Shown piece after piece: positions 1 to 64,000 of a DNA stretch of 64,000 nucleotides. Within the stretch, counting starts at the first letter, position 1, and each line of letters opens with the position of its first letter. Origin of the DNA: Phaffia rhodozyma (Eukaryota; Basidiomycota; Tremellomycetes; Cystofilobasidiales; Mrakiaceae); NCBI GenBank assembly GCA_014706385.1, contig JACGZH010000011.1:310001-374000 (forward strand), in the 5' to 3' direction. A model generated the notes under the pieces. It did not search any database and was not told where the DNA came from. It saw only the letters and a program-made list of their open reading frames with translations. A program made the position numbers and the translations under genes.

Positions 1-86
1 GTCTGCCCATCCAGCTCGCTCGCCCTCGACCGAGTCTCATCCCGTTTCGGCCTTTTCCGTTCGTTTTATCGCAACCATCGTCCGGC

Positions 87-2592
87 ATGCGTAACTTTGG
101 GATGATACGTCCCAACCAAATAGGCATCAGTTGGTCAGGCTCAGAAAGAGAAAGAGGAACACTCAGCTGGACAGCCGGGCTTCAATCTCGAGCATTCCAT
201 AGTAGTCCGGTCAGTCGGTATCTGTTTGTTTCGTTTTTGTCATCTTGCTCTCTGGTCTTTCTTACAGGATGCTCATCGTGTGGCCTGATCTACCTTTCAT
301 TCTTATCCACCGGGAACATTTGATCCACGTGGGAATGTACAATACAGAAACACCAAGTTCCCCTGCCTGCTCTGCTTTTTGGTCTCCTCAAGGTTTATCT
401 CGTCTATTTTCGTTGTGGTTTTTCTGATTGTCACTTTTTAATGTAACTAGAAGCTGAAGTAAAGTTGATGAAACCTTTGTGGGGACGGATGATCCTGCGG
501 TCCTCTAGTCTTCGACCGTCCTAGCAGCAGTCACTACTCTCACCCGAATACTTGTCTCCATCGCTCCGTCATTTCTAGTCGGTCACTGGAAGACTCGGCG
601 GAGGCTCAAGGCGTTCAATCCTGAACATGAATGGTACCTTCGTTTCAGACCAATCGTGTCTCCAGAAGCTAACGCCATTTATGAATCTGGGAAACCGGTT
701 CCGGAGGGAGTGAGTGATGATGTCAAAAGAGACCTCACACGATTGGCACAGTGGGCCGCTCATGAGGCTGACTTGAGAAAGACGAACGATGTGCTGGTCA
801 AACTTATCTGGGCAGCGTAGGTCTTTGCTTTTGGTTCTTCTTTCCAATATCTCCTCACCAACATTCTATAGGTGCTGGATGCTTGTATTGCCTTTTGCTG
901 ATTAACTTATCTGATGTCCTTCCGTTTTCATCCATCTGGTTTATCGACCCTCGATAGATTGGGAATTCCGTTAGCTCTGCTTGCCTTGGTTATTCTCTCT
1001 GGACTAGAACGAGTTCCGTTGACAGGCCGTTGGAGACTCATCCTTCTGTCCCCCTCGGAAGAAGACTCTATTCATGACTCACTCAAGGAGCAAGGCTGGT
1101 TCCCGTCAGTTCTTTCACTCCTCATGTTGGATCCTTCGGCTCCACCTCCCAAGATCCTCGACGCAGCCGACTGGCGATGGGCCTGGGTAGAGAGCACGCT
1201 CCGACAGCTCGAGAAGGGCGCAGGCGAGTGTCATGAACTATACTCAACTAGTGCGGAGATGAAGGGAAAGCCTCGCTCGGCTAAACTATCATTAGAGGAG
1301 AAGCATTCTATAGAAGCTTACCCACCGGCACCTCCTCCTACGTTTCCACTTCATCCGAGACCGAGAGCATCACAACTTCTTCACGAACATCTCAGCAACT
1401 TCACCAACACCCAGTGTCCGTCCAACCCTGGCCAGACCTCGACATCGGATAACCCAGAGTTGGAAGGCCCACCTTTCTCGTTGCTTCTAATCGAAAACAA
1501 AGAGGCCAACGCGTTCTCGTATGGTTTTGGAGGTAACGGTGCGGCAGGGATCGTCATCTATACTGGGCTACTAGATGAGATACTTTCATTCAAACCCTCC
1601 TCCATAACTGAAGAAGTATCACCTGCAGCTCCTTTCCTCGCCGGACCTTTGTCTCCTACCGATTCATCGCAGTCCTCGACATCACCAAATTCACCAACAC
1701 CCACACCGTCAGCCCTCGCGACAGCACCCACACAACCGTCACCATCTACATTAACTACCGAATCCACTCAATCAAAATCTTTACTCTCATTCTTCTTTGG
1801 AGATGCCTTCTCCACCCTTCTAGCAAAACCAAGCTCAAGTCCAACGTCGGGACCGACAGAAGAACAAACACTGCATCTTGCGGCTATCTTGGCTCACGAG
1901 ATGTCTCACTTATTACTCAGCCATCATCTCGAGACATTGAGTCAGACGAGTGTCGTGCTGCCGAGTATGATGGGTCTTCTCATAGACTTGGCCCGAGCGG
2001 CTCTCTTTCCAATAACTTTCGTATTTGGACCTCTATTTAAGTACGAATCATCTACCTACTTTAGCAACTTCCACCCGACGTAAGAGTCAGATTGTTTGAT
2101 CCTGACTGCGTCAACCTTTTATCTTGTCTTGCGGCTTGTTTACTTTTCCTAGTGATGCGATCGCCAATTTCGGAAAAATGAGCACGAGCACGATCAAGAC
2201 GGCAACCGAGAACTGCTCGAATCAAGTATTGGAGATTGAGGCTGATCTCGTCGGACTTCGGTTCGTTCTCTTCGCATGTTTCTATCTGATGTACCACAAA
2301 ATCCTGACTCTTTCTTGTCTCTCTTCCACAAATTTACCCTCTCAGAATACTCGCCCACTCTCAGAGATTTAACCCCTACAAAGCTGCCCAATTTTGGCTT
2401 CCTTCACGAGCGCCAACAGGTGTTCGTGAGTCTCCCGACAAGTCATGGTTCGCCGCGTGGCGAGGGATTGGTCTATCGGATACAGCTTCAACCATCGCAA
2501 GAAACGAGTCTCATCCAAGAGATGAGCTCAGAAAGTTAGCGGTCGACGGTGAATTGGAAAGATGGAGAAAGGCTTGGAGAGAGAAATCTTGA
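87..2592 (+). CDS. OMA1: OMA1-like mitochondrial M48 metalloendopeptidase (5' exons uncertain)
   Basis: Peptidase family M48 enzyme; OMA1 is a zinc protease of the inner mitochondrial membrane that processes membrane proteins under stress. A membrane segment (LGIPLALLALVILSG) is followed by ERVPLTGRWR, the typical OMA1 junction. The zinc motif HEMSH lies at about 1898-1912, and the downstream glutamate ligand in LEIEADLVGLR at about 2235. Introns I place are 817-957, 2041-2152 and 2261-2345; the last exon reads RILAHSQRFNPYKAAQFW and stops at 2590-2592. An N-terminal stretch RAFHSSPVSR (about 175-212) looks like a mitochondrial presequence, so I take the ATG at 87, but the splicing between 212 and 577 is unresolved and the true start could differ. 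Odd: about 80 residues rich in Ser, Thr and Pro (about 1600-1865) sit between the usual SGLL-like strand and the HExxH helix. Family call firm, gene model partial. Confidence 0.8.
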
Positions 2593-3427
2593 TCGGATTC
2601 AGTTGGACTGGTTTGAGTAAGATCGGATTTCAAGTTTTGCGGCGCCTCCGTCTTTCTTTCTTTACTCCTTTTCGGTTTCCACTAGTTTCATAATCTTCTT
2701 CCTCCGCTTCCGTCCATTCTCTTGTTCTCTTCTGGCCTTGATCTGCCTGGGAATTACACTACACTCGTCTTTCCTGGACTAATCATTTTGCTTCCCAAAC
2801 CATTCGCTCCAATCGTCTAACCCAATATCCCTTCTCAATTTTATCTTGTCTTCGTAGTCTTTTCCCCCCAAATCTCTCCTCATCATGAATTAGCAATATC
2901 TTATTTTTCTCAAATCACTCAATCCTCCATAGTTCATCTCTTTCTTTTGTTTGCTTTTCTCTTGGGTTCGAATTATGTCGAATATATATATCTTTTCTTC
3001 TATTACTTTATGTTTTCTTTATGGTCTTGACACTGACCTTGCTCATATAACTATAGTTTTCTCTGCTTCCCCTTCTGTCTTGCGTTTCTTTGACTTTATG
3101 CAATTTTAATACGGGCAAACCCCCAGCTCTTGTGGTGCTGCGTAGTTTTCCCACACGCAGAGTGATGCAAAGCAGCTGGAACTATGGTCGAGCGTACATG
3201 AGATAGCAGCCTTCAAAACAGAGCGCGATTGAACGAATGCACAAGATGAGATAGTACAGTGAGGTTGATTAAGGAATACAATACGAATCCGAGAGATGAA
3301 ATGAGATGCCATGAAGGAGAAACGATGAAGAGACGCAAGAAGGAAATGAATGCCTGGTATCATGGCAAAAGGGCAAAAGGGAGAACGAGAGCCGGATAGA
3401 CTCTGCTAAACAGTAGCGACCCTCTAT
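2593..3427. other. Convergent intergenic region
   Basis: Stretch between two converging genes. It is pyrimidine-rich (many CTT/TTC runs) in its first half, consistent with 3' UTRs. I see no credible coding exon, RNA gene or repeat. Confidence 0.5.
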
Positions 3428-5032
3428 CTATTCGCCAAACGTGCCGTACCCAACGGCCAGCTCTTCCCTGTCGAAGGGGTTGCTCCCTACCGTTGAACTT
3501 CTCAGCCTTCTTCTGCTGAAACTCCGACTCAAACATCTATCTAACGAATCAACATCCCTCTCTAATCCTCCTCTACTCATCCCACCACCGAGAACGAGGT
3601 ACATTGACGATCTTGGTGGTATGTCGACGATTTCCGAGTCGGAGAATTCATCAGAAGAATCGTCAGATGGTTCGTAGTCATGCTCAAGTTGGTCGACCGT
3701 CCCGGTTGCCGTCATCGTCGTCGCTGCAGTTCCTGAGGAAAAGTCAGAGGATAAACCACGGTCGGTTGTTGGTTGGAAGAATGGGTCTGCTTCGTCGGAT
3801 GGAACCTGAAAACGGTTATGACCTCGTAGGGATCGAAAGTAATACGAAGAATGGTTGGGATGAAGGAAATTCGAAAGCCCAGTCGAATCGTCATGGGCTG
3901 GAATAGACTGTTGAGAATGAGGGAAAGGCGATGGGATCTGTGGTCGATCGATGTTGGGGGAGAGAAGCGCAAGATATGTTAACTCAAGTAGATGAAACCT
4001 CGGTCAGTTCATCATCGAGGATGTAGATGATAGTCACTGTACCTGTCGTGGCCGTCGAATGACGAATGCATCACCTGTTCCATACATCCTGGCTATTCTG
4101 GTATGAACTAGTTCTTCGGTCAAAGCTATCAATACCGACTGTCATATCCGGCCGATTAGAGGAGAAAGGTAAGAGAGAAGGACGATAACGGTGATGTCTA
4201 GATGTAAGAACAGGAACAACTTGACGTACGAATATGGAGAGACCTATACGGGGTGCAAGGATTTTCAATCCAGATAGTTCCTGGAGAGAGTCATGATTCC
4301 GGTGGTCCTTTTTAGTGACGTTGATAGATGCAAGGTCATCGCTTTCAAAGGATCTGTCTTTGAACATATATCGGTTTGGAAGATGACATGGTGGGTCGTC
4401 TGAAGGACGGGTGAGGAAGAGTATATTCAGATGCCAGAACGCCTTTCGATAGTGATATTTCGGAGGGACAGATCAACAACAGCAAAACAGTAAGCTCAGC
4501 AAATTTCTCAACACTCCCATCAGAGCCGATACCACCTCTCAGCTCAAGTCTCGATTGAGAAAAGAGATCTAGAGAACGTACAAGCAAGATTGTGATCTAC
4601 AAAGTTTATTGTCCAAGCAATCCCGCAATCGGTGGATACGTTGTCAGTATCTGTCGGAACAAAGAACCTCATGCACACCAGATGATGAAAGTAAGTAGAA
4701 CACACCATGGTCGTTCCTGCCAACCACCCTCCTCCACCCCGGATACCTCTCTTTCCGGCCCAGCCTACCCAGAACACGATGACCGCTCTGATACATCCCC
4801 AGCCTGTTAATCTCCAGTCATCGCGAAAAGCAGCCGCCGTCCCTAGAAGCACGCTAGATCCTAGATCGATCACGGCTAATGCCGGTAAAATATACAGTGC
4901 CCATCCGTTCGAGCTTATTGAGCGCTCAGATGGTAAGAAGGATGAGGAGGCATCCTCAGAAGGAAGAGGATGGATAAGAAGGAACGATGATTCAGAACCA
5001 GACCTAGGGAGAGCCCCCAAAGGGTTGGACAT
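3428..5032 (-). CDS. Unrecognised multi-exon membrane protein with acidic Ser-rich tail
   Basis: I do not recognise the family. The first exon (ATG at 5032) encodes a polar leader and then hydrophobic segments WALYILPALAVIDLGSSVLL and AVIVFWVGWAG. An intron of about 115 nt then seems to join GTTM to ITILLVRSLDLF at about 4600. Downstream exons carry another hydrophobic run (FAELTVLLLLIC). A further exon reads LVHTRIARMYGTGDAFVIRRPRQ, then after an intron LALLSPNIDRPQIPS and a long hydrophilic tail. The tail contains DDSSDEFSDSEIVD and ends GYGTFGE with the stop at 3428. This suggests an integral membrane protein with at least three membrane spans and a cytosolic, possibly phosphorylated C-terminus. 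Exon boundaries between about 4050 and 4480 are uncertain. No function is assigned. Confidence 0.5.
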
Positions 5033-5344
5033 TGTATGTTTTCCGACTCGAAAGGATGTTGCTCGCTCTTCTCAATGTTTCTCTAAGGTCTTCGGTTACT
5101 AACCGGCGTATGTTGACGAGTTTGATCGACACAATTGACATATCTATCAGCAGAGAAAATAGAAAAAGACAAGGCAAAAATCAAGAAATACAGGCGAAGG
5201 GTTCATTGTACGTAAAGAAAACTCGTCAAGAAGTGGCTCTAAAAGTGCCATAACATAAGATGGAAATTAAATACAGGCCCAAACCCGAAAGAGGTGTATG
5301 AAAAGAAAGGTTACAGTGGAAGAAGGAAAGCATAAACACTACAC

Positions 5345-8300
5345 TCAAGCAGACATGACAGCGTAGGCAGAAGCGGACACAGAGTCATGCGAGATAGACA
5401 CCTTGATGTTCTTAGCTCCAAGCGTCTTCTGAAGCTCGGTAGAGAGCTCGACAACGGGTCCAGTAGAGGTAGCCTTGACCTCAATGTCCTTCAATGAAGC
5501 ACCGGCTCCCTTGGACTCGACACCGAGAGCCTTGAAGACGGCCTCTTTGGCGGCCCATCGTCCAGCGAACGAAGCCTGAGCAGAAGGCTGCTTCTTGCAG
5601 TACGAGATCTCCTCATCGGTGAAGTTTCGGGAGACAAAGGTCTCGTTCCAGTAAGGGAACTCCGTGATCAACTCAGTATCCACACCAACACCAGCGACCG
5701 CCGGGTTCTTAAGAGCGAGCTGCAAAGCGGCGTGCTCGGCCGGCTTGGGAAGACCGGTAGGAAGCTTGGAGGCAAACATGTACTCGTTCTTCTTGTCCAA
5801 CGATGTTCGAACGGACGGGTTGAGAAGAACAGTCATCTCCTGCTCGGGAGTGTACGGCGGGGCCTCCTTGATTCGGACCAAAGAGTTGGTGATGAGAGCC
5901 TCGGAGTTGTACAAGTAGCTCTTTTGGGATCGAGGAGCTCGCCTGGCAACGTACTGCTCGTACTCAGCCGGGTCCAAAGCAGCAAACAAGTGTCGAGGAT
6001 GCAAGATCAAGCAGTCTCCACCGACCTGTCCGAAACCGAATGAGGTTACCATAGCAGCCTGTAGAGAGACATGCTGGATGGGCTTGGAGGGGAAGAACAA
6101 GTGAGTGTTCTTCTTGAGCTCGGCAGCAATGTTGTCGGCGTTCCAGTTGGGAGGGATAAGAGCCGATTGGAGGACCTGGAAGAGTCCGTTGATTTGCCAG
6201 GCAGCGGCGGCTCCCTTGGGGTGACCAGTAAGAGACTTCTGAGCGATAACAGGAACGGCGTTACCCTTGGTTCGACCCAAGTGCTTGAAGATATCCTGGT
6301 AGACACCAGTCTCGTTCTTGTCGTTAGCCTTGGTGGAAGTTCCGTGGATGGAAATGACGTTGACAGCATCGATATCCAAGTTCCAAACGGCAAGAGCTCG
6401 TCGGAGAGGAGCAACCGAAGGGTCCTGTCCGTCCAACATACCGTACTGTCCGAGAGCAGCCTTCTCCTGTCGAGCGGCTTCCGCCTCGATGAACGAAATC
6501 TTCTCCTGAACATCGAAGTCGGATGATCCAGCCTCGATCTCGAGCTTGAGAAGCTCGTGCTCGTTGTCGAGCCACTGGGCAATCTGCTTTCGTCGGAAAG
6601 CAAGCTGTCGAGCTCTGTACTTGATGTCGAGGAAAGGTGCTGGGGAGGGACCAGAGATCTCTCGGGCAGCAGAAAGAACACCTCGACCGGGAGCAGGAAT
6701 GGATCGTCCAGCCTTATCGGTGTGGGTAGAAGTGTAGGCGATGATACCCTGGATAGGGGCACCCATCTCGAGAGCAGTCTTGGCGCTCATGACAACCTGG
6801 ATACCAGCTCCCTGAGACTCCATGAAACCATCTCGAGTAGAGGTGGTAGGTCGGGAGAACTCGGTGGGCTCTCGACCGTTCTTGTACTCGGTCTCGGTGT
6901 TCGAGGTAGCCTGCATGTTGGCGAACTCGTAAGAACCCTCCTCGGAGAAATCGTCGAATCCTCCAGCAAGCATGACCTTGGCCTTGCCAGACAAGATGGA
7001 GTCGCAGGCGATCTCAATAGACTGCAAGGCGGTGGCGCAAGCTCCGACGGGGATCTTGACAGGTCCACTGGCAGAGAGAAGCAACAAGTTGACCCAACCG
7101 GCAACGGTGTTGATGAAGCTGAATATTCAAGTAAAGTGTAATTTTGTTAGTGTGAATCAGGATGCCGACAAGGACCTGAATTTACTCACGTCTCCTGAAG
7201 AATGTCCTTCTGAACGTCCTTCTCCTCCTTTCGGTCTTTGAACATAGCACTGATGGATCGGATACCTCCCATACCGGAACCGATGGCGGTTCCGACCTCG
7301 GATGGGTGAACATACTTGTAAAGCTCGTAAGGATCGGTGACTCCAGACATGACCAAAGCCTCCATTGTGGCGACCAAAGCCCAAAGAGCAGTTCGGTCGG
7401 TCTGAGCAATGATATCGTCAGGAAGACCGTATCGGCCGGCGTGCCAGCCAGTAGGGAGTTGACCGGCGACCAATCGGTTGAACTGAACCGACTTGGGGAC
7501 CAAGATTCTGGCTCCTCGCTTGAACTTGACAAACCACTCTCCGGATTCTCGGGCCCAGGTATCACAGTTGTCGCCCTGCTCTCGCTTGAACTTCTCGGCA
7601 TCCTCAGGAGAACACTCAAGGGGCTCAAGATCATGGTTGAGCTGGACTTCCTGGTAGAAGGCCTTCTTCTTGGGATCGTAACCGTTGAACAGCTCGGGCT
7701 CTGTAAACAAGGTAAAGTAAGTTGATCAGTCAATTTGAGCCGTCGTTGATCCACAAACTCATTTGCTAGGAAAAAGCTAGAGATGAGGTATACTGACCGA
7801 TGAGTCGAATACCAGCGTGCTCCAAGATGTCCTTCTCGTACTTGGCTCGAACATCCTTGTCATCGACGGGTTCCTCAGTCTTAGCATCGACCCAACCGAC
7901 GTAAGCCTTTCCACTCTTGAGTCGACCGTCGAAGTGCTTGATGAAACCCATGATCCACGACATCTCGATGAGACCCTCGATGGTGAATTCTCCTCGAGCC
8001 TCCATCTCCCATCGGGTCCTGGAAGAACCCCAAGGTCCGACCTCAGCGAAACCGGTGACGACTATGACCTTATCGAGGTCGACCATACCTCTGCAGGCGT
8101 TGAGCTTCTCGAGAGTGTTGATGTCCTCCAACTTGGGGAAGTCGTACTTGAAGTTGGCTCGAGGCGCGATCGGGATCTTGTGGTGAATGCCTTCGGCGTC
8201 GACTCCGTTGATAACCTTGAAATCAGCAGAGTTGTCGATCGCAACGGCTCGTCGGAGATCTCCAGTAAGCTTGAGTTGGGTTCGGATCTTGGTGGTAGTC

Positions 8301-11300
8301 TCGGCAAGATCAGGCAATCGGTCCATACCACCGTTCAAGTCAGCCCAGACAGGCTCGATCTGAGTGATGTCGAACAAGAGAGGGTGCATCAAACCAAGAA
8401 TGTTGAAGGCCATCTCCTTGGCAGAGAAAGTTCGGACACCGAGCTTCTCCAGACCCTCGGCCACAGTGTTAGTGGGACCCATGAGTCCGGTTCCTCGAGT
8501 CCAACCAATGACAGCTCCGGCAAGACAGAGGTACTCTCCCCAAGACTCAGACTGCCATCGCTCGAACAAGGTCTCAAGAGAGATCTTGGACTCGGCGTAA
8601 AGACCGTCGTTACCGAAAGTTCCGTGGTTGGGGGAAAGAGGAAGGATGACCTGAGTTGGTCGAGTGACGAAGTGTCGAGCAGCCTTCTTCTGCTTGACGG
8701 CTCCGAGGAGTCGCAAGAGATTGACAAGCATGACTCGGTGAGCGAGCTCGGATCGGTCGTCCAGTCCGTCGATCTCTCGACCGTTCTCGGGAACGGCGGC
8801 GAAAGGAACGATGTAGTCCAAATCCAAAGCCAAGGTCGAGTAGATGTAGTCGACCAAAGCCTCGACGTCCTGCTTGGAACCCTGGTTGAAGGGAACGACG
8901 GTGAGGGCAGATCCTCGGCTTCCGAACTCCTGGAAGATTGTCTGGTAGTACTCGACAGTCTTTCGGCTGTATCGGGAGGTGGTAACAACGACGTTCGCTC
9001 CTCCAGCAAGCAATCCCTTAAGGATTTCGACTCCGATAGAGCCCTTTCCGACGCCAGTCAAGAGGGCGTTCTTTCCCTTGAAGCTGTAGATTTTGAGGGG
9101 CAAGTGACGTCAGAAGAGAAAAGATAGCGTTGAAGAGAAAATTGGAAAAAATAACGAACGTAGTTCCAGAAGTAGCAATTTCGGTCAAAACATCCAAGTA
9201 GACCTCGGTCAACTTGGAAGAGTACTGCCAAGCGGTTCCGACCTTTCTCTTCAAGTGCAGCAAAGGAAGCTTGTCGGAGATCTGACCGACAGCCATCGAC
9301 TCGGAGATCGCCGCGGGTCGCATGAACTGAGAGGATGATCGTCTGGATCGGCCAGCGGTTCGAGTGAGTCGAGACTCATTTCGAGCCAAGTTCTTAACGA
9401 CCTCGCCGTAAAGAGACTTGATGGCGGCCTTGTTACCTCGGGAGATTTGGGGCTGAGCCTTGACAAGCTTGTAGAGCTTTGAGACGTCGTTCTGGACCTT
9501 CTCCAAGTTGACGTTCTGGTTGGGAGAGATCTTTCCACCCTGGGCCATCTCCTTGACATAAGCTTCGAGCTTCCTGACGTTCTCTCGAACGACCTCGGAA
9601 TAGACGATGTCTCCCTTGGCGCTGACCTCGGTGTGAGGGGCGGTGGGGAAGGTCACGTCTTTGTAGACAGGGTCCTCCTTGAGGGCCTCCCTGCAGTTGT
9701 CCAAGAGCTGCTGTCCGAATTCTTTGGCCAGCTTGAAAGTCTCCCCCTGCTCAGAAACACACTGGTCGACGTGGTATTGCATGTAGTCGATAAGAGTGGG
9801 GTCGGCTCGATTCATGATAGCGATGCATCGCGAGGTGATCTCTCGATCGACACCGGTCAACCTTCCAAAGATGATATCGTACCACATGATCAGAGCGTCC
9901 TGTCTGACCCAGTTCCAGTGAGAATCGAAGTGTCTTGCCTTGGCTGGCTCGAAAACGGGCTGGATACCCTTGATGTAGTCGTCTCCGTGCTCCCGATCTA
10001 TGCTGTCCAACTTGTCCTGAAGGGCTTGGGCGTTGGCCTTCTCCTGCTCGTAGAGTCGGTGACCGGCCCTGGGGTCCTGCTTGAGCTTTCGCATGTAAAG
10101 GTCAACGTGCTGAGCGTGGAACTCTTCTTGCTCGGCCTGGAACTTGATGAACTCTTCCGAGTTGATGACGGCTCCACCACCTCCTCCCCCCCCTCCTCCT
10201 CCTCCTCCGCCACCGGAAGAAAGAGAGATGCCAGCCTGCTGAGCATACACGGCAACCACAGAATCCAACCAAGCCTTGGCCTCGGCCTCAGAGCTCAATC
10301 GCTTCGGGGGCTCCATGGTGACTCCGAGAAGCAAGGCGCCATCGGTTCGGAACGGACCAAGACCCCAAGTCTTGGAAAGATGTCCTTTAGCAGAAGAAAG
10401 GTTGAAACCTCCAGGCATCTTTCCTCCGATCATTCGGGAGACCAAAGCGCTAGTGCACTTGCCCAAAGTACCGGCGTAACCGAAGTTAAGTGCAGCTCCA
10501 AGCTCGTCCAAGGGAAGCTCCTCTCCCTTCTCGGGAGCCGAACCGAACTCAAGCTGAAGATCCGACACGATCTCGTTCTGGAGGGTAGACTTTCCACCGA
10601 CAAGGTCTTTGACCGTCTTGGAGAGCGGGATCTCGGCCACCTGCTTCTTGAGCTTCTGGGCGATGATGACTCGGACGGTGTCCACGGCCTTGAGCGGCTC
10701 ATCAGGGATCTCAGCAGCGGGACCGGCCGAAGCTTGAGGGGAGGGAGGGGCAGCGGCAGCGGCAGGAGCGGCTGACGCAGGAGCCGAAGACGGAGCAGAA
10801 GCCGCAGCAGGAGCGGCATCAGCAGAGGCAGCTTCCGGCTCGGCATCTTCGAACTGGTAGTAAACCTCCTTCTGGTTCTTGGCGTGGGCGAGAATAGTTC
10901 GAGTTCGGGAGATGGGTCCATCCTTGGCGGCATACTTGAGAGCGAGCGTTCGGGAAGCCATTCCAGTCAATGTTGGAGAAGGACCGACCTCAACCATTCG
11001 CTCGAATTGATAGTAATCAAACAAGAGATCCTGAGTCTCGATCCATCGAACGGGACTGGAGTGGGAAACATATGGGTCAATCAAATATATCCGCGAGACA
11101 TGGGATATGAACGGGGCAAGCAAAGACTCACGAAGCAAACTGGTAGGCGAGAAGCTCGATGAGGATGTTGTAGGCAAGTCGTTGACGATGTTCCGAAGCG
11201 TCCCAATCGGCGTCAGGCGTCGTGCGGATTAACTTCTCCATTCGGGGAGAGCCTGTAAATTGATGAGTGTTTCTTCAGTCATGATGCTGACAACAAGGCG

Positions 11301-12164
11301 TATTGTATGGGCATGTTAAGCACTTACCAGTCTGGTCAAGAATCTTCTGCGCGTAGGCTTTGGACACCTGGAATGGGTCAGCGATCAAGTTAGGAATATA
11401 CAATCCGACGAGAAGATCGGGGTTCAAGTCGGCGGCCGACACCTTCTTAGAAAGGTACTTGAGGAAGGGCTGCACTCCAGACCAGAGGTACTTGGAGTGG
11501 AAGGGAACGTCGATACCAGGAAGAGGAATGGTGGCTATAGGTATAGATCACAACGGAGCGAAACGATCATTAAACGAATCTCGGCAGAGGAAAGAGACTG
11601 TCAAGTGGGAAGAGCGCGTACCAAATCCTCGCTCGAGGATCACTGAACCATCCTCCTTAGCCTTGGCTTGAGCAGTTCCAAGAGCGTGATCGATGATTTG
11701 GTTAAGCTGTAAGAAAGATACAGCGTGGTCAGTGACTTGGTCAACAGACATGGTCCGAGAACTGACTGAGATGACTACTGACCTTTGTGCGAAGCTGCTC
11801 GACTGAGAGCTCGGCCTGAAATTTCTTCATGTCAATCTTCTGAACCTTGATGACGTTCAACACGTTTGTTAATGTGGCCAGGGCCATGTTCTCTCCGGCG
11901 GCGACGTACTGAGTACCTGTTGACAAACAAGAACATGGTCCAATGGTATGTGAGCCATATGCGCTCAAAACTTCCGATGGATTCCCACCCTGTTTTCTCC
12001 GAAACAGGTGAATCCAGTAGGACACACACAAAACAACAAAACAAAAAGGACGACCGACCTTCGACGTTGAAGTTGACGAGTTCGAGCAGCATGCCCGTCC
12101 TATCTGCGATCGAAGCGACAAGCTCTCGGAGAAGAGTCTCCTTTCGGGCGAGTTCTGCGGCCAT
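5345..12164 (-). CDS. FAS2: Fatty acid synthase alpha subunit, extended at the N-terminus into the MPT domain
   Basis: Alpha chain of the cytosolic fungal type I fatty acid synthase, about 2,040 residues in nine exons (introns include 9085-9159). Order: C-terminal half of malonyl/palmitoyl transferase (1-290, with VPFHS near 124); Ala/Pro linker (about 295-345); one ACP with the pantetheine serine in [12 protein letters not shown] (about 377); a Gly run (about 500-514); ketoreductase ([10 protein letters not shown] near 857); ketosynthase with active-site Cys in [11 protein letters not shown] (about 1476); C-terminal phosphopantetheinyl transferase (GVGVDTEL and [13 protein letters not shown]). 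Yeast Fas2 (1,887 residues) begins only at the segment here reading [20 protein letters not shown]. The roughly 210 residues before it match the C-terminus of yeast Fas1. The start at 12164 is favoured because the first exon aligns from its first residues and the next 540 bp separate it from a divergent gene. The beta subunit gene is not in this window. Only one ACP is present, unlike the tandem ACPs known in Rhodotorula/Rhodosporidium. Confidence 0.95.
10173..10214 (-). repeat. Glycine homopolymer-encoding tract in FAS2
   Basis: About 14-15 consecutive glycine codons (GGN, mostly GGA and GGG) encode a flexible linker just after the ACP region (ISLSS before, AVINSEEF after). The tract is in frame with both flanks, so it is part of the protein. 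It is a likely site of length variation. Confidence 0.9.
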
Positions 12165-12704
12165 GGTGATGAAGGACTGAAGTAGGAATTAGGAGTGTGA
12201 GAGATGGAGAGAGAAAGAGATGTGTTTATGTATAGATCGAGAAGCCCAAAAGAAGAGAAAGAGGAAGGAGAAAAGCGAACGACCGAAAGCACGAAGAGAT
12301 GAAGTTAGGAGGAAGATAAGAAACCAAGGACACAAAGATCGAAGGTGGATGTTGGGGGGATTAAAAGAAGGATGGTAAACGTGAGGACGGCAAGTTCAAG
12401 ATGTTTAATCTCTTCGCGCTTTGGCCGCTTTTTTTTCTGTTGGGGAGACACCCGGTGGGATCCCCCAGCGGTTGAGGGTGAGTAACCGTGATGGGGAGGG
12501 TGATTCCGAGAATGTTACATGCCACGTGTGAGCTGTGTTGGGCTGTAACCATTGACCGCCACATACTCTTAATTCTTTCTTTACTCTTAATTTCGATTTC
12601 TTTCTGATGGCATTCTGTCTTTCTTTTTGAAAGAGATCAACCGTGTGTCGGTCTGTGTAGATTCTTTCTTCTTTCTCTCCAGTTTGGACTAGACGCTCGG
12701 ATAG
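12165..12704. promoter_or_regulatory. Shared 540-bp divergent promoter region of FAS2 and the RNB exonuclease gene
   Basis: The two start codons face away from each other, so both promoters must lie here or overlap upstream exons. The FAS2 side is rich in CT tracts on the minus strand, typical of a fungal 5' UTR. I identify no specific operator with confidence. Confidence 0.6.
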
Positions 12705-15700
12705 ATGCTCGTCAAGCCCACCTCGAGAGCGCTCAGGACGTTGCTGGAAAGACCGTCGATCGTTTCCAGTCGTCTCGTTCCTTCTCGCGCTTTCACCTCC
12801 ACTCCTATCCGTTCTCGCACTCAGCCCACCTCTCGCTCTGAACACCAATCTGGAAAGTTCGTACAGCAGCACAAGCAGTCGCCATCTTCATCTTCATCGT
12901 CATCACCCAAAGTTTTCAAGCAGAAATCACCGTCTGTTCAATCTCAGACCCAAGTGGAGGAACCATGGGCGAATGAAATTTCTTGGGATGACTTCCTTTC
13001 GGACGAAGTCACAAAAGGAAACAAGCAGTATTCCTATCAGAAGTTCGACGACAAGGGCCAGCCAATTGGCGAACCAGTCCTTCATGAGGATGACCGGGTC
13101 ATCTTGTTTGAGAACGGAACGATCGTCGAAACCACCGAGTATGTGCCCAATTACCTTTGCTCACGAGGCTTTCTTGAATCAAATTCTTGGATGGTCTACA
13201 AGCTGACGTGCTGGAGTTGCTCGTTCAAAGTAAAGCAAGCTCAAACTTAGGTGTCGTGCTTGACACCGTCCTCTTCCAGTCTCAAATGAAACTTCGAATC
13301 ATCTCCCCTGAAGGCTCGATCAACTACCTCAGTCCTACACGAGTGACCTTCGCGTTTCAACATAAGCAAGTCAGCCCGAGCTGGGTCGCGCTTTGTGGAC
13401 CTGGGGACGCAGAGACCCGAGCTGACAGGGTCAACTACCGAGTTGGAATCGCCAAGCGAGCTCGGATGGTCCTAAAAGAGACCGAGGGTCACCGTGTCAG
13501 GCTTGATGGAGTGATGGAAGGAGCATGGGAGCGACTTAGGCCGAAGGACCAGGGCATGGAAGGATCCAGGCGGCTCATGACGACTAAAGAAATCGTTAGA
13601 GAAGTCATGCGAGACCACCCGGGAGGGCATAAGGAAGACCTTGAAGTCATGACCTATGCTGTCCATAGATTCCTGATGACCTGTCCCGAAAGGTTCATTT
13701 GTGAGGAATCCGGACAGTGGAAGAGTCTGCGGTGGTGGCTCAGGAGTGCAGAAGAGGTACAGGAAATGGAGAAAACCAAGCAGTGGGCTCATACCAAGTG
13801 GGTCTCTGATTCTTCTTTTCGTGTTGCGCTTGGTGAAAATTACCTCATTCACTGAATTGATTAACCGTCCGACATCAACAGTGACCCAAGAATCTCTGAA
13901 TTTGTTTCAAAATGTGTCACCTTGATCGATCATTCTCGACCTGCCTTATTTGCCATGCCCCCTGCTCCCGAAGAACACGTCCTTCCGAGTTTTCTACCCC
14001 AAAACACATCGCTTCCAACATTTTCTCCCTCAGATCTCCACCTTATCTCTCATATCCAAAAGTCTCTCTCAATCTCGACCAAGCAGATTGACCCTTTCGC
14101 ATCCACAGTACCTCTCCTGTTGAAGCAGACCGAGCGATATGGTGAGATCATCACAAAACACACGATCCGTCAATTCCTCGTCGAGATCGGCGTTCGAACC
14201 GAATGGGATGATCTTGCGGCCCTAAGTAGTAGTTTAGAGGTTGCCAAAGAACTCGGGTTGGGTAAAGGAGAGAAGAGACCATTCAAGCTAGAGATCGATG
14301 ATGGGTCTGATGATCTAATCGAGCAAGGCATGATGCCTGGACCTGGAGAAGATTCATTAGCGAACGTAGGAAGAAGTTCTCCCATACAGCTTTTGACAGA
14401 AGAGAAGCATGCTTCTTCCACATCTACACCCAAACCCGCAGCCATGGCCACAAACGCACCGACTCCAGCATCCCACCCAGCTACCGTCTCTCCGACTTCT
14501 CGATCCTCTTCAGTGCCGCTCGCCGCCCATAAATCCAATACACTGCTTGGTCCGGATGAGCTGTACCCTACTGATCCAATGTCAAACCTGCGTCATGATT
14601 TCGGTGATCTGCCCGTATTCGTTATCGATGACCCTAACGCATTCGAACTCGATGATGGAGTCTCGATCGAGCCTTCCCGGCCCGGATTTTGTTGGATTCA
14701 CGTTCACATTGCCGATCCAACATCTATCCTTCACCCAAATCATCGTCTATCGAAGGCTGCTGAACGGATGGGTCAGACCCTTTATCTTCCACAAGGTAAC
14801 AGGTCTCTTCTACCTGATGATGTCTCCGTCGACAGATTCAGTTTGGGAGGTCAAGGGCTCGATCCGATCAACGGCCAGCCAGCTTTGACCTTTTCGGCTG
14901 AAGTGGACGAGAAGATGGGTGATATAGTGAACTACAAGGTCCGAGCAAGTACCATCCGGAACATCAAGGTGACAAGCTACCAGGCGGTCAACGAGGTATT
15001 CCGATGTGAAACCTCGCCGATCGCATTCCCTCTTGGGTTGACGTACATTCGACCCAAACTAAAAAAGCCTAAGCAGGCAGATCCTGCTTGGTTCCCGGAC
15101 TTGAACTACCTATACAGAGTCTCGGAATCTATCGCAATTCGACGTCTCAAGAAGGGTGGAATCAGTTGGTCCCTCTCGGACTTTAGCGTCGCTTTAAACC
15201 CGTCCCCGCCGCCGTCTCTGCCTTTGGATGCTGAGCCCGTCCCAAAGTTCACCTCTGGCTCGCCCGTGGTGGAGTATATCGTTCACCCTCAACGAAAACT
15301 GGCAAACGATCGAGCCCAGCTGATCGTTCACTCATGCATGACCTTAGCCGGTAACGTCGCTGGTCGGTTCTTTGCCGACAGAAATCTTCCCGCGCCGTAC
15401 CGAACGAGTCCGTCTCCTCGTGCGGCCCAACAGTCAGCATTGGAGGAGCTTCTCGAGAAACGAAAGTCCATCACCGGCGAGGTCGATCCTTACGATGTAG
15501 CTAGACTCGGAGTGGTGTTTGTAGCCGGTCGATTGTCGATGAGGCCGGAAAGCCATTGGATGATGGGTATCGAGGGTGATGACGGAGGCTACGTCCGAGT
15601 GACGTCCCCCCTTCGTCGATACACCGATATTCTCGCTCATTGGCAAATCAAGAACGCTCTCTTGCACGAAGCCAGTCGGTTCAGTGTTGGTCCGTCTTCG

Positions 15701-16153
15701 GTCAAGAAAGGAGTTCTCTGGAACATTGCCGAGATGGAGGAGATGGCTTCTTCAGTCGACCTCACGGTTGCCTTAGGAACTTCCGTTCAACGTGAATCAA
15801 AAGCTTTCTGGGGGACGTATGCGCTTGAGCGATATGCTCGTCGCGAAGACCCGTTGCCGAACTTGTCCGAGAATTTTCCGCCACCGCAAAAGACGGCCTT
15901 CAGTCCATCCCCTAGCCCAACGATGGCTAGGCTAGGTCCGTTCGAAGCCTCGTTCGTTCTTCAACCTTCCCAGGTGACATATGAGGATGCCGGCACGGCC
16001 AAGGTAACGGTGATGATTCCTGCTCTGGGATTACAGCTTGTGGCTTACCATCCGGTCACAAAGATGTACGAGGCTGGAGAACGAGTCTCGGTCTTGCTCG
16101 ATAGGTTTTTGTTAGGGCCGCGCTCTTCTGTCACGGGAACGATTGTCGAGTGA
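12705..16153 (+). CDS. DSS1: Mitochondrial RNB-family 3'-5' exoribonuclease (Dss1/CYT-4-like)
   Basis: RNase II/RNB-domain protein of about 1,090 residues. In fungi Dss1, with the Suv3 helicase, forms the mitochondrial degradosome that degrades and trims mitochondrial RNA. The N-terminus (MLVKPTSRALRTLLERPSIV, then PSRAFTSTP) is basic and lacks acidic residues early, as in a mitochondrial presequence. The RNB signature VIDDPNAFELDDGVSIE lies near 14610-14660, with the acidic residues expected to bind magnesium. Downstream are HVHIADPTSILHP, YLPQGNRSLLPDDVS, and RVTSPLRRYTDILAHWQI near 15595-15650, the classic RNB C-terminal motif. Two introns: 13139-13230 (canonical gtatgt donor, ctgac branch site) and 13798-13881. 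The stop is at 16151-16153. A Ser/Thr/Pro-rich stretch (about 14400-14520) precedes the catalytic domain. It is divergent from FAS2 and tail-to-tail with BET3. Confidence 0.93.
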
Positions 16154-16522
16154 TAAAGCTGTATATTTGTATTAGAAGACTGAGCAGGAGAAGAACGCGC
16201 TCGTCCCTTTTTTATATATGTCTATGTGGAAATTTCTTTTCTGACTTATCGCCTTAGGTCAGGGTTGCGTCAAAAAATCTGAGGCGGCGGACAACTCAAT
16301 GAGAAAAAAACGAAGATTACCCGCCGTTACCGAAAAGTCTCCTACGATTCGAAAGCCATGAATTTGAGCATACAAAGCAAATAGGCCAGTCGTAAAGCGT
16401 CATGAAATATGTCTGGTATTAAGGCCATTAAATCTAATCGTCTGCGATTGGAACCTACACATGGAACACAATACAATCACCTCCATCTCAGCAAGTTATC
16501 GAGATAGACGCGAATCGTTAGG
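16154..16522. other. Convergent intergenic region
   Basis: 3' flanks of two converging genes, about 370 bp. An AT-rich run (ttttttatatatg) near 16208 is a plausible 3'-end signal for the upstream gene. Nothing else is seen. Confidence 0.4.
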
Positions 16523-17444
16523 CTAACAGAAGAAAGGAGGGCTTACTTCTTCTTCCATAAACCGAATGAGTTTTACCCGAAGTTCCGTTTGGTCATCTCC
16601 TCTTAACACATCGCTCACGAAGGATGCTTCGACCTGAAGCTGGACCTGTTACCCGATTAAGTTTCCCAAGTTGCATAAATGTTTCTTTCTTGAGGATAAG
16701 AATGTAGAAAAACAAAGGACTGACCATTTCTAAGGCTCCTCTTAACACACCGCAGAGCACGTTACTAAACCAAAGTCCGCCCTCGATAGCATCCCCAGGT
16801 AGTTCCACCATATCCGCTAGCGGGTTATCTTCCAGTATCAACGAGAACTCTTGTGGGCTGCCCGATCCTGTTGCTGGTGGGAAGGTGAGGGTAGGTGTGA
16901 TATTGAGGAACGATTTGAATCCAACTTTAGAGATGATTTCGCCTGTTTGAGTGAAGTCAGTACATCGTTGAAGAGATGTTCTAGAGAGGAAATCTTCGAT
17001 CAACCGAGTGCCAATATTGTATCCCCTTTGTGTATGAGAAAAATGCTTGGATCAGAACTCGGTCGGAGAGAACGATGCAAGGAAAGATATAAGCAAGACA
17101 TAAACGAGGGTGAATAGAACTCACATCTTGTTCAGCTGCTTGTTCACCTCGGCATAGTCTTCGTAGTCTTTGATCAATTGAACGACTAGAGCTCCGTATG
17201 TCATCGTGAAAATCTCTGTGTTCTACGAATTTTCTCAAACACGATTTCGGGCTTATTGAGCCTATGAATCTGAACCGAACCGGTGGTCTTGTCATGTCAA
17301 ACGTACCATCTTCTCCCTTGTCTTCCAGAGATCATCCTTATAAGAGAAACCAAACGTAGAATTGTCAGCTAGTTGTGAGATGGCCAGTAAAGCTCTGACC
17401 AAACATACTCCTAGTTGCTTGTATTGTTTAGCGGTTGCTGACAT
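16523..17444 (-). CDS. BET3: TRAPP complex subunit Bet3 (TRAPPC3)
   Basis: Core subunit of the TRAPP tethering complex and Rab (Ypt1) exchange factor acting at the ER-Golgi interface. About 195 residues, as usual for the family. Reading the exons in order: [62 protein letters not shown], then [31 protein letters not shown] and [18 protein letters not shown]. The cysteine in LQRCTDF corresponds to the conserved palmitoylated Cys of Bet3. Donors and acceptors are canonical (for example gtatgt after QLG, gtacgt after REKM). The last exon reads [13 protein letters not shown] and runs to a stop at 16523-16525. The sequence gtaagc within it could instead be a donor for one more small exon, so the final residues are uncertain. 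Confidence 0.93.
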
Positions 17445-17662
17445 GGTTGCTGATTGTGTCGAGTCTCCGAACGTTAGATGAATGTTTAGAGAATGCAGAT
17501 CGACCAGAAAGAAGCGTTCTGCACACAAGATCATGGCCATGACTGGTGACTAACCGTTCACACTACATCTAACTTTCGAGGCACTCGAGCTTTGAGAGAG
17601 AAACTTCTTCATCTTTCACACCTTCTATATCGCTGTTAACTTTCCGGATATCGCTCTTACTG

Positions 17663-19186
17663 ATGCCAGGGTACAGTCTGTCTATCTTAAACGATCAACA
17701 GACATCGTGCTCCTTGCTTCTTTCTAATGCTAACCGACCGATTGCGTATGAAATTGTGCCAGATATGCTAACTTTGTAGGAGGCTCGAAGCACAAGATTA
17801 TCGACCGGCGAGTTCATCCCGAGCGTCACGCTCAGAAGAAGTATATCGCCGCCCGTCGGTTTCCATACTTTACACAAAGAGAGAAAGGTCTCGAAAAGAA
17901 GGACGTGGCGTTCTCTTTCGGGTGGGCGCCAGTAAACAAGTCGACAGAGACGGATGCTCAGAAGAAGCGAACTCTATGGCAGGAAGGGAGCTCTAAGAGA
18001 CCTGCGCATGGCCAGATGCAAGACAAGGTGGAACTGACTGCCAAAAATTCGATGGTGACAGAAGCTTTAGACTCTGATCCAGGTATTTGCACTATCAGTT
18101 CCTTTCTCCTTTGCCACCATCTTTCGCACGCCTTGGCTCTATCGAAACCCTATTTGAATAGAATCGCTGATGAACGAATCTGTCAGTCAATTCTTTTGAC
18201 AAGAACCGTCGGCGGCTGCTGGCGGAGACAGACTGGATAGGTGCAGAAATGATGGACCGAGTAGTTACTCCATTCAGAGCTCCTATATGTGGTCTGGCAT
18301 TAGGATATGGAGATCCTTCCTCGCCTAGCTCGGTAAGCGCCCCATCATAGCATGAATATATGCACGAAATTGTGCCTATATGCGGTCTCCATCTGACGTG
18401 AAAGCTTGAACGGCCATAGAATGCCCCTCAACCGCATGACTCGAGCTCTGTTGCTAGGGATTCAAGTCCTCCAACGAGCAACAGTAAGCAACTACCACCT
18501 TACAGGTTTGTTGAACCCCGGAGCAAATCTCGAACAACTAGTAGCGCGCAGCAGGCGGAAGAGGAAAGACAACATTGGAAGCTTGATGATCAATCAGTAC
18601 GGGATCATGAGTATATGCGCTCGAATTCTGTGGAGAGTGATCCATTTAATCATCGCTCGCCTCGACCTGATCAGCGATTCTCATCTGGTTATCCAATTTT
18701 GAAATCTCCTACGCCTTACTGCAATCCATTCCTCTCTATGTCTGCCCACAAGGCTATGTCTGAAGATGTTTCCCGAGAACATTCTTTGTTGCATCCTCAA
18801 AGTCAATCTCAACAGGGTCAGGCTTTTTCCGAATCACCTGGCTTCAGTGTCTTGAGGACATACCTTTCCTGATGATAGACTTGTTCGTGTGTTATTCAGG
18901 TCCGATCCCGATCATGCAGGGCACACCATTAGATTCTTCATATCAGACCGATAGTTTGAATGAGAACGACCTAAACTTGGACCAGTTGTCTGCTTCCTCC
19001 CACTCGTTCACTGCCGGCCAGTATTTGTTGAATACTTTCCATAATGACTCTTTCTATGCACCCTACTCGCGGTCCTCCTCCTCCGTTAAACCTGACATCG
19101 TTCGATACGAGTCTCTCTTGCCGAATCCTTTTCGTGCACTTTCTATTTTGACGGGGTTGCCGGATATCTCTGGAGACGCGCCCTGA
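17663..19186 (+). CDS. Unrecognised fungal protein, basic N-terminus and disordered C-terminus
   Basis: No family recognised. An exon from about 17780 encodes a very basic segment (SKHKIIDRRVHPERHAQKKY, then AARRFPYFTQREKGLEKKD). After an intron that ends at about 18186 comes NSFDKNRRRLLAETDWIG, a pattern (Arg-rich, then LL, then DW-x-G) that I associate with uncharacterised fungal proteins, from impression only. Later exons are Ser/Pro/Gln-rich (HSLLHPQSQSQQGQAFSES). After an intron at about 18847-18899 (ESPGF joined to SPIPIMQGTPLDSSYQ) the gene stops at 19184-19186. The start is uncertain: ATG at 17663 followed by a gtacag donor does not join in phase with the next exon. It is divergent from BET3, 219 bp away. 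Possibly nuclear given its charge, but that is inference. Confidence 0.5.
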
Positions 19187-19541
19187 CGTATTGATCAAGA
19201 TTATGTTTTCAAAGCTGCTCCTATGCATTTTCATCATCTTGGATCATATCTGACATTCTGTATATCAAGTCGTATGTGAAGAAAACCAGAGAAAACACAA
19301 TGTCGGTGTCGGCATCAAACAAGTTTTCCACGTCAAGACAATATAACGCTTTCCAGTCATCTTTGAAGATGCAAACATCTCAATACCTCTTTCCAGTGAG
19401 CATCACTCTGATTTTGATTAGGGAGAAAAATTCTCGGATTCATATTAAGCACATTGAGGTATGTATACAGTCTCATGATACTCTAAGCTAGATTGGTATA
19501 ACGACGGGACAAATAACCAGTCGGTTTTGGCTACAAAGCCT
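19187..19541. other. Convergent intergenic region
   Basis: About 355 bp of AT-rich 3' flanks between two converging genes. No gene, repeat or RNA is seen. Confidence 0.4.
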
Positions 19542-20842
19542 CTAGTGGGCCATGACAGGGTTTTTTCCCTGTTCTGCTCCATCTTCAGCCGAACTCAAAG
19601 CGTTCTTTACTGGTCTGTAGAGCACAAGGAACCCAACGAGCCAAAGCAAGTTCCATCCCAGCTCAAAGTACCATGAGATCTTGACGTTCTCAAAGTTATC
19701 CACGTTCCCCTCCTTGATCGTCAACAGGCCGGCCTGGATGGAGAGCGCGACGGCCGAGCCGACCTGGAGGGCGACTTGGAGGACGGCACCGGCGACACCA
19801 GACATCTCTGGAGGTACAGATGTCATGATGGCTACATTGGTACCGGTGAAAGCAATGACGTTACCCGAACTACCGATGAAGCCACCGGTGAAGACCCATC
19901 GCCAGTAGCCAGAGCCAACAATGTCTCCTTTTGACTGGGTGAACAGGATGTACCCGATCGAACCGCCGATCAAACCAACCGAGATTGGCCATCTCGGGTT
20001 CGAAGTAAGTTGCGGGTACGTGGTCAAAACAGCAGTCATGATTGCACCAGCGATACCTTGTGGAAGCAGTCGAATGGCGGCGATGATAGCTCTATCATGG
20101 TGAACTTGGACGAATAGCTCGACAAAGGGCAGGAAGTTGACTGCCCACCATCCGTAGATGAACAAGGCAAGCGCAATGAAGACAGCAAAGTTCGGGATCC
20201 TCCATGTCTTGGCCGGCAGAAGCGCATGCACGTCCGACAGCCTGGCCTCCCAGAAGAAGAAGAACACGATCAGCACCCACGACAGCAGGAACGGCACGAG
20301 GAAGCCCGCCTTCTTCCACCCGTACGACGCCCCGAGGGTGAGGCCGAGGATGAGGAGGACGATGCCGGCGAGCATGCTGAACGCGCCGACGACGTCGAGC
20401 CGCTTCCACTTGTCGTCTGCCCCGGCGATCGCGCCCTTGGGTGCAGGGATCACGTAGAGCGACGCTATGGCGAGCGGCATGATGAGGATGGCGAGGATGC
20501 GGAAGAACCAGCGCCAGGCCTCGCCCTGGCCGCCGTTGGGGATGTACTCGATGAAGCCGGCGATGATCGTGCCGGTCGTGTTGGCGAGTGCGCCGGCGAG
20601 GCCGTAGAGGGTGAACGCCTTGCCGAGCTCGTGGGGCTCGAACACGGCGACGATCAGCCGGAACGCGGCCGGGATGAGGCAGGCGCCTGCGATGCCGGAG
20701 ATCGCGCGGAGGACGAAGAAGGAGTATTTGTCGGGCAGGAAGGAGATCACGAGGTTGAGGATGCCCAGGGCGAGGAAGCTGGTGATCGGGAAGAGCGTAT
20801 CGTCAGATGGCAACATATGTCAGTCCTCAGTCGGCTGACGGT

Positions 20843-20876
<34 letters not shown>

Positions 20877-21329
20877 TGTGTGTGTGTGTGTGTGTGTGTG
20901 GACTTACCCGAAGGAGAACACTGGCTTTGCGGACCACAGATCGGACACTCGACCCCAGAGGAGCAGGAACGAGGCAAAGGTGACGGCGTAACTGGTGATG
21001 ACCCAAGTCTGTTGCTCGACCTGGATGTCGAGTGCTTCAGAGATAGGACCGGTAAAGACAAAGAAAGCGCTATACGACCAGATGTCTACGAAGAATCCTA
21101 GGGAGAAGAGGGCGAGGAGTGACCATTTCTTCAGCTGAGAAATCTTTATCGGGCTTTCAGGTAGAACCCTTGGCTGATCTGCGGGCTTTTCTTGAAGCAA
21201 CCCTGTCTTCTTCGGTGCCTCAACACCGATCATCGTGCCGCTTAGAGAGGGGTCTGGTGAATGCGTGTCCTGCGCTGGCATCAAATTAGCAGGGCTTGAA
21301 CTGTGAGTTTGATTGTCGAAAGACGACAT
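19542..21329 (-). CDS. MFS transporter, DHA2-like (14-TM drug:H+ antiporter / aminotriazole-resistance type)
   Basis: Plasma-membrane major facilitator, about 550 residues in two exons. The cytosolic leader (MSSFDNQTHSSSPANLMPAQ) is followed by TM1 (WSLLALFSLGFFVDIWSY) and the loop LWGRVSDLWSAKPVFSFG, a variant of the MFS motif A. A single intron (20779-20907) joins VFSFG to FLALGILNLVISFLPDKY. Then come LRAISGIAGACLIPAAFRLI, a long series of hydrophobic helices, and GAVLQVALQVGSAVALSIQA near the end. The spacing suits the 14-helix DHA2 group (Atr1/Sge1-like); the substrate is unknown. The part coded by about 20250-20800 is much richer in G/C at third codon positions than the rest. Exon 2 start was chosen because it preserves the reading frame and uses the CTGAC branch site at about 20805. 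Confidence 0.93.
20845..20900. repeat. Compound microsatellite (AG)15(TG)13 inside an intron
   Basis: Uninterrupted AG dinucleotides (20845-20874) are followed directly by TG dinucleotides (20875-20900). On the gene's sense strand this reads (CA)13(CT)15 and lies only 7 nt after the 5' splice site of the MFS intron, filling nearly half of it. It is probably hypervariable between strains. Confidence 0.95.
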
Positions 21330-22384
21330 GATAAGAGCTTGAGTACGCTGATGAGTGAAGTTGACCTGGTGTAAGTGTGAGAAGAGCAGATGATGTTGAG
21401 TCTTTCATCTTGCCCAATGCTTGATTTATATACAACGAGGAGAGGAACAATTGGCCAGATGGCTAGCTGGATAGTTGGCTGACCGAGCGTTGAAGGCTCG
21501 ATGCCCGGTGAGTTCCTGTGAGATTCCCACCACCTCAATGATTGGTAACCAAGGTCGGCCATGCTGTATGAGAACCCATACTTCTGATAAGGTCAATCAC
21601 CTCCGCATTACTCGAGTAATAGTCAAATAGCTGCCGGTCGATCACTCGGGCATGCAAGATTCGAGCAAATTGGTCCGATTCCGGAGAAGAGCCCGTGCCC
21701 GATCGCCATCAATTGGCCCAAGTGTCCAAGATCCCAGCGAGTCATCTCTAGATTGTTCGCATCCGAGATGTAACAGCTTGGTCAGCGAGGTCCCCAATGG
21801 TCTTCCCTCGGCGATATACTCCGTCTTGCCCATGTATGTCATTTTGTCTATCATTTTAACATTTGGTGTTTATTTTTGGTTGGTAAACCTCTAGACAGCA
21901 TCGATTCTCTAACACGAAGCAGAGAGAAAACAGCGAGACAATGTGCATGGGAGAAAAATATACCTGCAAAGGCTCTATGAAACAAATCTAGAAGAACAAT
22001 GGGAGCATACAGGAAGCATGATGAAACACTCGATCGGGCTTGTCGTTGGTCAGGGGCCTAGCCTGGTTAGGGAAACCTTGGTCATGGCTATTCATTCCGC
22101 CCGCTTAATCAATTCACAGGGCGTTCCCATACCCTGGCCCTTCGAAGAAGCTGAAGGGTTTGTAGTCGAACGGAAGACGTAATCAGCGACTGACGTAATC
22201 AGGTCGATATCTAACGTAATCGAAAGCTGACGTAATCGTAACCCTAATCATCTTTCGGCTATTAACTCTTGCCGGTAGTCGCCCAACGTTCCGTTCTCTT
22301 GACCGGGTTGCAACTTCTTTCTCAACCACCAATATCGTTTCCCTGTTGCCTTTCCCTTTTGCTTTCGAAAAACAGAAGGTTTAC
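21330..22384. promoter_or_regulatory. Divergent promoter region between the MFS transporter and the carrier gene
   Basis: About 1.05 kb between start codons pointing away from each other. No coding exon is convincing. The half nearest the carrier gene holds a cluster of four ACGTAATC elements (separate entry). Confidence 0.5.
22177..22237 (+). promoter_or_regulatory. Four-copy ACGTAATC (CRE/ATF-like) element cluster
   Basis: ACGTAATC begins at 22177, 22193, 22214 and 22230, all in the same orientation, with start-to-start steps of 16, 21 and 16 nt. Two copies read TGACGTAATC. The TGACGTAA core matches the binding preference of bZIP factors of the ATF/CREB and Yap groups. It lies 150-210 bp upstream of the carrier start codon at 22385, a normal promoter distance. 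Regulation is inferred. Confidence 0.6.
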
Positions 22385-24714
22385 ATGTCTGTATCTAAAC
22401 AAGCCAGAGAACTTTCACCTTGGGGGTGAGTCTATCGTTCCATGGGACTATCTCTCAGTTCTATCTATGGACAGAACCATCACTTAGTACTACTTCTCGC
22501 TTGGCTGATCTAATTCGATCGCATCGGGTGAATCGAATCCATCGTAGGCACGCTTTGGCAGGTGCACTTGGAGCTGTCTTTGCTAACGCGTGAGCTGATC
22601 GTTCATCAGATTTCAGTCGGTTTGATGAGAAAAGCTGAGCGGCGGCCTGTCTTTCTTCCTTTCCTTCATCACGCACTTTACGGCCACAACCGAATCCTAG
22701 ATCCATCTATCCTCTCGACACCGTTCGTGCTCCTTTCGGCTATATCCTTACGGTCTAGTTCATATGAGAGATTCTGATTTCGTTTCTTTTCATATGCTCA
22801 GATTAAAACTCGGATCCAGGCGGCTGGATCGGAAGATGAACCACGAGCTATCGAGAACGCGCATTCTGAAAAGTCGACAGATGGCGAGGTTAGCAGTTCG
22901 ATTGCCGTTACATCCAAGAAGGCGGATGATGTGATCACCGGTCTAGTCAGGGTTCTCAAGGAAGAGGGAATTGCTGGTTACTACAAGGTAAGCGATGTCA
23001 CAGAAGGATCATGTTTTTTCTGTAGGATATTAGGCTGACGACTTGTGTATTTTCGCATGACCGGGGTTCAGGGGTTTCTCGCCAATATGTTGAACACATT
23101 CTCTATGCGTATGAATGCACCTCGTTATCAATTCAAAAACGAGACTAAGAACTGACGATCAGACCGTTTCTTTGCCAACAGAGTATGCCTACTTCTTCTT
23201 CTACTCTCTGGTCCGATCTCTCTATTTCAAGCGTCTCGCTCGTAAATCCGGTTCCATAGTTCCTCCAACACTTTCAACCGCGGCAGAACTATTCCTTGGA
23301 GCCGTTGCCGGCGCGTTCGCCCAAGTTTTCACCATCCCTGTGGCCGTAATTGCCACCAGACAACAGCTCTCTGGATCAGCGGACAAGACCGGCTTCCTAG
23401 AAGTTGGAAGAGAGGTCATTAGAGAAGACGGAATCACCGGACTTTGGCGAGGACTCAAGCCTGGATTGGTTCTGACTATCAATCCGGCTATCACCTACGG
23501 AGCCTTCGAAAGGTACGTTGATTCTCCTCGATGTTTCTTCTGCTGATAGTCCCTTTCTAATTGAAGTTTGCTAACGATAGGCCATACGCTCAACGATATA
23601 CAGGATCAAGGGAACCGCTCTGAGATCCACTGGAAAAGAAAAGCTTTCTCCGGGTATGGCCTTTTTGGTAGGAGCCACTTCCAAGAGTCTGGCCACCGTT
23701 GTACGTATCATTTTTTGCGTCAAGATTTAATGTTCCTTCAAATGGATCAGGTCGTTAAGCCTTGTACATTTCTTCATTGGAATGCTTGCAATAGGTTACC
23801 TATCCCTACGTGAGTCGTCAAATTTATTCGATTGACCGAGTATTGGGCCCGGCGTATTGATTGTTGCCCATATTCTATGCTACTCTTAAATTTGTTCAGA
23901 TCATGGCCAAAGTCCGACTCCAAGCTCGAACCACCTCATCAGAACAAGTTCCTGTTCCTAGTTCAACTTCTGTCGATTATAGCTCCTCTCTCGCTCCTCG
24001 ACCCTCGGAGGTTGCTTCCATCGAAAGACCGACCAATGAATCTCCCGCCGGACCTGTCTCATACGCTCAAGTCGTCAAGACATCATCGACTGAGCTAGTC
24101 ACAGGAGAAGAGGAGCAAAAGAATTTGGCAGAAAAGGAAAAGTACGGGGATGCTGTGAATGTTTTGAGGCAGGTTTACCTCAAGAAGGTCAGCTTCGATA
24201 ATTAAAAACTCTCTTAGGTTCTTGTTATTATACTTCATATACTGACATACAGGTTCTTTCTCACAGGGCTTCACGGGATGGTACCAGGGTATGAGTGCCC
24301 AGATTCTTAAGGCCGTTCTTTCGCAAGGTTAGTTTCGTTCTATTCGTAGTGCATGTAGAGGAATTCAAGATGCTGACTTGTCCTTCTTGGGCATACTTTA
24401 TTCTTCTTAATCTGTTGCGACTGTTCGCAGGGATCCTCTTCATGCTTAAAGATCAGTTCGAGTCGTACACTTTCCTCCTCCTTCTTTTGTTCTCCAAGGC
24501 GTTTAAGCCAACGGCCGCTGCCGCCGCCAACATCTCTGTCCCTAGTACAGATCAAATCCGAGCGAAGTCGGTCCAAGCGATGAAGGATGTCCAAGAAGCG
24601 CTACCTAGCGCGGAAAAGACTATCAGTCTTGCCAAGCGCGCGGCAGAGGTAATTGGAAAGGACGTGGTTGAAAAAGTTGTGACCGATCAGGTCGTTGGCG
24701 CGATCTCCAAGTAA
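22385..24714 (+). CDS. Mitochondrial-carrier-family protein, peroxisomal PMP47/ANT1-like
   Basis: SLC25-type solute carrier. The closest type I recognise is the peroxisomal adenine-nucleotide carrier (ANT1/PMP34/PMP47), which exchanges ATP for AMP to support fatty-acid activation. Exon 1 (22385-22425) encodes MSVSKQARELSPWG. Exon 2 (22548-22589) gives HALAGALGAVFANA, and a 22-nt exon (22701-22722) gives IYPLDT, then IKTRIQAAGSE from 22802. The first carrier motif SIYPLDTIKTRIQ is thus assembled across three exons. The second repeat has FTIPVAVIATRQQ and WRGLKPGLVLTINPAITYGAFE; the third, TVVTYPYIMAKVRLQA, uses a 15-nt exon (23795-23809). A hydrophilic insert with SAERPT-like low complexity (about 23930-24160) precedes GFTGWYQGMSAQILKAVLSQ. 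The C-terminal tail is long and helical (SVQAMKDVQEALPSAEKTIS) and ends at 24714. No PTS1 is visible. Confidence 0.9.
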
Positions 24715-25057
24715 AGAAAAGTCTTTTCTTTTCTTTTTACTTCTCATCCCTTTTTCTGGTTCCGTCTGGTGTTCCGTACGACTGGAGTGTTCTTTACGCT
24801 GTAGTGTTTATCTGTCGTTCGTTCTTTTTAGTTTGTTCCTCTGTCTATTAGTCATCTGTCGCCTTGTTTGTCAGATCCTGGTTCATGCCTTTGTAATCGG
24901 AAGTCATTATAGTATCAATTCATTTTCACGTACAAGTAAAAATTAAAGGAAGGGAGAGAGAGAGAGAGAAACAAGGGTCTGGGAGCTAGATACTGCCCCC
25001 TCTAATAGCATCACAAACACCTCTATATACAACAATGAAAGGGAGCCGTTATTGACC
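24715..25057. other. Convergent intergenic region
   Basis: About 340 bp of T-rich 3' UTR-like sequence from the carrier gene, then a short GA-repeat (about 24953-24970). No gene is visible. Confidence 0.4.
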
Positions 25058-26039
25058 TCAGTTTTGTCCAACGTGAACCGGTTTAATTTTTACATTCTGC
25101 CCGCTCTTCAAGATATCGATCGTCTATACAAAATGTATTTCAAAGATTCAAAGGAGGCGCACGATCGTCAGTCAAGTCCTTAAAAAGTTGATTCTGACCT
25201 CCTAAAATTAGGGAAGCGATGGACTAAACACATCGCGTTGGCAAAATAGAGAAGAGAAGAGAAGAAAAAGAAAAGAGAGACCGGAGCTGACCTGATCTAT
25301 ATCAACAAACCAACCCCAGCCTTTACCCAGCTTGGGTTTACTCAACCAAGTTGACTTGAACTCAACGTTCGCCAGTCGTTTGTGAGGAAGCTCGAAAGCA
25401 TGTAAATGCAGATGGTCGACACTCGTGAAAGGAGGGATATGGAATCCTAGTTTCGTCTGTCCGAGAGAGGAGATGGATGTCGATCGGCCAAGGGCATCTA
25501 AAGACAGGGCAGCCATGGTCTGGACTACAGTTCTGACATGAACGCTGTTCGCATTAGCGTATATTCCCAGAAAGCTCTCGAGTCTACGAATGAGATCGAC
25601 TTACGCATGGGTATATCCCGGCTTGATAAAGATTTCACACTCTTCGCCACTGGTGGAACACATGTTTGACTCTCCCGTAGTGAGCGAATGAACTAGATCA
25701 CTGATATCGAGGATGAGAGGGAGAAAGAGAAGAAGAGAGGAAAGACGAACCATGTGCTCTTGGTATACACAGTAGATGTTGTTTCGCACCCTGACTTCTA
25801 TCTTTGAAGACAACGAACGATTCATCCTGATAGATAACTGACGAGGCTGGCACATTCTTATCCAGCTCACAAAACACACACCCTTTCACACGGATATCGG
25901 CATCGGGAGGCGAACGATCGGTGACACAGTCGGGTGGAGAAAGCAGTGGCCGGGTCTTTCCGAAGGGATCTCTCTGAATAGGCGCGCTGGGCGAGGAAGA
26001 AGACGAGGACATACACGAAGAAAACAAGGAAGAAAACAT
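25058..26039 (-). CDS. HIT-domain nucleotide hydrolase (HINT3-like)
   Basis: Histidine-triad protein; HINT-type members hydrolyse AMP-linked phosphoramidates, and the HINT3-like group has an N-terminal CxFC-type pair. Visible here: KGCVFCELDKNVPASSVIY near the start, FVVFKDRSQGAKQHLLCIPR, and GFHIPPFTSVDHLHLHAFEL, which holds the triad H-L-H-L-H. The last part reads GWGWFVDIDQ and then, after an intron, TIDILKSGQNVKIKPVHVGQN with the stop at 25058-25060. At least four exons. I chose the ATG at 26039 (MFSSLFSSC); an upstream in-frame ATG at 26153 would add 38 residues of unconserved Ser-rich sequence. The family call is clear; the substrate is inferred from family. Confidence 0.85.
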
Positions 26040-26583
26040 GATTGTGTTTGGAAAGCTTTCTGATGGGAGATGTCTATTCCCGAATAACGACAGAGTCTGG
26101 AAAAGAGAAGGAAAAGGATGAGACGAATCTGAAGAGAGCTGAGGAGGAACCAAATGTTCAGGCTATCCGTGCACGATTCTTCTCTATCACGGAATATTCA
26201 GAGCAGATTCAGTCAAAGAGATGAGCTATGAAGACAGAAATAAAAGGTTTTAGTTGATAAATATGGCAGGACAGGTATAGCTGTGAGAGAACATGATGTC
26301 GGACATTGGGAACAGACAAGAATGCTCGGATGAGACTAACGAGTCTCGAAGGTCAAGGAATAGTAGGGGCGGATTACTTTTAGGGTTTCGGTTTCTTGTT
26401 CACTCCAACCATCATCATGTATAGCCGCTGACAGAATACCAGAAATACACAGAATGTCCAGGGCGATGCGTACAAGACAAACGCGAAGAAGACCAACAAC
26501 TCAAGAACAAACAGTACTACAATGAATTAATACAACACTTCGCTTCTGGCATTACATGCGGTTCCTCCTAAGACGAACCTAGC
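26040..26583. other. Intergenic region (promoter of the HIT gene, 3' flank of the GH28 gene)
   Basis: About 545 bp. The part next to 26039 must hold the HIT gene promoter and 5' UTR. The part next to 26583 is the downstream flank of the pectinase gene. I see no further gene or repeat. Confidence 0.4.
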
Positions 26584-28804
26584 TCAAGTCGACTCGAGCG
26601 GTCCATCCTGACAAACGATTCCAAGACCGTCCACGACGGTCGAATTCAGTTGGGATGGATCACAGATTACAGAGGTCGTCTTCCGGTTGGTTGCGACAAA
26701 GTTGCCGACGTTCTCGAACGTTAGACCAGAGACGAGTTTGTACTTGTCAAGATCCAGAATGACCACTTGGGAACCATCGGCACCTTCGACATAGTTCCAA
26801 CATGGATCAGTCACGCAAGTCGCATCACTCAACTTCGGAGCGAAACTGTCGATATCTCCCCAGAAGTTCTTGAAGGTAAAGTCGATAATTTCGGTGGATG
26901 AGTTTCCAGGATCAGTCGGCGGACCGACCTGTTGATCGTAATAAGAAGTTGTGATGAAGATCGGTTGAATGACTTGTCTGGCTTCGATGTTTTCCCAAGT
27001 GATGTTCTTGGCGTAACCTCTTCCTCCGACCCAACTCTTGAATCGAGCGCCGTACGCGCTCTTTTCAATCTTGACGTCTTTGATGAGGACACCATCTACG
27101 GTAGACACCGCACCTCCACTTCCCAGAGAGCCAATCGAGAGTCCATGAGTACCTCGGCAGAATGCGCTGTAAGGAAAGGGAATAGAAGAGATAAGCGCAT
27201 AAACAAGGGGTTCAAGTTCGGTCGCAAACAGTACGAATAGAGAAAGACATACTCTCGGAAGACGATGTTGGAGGAACCTGATGCAATAGCCACACACTAC
27301 GCGTTTCATACAGTATTCAATCATCAGCCTGAATGAACGAAGGCGGACATTTAAAGGAAGAGATATGACTGACATCATCGCCACCATATACGACACTGTT
27401 CTCGATTAAGACATCCTCGGCACCGATGTTGAATCCATCGGTATTGAAAGGATACCTGAAGAGACGTTATGAGCGTGATGAGATTTCTTTCAAGAACGAG
27501 AGAAAACTGAGAAAATGTGCCTTGGGCTTACCCTGTACTATTGGAGACTGCATATGTAAAGGTGTTGTTCTATTAAAAGTAACAAGGCATCATTTGAGAA
27601 GCAAATAAGACATAGGAGTCAGCGCAGAGAATAGTCGAATGAGATTAGGCATCTGAGAGCTTATACCACTAACCACATAGTTTTGGGAACCCAGCAGTTT
27701 CACGTTCCAAGCGATGTTGTTGTAAATCTTTAAATCCAGAAGCGCACCACTTTTGACATCGAATGTCATCGTCTGCGGTCTGTTGGCAGATAAAGCTGAG
27801 TTTGTGTAGTTGACGGATTCAATATCCCACCACTGATTTGTAAGAGGTACACAGATCAGTCATCAACACGGATCTAACCACAAGGAACTGTTTGCGTCTG
27901 AGTGAAGAAAGAGAACGAGAGAAGAAAAGCAGTCTTACCTGTTGACCGTGACAATCAAGCCAGCCAGAACCAGAGTCTTTTGATCCAGCGATCGTCACGT
28001 TCTCGCCGGAAAACTGCATGTAAGCCTTCCCGTATTTCTATATATGAAGAGTGAAGACAGGCGCGGCAGAGAAAGTCGGAGGTTAGAAAGAGGAGATTTT
28101 CGAACGTGGTGTTCGGATTGAGAGGTGACGCAAGGACATACAGTACTAGCCGTGATGTTTGCGACTTGAGACTGGATGAGCGTTCGGTTTTCCGCTGTGA
28201 GAACGATGGCGCAGGAGAAACGAGTTCAACGACGAGTGCCTTCTGGATGTCAAGGACGAATTGACACATCGCTCGCAACAGGGATAGAACATACAGAACT
28301 GCAGGTTTCCTTCAATCGAGATCTTCACGTTCGAGAGATTGGCCAGCTGAAAGGGCGAATAAATGTTGTACGTCACGTTCTTGGCGAATACGATCTCGAC
28401 ATCCTGTATTCCACAGCTTGCAACAGTACCCATCAAGTTCGGCGTGTCATCTTTTTCACCACCAGAGTGTGGAACAACTAGTATGATTGGTGGCGAAAGT
28501 TGGACAGGAGGTAGAGGAGGCAAATGAAGAAGATGAGCGTCGGTTTATTTGAGTTGGAGATATAAAACGTACCACATGACATCAAACCCTCTGTTTGGGC
28601 TCCATACTGTAAGTACTGGAGAGTGAGCCAGTCATAAGATTGACTGATTGGATTGGTCTCGTTGTAGTTTCTGGCCTGTAGGGATGAGGAAGATGGGCTG
28701 AAGAGAGAACTATCGGGGATGGCCGAAGCGATGGTGGACTGAGTGCCTGATATGGCAACCAGTACAATGGAGAGGATGGAAGAGTAGACGGCCGGATGTG
28801 TCAT
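26584..28804 (-). CDS. Secreted glycoside hydrolase family 28 pectinase (exo-polygalacturonase-like)
   Basis: GH28 enzymes hydrolyse alpha-galacturonosyl bonds of pectin. The start at 28804 gives a signal peptide (MTHPAVYSSILSIVLVAISG, with likely cleavage after STIASA). The parallel beta-helix motifs are present in order: FNTDGFNIGAEDV (the NTD motif), VYGGDDCVAIASGSSNI (DD motif), RGTHGLSIGSLG (HG motif) and ARFKSWVGGRGYAKNITWE (in place of RIK-T). The RFKSW form resembles the exo-acting branch, so exo-polygalacturonase or galacturan galacturonidase is more likely than an endo-enzyme, but this is inference. Several Asn-x-Ser/Thr sites fit secretion. The gene is split by at least seven short introns. 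The C-terminus reads DGLGIVCQDGPLEST with a stop at 26584. Confidence 0.92.
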
Positions 28805-30010
28805 GATGTGTTTCGAACAGAGCAGGAGATCAAAGTATGGACAACAGAAGTGAGTGATGTGGAAGGAAAGACCGACAGATATGGTCTCTTCTTATACGAC
28901 CCATCTTCAAAGGTAGCTCTTGATCTTTGAGAAAAGAGATTCTATAAATAGGAGAGAGACCAACATAGGGAGAGGAAGAAAGGGAGAGAGAAAATTTGGA
29001 TACGATGACACACAGATGAGTATTCTCCCTTCCTTTTTTGATTCTCAGCCTGTGAAATTCCTAGGTGTCCGGACCGTTTGCTCCATCCGGTCCGGTATGG
29101 AGTTAGTTGGGTCGAGTGTCCGGGACTAAGAAATATTCTGTGTTTTCAACAAGGTCACGAGGTCCACTAGAAATGTTTTCGAGGGCATGGGCGATGAGTG
29201 TATAGATGAGTGTGAACGCGGAGTCAGCTGAACATAGGGACGAAAGTGAGAGGAAAGATGGGAGAGGCTGTCTGAGCGTAGAAATCGAACGGAGGTTTGC
29301 GAAAGAGAACAGGATGTGTGTACTCGTAGAAGTAAGTTTTGTAATAATAACCATCATCTCGGCGTTGATTAGATAACTTTTGTTAATTCTTTTATCTTTT
29401 AATGGTTATCCAATCTTCTCCAGTGCCTGCCTATAGGACCATCAGAAGTAACGCGGGATTCGGTAGAGCGGACGATTCATAGGCTCAAAAAAGATCAAGG
29501 GCAGATAGCCGTTTGGATGAAATCGTCGGAGTCTGCTCCGACAATCAGGGGTTAGAAATAGGAGTAGAATGCGGGCCAAGGAGACATTCAAATATACATT
29601 CGAATCTGTTTCGGAGAAATTCATTCGCTGGTTCCACGGCGAAAAGTCGGGCTCGAGAGAATGAAAGACGGGCACACCTTGGAGTCTATAGAGACCGGGT
29701 GATGTCACTGACACTAGCAAAGTTGTTTGCAGGTCTGTTGATAGAGAGCGCAGCAAGGTACTATGGCCATTTCCGGACTGATCGTCACTTTCATTCTTCT
29801 TTTGTGTGCCTGTGCCTTTTTGAACTCTCACTTACCCCTCACCCCCTTTCCGTCTCGATCGCTCCTCTTTGTTTCCCCAATTTCTTTAACCACCGATACA
29901 TCCCCGACGTTCACATCCTTCGTTCGCTTCCTATCTCGTCCTTCGAGAGGGAATCTGTGCATCTCGAGTTTTGTCCGAAAAGGTTCCACACAGCTGGTAT
30001 CTTCAAGGCC
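28805..30010. promoter_or_regulatory. Divergent promoter region between GH28 and the PRXL2-domain gene
   Basis: About 1.2 kb. The final 250 bp before 30011 are strongly CT-rich, typical of a fungal promoter/5' UTR. The frame stays open upstream of 30011 as far as an ATG at 29513, but the added peptide has low-complexity UTR-like composition, so I do not include it. No other gene is seen. Confidence 0.45.
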
Positions 30011-33000
30011 ATGTCTGCTCCGCCGCCTCAGTCAAAGTTCAACTTTGCGTTCGGAACAGCCAGTCAGGTCCACTCGGACTCTCTCTTGCCTTCGATATCC
30101 AAAGCGGTTGCGTTTGATAGGCAAAAGTCACTCGTTCTTCCCTTTAGTCCTTCATCTGCCGAACCCGTTCAAACAGGTCGTCCGGTTGGACAGTCATCAG
30201 CGTCAGATTCCCCAAAGGACATCCGTTCTCCTCGAAAGATTTCTACCCAAGGCGTTCGAAAGCTACCTCCTACCGTATCCAGATCACTCGAGAGCCTTCT
30301 TCTAGCCGAACAAGCTGACGCAAGTCCGATCTCGATAAAGACGAAATCTGTAGAACAACAAGAACAACAACAACAACAACAACAACTCCTGCCGTCTGTT
30401 CCCTCAATAGACATAAATTCTTCTTTCGGTCGTCGAGATGATCTCACGACGCGTCCCTACTCGCCAGAGTCTGTGTCGCCTCTTTCCAGACTATCCCAGC
30501 TTCCGTTGACAAACGGAGACAACTTAGAGACGGCCAGTCCGATAGGGAAACCAATGGCATTTAATCTGCAACCAGATATATCCCTCATCCTCCCTTCGAC
30601 AACGTTCTCTCTCAACTCGCCGCCGAAACTGGGTCGACCGGTCCCGTTGCCTATATCAGTCCTCGAGAGACCTGTCCCAATCACTTTATCCTCCTCTGGC
30701 CGATCGACCGAAATAGCAGGTCCAAACTCTTTTCATAAATCGTTTGCCTATGTCCGTCGGACGCACGACCTTTACGCGTCCGTACCCAATTCAGCCGATC
30801 CATCCCCTCCCATCACGCCTGCTAACTTTCTGCCAACCGCCCGTTTCAAACCACCGCGTAAACCTGCCCCTCTACCTCCCTCTAGTCCTCCTTTTGTGCC
30901 TGAACGTCTGACATCGGTCTCTGCTGAAGAGATCCTTGCCCGAGAGCTCGCTTCCAGAGTGCCCTCCTACTTCTTCGTGTCTAAATCGAACAAATACAAA
31001 TCTGTTAGAGGGCAAAAGTTCCGTTCGGAAGGCGGATTATCGGCAAGAGGCAAGGCCGCAAAGCCCAGAGCTAGGTTCTCGTCTAATAATCCGAACACGG
31101 CCTCTAAATCGATTCCTTTTCCTGACACCAATCCCAGACATATAACAAACAAGAAGAGTAAAAAGAAGAAGAGATCGTCGACTGTGCCTGTCAGGCCGGA
31201 TGATTTTCCTCAACCAAAAAACAGATCTTCAACAGCTCCTGTCACACCGTCTTCTCCATTGCCGTTATCCCCTCAATCTCACAACGGCGATCAGGACACG
31301 GTCGAGGCACAGACTTCTCAGGCGTCTACTCCATCGACAGTGACCCGGCGTCTGGAGGTTTCTTCCCTGCTTTCTTCAGTAGAAGACTCGATCAGCGAGT
31401 CTATCAAGAGCAGAAGTTCAAGCCCTGATTGGTCCCCGGTTCGAGTCCGTCGGGATCTGATGAGCCCAGGCGAGTTGGGGTCCAGCTGTCGTTCGGTCAA
31501 TGGCTATTCTCTTTGCGACGCTCCAGAGGATATACAGTTTGGCTTAGAGAGATCTGAGGGTCAGCCTCTGAGTGAGTGGAAGCTCGGAGAGGGCTTGGGG
31601 CTACGCAAAGGTTGGAGTAGAAAGAGTTCGACCGGGTCGATGAAGAAACAGAAAAAGAGGAAAGAGACAAAGCAGGAGAGAAAGGAGCGGAAGAGGTTAG
31701 AAGAAGAGATGTTCGATATGGATCGACCGCCAACGAAACAAGACATGTTCAAAGGTTCGTACTCTTTTCATCCTCCTGTATTTGGATATCAGCAAGCATT
31801 CTCATACAGACCATAATTGTAAAACTTTACGCGCTTCAATACAGCCGTTTCATGCGAAGTCGTCGATGGAGATGGAATCTCACATTCTTTCGGAGATCTG
31901 ATTCAGGACCAAAGAACTATCGTCGCTTTCATCCGGGTAAGGCATCAGGAGAATCTCATTCCCTTCTCTCCTCTTATCCCCTAGATCACTTACCTGCTTT
32001 GTTCAATTCGATGCGCTCAAACGCTCAGCATTGGTTCTGTCCACTTTGTCAAGGTAATCGGACCATTTCTGTCTTTTTGCTGAAAGTAAACTGAATAGAA
32101 CTGTCCGTTTGATGAATACATCGTTACAGACTTTATGTATCACATTGTTCGTGAGGTTGATCCACAGGCCATTCAACGAGCAGGTGCCAAATGTATGTCT
32201 CTATATTCTTCAACAGCCTGTCTTATTGTCTTTCTTACATATTCTTCCATATCCTTTCCATAAAGTGATAATCATAGGAAACGGGAAGCACACTGTGATC
32301 CATGGTTATCAGAAGAAAGTCTTCAAATCACCATTCCAGTTATTCACGGATCCCTCTTTAGAGTTCGTTCTTCTGCTCGAATCGTGTACCGCTCGGATGA
32401 GCGACTAGTTCAAGTTCTGATGGAAATCATCTCTCATCTTTCTCCTTCCGAAATAGGCTTTATCGAGCATTAGGCATGACCAGACAAACCGCGGATGGGG
32501 GACCTGAAGAAGATAAGGGAGAATGTATGTATCTTGAATTTTGCCTATCGGATCAACCTTGCTCGTTGAAAGAGGCTGATTTCTTCATTTCCCTCGTGCT
32601 TTGATCAGACGTACAACATACTACCTTCACGGGAACCCTTTCGGTCATGAGAAACATTGGTTCGTCTGTCTCTCCTTCTTAATTTCACCACTTGTCTAGA
32701 TTCCCATTCGATACGAAAGCAGAGACGTAAAAGTTCTAACCCAGCACTCTCTTGTCTATGGCTTCACTCAACAAGGAAAACAAGGTATCAAAGGGATTAC
32801 TCTCAACCCTGGTCATATGAATCAACTTGGCGGCGAGATGGTTGTCGGACCAAATCTGGAAGTTCATTATACCCATCGAATGTCAACCACTAGAGGACAT
32901 GCGCCTATAACAGTCGCGATGGCCTACGCCGGTGCGCTTTCCACAGAAGAACCTATCTTGCCGAGCACGTTATGGAATCGACCGGACGTATCTTGGAAGG

Positions 33001-33629
33001 CTGATAGAGATGGGGAGATCAAGAGGATGAGGGATTGGAAGGCAGAGAGGAGAAGAGGTCGGTTGTTGATCACGAAACTCGAGACGGATAACCCACAGAC
33101 AGCCATCGATAACGACAGAAACGCAGAGAAGGAAGGACAAAAGGAAAGATTTGCAGACAAAAAGACCAATAAGCTGTCTGAACGACCGACTTGGAGTCCA
33201 CCGGTCCTCATGACTGAAAACCATGCGCCAGGGTTCATTCTCACGCCACCTCAGGGTGAGCCGAAAGACCTGATGGCCGACCGATCTAGATCATCCTCAC
33301 TCAACGACTCGACAGTGTCGGACGACCACGATCTCGCTTCTTCCTTCGTCGGTTTCCCATCTCCCCCGGTTCACACTCTTGGGTTCGTCAGACCACCGTC
33401 CTTGGCAGCTCTTGCTGCGGTACAGGCAACATCACCTATCTTTGCAGAATTTGGAGGTTCCGGAGATTGGGATTTGAAAAAAGGACAGGAAAAGGAGGAC
33501 GATCGGTATCTTGGTCTGGCGCTGGGAATCAAGGAGAAAGAAGAAAGTGGGCCAGAGCGGGTAGAGCAACCTGAGAAGGCCGATGTGTCAGCGGCGACAA
33601 CAGAGCCGACTGAAAAACAGATCTCTTAG
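30011..33629 (+). CDS. Large disordered protein with internal PRXL2 (AhpC/TSA-like) thioredoxin-fold domain
   Basis: The first exon (30011-31754, about 580 codons) is low-complexity: Ser/Pro-rich, with a Gln run, proline clusters (KPAPLPPSSPPFVPERL) and a basic patch (NKKSKKKKRSSTVPVRPDDF). After an intron (31755-31844) the conserved part begins: DMFKAVSCEVVDGDGISHSF, DQRTIVAFIRHWFCPLCQDF, IQRAGAKLIIIGNGKHTVI, LGMTRQTADGGPE, and later MNQLGGEMVVGPNLEVHYTH plus RMSTTRGHAPI. This matches the AhpC/TSA antioxidant (PRXL2/FAM213-type) domain, whose C-P-L-C pair is the expected redox site. The C-terminal 220 residues are again polar and charged. The ATG at 30011 is favoured over the upstream in-frame ATG at 29513. 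A redox or regulatory role is plausible; the function is unknown. Confidence 0.8.
30352..30390 (+). repeat. Polyglutamine-encoding CAA repeat
   Basis: GAACAACAAGAA followed by a run of CAA codons encodes EQQEQQQQQQQ in the disordered N-terminal region of the PRXL2-domain protein. The near-pure CAA array is a probable length polymorphism. Confidence 0.9.
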
Positions 33630-34183
33630 ATAGTAATCACAAGATTAACGAAGCACAACAAAACAATATCAGCTGTTCCTCCGGCCTTCTGAACCCATAA
33701 TTTCTCTATATCTATCTCATCTTGTTTCGTTTTTTTTTCTCTTCATATTTTTTTCATCTTGGTTCTTTGGTTCTTTGGGCTTTTACGTCATTACTATTCA
33801 GTTTGTCATGTTCTGTCCGGTTATATGCGCTTTCTTTCGCTCCGCCTCCTTGTTCGTTCTCGTTGTGATATGTTCTTGCTCGGTTGTCGTATGCGTTGTT
33901 TCGTTCAAGGTCTTCTCTATCGTTTGTCTTCACGACCACACGCCTCGGATCATCTGCTCCGGCACCTGCTTGCCTATTTGCCCTATCAGTCCTCTATATC
34001 TGTAGTCATGGTATACAACCCGTTGACACGTGTTACTGAGTCAACGAAAAAAAAGAAGGAAAAGACAATTACAAGGAAGCCCAGTCTGACCTGAAAGCAC
34101 AACTATATGGAATGAACGAGATCAAGACCCTTACATATAAGCAAAAAAAGAGACAGCAAGAGACGAAAGAAAGACGCTCAGAA
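33630..34183. other. Convergent intergenic region
   Basis: About 550 bp, T-rich at first (3' UTR of the PRXL2-domain gene), then A-rich toward the 3' end of the permease gene. No credible gene. Confidence 0.4.
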
Positions 34184-36709
34184 CTACAAGATGTATCTGA
34201 ATCCTCTGGGAACATCGATTTCATGAGGGATCACCTGACCTGCCGGCCTGTCCTCTTCCGCAATCGCCTCGTTCGCTTCGATCCGCTGGTTGAGTTTGTG
34301 AAGTGTGTATCTGTGGAACGTAAGACCGAAGATACATGCTCCGAAGCCTAATTCGTTTGGATATTCGTCAACGACAGAAAGAGGATTTACCAAAGTCAGT
34401 ACGGAAGAGAAGAATAGGTACAAGCTAGAGAGGAAGAGGAAATGAAAAACGCACAGGCAATGGAGATTCCGAATGACTTAAGATATGATTTCCCCCAGGC
34501 TGAAGGATAGATATAAGCTCCCGAGATGTTTCCAAGTTGGGAGAACGCATTTATCAAAGCCTGTGTTGTATTTTGTTTTTGGGGTTTGGATCTCAAGGAT
34601 CTCAGTATTGGCATGCAACTACAAGGACAAGGATAAGGGTCAATGGGGAAGAGGACGAACGATAGCGATAGCTCGTTTCATCGGAGGGTTGGGGAACGAG
34701 GCAGAAATCCAAGCGTAGAAGACGACAAAGCCAGAGTACGACTGTGCCATCAGGAACCTGTTCTCAACATGATCGTAACACAACACAAGACGGTGAGCAT
34801 GAGAGGGATCTCGTGAAGTGACCAGTACTGTGAAGAATCAAAACGTACATTGAAACGTATCGGGCGGCCGTGTTCTCTGTGGCCATCGCTATCACGAACC
34901 CGACCACTCCCAACAAGAGAGGAATAACGATGTGGAGATATCTCTCCTGAAGTTTATCCGAATGCCGGGCGACAAAGAAAGCGCAGATGGTGGTGAAGAA
35001 GAAGGGTGGAGCGCAAAGGAGGAGAGAGATGGTGGAGTTGTAACCCAAAGTCTGGGTCAAAGAGGGGAAGAATTGGTTGAAACTGAGTCCAACTACCATG
35101 GCCGTAAGGGAGAGACTGAACAGTGAACCAAAGGCAGAAGGAAGCGAGGTTCAATACAGAAAATGTTTAAAAGTGTCTGAGGAAGAGAGAAAGAGAGAGA
35201 ACACTCACGCCATAACCCAGACTTTATAATCCGTGAAAGCGAGTTTGAGTCCCTCGATGGATGATCCTCCTTCTCCATCCGGTCGACCGGAATCTTCCTT
35301 CATTCGAAGCTGAGCCAACGCCCGCTCTTCCTCGGTAAATCCGCGAGAGTTATGACTGTAAGCCGATAGGCAGGATAATGAAAGGTGTCAGTAAACTGAT
35401 CTAGAGGTTGCTGAAGCAAGGCGCAGGCAGGACTAGGACGAACGGGAAATCAGGAAGAATAAAGAAAGCGATGACAGCGACGAAAACAGTCAAGGCGCCT
35501 TCGATGAAGAACAACCAGACCCAACCTTTGTGTCCAAGCTTTCCCTCCATTCCCGACAAAATACCTGCATGACAGAGGAACAGTGATGAATAAATTAGCA
35601 AACATCTCAACAATTGAGACAGAAACGATGAGAAAAGGTGGATTTCAGGACTTACCAGCAGCCATGAGAGGTCCTAGAGCGTTACTGATCAAACTACCAC
35701 AGTACAAGATTGCGGTTCTGACTCCAAGCTCGCTCTTCTTATACCACTTAGAAAGCATAAAGATAGCACCCGGGAAGAAGGCGGCTGAATAAGAGAAAAG
35801 AGATGGAACTTTATTAGAACAAAAGTATGCGAAAGTCTGTTGAGGGCAGAGAGAAAGTAATACATACCTTCGACGAAACCAAGGAAGAATCGAGTGAGGA
35901 GCGCTCCGATAAAGTTATGGGTGATACCGGTCAATATTGAGATAGTTCCCCAGAGCTAACGATTCAGACAATGAGAGAAGGGAAGAAAATGAAAGCGTCA
36001 ACTGTGTTGGTTCATGAGGCAAGCGTTACTCAGTCTGTGCTCGATACTAACAGCAATACAGGTAGGCAAGAAATAGGACGGTCGACCTGTAGCCTGAACA
36101 AACATGTTTGAGGGGATTTGCATCTGTGAAGCACAGTCCATCAAAGAGGACGAAGGTTAGCTTGTGATCAAAGGAACTGAGCGCGCACATGGTTTAAGAT
36201 AGTACAGAACCGGTAAACGATCACTCACTAAGATGTATCCGACGTAGAGGATAGAGAGTAATGTGGGATACTCCTGTCCTTTCAGGCCTAAGTCTGCCTC
36301 GAGTCCTTTTGTTCGAGCGGCCGATAAGTCTGGTCATATGCAAAGAGGAAAGGACAGAACATTCAGCGCGCAGAATGAGAGGACCAGAGGGGAAAGATGA
36401 GAAACTGACTGTTTCGATCGATGTAGTTCAGAATGTAGATAACAATCAGGATGCTCATCCTCATATCAACTTTCCTTAACCTGCACCAGACAAGGCAAAG
36501 AAGTCATCAGCTCAAGTTGAGACATGTGTCATGACAGCGACAGTGACAGGTTCAAGAGATCAAGAAAGTCTTTGGACAAACAATTTCTTCTCCAGCCGAG
36601 CTCGGTCGGGGAAGTCCTCGATCACACCAGCGACATTCTTCCCGGTTGTGTCCTCCGGCTGGTTCTCGTCAAATTCGATTTCGTATTCAACTTTTTTGAT
36701 GTCTGACAT
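34184..36709 (-). CDS. MFS permease, anion:cation symporter family (Dal5/Tna1-like)
   Basis: Plasma-membrane transporter of the fungal ACS group, whose members import allantoate, nicotinate, biotin, pantothenate and similar organic anions. The cytosolic leader starts MSDIKKVEYEIEFDENQPED (ATG 36709). TM1 reads MRMSILIVIYILNYIDRNS, ending in the N-Y-x-D-R-x signature of this family. Then GLKGQEYPTLLSILYVGYIL, QIPSNMFVQATGRPSYFLPT, TRFFLGFVEAAFFPGAIFML, LSKWYKKSELGVRTAILYCG and GKLGHKGWVWLFFIEGALTV are all typical. The C-terminal half includes ISASFPNPPMKRAIAIAFIN and FSQLGNISGAYIYP, ending RGFRYIL. About ten exons. The substrate cannot be told from sequence. Confidence 0.9.
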
Positions 36710-37425
36710 TGTGAGTATAGCTCTCTACAGATATAGAACAAAGATCCAAGACGATGGGATGAACAAGTGAAGAAGTTTGAGGGACTGTGTGGTTGTGAAT
36801 GGAACACAAGATATAAGTTGAGGCCTTGTGAAGAAGAGAACCAGCAAGGATATCGAGCGTATCATGACCTACGTCTACTTTTTATATCAAGACTGCCTTC
36901 GACACAAAATATCAATTGAGGAGTTCTGCAGCACCGAGACAACATGAACTCGGTGTGGTCGCAACCGGCGGAGAAACAATAGCTAAGCCAAGACAAACGG
37001 CTGTTTCCTTTGTCGGTCAGTCGGAAATTTAATGATGGTTTGTGGGCTCAAGAAACGTCGAAAACCCAAAGAACACTCTGTGGGTCAAAGCGGTTTCAAC
37101 CGGAAGGAGAGAACTCTGTAAAGTCCGGCGGAAATCGAGTATCCGAAAAAACAAGCATAAAGTGGATTTCGGCAAAAACCGATCGGAAGACGCGCAGTTC
37201 ATCCGCTTGTAGAAACGGCCAAACTACAACTTTAGTCTTTTTATTGGCCGAAAGCATGACGTCTGTCCGGGGCCCCAGCTGGACCCGCCAAAGAAAGATC
37301 AGACGCACCCGAGAACATCGTCTTGGATTGACTAGACAAATCATACATATGATAATAAACACTACTAGTTGCTACAGAATGACGTTCAAAAATCCTGATA
37401 ACAACACAACTCTTGGACCGTCCGT
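36710..37425. promoter_or_regulatory. Upstream region of the ACS permease, downstream of the SDR gene
   Basis: About 715 bp. The part next to 36709 should hold the permease promoter. An open frame at 37010-37429 on the plus strand has no recognisable protein and overlaps the 3' end of the SDR gene, so I do not call it. Nothing else stands out. Confidence 0.4.
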
Positions 37426-38726
37426 TTAGATGACGGTTCCTCCGTTGACGTTGATGGTCTCTCCAGAGATGAAGGAAGCCTCCTTGGAAGCAAGGAAGAC
37501 GTAGGCTCCACCAAGCTCGGAAGGTTGTCCAACTCTGTAGAAGGGATCAGGGCATAAAGGGAGGATTGATCAGTTGATAGTTTAGACGACCTTTCTAGCA
37601 CCATTTCAAGACTCACCGGCCAATAGGGGCTGGGCTCTGGTGCCACTCAGCCATCTGGTCTTTGTCCATGGCCGCCGGCTGAAGGGGAGTCCAGACCGGT
37701 CCAGGAGCAACACCGTTGACCCGAATGCCCTTGCTAAGGGTCTGCTGAGCGAGCGCCTTGATGAGTCCGACCTGTCCGGCCTTGGTGATCGAGTAGTCGA
37801 GCAACATAGGAGGTGCGTGGAAGGCGCACTGCGAAGTGGTGATGATGATGGACGATCCCTTGGGCATGTGGGGGATAGCGGCCTGGGAGAGGAAGAAGGT
37901 TCCGTACAAGTTGGTTTTCAAAGTTCGGTCAAACTGCTCCTCAGTGATATCCTTGATCTCCGGGACAGCGTACATCACACTGGCGTTCAACACGAGAATG
38001 TCAATCTGACCCCAAGCCTTCACGACAGTGTCGACGATCTGCTGGCAGTTGGCCTTGGATCGCTGGTCAGTAGGGATACCGATGAACTGTCTGTGAGCGT
38101 AGAAAAGAATGATGAGTTGACTTGGACGATGGAACAGCGAAATACTCAAACGATCGACTTTCACTCACCGTCCAGCGGCCTGAACCTTGGCCTTGACGTC
38201 ATCAGCATCAGCCTGCTCCTCAGGAAGGTACACGATTGCCACATCAGCCCCCTCGAGAGCGTACATCTCGGCGACCGATCGACCGATACCGGCTGAGAGA
38301 GATTACAGTTTGAGAGCGATGAGTTTTTAAAATCTCCTAACAATCTCGGAGCAGAGATGGGAGTGAGAAGAAAGACACTCACAGTCTCCACCAGTCACGA
38401 TGGCCTTCTTGCCGACGAGCTTACCGGCAGGGACATAGTCAACCAAACCATTGGCGCCCTCCAGCCTGGTGTGCTCAGGGGTAACGTGCTCCATATCCCG
38501 CTGGATACCAGCGACCCTTCCCTTCTGGGTCTCAGCTCCGTAAGCTTCAGGTCCGGGGAAAGCGCCGGTGGACTGTTTCTAGAGAGAATCAGATACAATA
38601 GAATATGAAATAAGGTTAGCCTGTGTGAGCAGTACATTGTGAGAGAGATCGGACATCACGAACGGCCTCCTGGGAGCCGGTAGCCCCTACAATGGCCTCC
38701 TTGGCAGACTCGAGAACGCTAGACAT
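37426..38726 (-). CDS. Short-chain dehydrogenase/reductase (general-stress YdaD/YhdF-like)
   Basis: NAD(P)-dependent oxidoreductase of the classical SDR fold, about 330 residues. The N-terminal extension ([20 protein letters not shown]) leads to [13 protein letters not shown] and [20 protein letters not shown], the glycine-rich TGxxxGIG cofactor loop. Then [14 protein letters not shown] (the NAG motif variant NAS), [20 protein letters not shown] and [16 protein letters not shown], with the catalytic Tyr and Lys in Y-S-I-T-K. It ends [20 protein letters not shown] and [13 protein letters not shown], with a TAA at 37426-37428. The long extension before the fold and the overall pattern match the bacterial/fungal stress-associated SDR group. 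About five exons; no near gene suggests its substrate. Confidence 0.92.
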
Positions 38727-39969
38727 GATAGTAAGTTAAGGTGTAAAGTGTGGGTGTATGTGTGTGTGTGAGAGTTAGATGTGAAAGTATGAAAGAGGAA
38801 AGAGTTTATTGAACCGAGATGGAAAATAGTTTGCTTATATAGACATCGAACGAGAAGGTCCAAATAAAACCAGATGAAAAAAAAGGTTGACGAAACCCCG
38901 ATGGGTGGAGGGATGATGGAGATGGATCAGGCAACAGCATCATCATCGTGCGGAGACAATGGAACGACCGGATTGTGCTTCCCCTACGTGCGGATCTGTG
39001 TGCCCAGCACAGACGGGAGTAATAAAAAAAGATTTCGATCGCGTGGAAACCCCAGGATGGAAGGTTCTAACAGATCAAGTCGTCTTCCATTCGATTGACG
39101 TCAGCATTTGTTCTGTCTTCTAACGCAGTGGAACGTGGGCTTTGTTCTATCTGATCAGAGAGACCACAACAGTTGCCAACTGTTTGTCCAAGAGCAAACT
39201 TTGACTGATGTGAACCTAAGCGAGATGTTCTGTAAGGAATGCGAACATGTGCTCCGAGCTTGTTTGACCATCGCTACCTGTTCTTCTTGTTTTATGCCTT
39301 TTCTTTCACTCTGCATCATCAATATTTTTGTTTGGTATTCGTTCATCCTTTACTTGTTTCCTCATACTTAAGACCTGGAGACATTCTTGTATTCATATGT
39401 ATCGTCTTGTCTTGTACACCATGCTCGAGAAGGCTCAATACGTGAAAGGGGACAATTTCATTCCTCTTTGAATATGGGTTTCTTCAGCTAGAATCCTCGT
39501 GGGGACGCACTGTCCACGTTTCTCATAACTCTTGACCGATGCCTAGTATCATATGCTCTTGCAGGGAACGTCCTCCAGTCGATGAACTGCAAGTCGAGCA
39601 ACAACGATAGATGAATTCCACTCTTTCTCTGACACCCAGTCAAGTGGAGTTATACCGGATGTATCCTTCCACACCACCTTTCTGCCCCTCAGTAGTCGGA
39701 TCGCCACATCATAGCATGCTCGATACTTAGGAACAGAGAACAAGGAACGACAAACGTCATCAGTACCCCAAATATTGCCCCGATGAGTCACATGACTTGG
39801 GCAAATTTGGGGATGATAATAGAGATTGTCCCTTTTTTCGCCCATCCTTCTTTTTTCTCACTCTCCTAATTCCACGCACACTCTCATACATTTTAGCACC
39901 ATCAGCAGCCTTTGCTTCAATTGATTCACCCGTTCTATTGCATCTCTCTCGATCAATCACTTGAGCATA
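38727..39969. promoter_or_regulatory. Divergent promoter region between the SDR gene and HBS1
   Basis: About 1.24 kb. A short impure TG repeat (about 38753-38770) sits just upstream of the SDR start. An open frame at 39549-39845 on the minus strand shows no recognisable domain and is not called. The last 100 bp before 39970 are CT-rich, consistent with the HBS1 5' UTR. Confidence 0.45.
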
Positions 39970-42900
39970 ATGTATTTAGGCTCTTCTCTTCGAACACACG
40001 CTTCTTGTCTCATAACACTGACCCGTAAACGCTTACAGGTCACGACATCGTTTCGTTCGAAATCTCGATCTCGATGGTTCGTCCTGGCAAGGTCTCACTG
40101 GCTGAAATATGTTCAGCCTTTGTCTTCTCATGGCTTGTATCAGCTACTAACTCTCATACAACGGACATACCTACAGAGGAGATGAAGGAAGATTCCGGAT
40201 CAGACTATGGAAATGAATGGGGTTTGTCAAGTTTTCGCCCATCAAATCAACAAGTGTGACGTATATGACGATCTAATCTTCAATCTTGTCGTTTTCTTCA
40301 ATGATCTTGGTATGATCCAGATGATATGACGGTTGATCAAAGAGGTATGTGATACTTCAGCTCTTCGTTTCAATCCAATCGACTTCCACTCGACAACTTG
40401 TTCATCTGCTTACTTTTAATTTCTTTCTCTACAGTCCAAATGGACTCTGCCTTGGCTCACGTCCGCTCCACCCTCGGTCCTCAGGAGACATCTGGGTTCT
40501 CTGATAAAGAAATCAAGGATTCTCTCTGGTACTATTACTTCGATGCAGAGAAGACCATCAGCTGGCTCCTGGAGGAACGAACCAAGGCTGAGAAAAAGAA
40601 AAATGGTGAGTGGCGTTGCTTTCTCCCCACAACTATCGTCCACCTGGGGGCAGGTCCATTTCATTTCTACAAACGACAAGTCCATCCGGCATATATCCTA
40701 TTTTCATCAACTATGCAAACCGTCTGAGGTTCGGGCTGTTGCAATCAATCACAGACCTCTCAAAAGGGCAGAGTGGGTTTTCCCCCTCTTTTTCAAGGCC
40801 CTTCCAGACGACGAGAACGACCATGCCATGAGGCCTTCCCTCATGAAACTGACATTGTGTTCTAATTTTCGATTATTACAGAAGATCCCACTCTACAGTC
40901 GGATGAACCACCTGTTCTACTTACAGCACTTCAACGTCTTTCTCTGTCTCGTCAGTCATCTGCCAAGAGCAACGCTGCTTCCAAAACGGCTATCCCCGAT
41001 GTCCCGTCCCCCTTAGGGCAAAGTAATATCCCAGCTCGGAGAGAGGCTTCTTCTCATATCGAAGAAGTTCTTCAACCGCCCCAAAAGCTCTCCAAACTTG
41101 CCATGCTAGCCAAATCTAGAGCTGCCGGAACCTCAGGTGCATTACCTACATCTCCTGCCGCATCTTCTGCCACCAGTTCTCCTGCTTCTTCACCTGCAGG
41201 AAAGTCTCTTTCCAAATTACAACTCAAAATGCAAGCGGCTCGGTTAGCAAAAGGTCCTTCCAATACCTCTCAAGTTGTCGATGCTACACCTATCTCGCCG
41301 CCACAACCCAATGGAAAGCCGCATCCTCTGGACCCCTCTCCTGCACATCAACCAATCTTTGTTCCCCCAACAAATCCACTTTTCACCCCTCGTGCTGTGT
41401 CCTCTCCATCCTCGGTCAAGCCCGCTCTCCAATCCGATGCTTCCCCCTTCGCCTCTATTCTTGTTAGCCCCCAAACACCATCACTTCTCAAGATAGAACG
41501 CGCGGTGCTTCCTCGCTCTGCAGGAGGATCTTTTTCGAGCAATCTATTCATGGCCTCGATGCATCTATCGGGCGAAGGTGGCACTTTGGAAGATGCACAG
41601 ATGGAGCTTAAAATCGCTTTTGAAGGGCCGAGCCCGGACGATATTGTCTTGGAGAAGAGAAAGGGAACAAAATTGGGCGCGATGATAGCGGCAGGTCCAG
41701 CGGTCGCTAGTGTGGTGTCAAGCAAGAGGGCTTGAGTTGTTTAACTGACACAATAGGGGGTTATGAATTATTCAGCGATGGCTTGTACATCTTAGAATAT
41801 GAGGAAGTAGTTCGGATTCAAAGCCTGAACATGAAATGACCAGGAATATGGAAAAGCAATCAAAGATGCTTTTATCATTCACCCTCGCTCTTCGGACCAT
41901 TGGCCCCCCCCCCCCCCCCCTCCCCCCCCCCCCCCCCCCCCTTTCCTGTTTCACTCATTCTATATATTTTGTCACCAGTGTTGTATTTGTCAGACTTATA
42001 ATTTTTATTTCTTGAATGTTAATACTATCCGGTTTCTCTTCACGCCTGGCATTCCTATATTCATCTTTTGCTTTTCGAATGACAAACCAAAGTATCTAAA
42101 TCTAAACCTAAAACCCCAACTCCAGCTCCAACCCCGGCTCCCAAATCAAAACAACCCAAAGGGCCGAGCGCTATAAAGTCTACTTCGGCGGTCAAGACGA
42201 CGTCGATGGAGGACGATATGGCAGGAATGAACCTGGAGGACACGAAGAAGGAGGAAGCCCAGCCAGCGCCGCTGCCAAAGACATTGTTGGAACGAACGGC
42301 GATCATAGGAGAAGTCAAGAAGAAAGAGGCTGACGGGAAAGGGGCGCTCAGCTTGGTTGTAGTTGGTTTGTCCCTTTCTTCTTCTTTTCGTCGCTTTCGG
42401 CGCGGCTTGATCTCTTTCCCCAAGTAATCAAATCGAACTAACCTGACGTGAATGCTATTCCTTCAGGACATGTCGATGCTGGTAAATCCACGTTGATGGG
42501 TCGACTCTTGTATGAATTGGGAGTTCTTTCTGAGAAGGAAAAGATCGCCAACGAGCGAGGAAGTGAAAAGATGGGCAAGAGTAGTTTCCAATACGCATGG
42601 GCTTTAGATGGCACTGTTGAGGAGCGTGAACGGTTGGTTTTTTTTCCTCTCCAGACAATATTTCAATCTGGGAGTTTTTGATTGCTGATTGAAATAACTG
42701 ACAAGTCTTGTTTTGCCTGTCTGCTATTAGAGGTGTAACAATGGACATTGCCCAGGACCATTTCACCACCCCCAACCGCCACTTCACCCTCCTCGATGCA
42801 CCCGGTCACCGAGACTTCATTCCCAATATGATCTCTGGAGCCTCTCAGGCGGATGCTGCTATGCTTGTTGTCGACGCTTCCACCGGGGAGTTCGAATCTG

Positions 42901-44256
42901 GGTTTGGAGTGGGTGGACAAACGAGAGAGCATGCGCTTCTGGTTCGAAGTTTGGGCGTCCAGAACGTGATCGTTGTGGTGAACAAGTTGGACACTGTGAG
43001 TTGACTCAATCACTTCTTGGGGCTTATCTATCCTTGTGCAAAACATTGAGACATTATTCACGTGATGGTCCTAGGTGGAATGGTCGGTCGATCGATTCGA
43101 CGACATTGAAGATCAAATGAAACCGTTCCTTGTTCAATCTGGGTTCTTACCTGGCAAGACGACGTTTGTCCCGGTCGGCGCGATGCAGGGAATTAATTTG
43201 GCCGAAGTTGGGGACCGAGCGGAGGTGATGCCCTGGTACAAAGGACCCACGCTGGTCGATCGGCTTGGTAAGTTACATATCTCTCGTGTCATGGTATAAT
43301 CGTTTGAATGACCAATATTGGGCTTGTTTGATATAGATGCTTTGGAAGTACCGTTGAGAGCATTGGAAGCTCCGTTACGGATTCCTTTGTCAAACGTCTT
43401 CAAAGGCCAGACGTCTTCCGGAGTAGGTGTGGCCGGTAGGGTGTGTAGCGGTGTGGTTCAAGTCGGGGAGAGATTGAGAATCTTGCCTGGAGATGAGAGT
43501 GGAATCGTTCGAAGTAAGTTTGATCGTAGAAACGATGTTGAACCTAGAGAGAAGCTCATCCGCGGTTTGAGTGTTTATCGGTAAAGGTATCGAGGTTGAT
43601 GAAGAAAACGTTCCTTGGGCTGTCGCTGGAACGAATGTCACGATCTTCCTGGCGTCCATTGACCCTATCCATCTTTCGTAAGCGTCTTGTTCTTTCTTAT
43701 CTTATACGCAATGGATTCGCCCTGTCTAACTCTGGCGGGAACCCCTCTTTCGTTTCATAGAATTGGGTCTGTGCTTTGTCCACAAGCTCAGCTGGTACCT
43801 CAAGTAACGTCCTTCGTTGCTCAGATTATTCTATTTGATATCGAATACCCGATCACCTCTGGTACGCTTGTCGAACTCTTCCACCACTCGGCCAATTTAC
43901 CAGCTTCGGTTTCAAAGCTGGTCGCCACCTTGGATCGGTCGACCGGTAAAGTCATCAAAGAGAAGCCTAGGTTCGTTCTTGCGTATCTCTTTCCCTCTGT
44001 CTTTTCAGTTCATGCGCTTGGAATACCGTGCCAATCATTTTTGCGAGCCCTTCTTTTTCTTTGCAGAGTGTTGACGAGGAACACTTCAGCTAGAGTAGAG
44101 ATCTCGCTTCGAAGCCCTAATGAGCATTCATCAGACCGACGACAGCCTACTGTTTCGCTCGAGCCTTTCAGTGTCAACAAAGAGATGGGAAGGATCCTGT
44201 TGAGGAGAGGCGGGGAGACAGTGGGTGCCGGTGTCGTTGTAGAAATCTTGGCCTGA
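39970..44256 (+). CDS. HBS1: HBS1/SKI7 translation-surveillance GTPase (alternatively spliced locus)
   Basis: Hbs1 with Dom34/Pelota rescues stalled ribosomes (no-go and non-stop decay). Exons by hand: AT (39970-39971) plus G (40039) form the start, giving [13 protein letters not shown] to 40076; 40177-40221 gives [15 protein letters not shown]; a 24-nt exon (40321-40344) gives DMTVDQ; from 40435 follows the HBS1 N-terminal domain ([36 protein letters not shown]). A middle exon ends at a donor at 41136/41137 and joins 42093 ([17 protein letters not shown]). The GTPase follows: [49 protein letters not shown], then domains II-III ending [15 protein letters not shown] at 44256. If the 41137-42092 intron is kept, translation stops at 41733-41735, giving a shorter Ski7-like product. 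Confidence 0.92.
40435..41735 (+). CDS. SKI7: Ski7-like isoform-specific end of the HBS1 locus (intron-retained form)
   Basis: Reading past the 41136 donor stays open for 200 codons to a TGA at 41733-41735, much longer than expected by chance. The extra segment has conserved-looking pieces: [51 protein letters not shown] and [17 protein letters not shown]. In fungi, plants and animals one HBS1 gene can produce, by alternative splicing, both Hbs1 and a Ski7-like protein that bridges the cytoplasmic exosome and Ski complex through short F-x-x-x-L type motifs. The SPFASIL and GGSFSSNLF stretches fit that pattern. No RNA evidence is available here, so the isoform is inferred. The coordinates span the exon shared at its 5' end with HBS1, including its introns. 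Confidence 0.65.
41904..41941 (+). repeat. Poly-C tract, C17-T-C20
   Basis: 17 C, one T, then 20 C in the sense strand of the HBS1 locus, inside the intron used for the long Hbs1 form and just 3' of the Ski7-like stop codon. The other strand is G-rich and could form a quadruplex. Exact length in such runs may carry sequencing error. Confidence 0.9.
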
Positions 44257-45688
44257 GGAGTCCTTGCCGGCTGTTATTCTATCTTCGCTTCTTTCCTAGG
44301 TTGTTCTTCCTTATTTCCTTACGTCAAGCTTGACGTTCCGTCTGTTGTCAGGCATCTCTCCCTACTCAAAATAAGAAGAAATGTTGCATTCGAGGAATTT
44401 AGAACTGAAGGAGAGTGGATATCAAACACAATATATAAACCCTTAGGCTTGGTAAGAGCATTCCCAATCGCCGATGATCGATGTACAGCCCTTTTGAACT
44501 TGAGTGCCCTCAGATTCCAAACTACCAAGATCCCATATGTCATGGGTTTAGTGTGTCGCCTTCATGGGGCGGCCTCAGCGTGAGCGTCGAGAGCGGTAGC
44601 AGTGTCAGACACCAGCATCCTCGCCCACCCCTTGTCGTTATAGTCTTGGACCAGTTGCAGCATGTTGCGGGGCGCATTGACATTCCCTGCTCCGCCAAGT
44701 CTGAGAGCGAGCAGAGGCAACAGTGAGCACTCGACGCACTACTCTAAGACAGTAATTGACAGACAAAGGGTGCATACACAGAGAAACAGAGACGACGTTA
44801 AGACCCTCTCGATAGAAATTATTTGGTCAATCGAGCCCCGCGCAGCTATTCCCAGCGGTGTTCATCTAGACGCTCAGTCACTGGGTTCTCACCGCTCACA
44901 TGGCGAGCACGGCCGGGGCTTGTTATAGAAAACACCTGGTCTGGATGATGCCGGCCTCGTGAATTCATTCGTCCATCCTGTTTGTTCCTACCAGGAATTG
45001 AGATCGATGTTGTGCTACTTGAGAATCAGATAGAGGCCTGAAATCCTACAACCCTCCCGTTCTCTCATATACATCCATCTTTTCTTTCTGCTCGTCCGAA
45101 ACGATATGTCGGTCCGGAGTATGAAGCAAAGGCTCTTCGGATCCTGAAAATCAGCATATTGAATTATGATTGTTCTCATTTTCGCCTTTTCTGCCTCGTG
45201 ATTAGATTTGAACCTGCGGTCTTCTTTGACATGTTGTCTCTTCATCGATATGTCTTCTCTACAAAGAAAGACAGGATAGCTAAATCGACAGATAGATACC
45301 AAGTGTGTCAGAAACTAAACCCAGATGCTGTAGAACACATAGACTTCTGAAGAAGTTCACAGTTTGACGCTGGAAGATGAGATGAAACTATCGCAGCGAT
45401 TAATCAGAATTGGTGAAAGTTGAAGAAAGAAAAGGGAAAGAAGAGAGGAGAAAAGACAGAGTCGAATGTTAGAACATTTTCAGCAGAAGGCAGCTGAAGT
45501 GATTGACGGTCTGATGCTGCATTTTATCATCCTAGCAGCTGTCGGAACAAAGCACAGCCAACGCCCTGAGGCATGTTCTTCTCTTTCGCCTACCCGAAGG
45601 CACAAAATGTTTTGATAGATCATGCCCATTTGCCTAAGACAGCCATCAAGGCACATCCTATTCACGTAATAATTCCGGTTTGGCCGAA
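44257..45688. other. Convergent intergenic region with a diverged repeat copy
   Basis: About 1.4 kb between converging genes. It contains one copy of a diverged repeat (about 44490-44620, listed separately). Otherwise I see only short frames with no recognisable protein. Confidence 0.45.
44490..44620 (+). repeat. Diverged dispersed repeat, copy 1
   Basis: Shares sequence with 48335-48460: a core palindrome CCCATATGTCATGGG (44532-44546; copy 2 reads CCCATGTGTCATGGG). The flanks are alignable on both sides: AAGATCCCAT before, TTTAGTGTGTC after, and a later TCAGCGT-AGC block. No coding capacity. It may be a remnant of a mobile element or a regulatory module. Confidence 0.6.
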
Positions 45689-48173
45689 TCAATCGAATAA
45701 CCCAAGGTTGATCGACATGTCAATATCTACAGCCGGAAAGAGTGTACTAAAAAGGTATCCAAGAACTACGAAGTTGAGAAGTGAAATGACTGACCAAAAA
45801 GTATACACGAAAATACATAGATCACTCTCCCCAAGCTCTCTTTGAGCATGGTCGGGCTGAGTAGGAACTCCTTCATAGTTTGACCGCGAAATGCAAACGG
45901 GATGCGCGTGACAGAAAAGGATGTCAAGAAAGGAGAAGTTAGATGGAATGTTTCAGTAAGGATGTCGGGTCTGGGAGATGATGAACAAGAGATGAAGGAC
46001 AAACATGGGCCATAAGTTCGACCAACGACTGATCTCACCGAAACCATATCACAGTTCAGATGTTATTCAACAAGGGTGAAAGAAGGGTTTAAGTCATGAA
46101 GCTATCTGATACAACGATACAAACGCGGTTACATAGGAGAGCCAGATAGAGAAGCTAGCACACTTACCGTCCAAAGCAAAATTCCTTCATATGTCATACC
46201 AGATGTATAGAATACGTTTCGTTCGACAAGCAATTTGAAGAGGTTAGTATTTTCGCTCGGGAAAGAGATGATCAGACTACCGATCTGAAATATCTCGAGA
46301 ACACTAGGTTGAGGTGGAAACGAAAAGATTTAAATCGACAAACCAGCCGAGATTGAGTCTAGCACACCGGTAGCAATCAGCGCCCCGTTAGCACTTGACT
46401 GATAGGTATATCGCGCGCCAAGACCAATAGCCATCCCTATGGGTGTTAAGGCCGCGTCTGTTCGTTTTGGTCAGATCAGAACGAAAATGAGAACAAACGG
46501 TACGCATTTTGTTAACAACACGAGTTCAAACACAAACTGGTGGCAGATGAATTTGCAAGGCAAATCAAACTGACAAAAAACACCCATAGCAATTGGTATC
46601 CAGTTCATTCTAGCAGGTAGAGGAAGAAATGCCAGTCGGGCCCCAAGACCAAGTCCTTCGAAAGCCTGATGAAATATGATGACGCTGTCGTTGTTGTTGA
46701 TCGTTCACAAGCAGGCTTAGAAATGTTCCTACCATTGGCACAGGCTAGACAGCGACACTCACATGAATATGACAGTACTTTTATTCGATGATCGGGCGGA
46801 TTGTTCAGCACAAGTTGAAGTGAGTAAGACAAAAAGAATCAGAAGAACGGATGAAAAACATACAAGGATCTGTCTGTTGCCAACATCAAACCGATAAAGA
46901 TTGAATGAAATACGATTCCAAACTCCAAGATGAGCATACCCACGATTCGCGCCCATGCGTCTCTCTCCCGCGCCTCACGGTCTAAAATATTTTCCTCTTG
47001 TCCAGCATCGATTCTGACATTAGTCTGCTTGACTGATAGGCTAGGTATACTCGGGTCGTATGATGTTTTGGATGGTGACAATTCGATCTCTTGGTCCAGG
47101 GTTAAGGTGTTATGGTTAGGTCCGATGGCTGAATGAGGGAGAGGAGACTGATACGGGAAAACGGAAGATTGATCGTGGGATGCTGATTCGACATCGTGAG
47201 GGACTTGTTCATGGGAAGCGCACGTTCCGTTATAGGTGTGTGCATACTTATCCGAGTCAACATTTCTGGCCGCTTGAATTCGAGCATTACCAATTCTGAC
47301 AGGATAAAGGAGGGATGTTATGTTGAGTGTGTGACAATCGGGTAGCAAAGGGGAAGAGAAAGTCGACGCACCGAACGCAAAAAAATTCTACGATGAATAG
47401 CGCAAAGATAGAAAACATGGCGATCGCTGCAGGCCAGGGCTGGACATGATCGAGTTCATGTGGTCAGTATCAGAGTGAGATAGGCATTAGAAAGGGGGAA
47501 GTCCCACGTAGATTTGCCAGGTGCCTTTGAGACATTTAGAGCTGAGCGCGTAGAAAGCAGGAGGCAACAGATGGATAAATGCCGTAGCGATGATGACGCC
47601 TATAGGTCGGAGAAGAACACGCAGTCAGCAGCAACAAGAGCAGAAAAGGCGAGAATGCAGACATGTACATATAGAAGAGAAGCAAAATGTACTGAATGGA
47701 AGGAAGCAAGGTACCTGATCCGGTGTACTTTGCAAAGTCAAAGACACCTATGGGCGTGAGCAAATGACAATGTTTGAACATGAATGGACATCGTTAGCGG
47801 ATAGGGATAGAACCAGTCGAATAATCTTGGTTTCGATTTCAATATCAAAGCATGCCTCACTCTTTGGGACGGCGAACCTCGGATTTCGCCTGAGGAGGAT
47901 AGGTAACAGGACACCTACGGTATGAATCAGACAGAGTAGCGTCAGAGAGCGAATATCTGAATAGCCAGACGATCACTAGAACGAACCAAACATGCTGGTG
48001 AAGAGAATGATAAATACGCCAGCTATTCGGAGACCCATCTTAGAGTTCTCCCAATCTGCAGGAGAGCAGTCACTAGACATGGCAGCGGACGGCAGAACGG
48101 TCAGTAAGGCCGTTCCCATTAGGCCATCATTTTACTTGCTAGACAGACAAACTCACTCGTAGGAACTTGACAT
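45689..48173 (-). CDS. ZIP-family zinc/iron transporter (Zrt-like)
   Basis: Plasma-membrane divalent-metal importer with eight predicted helices. The start at 48173 gives MSSSY, joined by splicing to DDCSPADWENSKMGLRIAGV (TM1). Next come FGVLLPILLRRNPRFAVPKS, VFDFAKYTGSGVIIATAFIH, LLPPAFYALSSKCLKGTWQI and AAIAMFSIFALFIVEFFCVR. The cytosolic loop is His-rich (HTYNGTCASHEQVPHD, ESASHDQ). TM4 is ILEFGIVFHSIFIGLML and TM5 HQAFEGLGLGARLAFLPLP, which hold the metal-binding H-x-x-x-x-G and H-Q-x-F-E-G residues. Then TPIGMAIGLGARYTYQSSAN and GVLDSISAG. The last exons read KEFLLSPTMLKESLGRVIYV, then LGYLFSTLFP, ending at TGA 45689-45691. More than ten introns. Splicing between 45900 and 46330 (TM7) is not resolved; I cannot exclude damage there. 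Confidence 0.88.
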
Positions 48174-49526
48174 TAGGATGTCTAGTTGGGTGGTTGGGCG
48201 TTAGTTCACCCTTTTTCGGCTGATCGAATTTTAATATGACCTCAGATGAAACGTGTAGATACAATACTATAAATATACATGTTTGGCCTTGGCAGATAGA
48301 GAGTCACCTAACCGATGGTTATCGATATGTGATCTCTCAGGACTGGAGTGTCCCCAGACCACCACCCACTTAGATCCCATGTGTCATGGGTATGGTCTGT
48401 CTCCGTCGATAGAGCTACTTCAGCGTCAGCATAAGCATCGGTCTTGATATCAGTCCTGGCATCAGCGGCCAGATCACTCAACTTAGCTCACTTGGCAATA
48501 ATGGCCGAGACTCTACATACTGGAAATCCAGTCTGGCTGATTACTAGACCAGCATGTTTCGCAAAGTGGTCATTCATGGCTCGCCACTATCCGTACATAG
48601 CATCGGCTATTTAGAGATCGTCGAGTTTGATGTACCCAAGTGTGCCATCCACTTTCCTTATGGTTTCTTGCATTTCTTTGTTTCTACATATAAATGAATA
48701 TTGCTTCTGATAGTTCGATCATCCTCGAACAAGATTGATGCGAACAAGCCCAATTCGTTCTGCGAGGGACCTTGTGGTTCATCCGCCGGTTTGTTTTTTT
48801 CATTCTGTCGCACGTCAAAGGGAACTGGGGACATACATCGATCTCTACCTGGGTGTTGATAAACAAACCTGAGTGATATGATTAGCCCTCCGTTCTTCCT
48901 GCCCGAAAAATCCGGTGCTGTATGATCTTGGTCAACGGACCTATCCCTGAAGAACACAACGCTACTGTTTGATACGCTCTGACAACCTCACCATGGACAG
49001 TAGTCATGCTTTCAACATCACTTCTGCTAACAATGGACGGCTTGATAGATAAGCTCAGCTTTCCCGACGTGTCAGTTGAGGTGTGCATGTGAGCACTCCC
49101 GGATAAAGATTTACAACGCTCGACAAACTCGCCATCTCGACCGTCTCGCACAGTGTTCTTTATCTCAAAGAAGATTTAGGATCATGATATCCAAAATCTG
49201 TTCGATTACTATCGTGTCTTCATATCCATCGCCAAATGCGCCTGTATACAAAGAGCAAGAGAAAAGCAGAGGAAGAAGATTAATCTACGAGACCAAATTA
49301 TTAGGGAATTGATATTTTCTATTAAACATGGTTTATTTCAAGTTTGGTACGTTTTCTACAAATACAAAGAGGGAAGACCGTCGTTTTCTAATTTCTATGG
49401 ATGAAAGAAGAACCGAACCCCGAAAAGAAAGAAACGGGAACATGGGAGACACAATACCCTCGAGGTGCTATAGAAATAGAAAATGTTAAGAAAACAGAAG
49501 GGAGAGGCAAGAGACTATATCTGAAT
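48174..49526. promoter_or_regulatory. Upstream region of the ZIP gene, downstream flank of the hexose transporter gene
   Basis: About 1.35 kb without a convincing gene. It carries copy 2 of the diverged repeat (about 48335-48460), some 160-290 bp upstream of the ZIP start. I see no clear Zap1-type ACCTTNAAGGT site. Confidence 0.45.
48335..48460 (+). repeat. Diverged dispersed repeat, copy 2
   Basis: Second copy of the element at 44490-44620, in the same orientation, with the core palindrome CCCATGTGTCATGGG at 48376-48390. The copies flank the ZIP gene: one in its promoter, one beyond its 3' end. Confidence 0.6.
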
Positions 49527-51455
49527 TTAGAACTTTGTAGGCGCGGTGAAGGCGTCGTCGGAATCTCGTCTGGCCATACCCTTCTCGGCATCGGCGTTCT
49601 CGACAAATCGCTGGCCCTGCTGGATGTTCTTATCCTCTGCCTTCCACTGCTCGTTGTGGACACCGTCGATCGTGGTCTTGTACTCTGGCCAAGCGAGGGT
49701 GGGTACTTTGAGCTCGATCATCAGGTTAATCTCCTCGAGCGATCGGCCGAGGGTCTCAGGGATGTAGAAGTACACGAACGCGGCTCCGATCAGGGCTCCT
49801 CCTCCGTAAATGTATCCGACCTTTGCGTTGAGACCAGCTCCACCATCGTCGTTCGCCAAGTAGGGAAGCGTAAACGTGACGGCCCAGGCACTCACCCAGA
49901 AGGCAGCCGTACTGACAGCGAGGATCTTGGTTCGGTTTCGACCGGAAGCCAACTCGTTGGCTACAGTCCAGGCCAAACCACCCCAAGCCAAGTTGAAGAC
50001 CCAAACGAAGATGATGATCATCGAGGCGATCGCGGAGTTCACAGATCCGGTCGGGTTCGGGATTGTGCCAAGGATACCCATCACAATCATCAACACGGCC
50101 ATGGCGAGAGCAGACCAAACGAGCAGAGGCCTTCGACCAAACCGGTTGATGATAAAGAACGAGCAGAGCACTCCGACGACCTCGACGACGTTGCAGACCA
50201 TGGTGATCGTGAATGGGTTGCCGACACCAATTTGTTTGAAGAAGACGGTCGAGTAAGAGAACACAAACTGAACACCGTTGATCTGCTGGCAGACGAGGAT
50301 ACCGAAGGCTCCGAACAACTTCTTCTTTTGGGCACCCTTGAGGAGATCTCCCCATCTGGATTCTCCTCCAGACTCAGCAGCCTCGGCCGCTTTGGCGTCA
50401 AGCATGACTCTGATCTCTCGGGCATTATCGGCGGTTTCGTTACTCTTGTTGACTCGGTCGAGGGCGTGCTCGGCTTCCTCAATTCGGTCTTTAGAGATAA
50501 GCCTGCGGGAAGAAGGAAGAAATCTCAAGGTATAAGCCAGATGGTCAAGAAGAGAGTAAGGAATGAAAAAGAAAGACACACCATCGGGGAGATTCAGGGA
50601 CGATGAACATGCCGGCAAAGATGATGATGACGATGGCGACGTTCAAAGCAATGGGAAATCTGTACGAGAACGTGGACGAATAGTCTTTCGTTCCTTGGGA
50701 CACTCCAGCTCCGATGACCTGACCGATAGCCAAAAAGAGCTGCCACGAAGAGACGACTGAAGAAGATTTTGCGCGCTCTGTTAGTTTAAAATCTGAACAA
50801 TGGAGAGAAGAGACCAGAAAGACGTACTGGTTCCTCGAATGGCGGCCGGGCAGATCTCAGAAAGGTAGAGGGTAGTACAGTTGGAAACAATACCCACACC
50901 GACTCCAAGAATGAGTCGTCCGACGACAATGAGAGGTCTGGAGCCGACTACGATGATTTGAAGGATGGCACCGATGAGGACCCAGAAGATAGCGACATAC
51001 CTGCGGGTAAGAAAGGCAAGGGCAAGCTATTGTCAGTCGATGTAGACCTGTCTTTCGGAACATCAGACAAACTCACATTGCACCCTTTCGGCCGATTTTG
51101 TCACCGATGAGACCAGCGGAGAGCGAACCGACGACCTCTCCGACCTGGACGATCGAGGCGTAGAGGGACTGGTCGCCTGACTTGATGACCATTTCGCCAT
51201 TGACGAGGGTTCCGTAGTCTCGTTTGAAGGCATCCATCTCGAGGATACCGGTAAAGTAAGTCCCATCATAACCGTAGAGGATGGCGCCGAGGACGAAGAC
51301 GAGCCTGTGGAGATGCGTGCGCGCAGAAGAGAATGAAGGACGATGAATATCTGGAGGTCATGTGTGATAAACTGAAGAAAGAAAAGGAGCACTAACGAGT
51401 AAAACACGGCTCGCCTGTTGTATTTGTGGAACACACCAGGTGCTGCTGCGACCAT
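49527..51455 (-). CDS. Hexose transporter, MFS sugar-porter family
   Basis: Twelve-helix plasma-membrane sugar:H+ symporter or facilitator, about 535 residues. The start at 51455 gives MVAAAPGVFHKYNRRAVFYS; TM1 contains GAILYGYDGTYFTGILEM. Family motifs: GDKIGRKGAMYVAI (motif A), PESPRWLISKDRIEEAEHAL, CQQINGVQFVFSYSTVFF, FGRRPLLVW and PETLGRSLEEINLMIELKVP. QQINGVQ is the QQxxG sugar-specificity motif of helix 7. The C-terminal tail is acidic and ends DSDDAFTAPTKF (TAG at 49527-49529). About six exons. It resembles fungal monosaccharide transporters; the exact substrate is open. The promoter has a striking inverted repeat with CCCCGC boxes (separate entry). Confidence 0.93.
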
Positions 51456-52337
51456 GATCGACCAGAGAGGGGCAAGGAAAGATAAGTGAGGGACAAAAGT
51501 GAAAGGGAAGAATTGACGAGAAGAGCGAAGAAAGTCTGAAAGACGAGGGAATGACGGGAGGGAAAAGAAGAAGTCGAATAACGATGATTATGTTGGGCCC
51601 TCTTTAACGAAAATCGGATGGGGAACCGATTCAATAAGGGAGGAGACCCAATTTAGCTTGATGGTTCCCCGCTGAACTACCCCGCACTCAGCGCGGATCA
51701 CAATGGGGAACCATCAGATAAATTTTGAGGGGCATGACAAAGTAAAGTTCTAGGCGACGACGGACAGAGAAGGGACGGAGAAGGGAAAGAATCGAAGCTA
51801 TCAATCCGGGGCTCAGCTAAAATCAGATTTCTGTAGATCATTTTTGCGGAGAGGTTGTCCTAATTGTCACACAAGTACCTCTGCCGCAAAGGCACACGCG
51901 TCTGTTGATGTAATCTCTGCGGTCGGAGGAACCGGCGCGTTAACGAAAATGAATTTACCCGATTATATCTGACGTCATCGAGTGCGCTCGTGTGACGATT
52001 TCTATTGTGTTACACATTTTCCTCCGTTTCTATTTCTCTTGGCTCTTTTTGGGCGGCAAACAAGGGTCCTTTGAACCAAAAATCAGGAGATAGAAGGTTT
52101 CATCATCGTCAAACAAACCAAGAATGGCAGAGGCAAAGAGAGGGAGAGAAGGATATGACAAGATAAGAAGCTAGGGAAGAGGCCAAGGATTGTGAATAAT
52201 TAAGAAGAAAAGAGTCCTTTTGATGCATGAGGAAGAGTGAAGGGGAAAAGGAAAAAGGAAAGAAAGACAGCAGTATCTATCATCTCGAACGGCTGCGTTC
52301 GAAGGAGATCCGACCAGAACAACTATTCGTTCATCCT
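51456..52337. promoter_or_regulatory. Upstream region of the hexose transporter gene
   Basis: About 880 bp. It contains the inverted repeat at 51659-51716 and another GGGGAACC at about 51620. The portion near 52337 is A/G-rich on the plus strand and is the 3' flank of the next gene. No gene is seen. Confidence 0.5.
51659..51716. promoter_or_regulatory. 12-bp inverted repeat with CCCCGC boxes, possible Mig1/CreA site
   Basis: Left arm TGATGGTTCCCC (51659-51670) and perfectly complementary right arm GGGGAACCATCA (51705-51716), separated by 34 nt. CCCCGC occurs at 51667-51672 and 51680-51685; its complement GCGGGG fits the SYGGGG consensus of Mig1/CreA zinc-finger repressors. It lies about 205-260 bp upstream of a sugar transporter start codon. 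Glucose control is inferred. Confidence 0.6.
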
Positions 52338-54381
52338 CTACTGACGACCGTATGGATCTGGGTAGCCATACATTGGCTGCTGCTGCTGGTTTGGGAAAGG
52401 CGTATATGGAGGCGACTGGATTGGTTGGGCATACTGATAACTTAAATCAGGCTGACCCGGGTAGTAACCGCCGACAGGACCGCGGCTCTGAGCTACGGGC
52501 ACCGGCGTCGGTGCCGGATAACCTGGGTACCCACCCGGAGCCGGTCCCGGTGACGGACCCGACGTCTGGGCACCTACCGGACTGATTGGGAAGGACATCA
52601 TCGGTTGTAGATGGTGGTGGTGTTGTGTTTGTTCCAATCCTAGTTGTCGAGGTGGTGGAGATGTTAACGCCGTTCGGATTTGGTCGACTTTCCGAGAGAA
52701 CATTTGTGGATATCGAAGAACGAAGACGAATGTCAGATTGATTGATGGCCTTTTGACAAAGTGACAAGAACTCACAAGGGTTTACAGCCGGAGGCGCAAC
52801 TGAAACTCTCCCGCCGCCACCACCGACAACAACTTGACTTGAGCTCTCCATCCCATAACCTTGAAAGCCATCAGGAACGCTTCCCGAGAACGCACCGTAC
52901 GGATCCATGCTCGGTCGTGTCCTCATAGGTTCAACATCAAACCGAGCGTGATACCTATCCTCTACCGGCCCTCTCTGCTGCTGTTGTTGCTGCTGCTGCT
53001 GGTCGAATCTTTCTTCTCCCTCGCCCTCTTCATTCATGCCGCCATCCTCGTCGTGACCTGCAGTAGGCGCGTGCAGAGAATCTGGACGGGTGTTCAATCC
53101 GGCGCGCTCTTCGTCGATCGAACTCGAGGGAGGAACAAAGCCGGCTTCTTTTTGATGTTTTCTTCGAGCAGCATACAACCCAAGAAATGCCAGACCTAAT
53201 AGACCTCCCCAGCCGGCTTTTTATTAATTCATCCACGTGGCAGGTCATAGAAGAGGAATCTCATCGTCAAACTCCGAATTTGCCAAAGAACAGAGACGCA
53301 GAGGAACGATCACAAACCAAGAGACAACCAGAAAAAGATTGAGCCGGCCCGTTTGGTTCGACACCAACTCGTTAGACCGGCCGTGTATGCATCGCCGAGG
53401 TCTGCATGAGGATCGTTTGACGAGTCTTTGCATCCCTTCTCCGAGAATACTGGATAGAGAGCGCGTAGATATATATGCGTGTGAAACGGTTGCTCAGAAC
53501 TGGCGAGCCATTTCAATTTAGGAGGAGAAGGACACGTACCGGACACCGTGGTAGCCATAGCGAGGATGATCGTCCAAAACGCTCCATTAACCCTGAGAAT
53601 TAGCTGTACCCGCGGCACAGCCAATCCCATCGCCAATGCCCTCATCTTGTCAAACCTTCCCAAAGGAAAGAAAATGAGAAAAGTATCAAAAAAACAATAG
53701 TTTCTCCTTTATCAATGTTGGCTCATCCAATGAACTCGTTCAACGATCATGCGCTCACTTGTCAAACACCAGAGGTACGGCCAGCATGAAGCTAGATAAA
53801 AAGAAGAGAAACAGTGAAAAGAATAGCGCGAAAGCCGAGAGACCCGCTGAGAAAGAACAGAATCTCACACAGCCTCAGCACATCGTCGAGAGTCACAGTC
53901 GTCGACAGGAAGTAAGAGGAGAATTCCGAACGAGATAACAGAATCGAAAAAGACTGACAAACACCTATACTCCATTTTGCTTGAAATCCAGCTACAGCAG
54001 CAAAGCAGCACATTCCTACGAAGGTGCAAAAGATCTAGTTCATTAAGGTCGATTGGTCACCATGAAACGCCAAGTAATCAGCTTACGACATTCAGAACTA
54101 CGACTCATACGGATTGACACAAGGAAAAGCCATCTCTCCTCACTTCGTCTACTCACAATGATTCCATGAAGCGCGGTATCCTTCCATGGCACCCCAACCT
54201 CGTTGTACTGGATATTCCCAATGCCTCCACTCGCATTTCTGAAAGCCGGGCCTCGAGGAGGCTCCTTCGGTTCCGTTGATACTTGGTCAGGCGGACTATT
54301 GAACCGCGTCGACAGACGACTTTTCGTCTGCTCAAACATATTTGATACGGCTGAATTCAAGGATAGAGGTTGTAAGCCCAT
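52338..54381 (-). CDS. Four-TM fungal membrane protein with prion-like Gln/Pro/Tyr tail
   Basis: Family not recognised with certainty. The N-terminus (MGLQPLSLNSAVSNMFEQTK) is cytosolic and hydrophilic. The membrane part runs IFCTFVGMCCFAAVAGFQAK (TM1), a segment around FMLAVPLVFDK, MRALAMGLAVPRVQLILRVN leading to GAFWTIILAMATTVSG, then after an intron AGWGGLLGLAFLGLYAARRK. This resembles MARVEL-like tetraspan proteins of fungi. The C-terminal half is low-complexity: Gln run (ERFDQQQQQQQQ), Gly-rich VVVGGGGGRVSVAPPAVNPC, His/Gln/Pro segments, and finally PYTPFPNQQQQPMYGYPDPY ending GRQ at 52338. Exons are short and several junctions (about 53660-54150) are approximate. A cell-surface or eisosome-like role is possible but not shown. 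Confidence 0.75.
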
Positions 54382-54824
54382 GAAAGATGATCAAATCCAA
54401 AGGTATATAAGCTCTCGGAACGAATACCAAAGAACAGAGACAAGGACAGACATTGAGAAATTCCGATCATGATGGATTATAGTAAGTAGGATGGTTTACA
54501 CAAACCAGGACGAGAGGTTCTTTCTCTGTTTTGTTAAGCTAGATCGATTAGAAACGGATATGCTGTGGACGATAGAGGATGGGCTATGATTTATATGTTG
54601 AAGGTAACGAACACGCAGGATGGTCTACGGGTAATTCACTTGCTCCAGTAAATAAGTCGCGTCCGGTCGCGTCGATCAACATCGCCTCAAACGCGTCAGT
54701 CGTCACGTGAGTTCATGTCACGTGAGCTAACCCTTACCGTTGTCTTCTCTTTCTATCTGCTCGTCTCTTATGGAAGGTTTTCAAAATCAACCTACAGAAC
54801 CGGTCGGCCATCAACCGAGCCACC
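54382..54824. promoter_or_regulatory. Divergent promoter region between the four-TM gene and RCM1
   Basis: About 440 bp between start codons facing away from each other. It includes cgtcacgtgagttcatgtca followed by cgtgagc (about 54702-54727), with CACGTG/CACGTGA E-box-like hexamers in tandem. These could bind bHLH factors. Nothing else is seen. Confidence 0.5.
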
Positions 54825-57620
54825 ATGAATCTCTATTTCCAAGCAGCTTCCTTTGTAGGTTTTCATTCCCAAGAACTTGTCCGTTCTCCAATTGAATTTG
54901 GGTTGATTTGATTGTTGTTGTATGAATACTTCCACAGTTGGACGAGCTCGAGCTCAAGCAGACTTCCATCAAGGCCGCTCTCTCCTCGCAGAACTTGTGA
55001 GTTTCGACCCCTCCTTTGAGATTCAAGATGGTCTCACTCATCCTCTTGATTACTCTCTTCCTTTTCACGCCCCTCTCAGGCCTGAAAAGGACTCAAAAAG
55101 ACTGTTGGCATTAGTTATCTCAACTTTAAAGTACAAACCTACAATTCAAACATTGTTGAGCTTGATCCCTTTAACGAAGGACGACAAGAAGGTCATCTAT
55201 GCGAAATCCAAGAACTTGCCTCTAGTTCTTGTTCATGACCTGATCTTTGCAGCCAAACCGGGGTATGCCCTTTCTTTTGTTCTCTATACTTCCGTTTTAT
55301 TATTCATGTACCAGAGACTGATCTGATTTGTTCTTATATCTACAAAATGTAGCATTCAATCGTCCACTGGCCCTATCAAGGATGCAATTTTAAAACACAA
55401 GACCAGACTCGCAGCAGAGCTTGTCAAGCTTAAGATCAAGAAAGGCGTAAGAAGCAACAAGGAGCTTCAGATCGGTGGTGGTGTCGGAGGTAAGTCGGGC
55501 TTGATGAATGAAGTTTATCCTGCAGAAGCGTCCTTCTGTTTATATAACTACTACTCTCCATTGTCTGTGCACTAAAATGGCAAATGCATTCTTTATCTGC
55601 CTTGGTGTATGTGGGGGGGGGGGGGGGGGAAGAATAGAACAGATCCCGAGATATGCCAGAATTAATACCAACTTGATCGAGCCGGAGGAACTGATTGCCT
55701 TTCTACAAACAAAGGAAGGTGGCTTCTTCACATTCTTGGACAAAGGTCCTTTTCCGGATCCAATCCCTACGTTCGTTCTTACTCTTACTTTCTCAGCCGA
55801 TTTTAATGCTGGGATGCATCAGTATCTTACCTTTTTTTTGCTTCATATCTTAATAGAAAATCTTTTCATTTGGACGAACATATCCCAAACCTTCTGGTGT
55901 TTGCACTGGCGGCTTCATCTATATTGACCCAACACGTATCGTAAGTCTCTAAGATGCTCTGTCTACAGTGTGCAGTTTCTGAAACTCACAGCTGTGCTCT
56001 ACTCTTTGTCATTTTGAAATTAAATTTAGATATACCTCGGGAGTAAGTTTTCGTCTTTCACCTAAACCATTGCATCCTTTACTCTTAGTGTCAAAAGCTT
56101 ATATTCATGCAATTGATGTTTTCCTCATACTTAGCATCTAATTCTGCAAGACAAAGCTTCCTGCTTCCCTGCTTACGTGCTCGCCCCTCAACCATCTCTG
56201 ACCTCCCAACCGTCACATGTCATCGATGCCACTGCCGCGCCAGGCAACAAGACCTCCCATCTTTCCGCTCTACTTGCGCATGCTAGTCTTCTCGCCGGAA
56301 TATCTTCCCCCAAAGCACAAGATAAAGTTCATGCTTTCGAGCTGAGTCCTAAAAGATTCAAAGTGCTAGAAATGATGATAGGTCGGGCGGGTTGCACAAA
56401 TGTCGAACTTGGAGGAACAAGGAGAGACTTTTTGGAGACTGATCCATATGGCGCAGAGTGGAGGGATGTGAAATATTTGTTGTTGGATCCGAGTTGTTCG
56501 GGAAGTGGTATCGTCAACCGGTTGGACTTTCTGACTGAAGAAGGTTCGTTTGACATTCTTCCTTCGCTTTGTAGAGAAGACACTCAAGGTTATTGTCTTA
56601 CCATGTCGAATCTTGCTCGGTTTGTCCAAACAGCTGAGGAAGAAAACGATACAACCAAGAAAGAGAGATTAGATAAATTAGCCGGGTTCCAATTAAACAT
56701 GATCAGAGTAAGAAAGATTTTGCATTGGAATCTCTTTACCTCCCAATAGAAACCTTACACGTCGTCTTGAGCTAACTATGAATTGTAATTTTCTCTCTCT
56801 TACTCCACTGCGATAGCATGCCATGAAATGTGAGAACCCCCATTTGATTGTGTTTCTCGACTTTAATGCATCATCTCTGACCCTCTTCTTTCTCACATTT
56901 TCTATTGCTTATGAAAGTTCCTAACGCCAAGAAGCTTGTCTACTCAACATGTTCCATTCATCCCGAGGAAGATGAACATGTCGTCCTAGCTGCTCTAGAA
57001 TCGAAAGAAGCCAAAGAACACGGTTGGTCGATTGCCCCTAGGAGTATGGTTCTTCCCGATTGGGATAGGCGAGGACGACCGGAAGAGATGGCTGGTCGTG
57101 TAGACTTGGCCGAAAGCGTCGTTCGATGTGAACCCGGAGTGGACAAAACAAATGGTTCGCTACTTTCTTTCTTTCTTTCCTACTAAACGCGCCCGTGTTC
57201 TGCTCGTATTCGTTCAGAACAAATCGCATAAAGAGTGATAGTTGATTCATATTAACTATTCTTGATTGTTCCTAACCAAAAACAACCTCATTTTTGACAC
57301 TTAAAATTTCAGGATTCTTTGTTTCGTGTTTCATTCGAGCAAATCTTATAGAGGATCCCGCCCCGATGCAAGTTCAGTCCGTCAAAGCCGCGAAAAAGGG
57401 GAAAAAGAGAAAAGCCGAGCAATCAACCATCGTTGATGACAACCAGGATCAAAAGAAGGAAGGCCTAGCTCAGAAGCTTGGGAAAGCAGATCCGATTGAG
57501 GGTTACCCGGCGACTTCTTCGACTGAAACATCAGAAGGAGCCAAAAAGAAGAAGAAACGAGCGAACAAGAAGAAGAGCCCAGCTGGGATGGCTCAAAGTA
57601 CGCCTTCGGCAGATCAATGA
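54825..57620 (+). CDS. RCM1: rRNA (cytosine-C5) methyltransferase, Rcm1/NSUN5 type
   Basis: NOP2/Sun-family nucleolar enzyme that methylates a cytosine in large-subunit rRNA, using S-adenosylmethionine. The start at 54825 gives MNLYFQAASF, then LDELELKQTSIKAALSSQN. The N-terminal domain has SLIPLTKDDKKVIYAKSKNL and LVHDLIFAAKPG; next, QIPRYARINTNLIEPEELIA. The methyltransferase core includes YTSGNLILQDKASCFPAYVL, HVIDATAAPGNKTSHLSALL (SAM binding), DPSCSGSG (motif IV Cys) and KLVYSTCSIHPEEDEHVV (motif VI Cys). A C-terminal Lys-rich tail (AKKKKKRANKKKS) suits nucleolar targeting. About ten exons; the stop is at 57618-57620. One 3' splice site is preceded by a 17-G run. It is divergent from the four-TM gene and convergent with RDH54. 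Confidence 0.92.
55613..55629 (+). repeat. 17-nt poly-G tract next to a 3' splice site
   Basis: Seventeen G residues end 8 nt before the inferred acceptor AG at 55636-55637 in the RCM1 gene. The exon that follows (VGEQIPRYARINTN) is conserved, fixing the acceptor. A pyrimidine tract is the norm at this position. Confidence 0.85.
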
Positions 57621-57801
57621 TTGTGACCATTTCTTGATTTCTATTCAAGTCAGCACCGCAAGATTGATAATATCGTACTGAACATCAAATATGATATATT
57701 AACCAAGAAATCGAAAAATTACAACATCAGATGTATTATTAAGATCAAGACAGCGAGGTGGAATGACGGGGAAAAAGTACAAGAGAACCTGTACTGTATA
57801 T

Positions 57802-60800
57802 CTAGAGAGTAGCTGCTGAAACCTTTTCAAATAAAAAACAGATCCTTCCCCCTTGGCCTTCACGTGCCATCTTGACGAGATCTACCACTCCACTCCAACC
57901 GTCCTCCGGTCGCCTTGATCTCTTCACCGCCGTCTCATTCGGCCCAGGACTCTCTGGATCTTCTACCAGATCCAAAGTGCTGACCTCCTCGTCCAACCCT
58001 TTCACCTTCTCTGTTGAGCTTACTTTGGAAAGACCGCTCTCGCGCTCTGATTCATCTTCTTCGTCAGTATCCGGCCAGGGCTGAGAATACCTGGGATGTG
58101 ATTGTGTGAGCTGAAGCTTTCTCATAAGGGGAATATCCTCCTCGTCTTCTTCAGCGTCAGATGAATGTCCACCTTGGAACAGCACATCTTCCTCGTCCTC
58201 GTCTGACTGAGGCCAAGGTTGAGTCTGATGAGCGCGTCGCTGAGTTGAGGGCGGATGGATAGGTTGGTCGTCGTCATCACCGCCGTTAGAATCCTCAACT
58301 TCAGAGCTATCCTCGCTCAGAGTCGAAGCAGCGGGCTGAAAGGAGGACGGTGGATCAAGGAGAGCAGTAGACGCGGTTCGAGAACTGTTGATTCCGTGAG
58401 ATGTCTGAATGATCGTTCGAAGACTTTCGTCTTCGATAAGGGCTGCGCTGACAGGATTGAGACACTCTATGTGATTCCACTCCTTCAATACAGCTAGCTT
58501 ATCGTCCTTTTCCTTCTGAGCCTTATAAATTGATGAACACGAATATTGATCCATGTTTGTTAGCTGTATTACAAAAAAAAAGCCACTAGACAGTCTACTC
58601 ACTTTACGTCTCCTCTTTTCTTCGATTCCAGGCCTGATATTACTGGCGGTTGATATGTAAGGGGTCTCATTATCAGATGATTCCTCATCAGGGTCAAGGT
58701 CTAAACACTGTTGCAGACTCATCGTCCCTTCTTCTTTCTCGAAGAGACAATCACACTCGAGAAGCTGTGGTATTGAGATTAGTGTAGGGTCAGTGAACCT
58801 AATTGGAATTCTAGATGTTTGCCCACAAAAGATGAGACTTACATCGTGTGTCTGACACGGAGTGCTTGTCTGAACTGAGAAAAGATTTCGGAGCTCTTCG
58901 ACAGTAAAGCTGTCGCTAGCTCCCTTAGCAGACTTTCCATCAGATGTTTGGTCTCCATCCAAGACCGAGCTCGACAACCCAAGCTTACTAAGAGGGAAGC
59001 GGCGTGATGTTAGCCGAAGGATCACAGCAGAACTTGATAGAATGAATCTGGCTTACGTGACTTGACGTTGGAATATTTTTTCCTGGAATAATCAAAGTAC
59101 AAGTTATCGACTGCGAATCGTGTCAACACACGAGCCGGAACACATACCTCAATACTTCCTGCAGTCATGAATCTATAAATGAACACTTTGCGCTTCTGAC
59201 CATCCCGATGCACTCGAGCCATAGCCTGAAGATCCGTTGACGGATTCCTACAGATAGCAACAACAAAGCTTAAAACAAGACTCATATGATTTACTGATAA
59301 GGGGGTTGCATACCAATCACAATCAAACATGATTAGGCGAGACGCGCCAATCAAGTTGAGTCCTGATGAATATAGACAAACATCCGATGAAATGTCCACA
59401 TTGATAGTCAGCACAAACGAGATCAAGACGAGAGCAACATCGCGATCAAGACGGAAACGAACCAGCGCCACCACTTTTAGAACTCAACAAGAAAATGAAG
59501 CTTTGAGCTTGCGTGCCACGGTTAAATCTGCGCATATGGTCATTCGCTCAATACAGATCGGTTCGGATCAAGATGAACTATAATACGAGCACAAGCTTGT
59601 ACTAACTTATCTACCATCTCTTGCCTTCGACCTTGGGGAACAGATCTGTATAAAAAGAAACGACAGATTAGGAACAGTCTTAGAAACAAGAGAAATGTCA
59701 GAAGTCTCACCCATCCAACCTCTCGTATCGATACTTTCTTAAAGTACAAATCGCCTCCAAGATATTCAAGGTCTTGAAAGGTTTACAGGGATTGTCAGAT
59801 TGATAGAACTTGATTTTTTCTACAAAGGGAAAGTCATACCTGTGTGAAGTTGGACACTAGTACTACTTTCTCATCAGATTGAGTAAAAATATGATTCAGA
59901 AGATCAGAGACCGCAACCAATTTACCTGCAAATAGAACAACAGCAGACAACGCAGATTCAGCAAGTTTCTTCTTGTCTAGAAACTAAAGAGGAAAGAAGA
60001 GGAGCTGACCGCTGCAGTTAACATCATGGTCTACACAATCATCTGGAATCATCGTCCGAGCGGATTTAACAGATGCAGGCGAGTCATCCGATACACCCTA
60101 CAACCATGCGACCCCTTAATCAGCGTTTCATCATCAAATTCATGATCGTAAAAGAGATAAAATAGTCTCACCGAATCTTTCTCTTTGAAAAGCTGGATAA
60201 AGATTCAACATTATGAGCCGCACAGATCTAATTTACAAGCTATGAAGTTGATAGAGACACACCATCGGACTGTTGCAAATCTTTCTAGCGTGTGTGACTG
60301 AACAGTAGATCCGGTCAATGAGAAGATCTATCAACCAGAGACGGCAGAAAACTCACTAAGCTGAAGCGCTTGTTGGCTAAAGAAGATATGGAGCATAAAC
60401 AACCAAAAAGGTCAAATTCCCAATTTCGTCAACATGTCTGAAAGAAATACTCACGCAGGACCCCGTATGAAACTTTGAACAGATTGAGGGTGAAGTAGTT
60501 TCGCAAATATATCAAGTTGAACTTTCGAGGGTGTGACGAAAACAACGTATTCATCTGCATGATTCAAAGTAACAATAAAATAGCGAGAAAGTTAATACGC
60601 TGTGATGAAAATATTTAGAAAGGCTGAATAACTAACGCTTGGGGGGTAGGAACTGGGTAAGGATCTCGTTTGTTCGTCTAAGGATGAACTGTCTACTAAG
60701 CTCAGATAGCTTAGCACCTCTCGCCTGGCCAAGCTCTGCGTCGACCTTTGAGCACTGTGGCGTACGTGATTTTATCTGTAATAATGCATGCGAAAGAGGT

Positions 60801-63800
60801 TGAACATACGCGACAGAGGGTAAGATTAGTTCAGGAAAAAACTTACAATGGGCTTTTCGTATATCTTTGTGAAACTCGAGTGTGTATCAAGAATCCCGGG
60901 ATTCACGAAGTCCACCTAGAGAGCGTGAGGCAGATGAAAACAATTAACATTTGGAGAAGCACACAAAATATAAACATTTATGGGTGACCCACCATGCTCC
61001 AGAATTCAGACAGATCGTTTTGCAGAGGTGTTCCAGATAGGATAATTCCTTTGAGAAGAATAGGGCAGTGCACAGAATCAGCTTCGAAACAAATGAAGGC
61101 TCGGTATAGAAAAAAGAGACAGAGATAACCCTTACGACGCTTCGTGCCCAATGCATCAAACATCTTGCTTGTCTTGGCATCCTTACTCTTCAATCGATGA
61201 CCTATTAATTTGAGAGGATCCCATTGTTCAGCTATGCTTCGTCTTTACATACCGACGTGAAAAGTCTAAGACACGGGCTTACCTTCATCACAGACAATCA
61301 ATCCAATAGCAGGCTGACATGATTTCAGATCCTGTATACATGTCCTAAGCTGGAGTAATTCAACACTCGATGAAGAAGAATTAGTTATCTAGTTTGGAAA
61401 GAGGAAGATTACTTGTGAAAAGACACCGTACCTTTTCATATCCAATCACTAACACCTGATGCCTCCTCGAATTAGAGAACTGCTTGATATGGTTTCTATC
61501 TCCGTCCCCCACAAACACACCCTATGGATTACAGATAGTATCAGTGATGAACATGCAAAAAAATTGCTACAATATCTGATAGAGAGATACTGTAAACTTG
61601 TCTATCGAGGAGTACTTACCAAACCGTCTCTTCCAAGCCACTTTGTGAACTCTTTCTTCCAATTAGTGGTCAAGCTGACAGGACACACAACCATTGCCTT
61701 CCCGATGCTAAGTATTGGTGATACAAGCTCATGTGAGTATCCAAGTGCAAGAAAGATTTTGATGGAAAGAGCGTTACTGAACACCAGAGAGCGAAAGAAG
61801 AGGACATACACTCCTGGGTGCTTCGGGTCTGCATATGGATTTTGTTTGAGAAGTGTCCATATCAAGGCAATCGTTTGAAGGGTTTTACCCAATCCCCTGA
61901 TAGATGAGAAAGATATTGAGAAGACTATATCAAGTAGTCAGACACACGACTCAGGTATGAAACGACTTACATCTCATCAGCCAAAATCGCGCCATTGCCC
62001 TCGAACTTACGAAGGCCCATCACGCATTCATACATAAACTTCCGAAAGGCAACGAATACAAGAGCAAGCAAGATCAGTCGAAGACACCACAAAAAGTGCA
62101 AGGGAGGATGACCATTTACCTTGACACCATCCCGCTGATGAGGTCTCATTTTCTCAGAGAGAGTTGGGTCTATGACTACATCAACCACATCGTATTTTCT
62201 ATGAGTTGATTGAAAAACATCAATCGACTGTTTCATAGCATAAAATAGAAAGAGGAGATAAATATTCATACTTTGGATTGTTTCTGGCTTGCTGATCTTT
62301 ATTCGGTCGTTTCATTATGACGGCACCTTCTCTTGTCGAGTCAAATCTAAGAAGCATAGAAAATGTACACAGTCAGGCTCATAATTTCAGGTCAAGGATG
62401 CAACGAACCCCAAATAGAGAGACGCACCTGCCCTTCCTGTTTTCTGCCAAAACAGTCATTCCGGCCATGACACTATTCATTGTCGGCGCCTTGAACGGAT
62501 TCTCTTTTGCTTTGAATCTTAATTTTTCCAAAGCGGCATTTGGCATAGCATCTACGACAGTCTCTGCCATTTCTAAATCAGTTGGTTCGTCCTTGACCAT
62601 TATACTAGGCGGTTTTGGTGCCTTCGAGTCTGTCTCAGGACATGCTAGCAGACCGTTCTGATGAAACTCCTCTACTATTTGTTCTTGGGCATCAGGATCC
62701 GGCTTTATCCGGGGTATATCCAAAACGTGTCCTGTTGATATTGGCAAAGTAGATGCCGCAAGGGATACAGAAGACCTGGCTGCCGGTTCATCCGATGGAC
62801 CTCTCGTCTTAGACTCGTAAGTTCCAAGAGAGGACATCTTGGCGGTTCGAGGGACCATAGGCTTGAAAGAAGGACCAGATACGCGATTTGTGTTTTGTAT
62901 TGAAGCGGACCCAGTTAGAGACTTGTTGGCTCCGAAACAAGATCCTGTTATCCCGATGATAATGATGACATCAGAATGTGACCATCAGTCTAATGAATCT
63001 TATGAAAATTGAAAGTCGAACTCACCTGATAGATAGCTATAGCAAAAGATGAAATATAAGTGTTATCCATTGAGAGTCGTCAATATGATCAGCGACTCCT
63101 TGATCAAAGTCAATACTTACTCTTGAGCTGATATTGGCGCGTCGATTTCGACGTCTTTTCCTGAAACTTTGAGAAGATCTCCACTACTAAGCTCCCCGGC
63201 TGAGAATGGCGCGGAACCGATACTGTAGTGAGAAGGAGATCAGTTTCCGTAACAAGAAGGACGTGAAAGTATTGAAAAACCTCGTACTCTTTTCCACTAT
63301 CGTCTTTTAGAGAACATCTCGACCCTCTCACGACGAGCACACCATCTCCATCCCAAGTCTGTGAGTCAGTATACATGATGCGATTGTTAGTTTTGATGTT
63401 TCGGAAGGAAGGGTGCATATATTGATATATGCGCAATAGATTCAATCTTGTCAAACGTACCTTATGCTTCAAGAACGAAGACGAAGAGGCAAACACAGAT
63501 TGCGGTAAGCGGAGTCCCTAAAATAGAGCGTGATGTTGGTAAATGATCCTACCTTCTTGGTTTGATATCTTCGCCTGTTTGTGACAAAGTACAAAGTCAA
63601 ACTCAGTACCTGAGAAATTATACGGAGTGGCACAAATGACATGATGAGCTTACCACTGTACGCTCCTACCAAGAAACCCTCCACCAAAGTGCGCAGATAT
63701 CTGTCAGTACGCCAGGCTCAATGACTGAATGATGTTGAGGATGATTCTCATAGTACCAGTATGTTGCTACATCTCCCTCTTTGCTGTCTCCATGCTTGTC

Positions 63801-63962
63801 TGCATTTACTCCATAGAAGACAGCTCGAGTCGGACCCGGCCTCTTTGTTAGGCTCGATCCACCAGCCACTAGAGGATCATTCGGAGCCTTTCTCTTGAGA
63901 CTGTCCGTCGAAGGAGACGACTTGGATGATTGGCCTAGAAACGGAGACTGGAACTTGACCAT
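57802..63962 (-). CDS. RDH54: RAD54B/RDH54 SNF2-family recombination translocase
   Basis: Swi2/Snf2 ATPase of the Rad54 group, which moves along double-stranded DNA, remodels Rad51/Dmc1 filaments and acts in meiotic and homologous recombination. The N-terminus reads [20 protein letters not shown], then [30 protein letters not shown] (an Rdh54-typical segment) and [20 protein letters not shown]. Motifs: [16 protein letters not shown], Ia [74 protein letters not shown] and [23 protein letters not shown] rather than DEAH is normal for Rad54. The C-terminal 400 residues form an acidic, Ser-rich tail ([20 protein letters not shown]) that is long for the family. About twenty introns. ATG 63962 is plausible but only 38 bp from the window end, so an upstream exon cannot be excluded. 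Confidence 0.93.
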
Positions 63963-64000
63963 TCAGCAAGAGTAAAAGACACAAAGAAAGAACAACTTGT

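Follow-up and report, generated by a model that had tools for sequence, protein, structure and literature searches.

Predicted fatty acid synthase of Phaffia rhodozyma is divided inside the malonyl/palmitoyl transferase domain, with the catalytic serine and histidine on different chains

Phaffia rhodozyma, the astaxanthin yeast, whose teleomorph is X. dendrorhous (PMC12446351), belongs to the Mrakiaceae family within the Cystofilobasidiales order of Tremellomycetes. In line with this, a GH32 reading frame of the genome aligns to PDB 5fk7_A along 532 residues without visible differences and to 5ann_A with an equal score along the same residues; 5ANN and 5FIX are structures of the beta-fructofuranosidase of Xanthophyllomyces dendrorhous (PMC6877581). 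The window analyzed here, a stretch of 64,000 nucleotides of its genome, carries on the minus strand a gene for the alpha chain of fatty acid synthase (FAS2) that runs from an ATG at position 12164 to a stop at 5345 and comprises 9 exons encoding an uninterrupted chain of 2039 amino acids (223 kDa). The exon ends of this gene and of its partner FAS1 were chosen manually at GT-AG sites with yeast homology as guide, and both genes were modeled with introns and show zero internal stops. The 5' end of FAS2 is intron-dense with five introns within 1.1 kb, and exons 1 to 5 fill the interval 12164..11132 exactly with 653 coding bases (217.7 codons). Exon 1 (12059..12164; ATG at 12164-12162) encodes residues 1-35 and part of residue 36 and holds the start of the histidine-bearing half of the malonyl/palmitoyl transferase (MPT) domain, which continues, judged by homology to the C-terminus of beta chains, through exon 2 (11783..11916) and exon 3 (11622..11706, with the motif ERGF). 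The VPFHS motif with His121 (codon 11499-11497) lies in exon 4 (11328..11534), while exon 5 (11132..11252) contains the point where an alpha chain of yeast type would begin (FAS2 residue 198 corresponds to yeast residue 4) as well as Gln215 (codon 11142-11140).

Exon 6 (9160..11055) covers the end of the MPT domain, the ACP domain, a poly-Gly run and the FAS_I_H helical domain (alpha 524-725), and it is followed by exon 7 (7798..9083), which has no Pfam match and which we take to be the KR region from its homology to yeast alpha. Exon 8 (7190..7700; alpha 1279-1449) spans the KR-KS interval and runs into KS (PF00109 from residue 1373), and exon 9 (5345..7118) encodes the remaining KS (PF00109, PF02801), PPT (PF01648) and the stop. 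In order, the Pfam domains on alpha are the rear part of Acyl_transf_1, Fas_alpha_ACP, FAS_I_H, ketoacyl-synthase and ACPS, with a single, complete Fas_alpha_ACP stretch (PF18325; alpha 335-496, window 10706-10221, E 3.1e-71). We note that 14 unbroken glycines (alpha 499-512, window 10173-10214) stand shortly behind the ACP domain.

Upstream of FAS2 lies a divergent neighbor on the plus strand (12705-16153) that appears by eye to be one gene and whose frame 13865-16150 encodes an RNB domain of RNase II type; the two genes have an intergenic stretch of 540 bp (12165..12704) in common. Farther along the window, a reading frame of glycoside hydrolase family 28 (polygalacturonase-like) is found at 26587-27405 on the minus strand. 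The FAS2 ATG stands in the context ACCATGG. Nine codons before it, its frame is closed by a stop (window 12191), and the nearest ATG within the 540 bp lies at a distance of 356 nt in another frame.

A PDB search gave matches to 27 distinct sequences (12 beta chains, 9 alpha chains, 5 single-chain type I FAS and 1 acyltransferase-like protein), of which we take the matched two-chain entries to be fungal. Residues 9-186 of FAS2 match residues 1856-2030 of 6u5v_B, a solved beta chain of 2037 residues, with an E-value of 1.3e-47, and 11 of the 12 solved beta chains align from FAS2 residue 9 or 10 to residues 185-188 (the exception, 2pff_B, is matched over 10-78 only). The 9 solved alpha chains, on the other hand, all begin to align no earlier than FAS2 residue 198, with residue 4 of their own, so that FAS2 begins ca. 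194 residues earlier than the listed alpha chains. The proposal in a preliminary description of this DNA that the first five exons encode what is elsewhere the C-terminus of beta thus holds for ca. 190 residues that match solved beta chains of ascomycete type. Its placing of the yeast alpha start, which had been equated with LLAYQFAS (residue 211) only, needs to be moved because yeast residue 1 corresponds to about residue 195 and ca. 16 preceding residues count too.

A search of the 19.77-Mb, 15-contig genome with the PF00698 family located the partner FAS1 at one place on another contig (G000:C2:885214..878665, minus strand), where 9 exons encode a beta chain of 1910 amino acids (208 kDa). 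The predicted alpha chain is thus heavier than beta, whereas in yeast beta is the heavier one. Pfam recognizes on it FAS_N, SAT, Fas1-AflB-like_hel, FAS_meander, the dehydratase-region and MaoC domains and the front part of Acyl_transf_1, with ER being covered by Pfam only via the helical domain. The C-terminus of beta carries the GHSLGEY block followed by MMAINPSRL and ends in SRLPW and a TAG stop, 56 residues past the catalytic serine and before the histidine half. A full MPT domain on FAS1, which had been named beforehand as an observation that would speak against a divided domain, is therefore ruled out, and the expectation that beta would end between the GHSLGEY block and RTGMLLEL was borne out by the FAS1 gene of the same genome. 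Downstream of the FAS1 stop, we observed a T-rich tail and then a convergent reading frame that looks transporter-like by eye, and no remnant of the MPT histidine half was seen there on this contig.

Acyl_transf_1 (PF00698) is cut in two, with beta 1712-1898 covering profile positions 1-137 and alpha 11-179 covering positions 166-317 of 319; the genome search with this family gave the beta half only and missed the alpha half, which is spread over exons but scores 46.8 bits once spliced (cut-off 32.7). The last aligned residue of beta corresponds to yeast beta 1862 (2uv8_G) and alpha residue 10 to yeast beta 1869, positions that flank the seam so that the two pieces abut without overlap, with about five residues more across the seam than in yeast. 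All domains of a fungal type I FAS are accounted for across both chains, KR being assigned without a Pfam match. At the level of the predicted proteins, we regard it as confirmed that FAS is broken within the MPT domain, with the serine half on beta and the histidine half on alpha.

Could the break have been made by the assembly, i.e., could one FAS gene, or a pair with the usual break, have been cut and misplaced? The two halves do come from different contigs (C2 and C3), but beta ends in a proper stop, alpha starts with an ATG behind an in-frame stop, and both ends are located deep inside their contigs with other open reading frames adjoining (beta stop at 878665 of the 2.45-Mb contig C2; alpha start at C3:322164). 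The flanks resemble ordinary gene ends, with the T-rich tail after beta and the 540-bp divergent upstream stretch before alpha, and a second published assembly, of strain CBS 6938 (19.50 Mb, 257 nuclear scaffolds), likewise has FAS1 (XDEN_04566) and FAS2 (XDEN_04041) as separate genes (PMC4393869). An assembly artefact is therefore highly improbable.

Equally little weight falls on the idea that the halves are brought together again in RNA, by trans-splicing or via an overlooked exon, to give a whole MPT domain on one protein. Candidate sites for such a reaction would be GTAGAT, which resembles a donor and lies at the stop of beta, and CCTAATTCCTACTTCAG, which resembles an acceptor and precedes the ATG of alpha by 12 nt. 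Joining them would not keep the frame, as the donor leaves two codon bases over and the acceptor stands in phase 0 of alpha, and we rejected them for this reason. A sequence search of 12165..12704 did not find the serine half, whose presence in upstream FAS2 exons of the RNA had been the other observation named in advance against a divided domain, and on the DNA of the genome it was found nowhere except in FAS1. Whole-genome searches (19.77 Mb, E ≤ 1, best candidates scored) placed each MPT half at one locus only and revealed neither a second FAS nor a second copy of either half, which also argues against trans-splicing. We know of no trans-splicing of such genes in basidiomycetes. Two proteomic reports include a "fatty acid synthase" spot (6604), and the 2011 gels among them spanned 10-100 kDa and are thus silent on full FAS chains.

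By motif, the MPT residues on beta are Gln1718 (oxyanion), Ser1854 (nucleophile) and Arg1880 (carboxylate-binding), while alpha contributes His121 and Gln215, so that the catalytic residues are all present and spread over both chains. Corresponding roles are held in E. coli FabD by Gln11, Ser92, Arg117 and His201 (PMC10054515), and Gln215 corresponds to Gln21 of yeast alpha, to which a place in the MPT catalytic triad has been ascribed (PMC6972935). The preliminary description was right to place the transferase histidine of VPFHS on alpha and the GHSLGEY serine on a separate beta chain and to envisage a site built from two polypeptides, but the latter is not new in itself since yeast already has Gln21 on alpha. 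The novelty lies in the separation of the serine and the histidine onto different chains.

When aligned to FabD, the seam falls after FabD residue 131 in both modes run, in a region where the alignment is loose, and by eye GAMAAIIGL of FabD fits MMAINPSRL better, which would move the seam to about 137-139. The ferredoxin-like small subdomain of FabD comprises about residues 124-197. In ferredoxin-like folds, the first strand sits in the middle of the sheet. With these subdomain limits and this strand order, the seam would lie inside the small subdomain for position 131 and for 137-139 alike, and since the first strand is central in such folds, the sheet of alpha would remain without its central strand until beta supplies one.

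Our favored reading, with a probability of roughly 0.87, is a fungal type I FAS of the ordinary kind that is broken inside the MPT domain, at a point ca. 190 residues before the Ascomycota break, whose chains dock by complementation and which has arisen by fission. By sequence, beta carries AT, the helical domain of the ER region, DH and the front half of MPT, and alpha carries the rest of MPT, ACP, KR, KS and PPT. The chains may dock by fragment complementation, with the last strand of beta forming the first strand of the ferredoxin-like subdomain and entering a sheet that otherwise comes from alpha. As a Ser-His site is impossible on either half alone, pairing of the beta C-terminus with the alpha N-terminus would be compulsory for MPT activity and for assembly of the barrel, probably during translation as in yeast, and a free chain would lack transferase activity and probably be unstable. 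Strains with one or the other end trimmed recovered fatty acid synthesis very poorly or not at all (PMC6972935, PMC7300031), and yeast FAS engineered with other break points is reported to still assemble (PMC6972935). The initial handshake seen in yeast would probably work in Phaffia rhodozyma too, with the seam cutting deeper into the fold, and we infer that the dependence of the two subunits on each other for folding is changed.

The regions upstream of the two genes offer no indication of joint control. They share 52 7-mers (against a mean of 40.2 after shuffling, with 5 of 100 shuffles reaching that count), 20 8-mers (13.0; 12 of 100), 5 9-mers (3.5; 28 of 100) and no 10-mers (1.1), and we read these shuffle counts as no support for a co-regulation of FAS1 and FAS2 via common promoter words. 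As plain counts, each upstream stretch contains one CACGTG and two GGTTAC.

The history of the break, for which we draw on published views, would be a fission of a single-chain basidiomycete FAS apart from the fission that gave rise to the Cryptococcus type in the same class. Alternatively, the break may have moved, i.e., the beta C-terminus of an ancestor of Ascomycota type was later transferred onto alpha. That both breaks lie in MPT would fit such a transfer, and the five introns crowded into the 5' end of FAS2 could mean added exons, but two-gene forms are held to derive from single-chain precursors and the related Cryptococcus breaks elsewhere (PMC6972935), so that we consider a moved break improbable. 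Descent by fission remains our preferred account. Priority for the break itself is uncertain because "six gene-topological variations" that are not listed individually in the available text are mentioned in print (PMC7300031). Six variations known by 2020 compared to four named elsewhere (PMC6972935) leave room for the Phaffia break to be real and already among them, which we judge possible but rather unlikely: The genome paper of the species likens its FAS to that of C. neoformans (PMC4393869), and no title or abstract start among the literature matches listed (for instance the best 20 of 193 or the best 15 of 188) describes an MPT break between serine and histidine. A pattern search for the same break in other contigs gave 4 matches in a viral and 47 in a prokaryote collection, neither of which is meant for fungi, and none was confirmed.

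The boldest version of our reading would be a previously undescribed fission that separates serine from histidine, is probably shared across Cystofilobasidiales, makes strand exchange in the ferredoxin-like subdomain the step with which assembly has to begin, and represents the second independent fission in the class; for this combination, we see even odds. If it is confirmed in relatives, Tremellomycetes have split one ancestral gene twice and at different places. Fungal FAS serves as a model for the co-translational assembly of megacomplexes and for the splitting of genes for giant enzymes, and a natural split between serine and histidine allows a direct test of whether break points can lie anywhere or only where the two ends have to co-fold. 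It also suggests a natural break point for the engineering of FAS.

The genome paper compares the FAS of X. dendrorhous to that of C. neoformans and, in its available text, identifies ACP on neither chain (PMC4393869). Our gene models contradict both points, with Cryptococcus being compared by description, and correct the published account of the FAS of this industrial yeast with regard to the position of the break and the presence of ACP. Four topologies have been named for fungal FAS: the single gene, the Ascomycota type (break in MPT), the Tremellomycetes type (break between KR and KS, in a four-helix bundle) and the Rhodosporidium type (break in SBS) (PMC6972935). Judged from its predicted chains, the Phaffia break fits none of them, and the Ascomycota type comes closest to it in domain content.

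The single-chain FAS of Ustilago maydis type shares the domain order and is the likely ancestral form but consists of one polypeptide, and E. coli FabD is an acyltransferase with corresponding residues on one chain, whereas its Phaffia equivalent is cut near 131-139, between serine and histidine. With the Tremellomycetes type of C. neoformans, Phaffia rhodozyma shares the class and the presence of two genes, but the C. neoformans break lies in the KR-KS four-helix bundle (PMC6972935) while the Phaffia alpha chain, set against the Cryptococcus type by description, is continuous from ACP to PPT, with KR-KS unbroken and ACP on alpha. The Rhodosporidium type resembles it in carrying the MPT histidine, ACP, KR, KS and PPT on alpha, but there the break is in the SBS beta-sheet element and beta consists of AT and ER only (PMC6972935), whereas Phaffia beta additionally holds the DH domains and the serine half of MPT. 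Furthermore, a single Fas_alpha_ACP stretch is present on FAS2. FAS of the Rhodosporidium type has two ACP domains. Closest is the Ascomycota type as known from S. cerevisiae FAS1/FAS2, where the chains likewise meet inside MPT, the domains are distributed as AT-ER-DH-MPT and ACP-KR-KS-PPT, and the site is common to both chains. Alpha chains of this type begin ca. 20 residues before the catalytic glutamine, while the Phaffia alpha chain has ca. 194 extra N-terminal residues; the S. cerevisiae break lies ca. 190 residues later and leaves serine, arginine and histidine on beta with only glutamine on alpha, whereas in Phaffia rhodozyma the histidine is on alpha.
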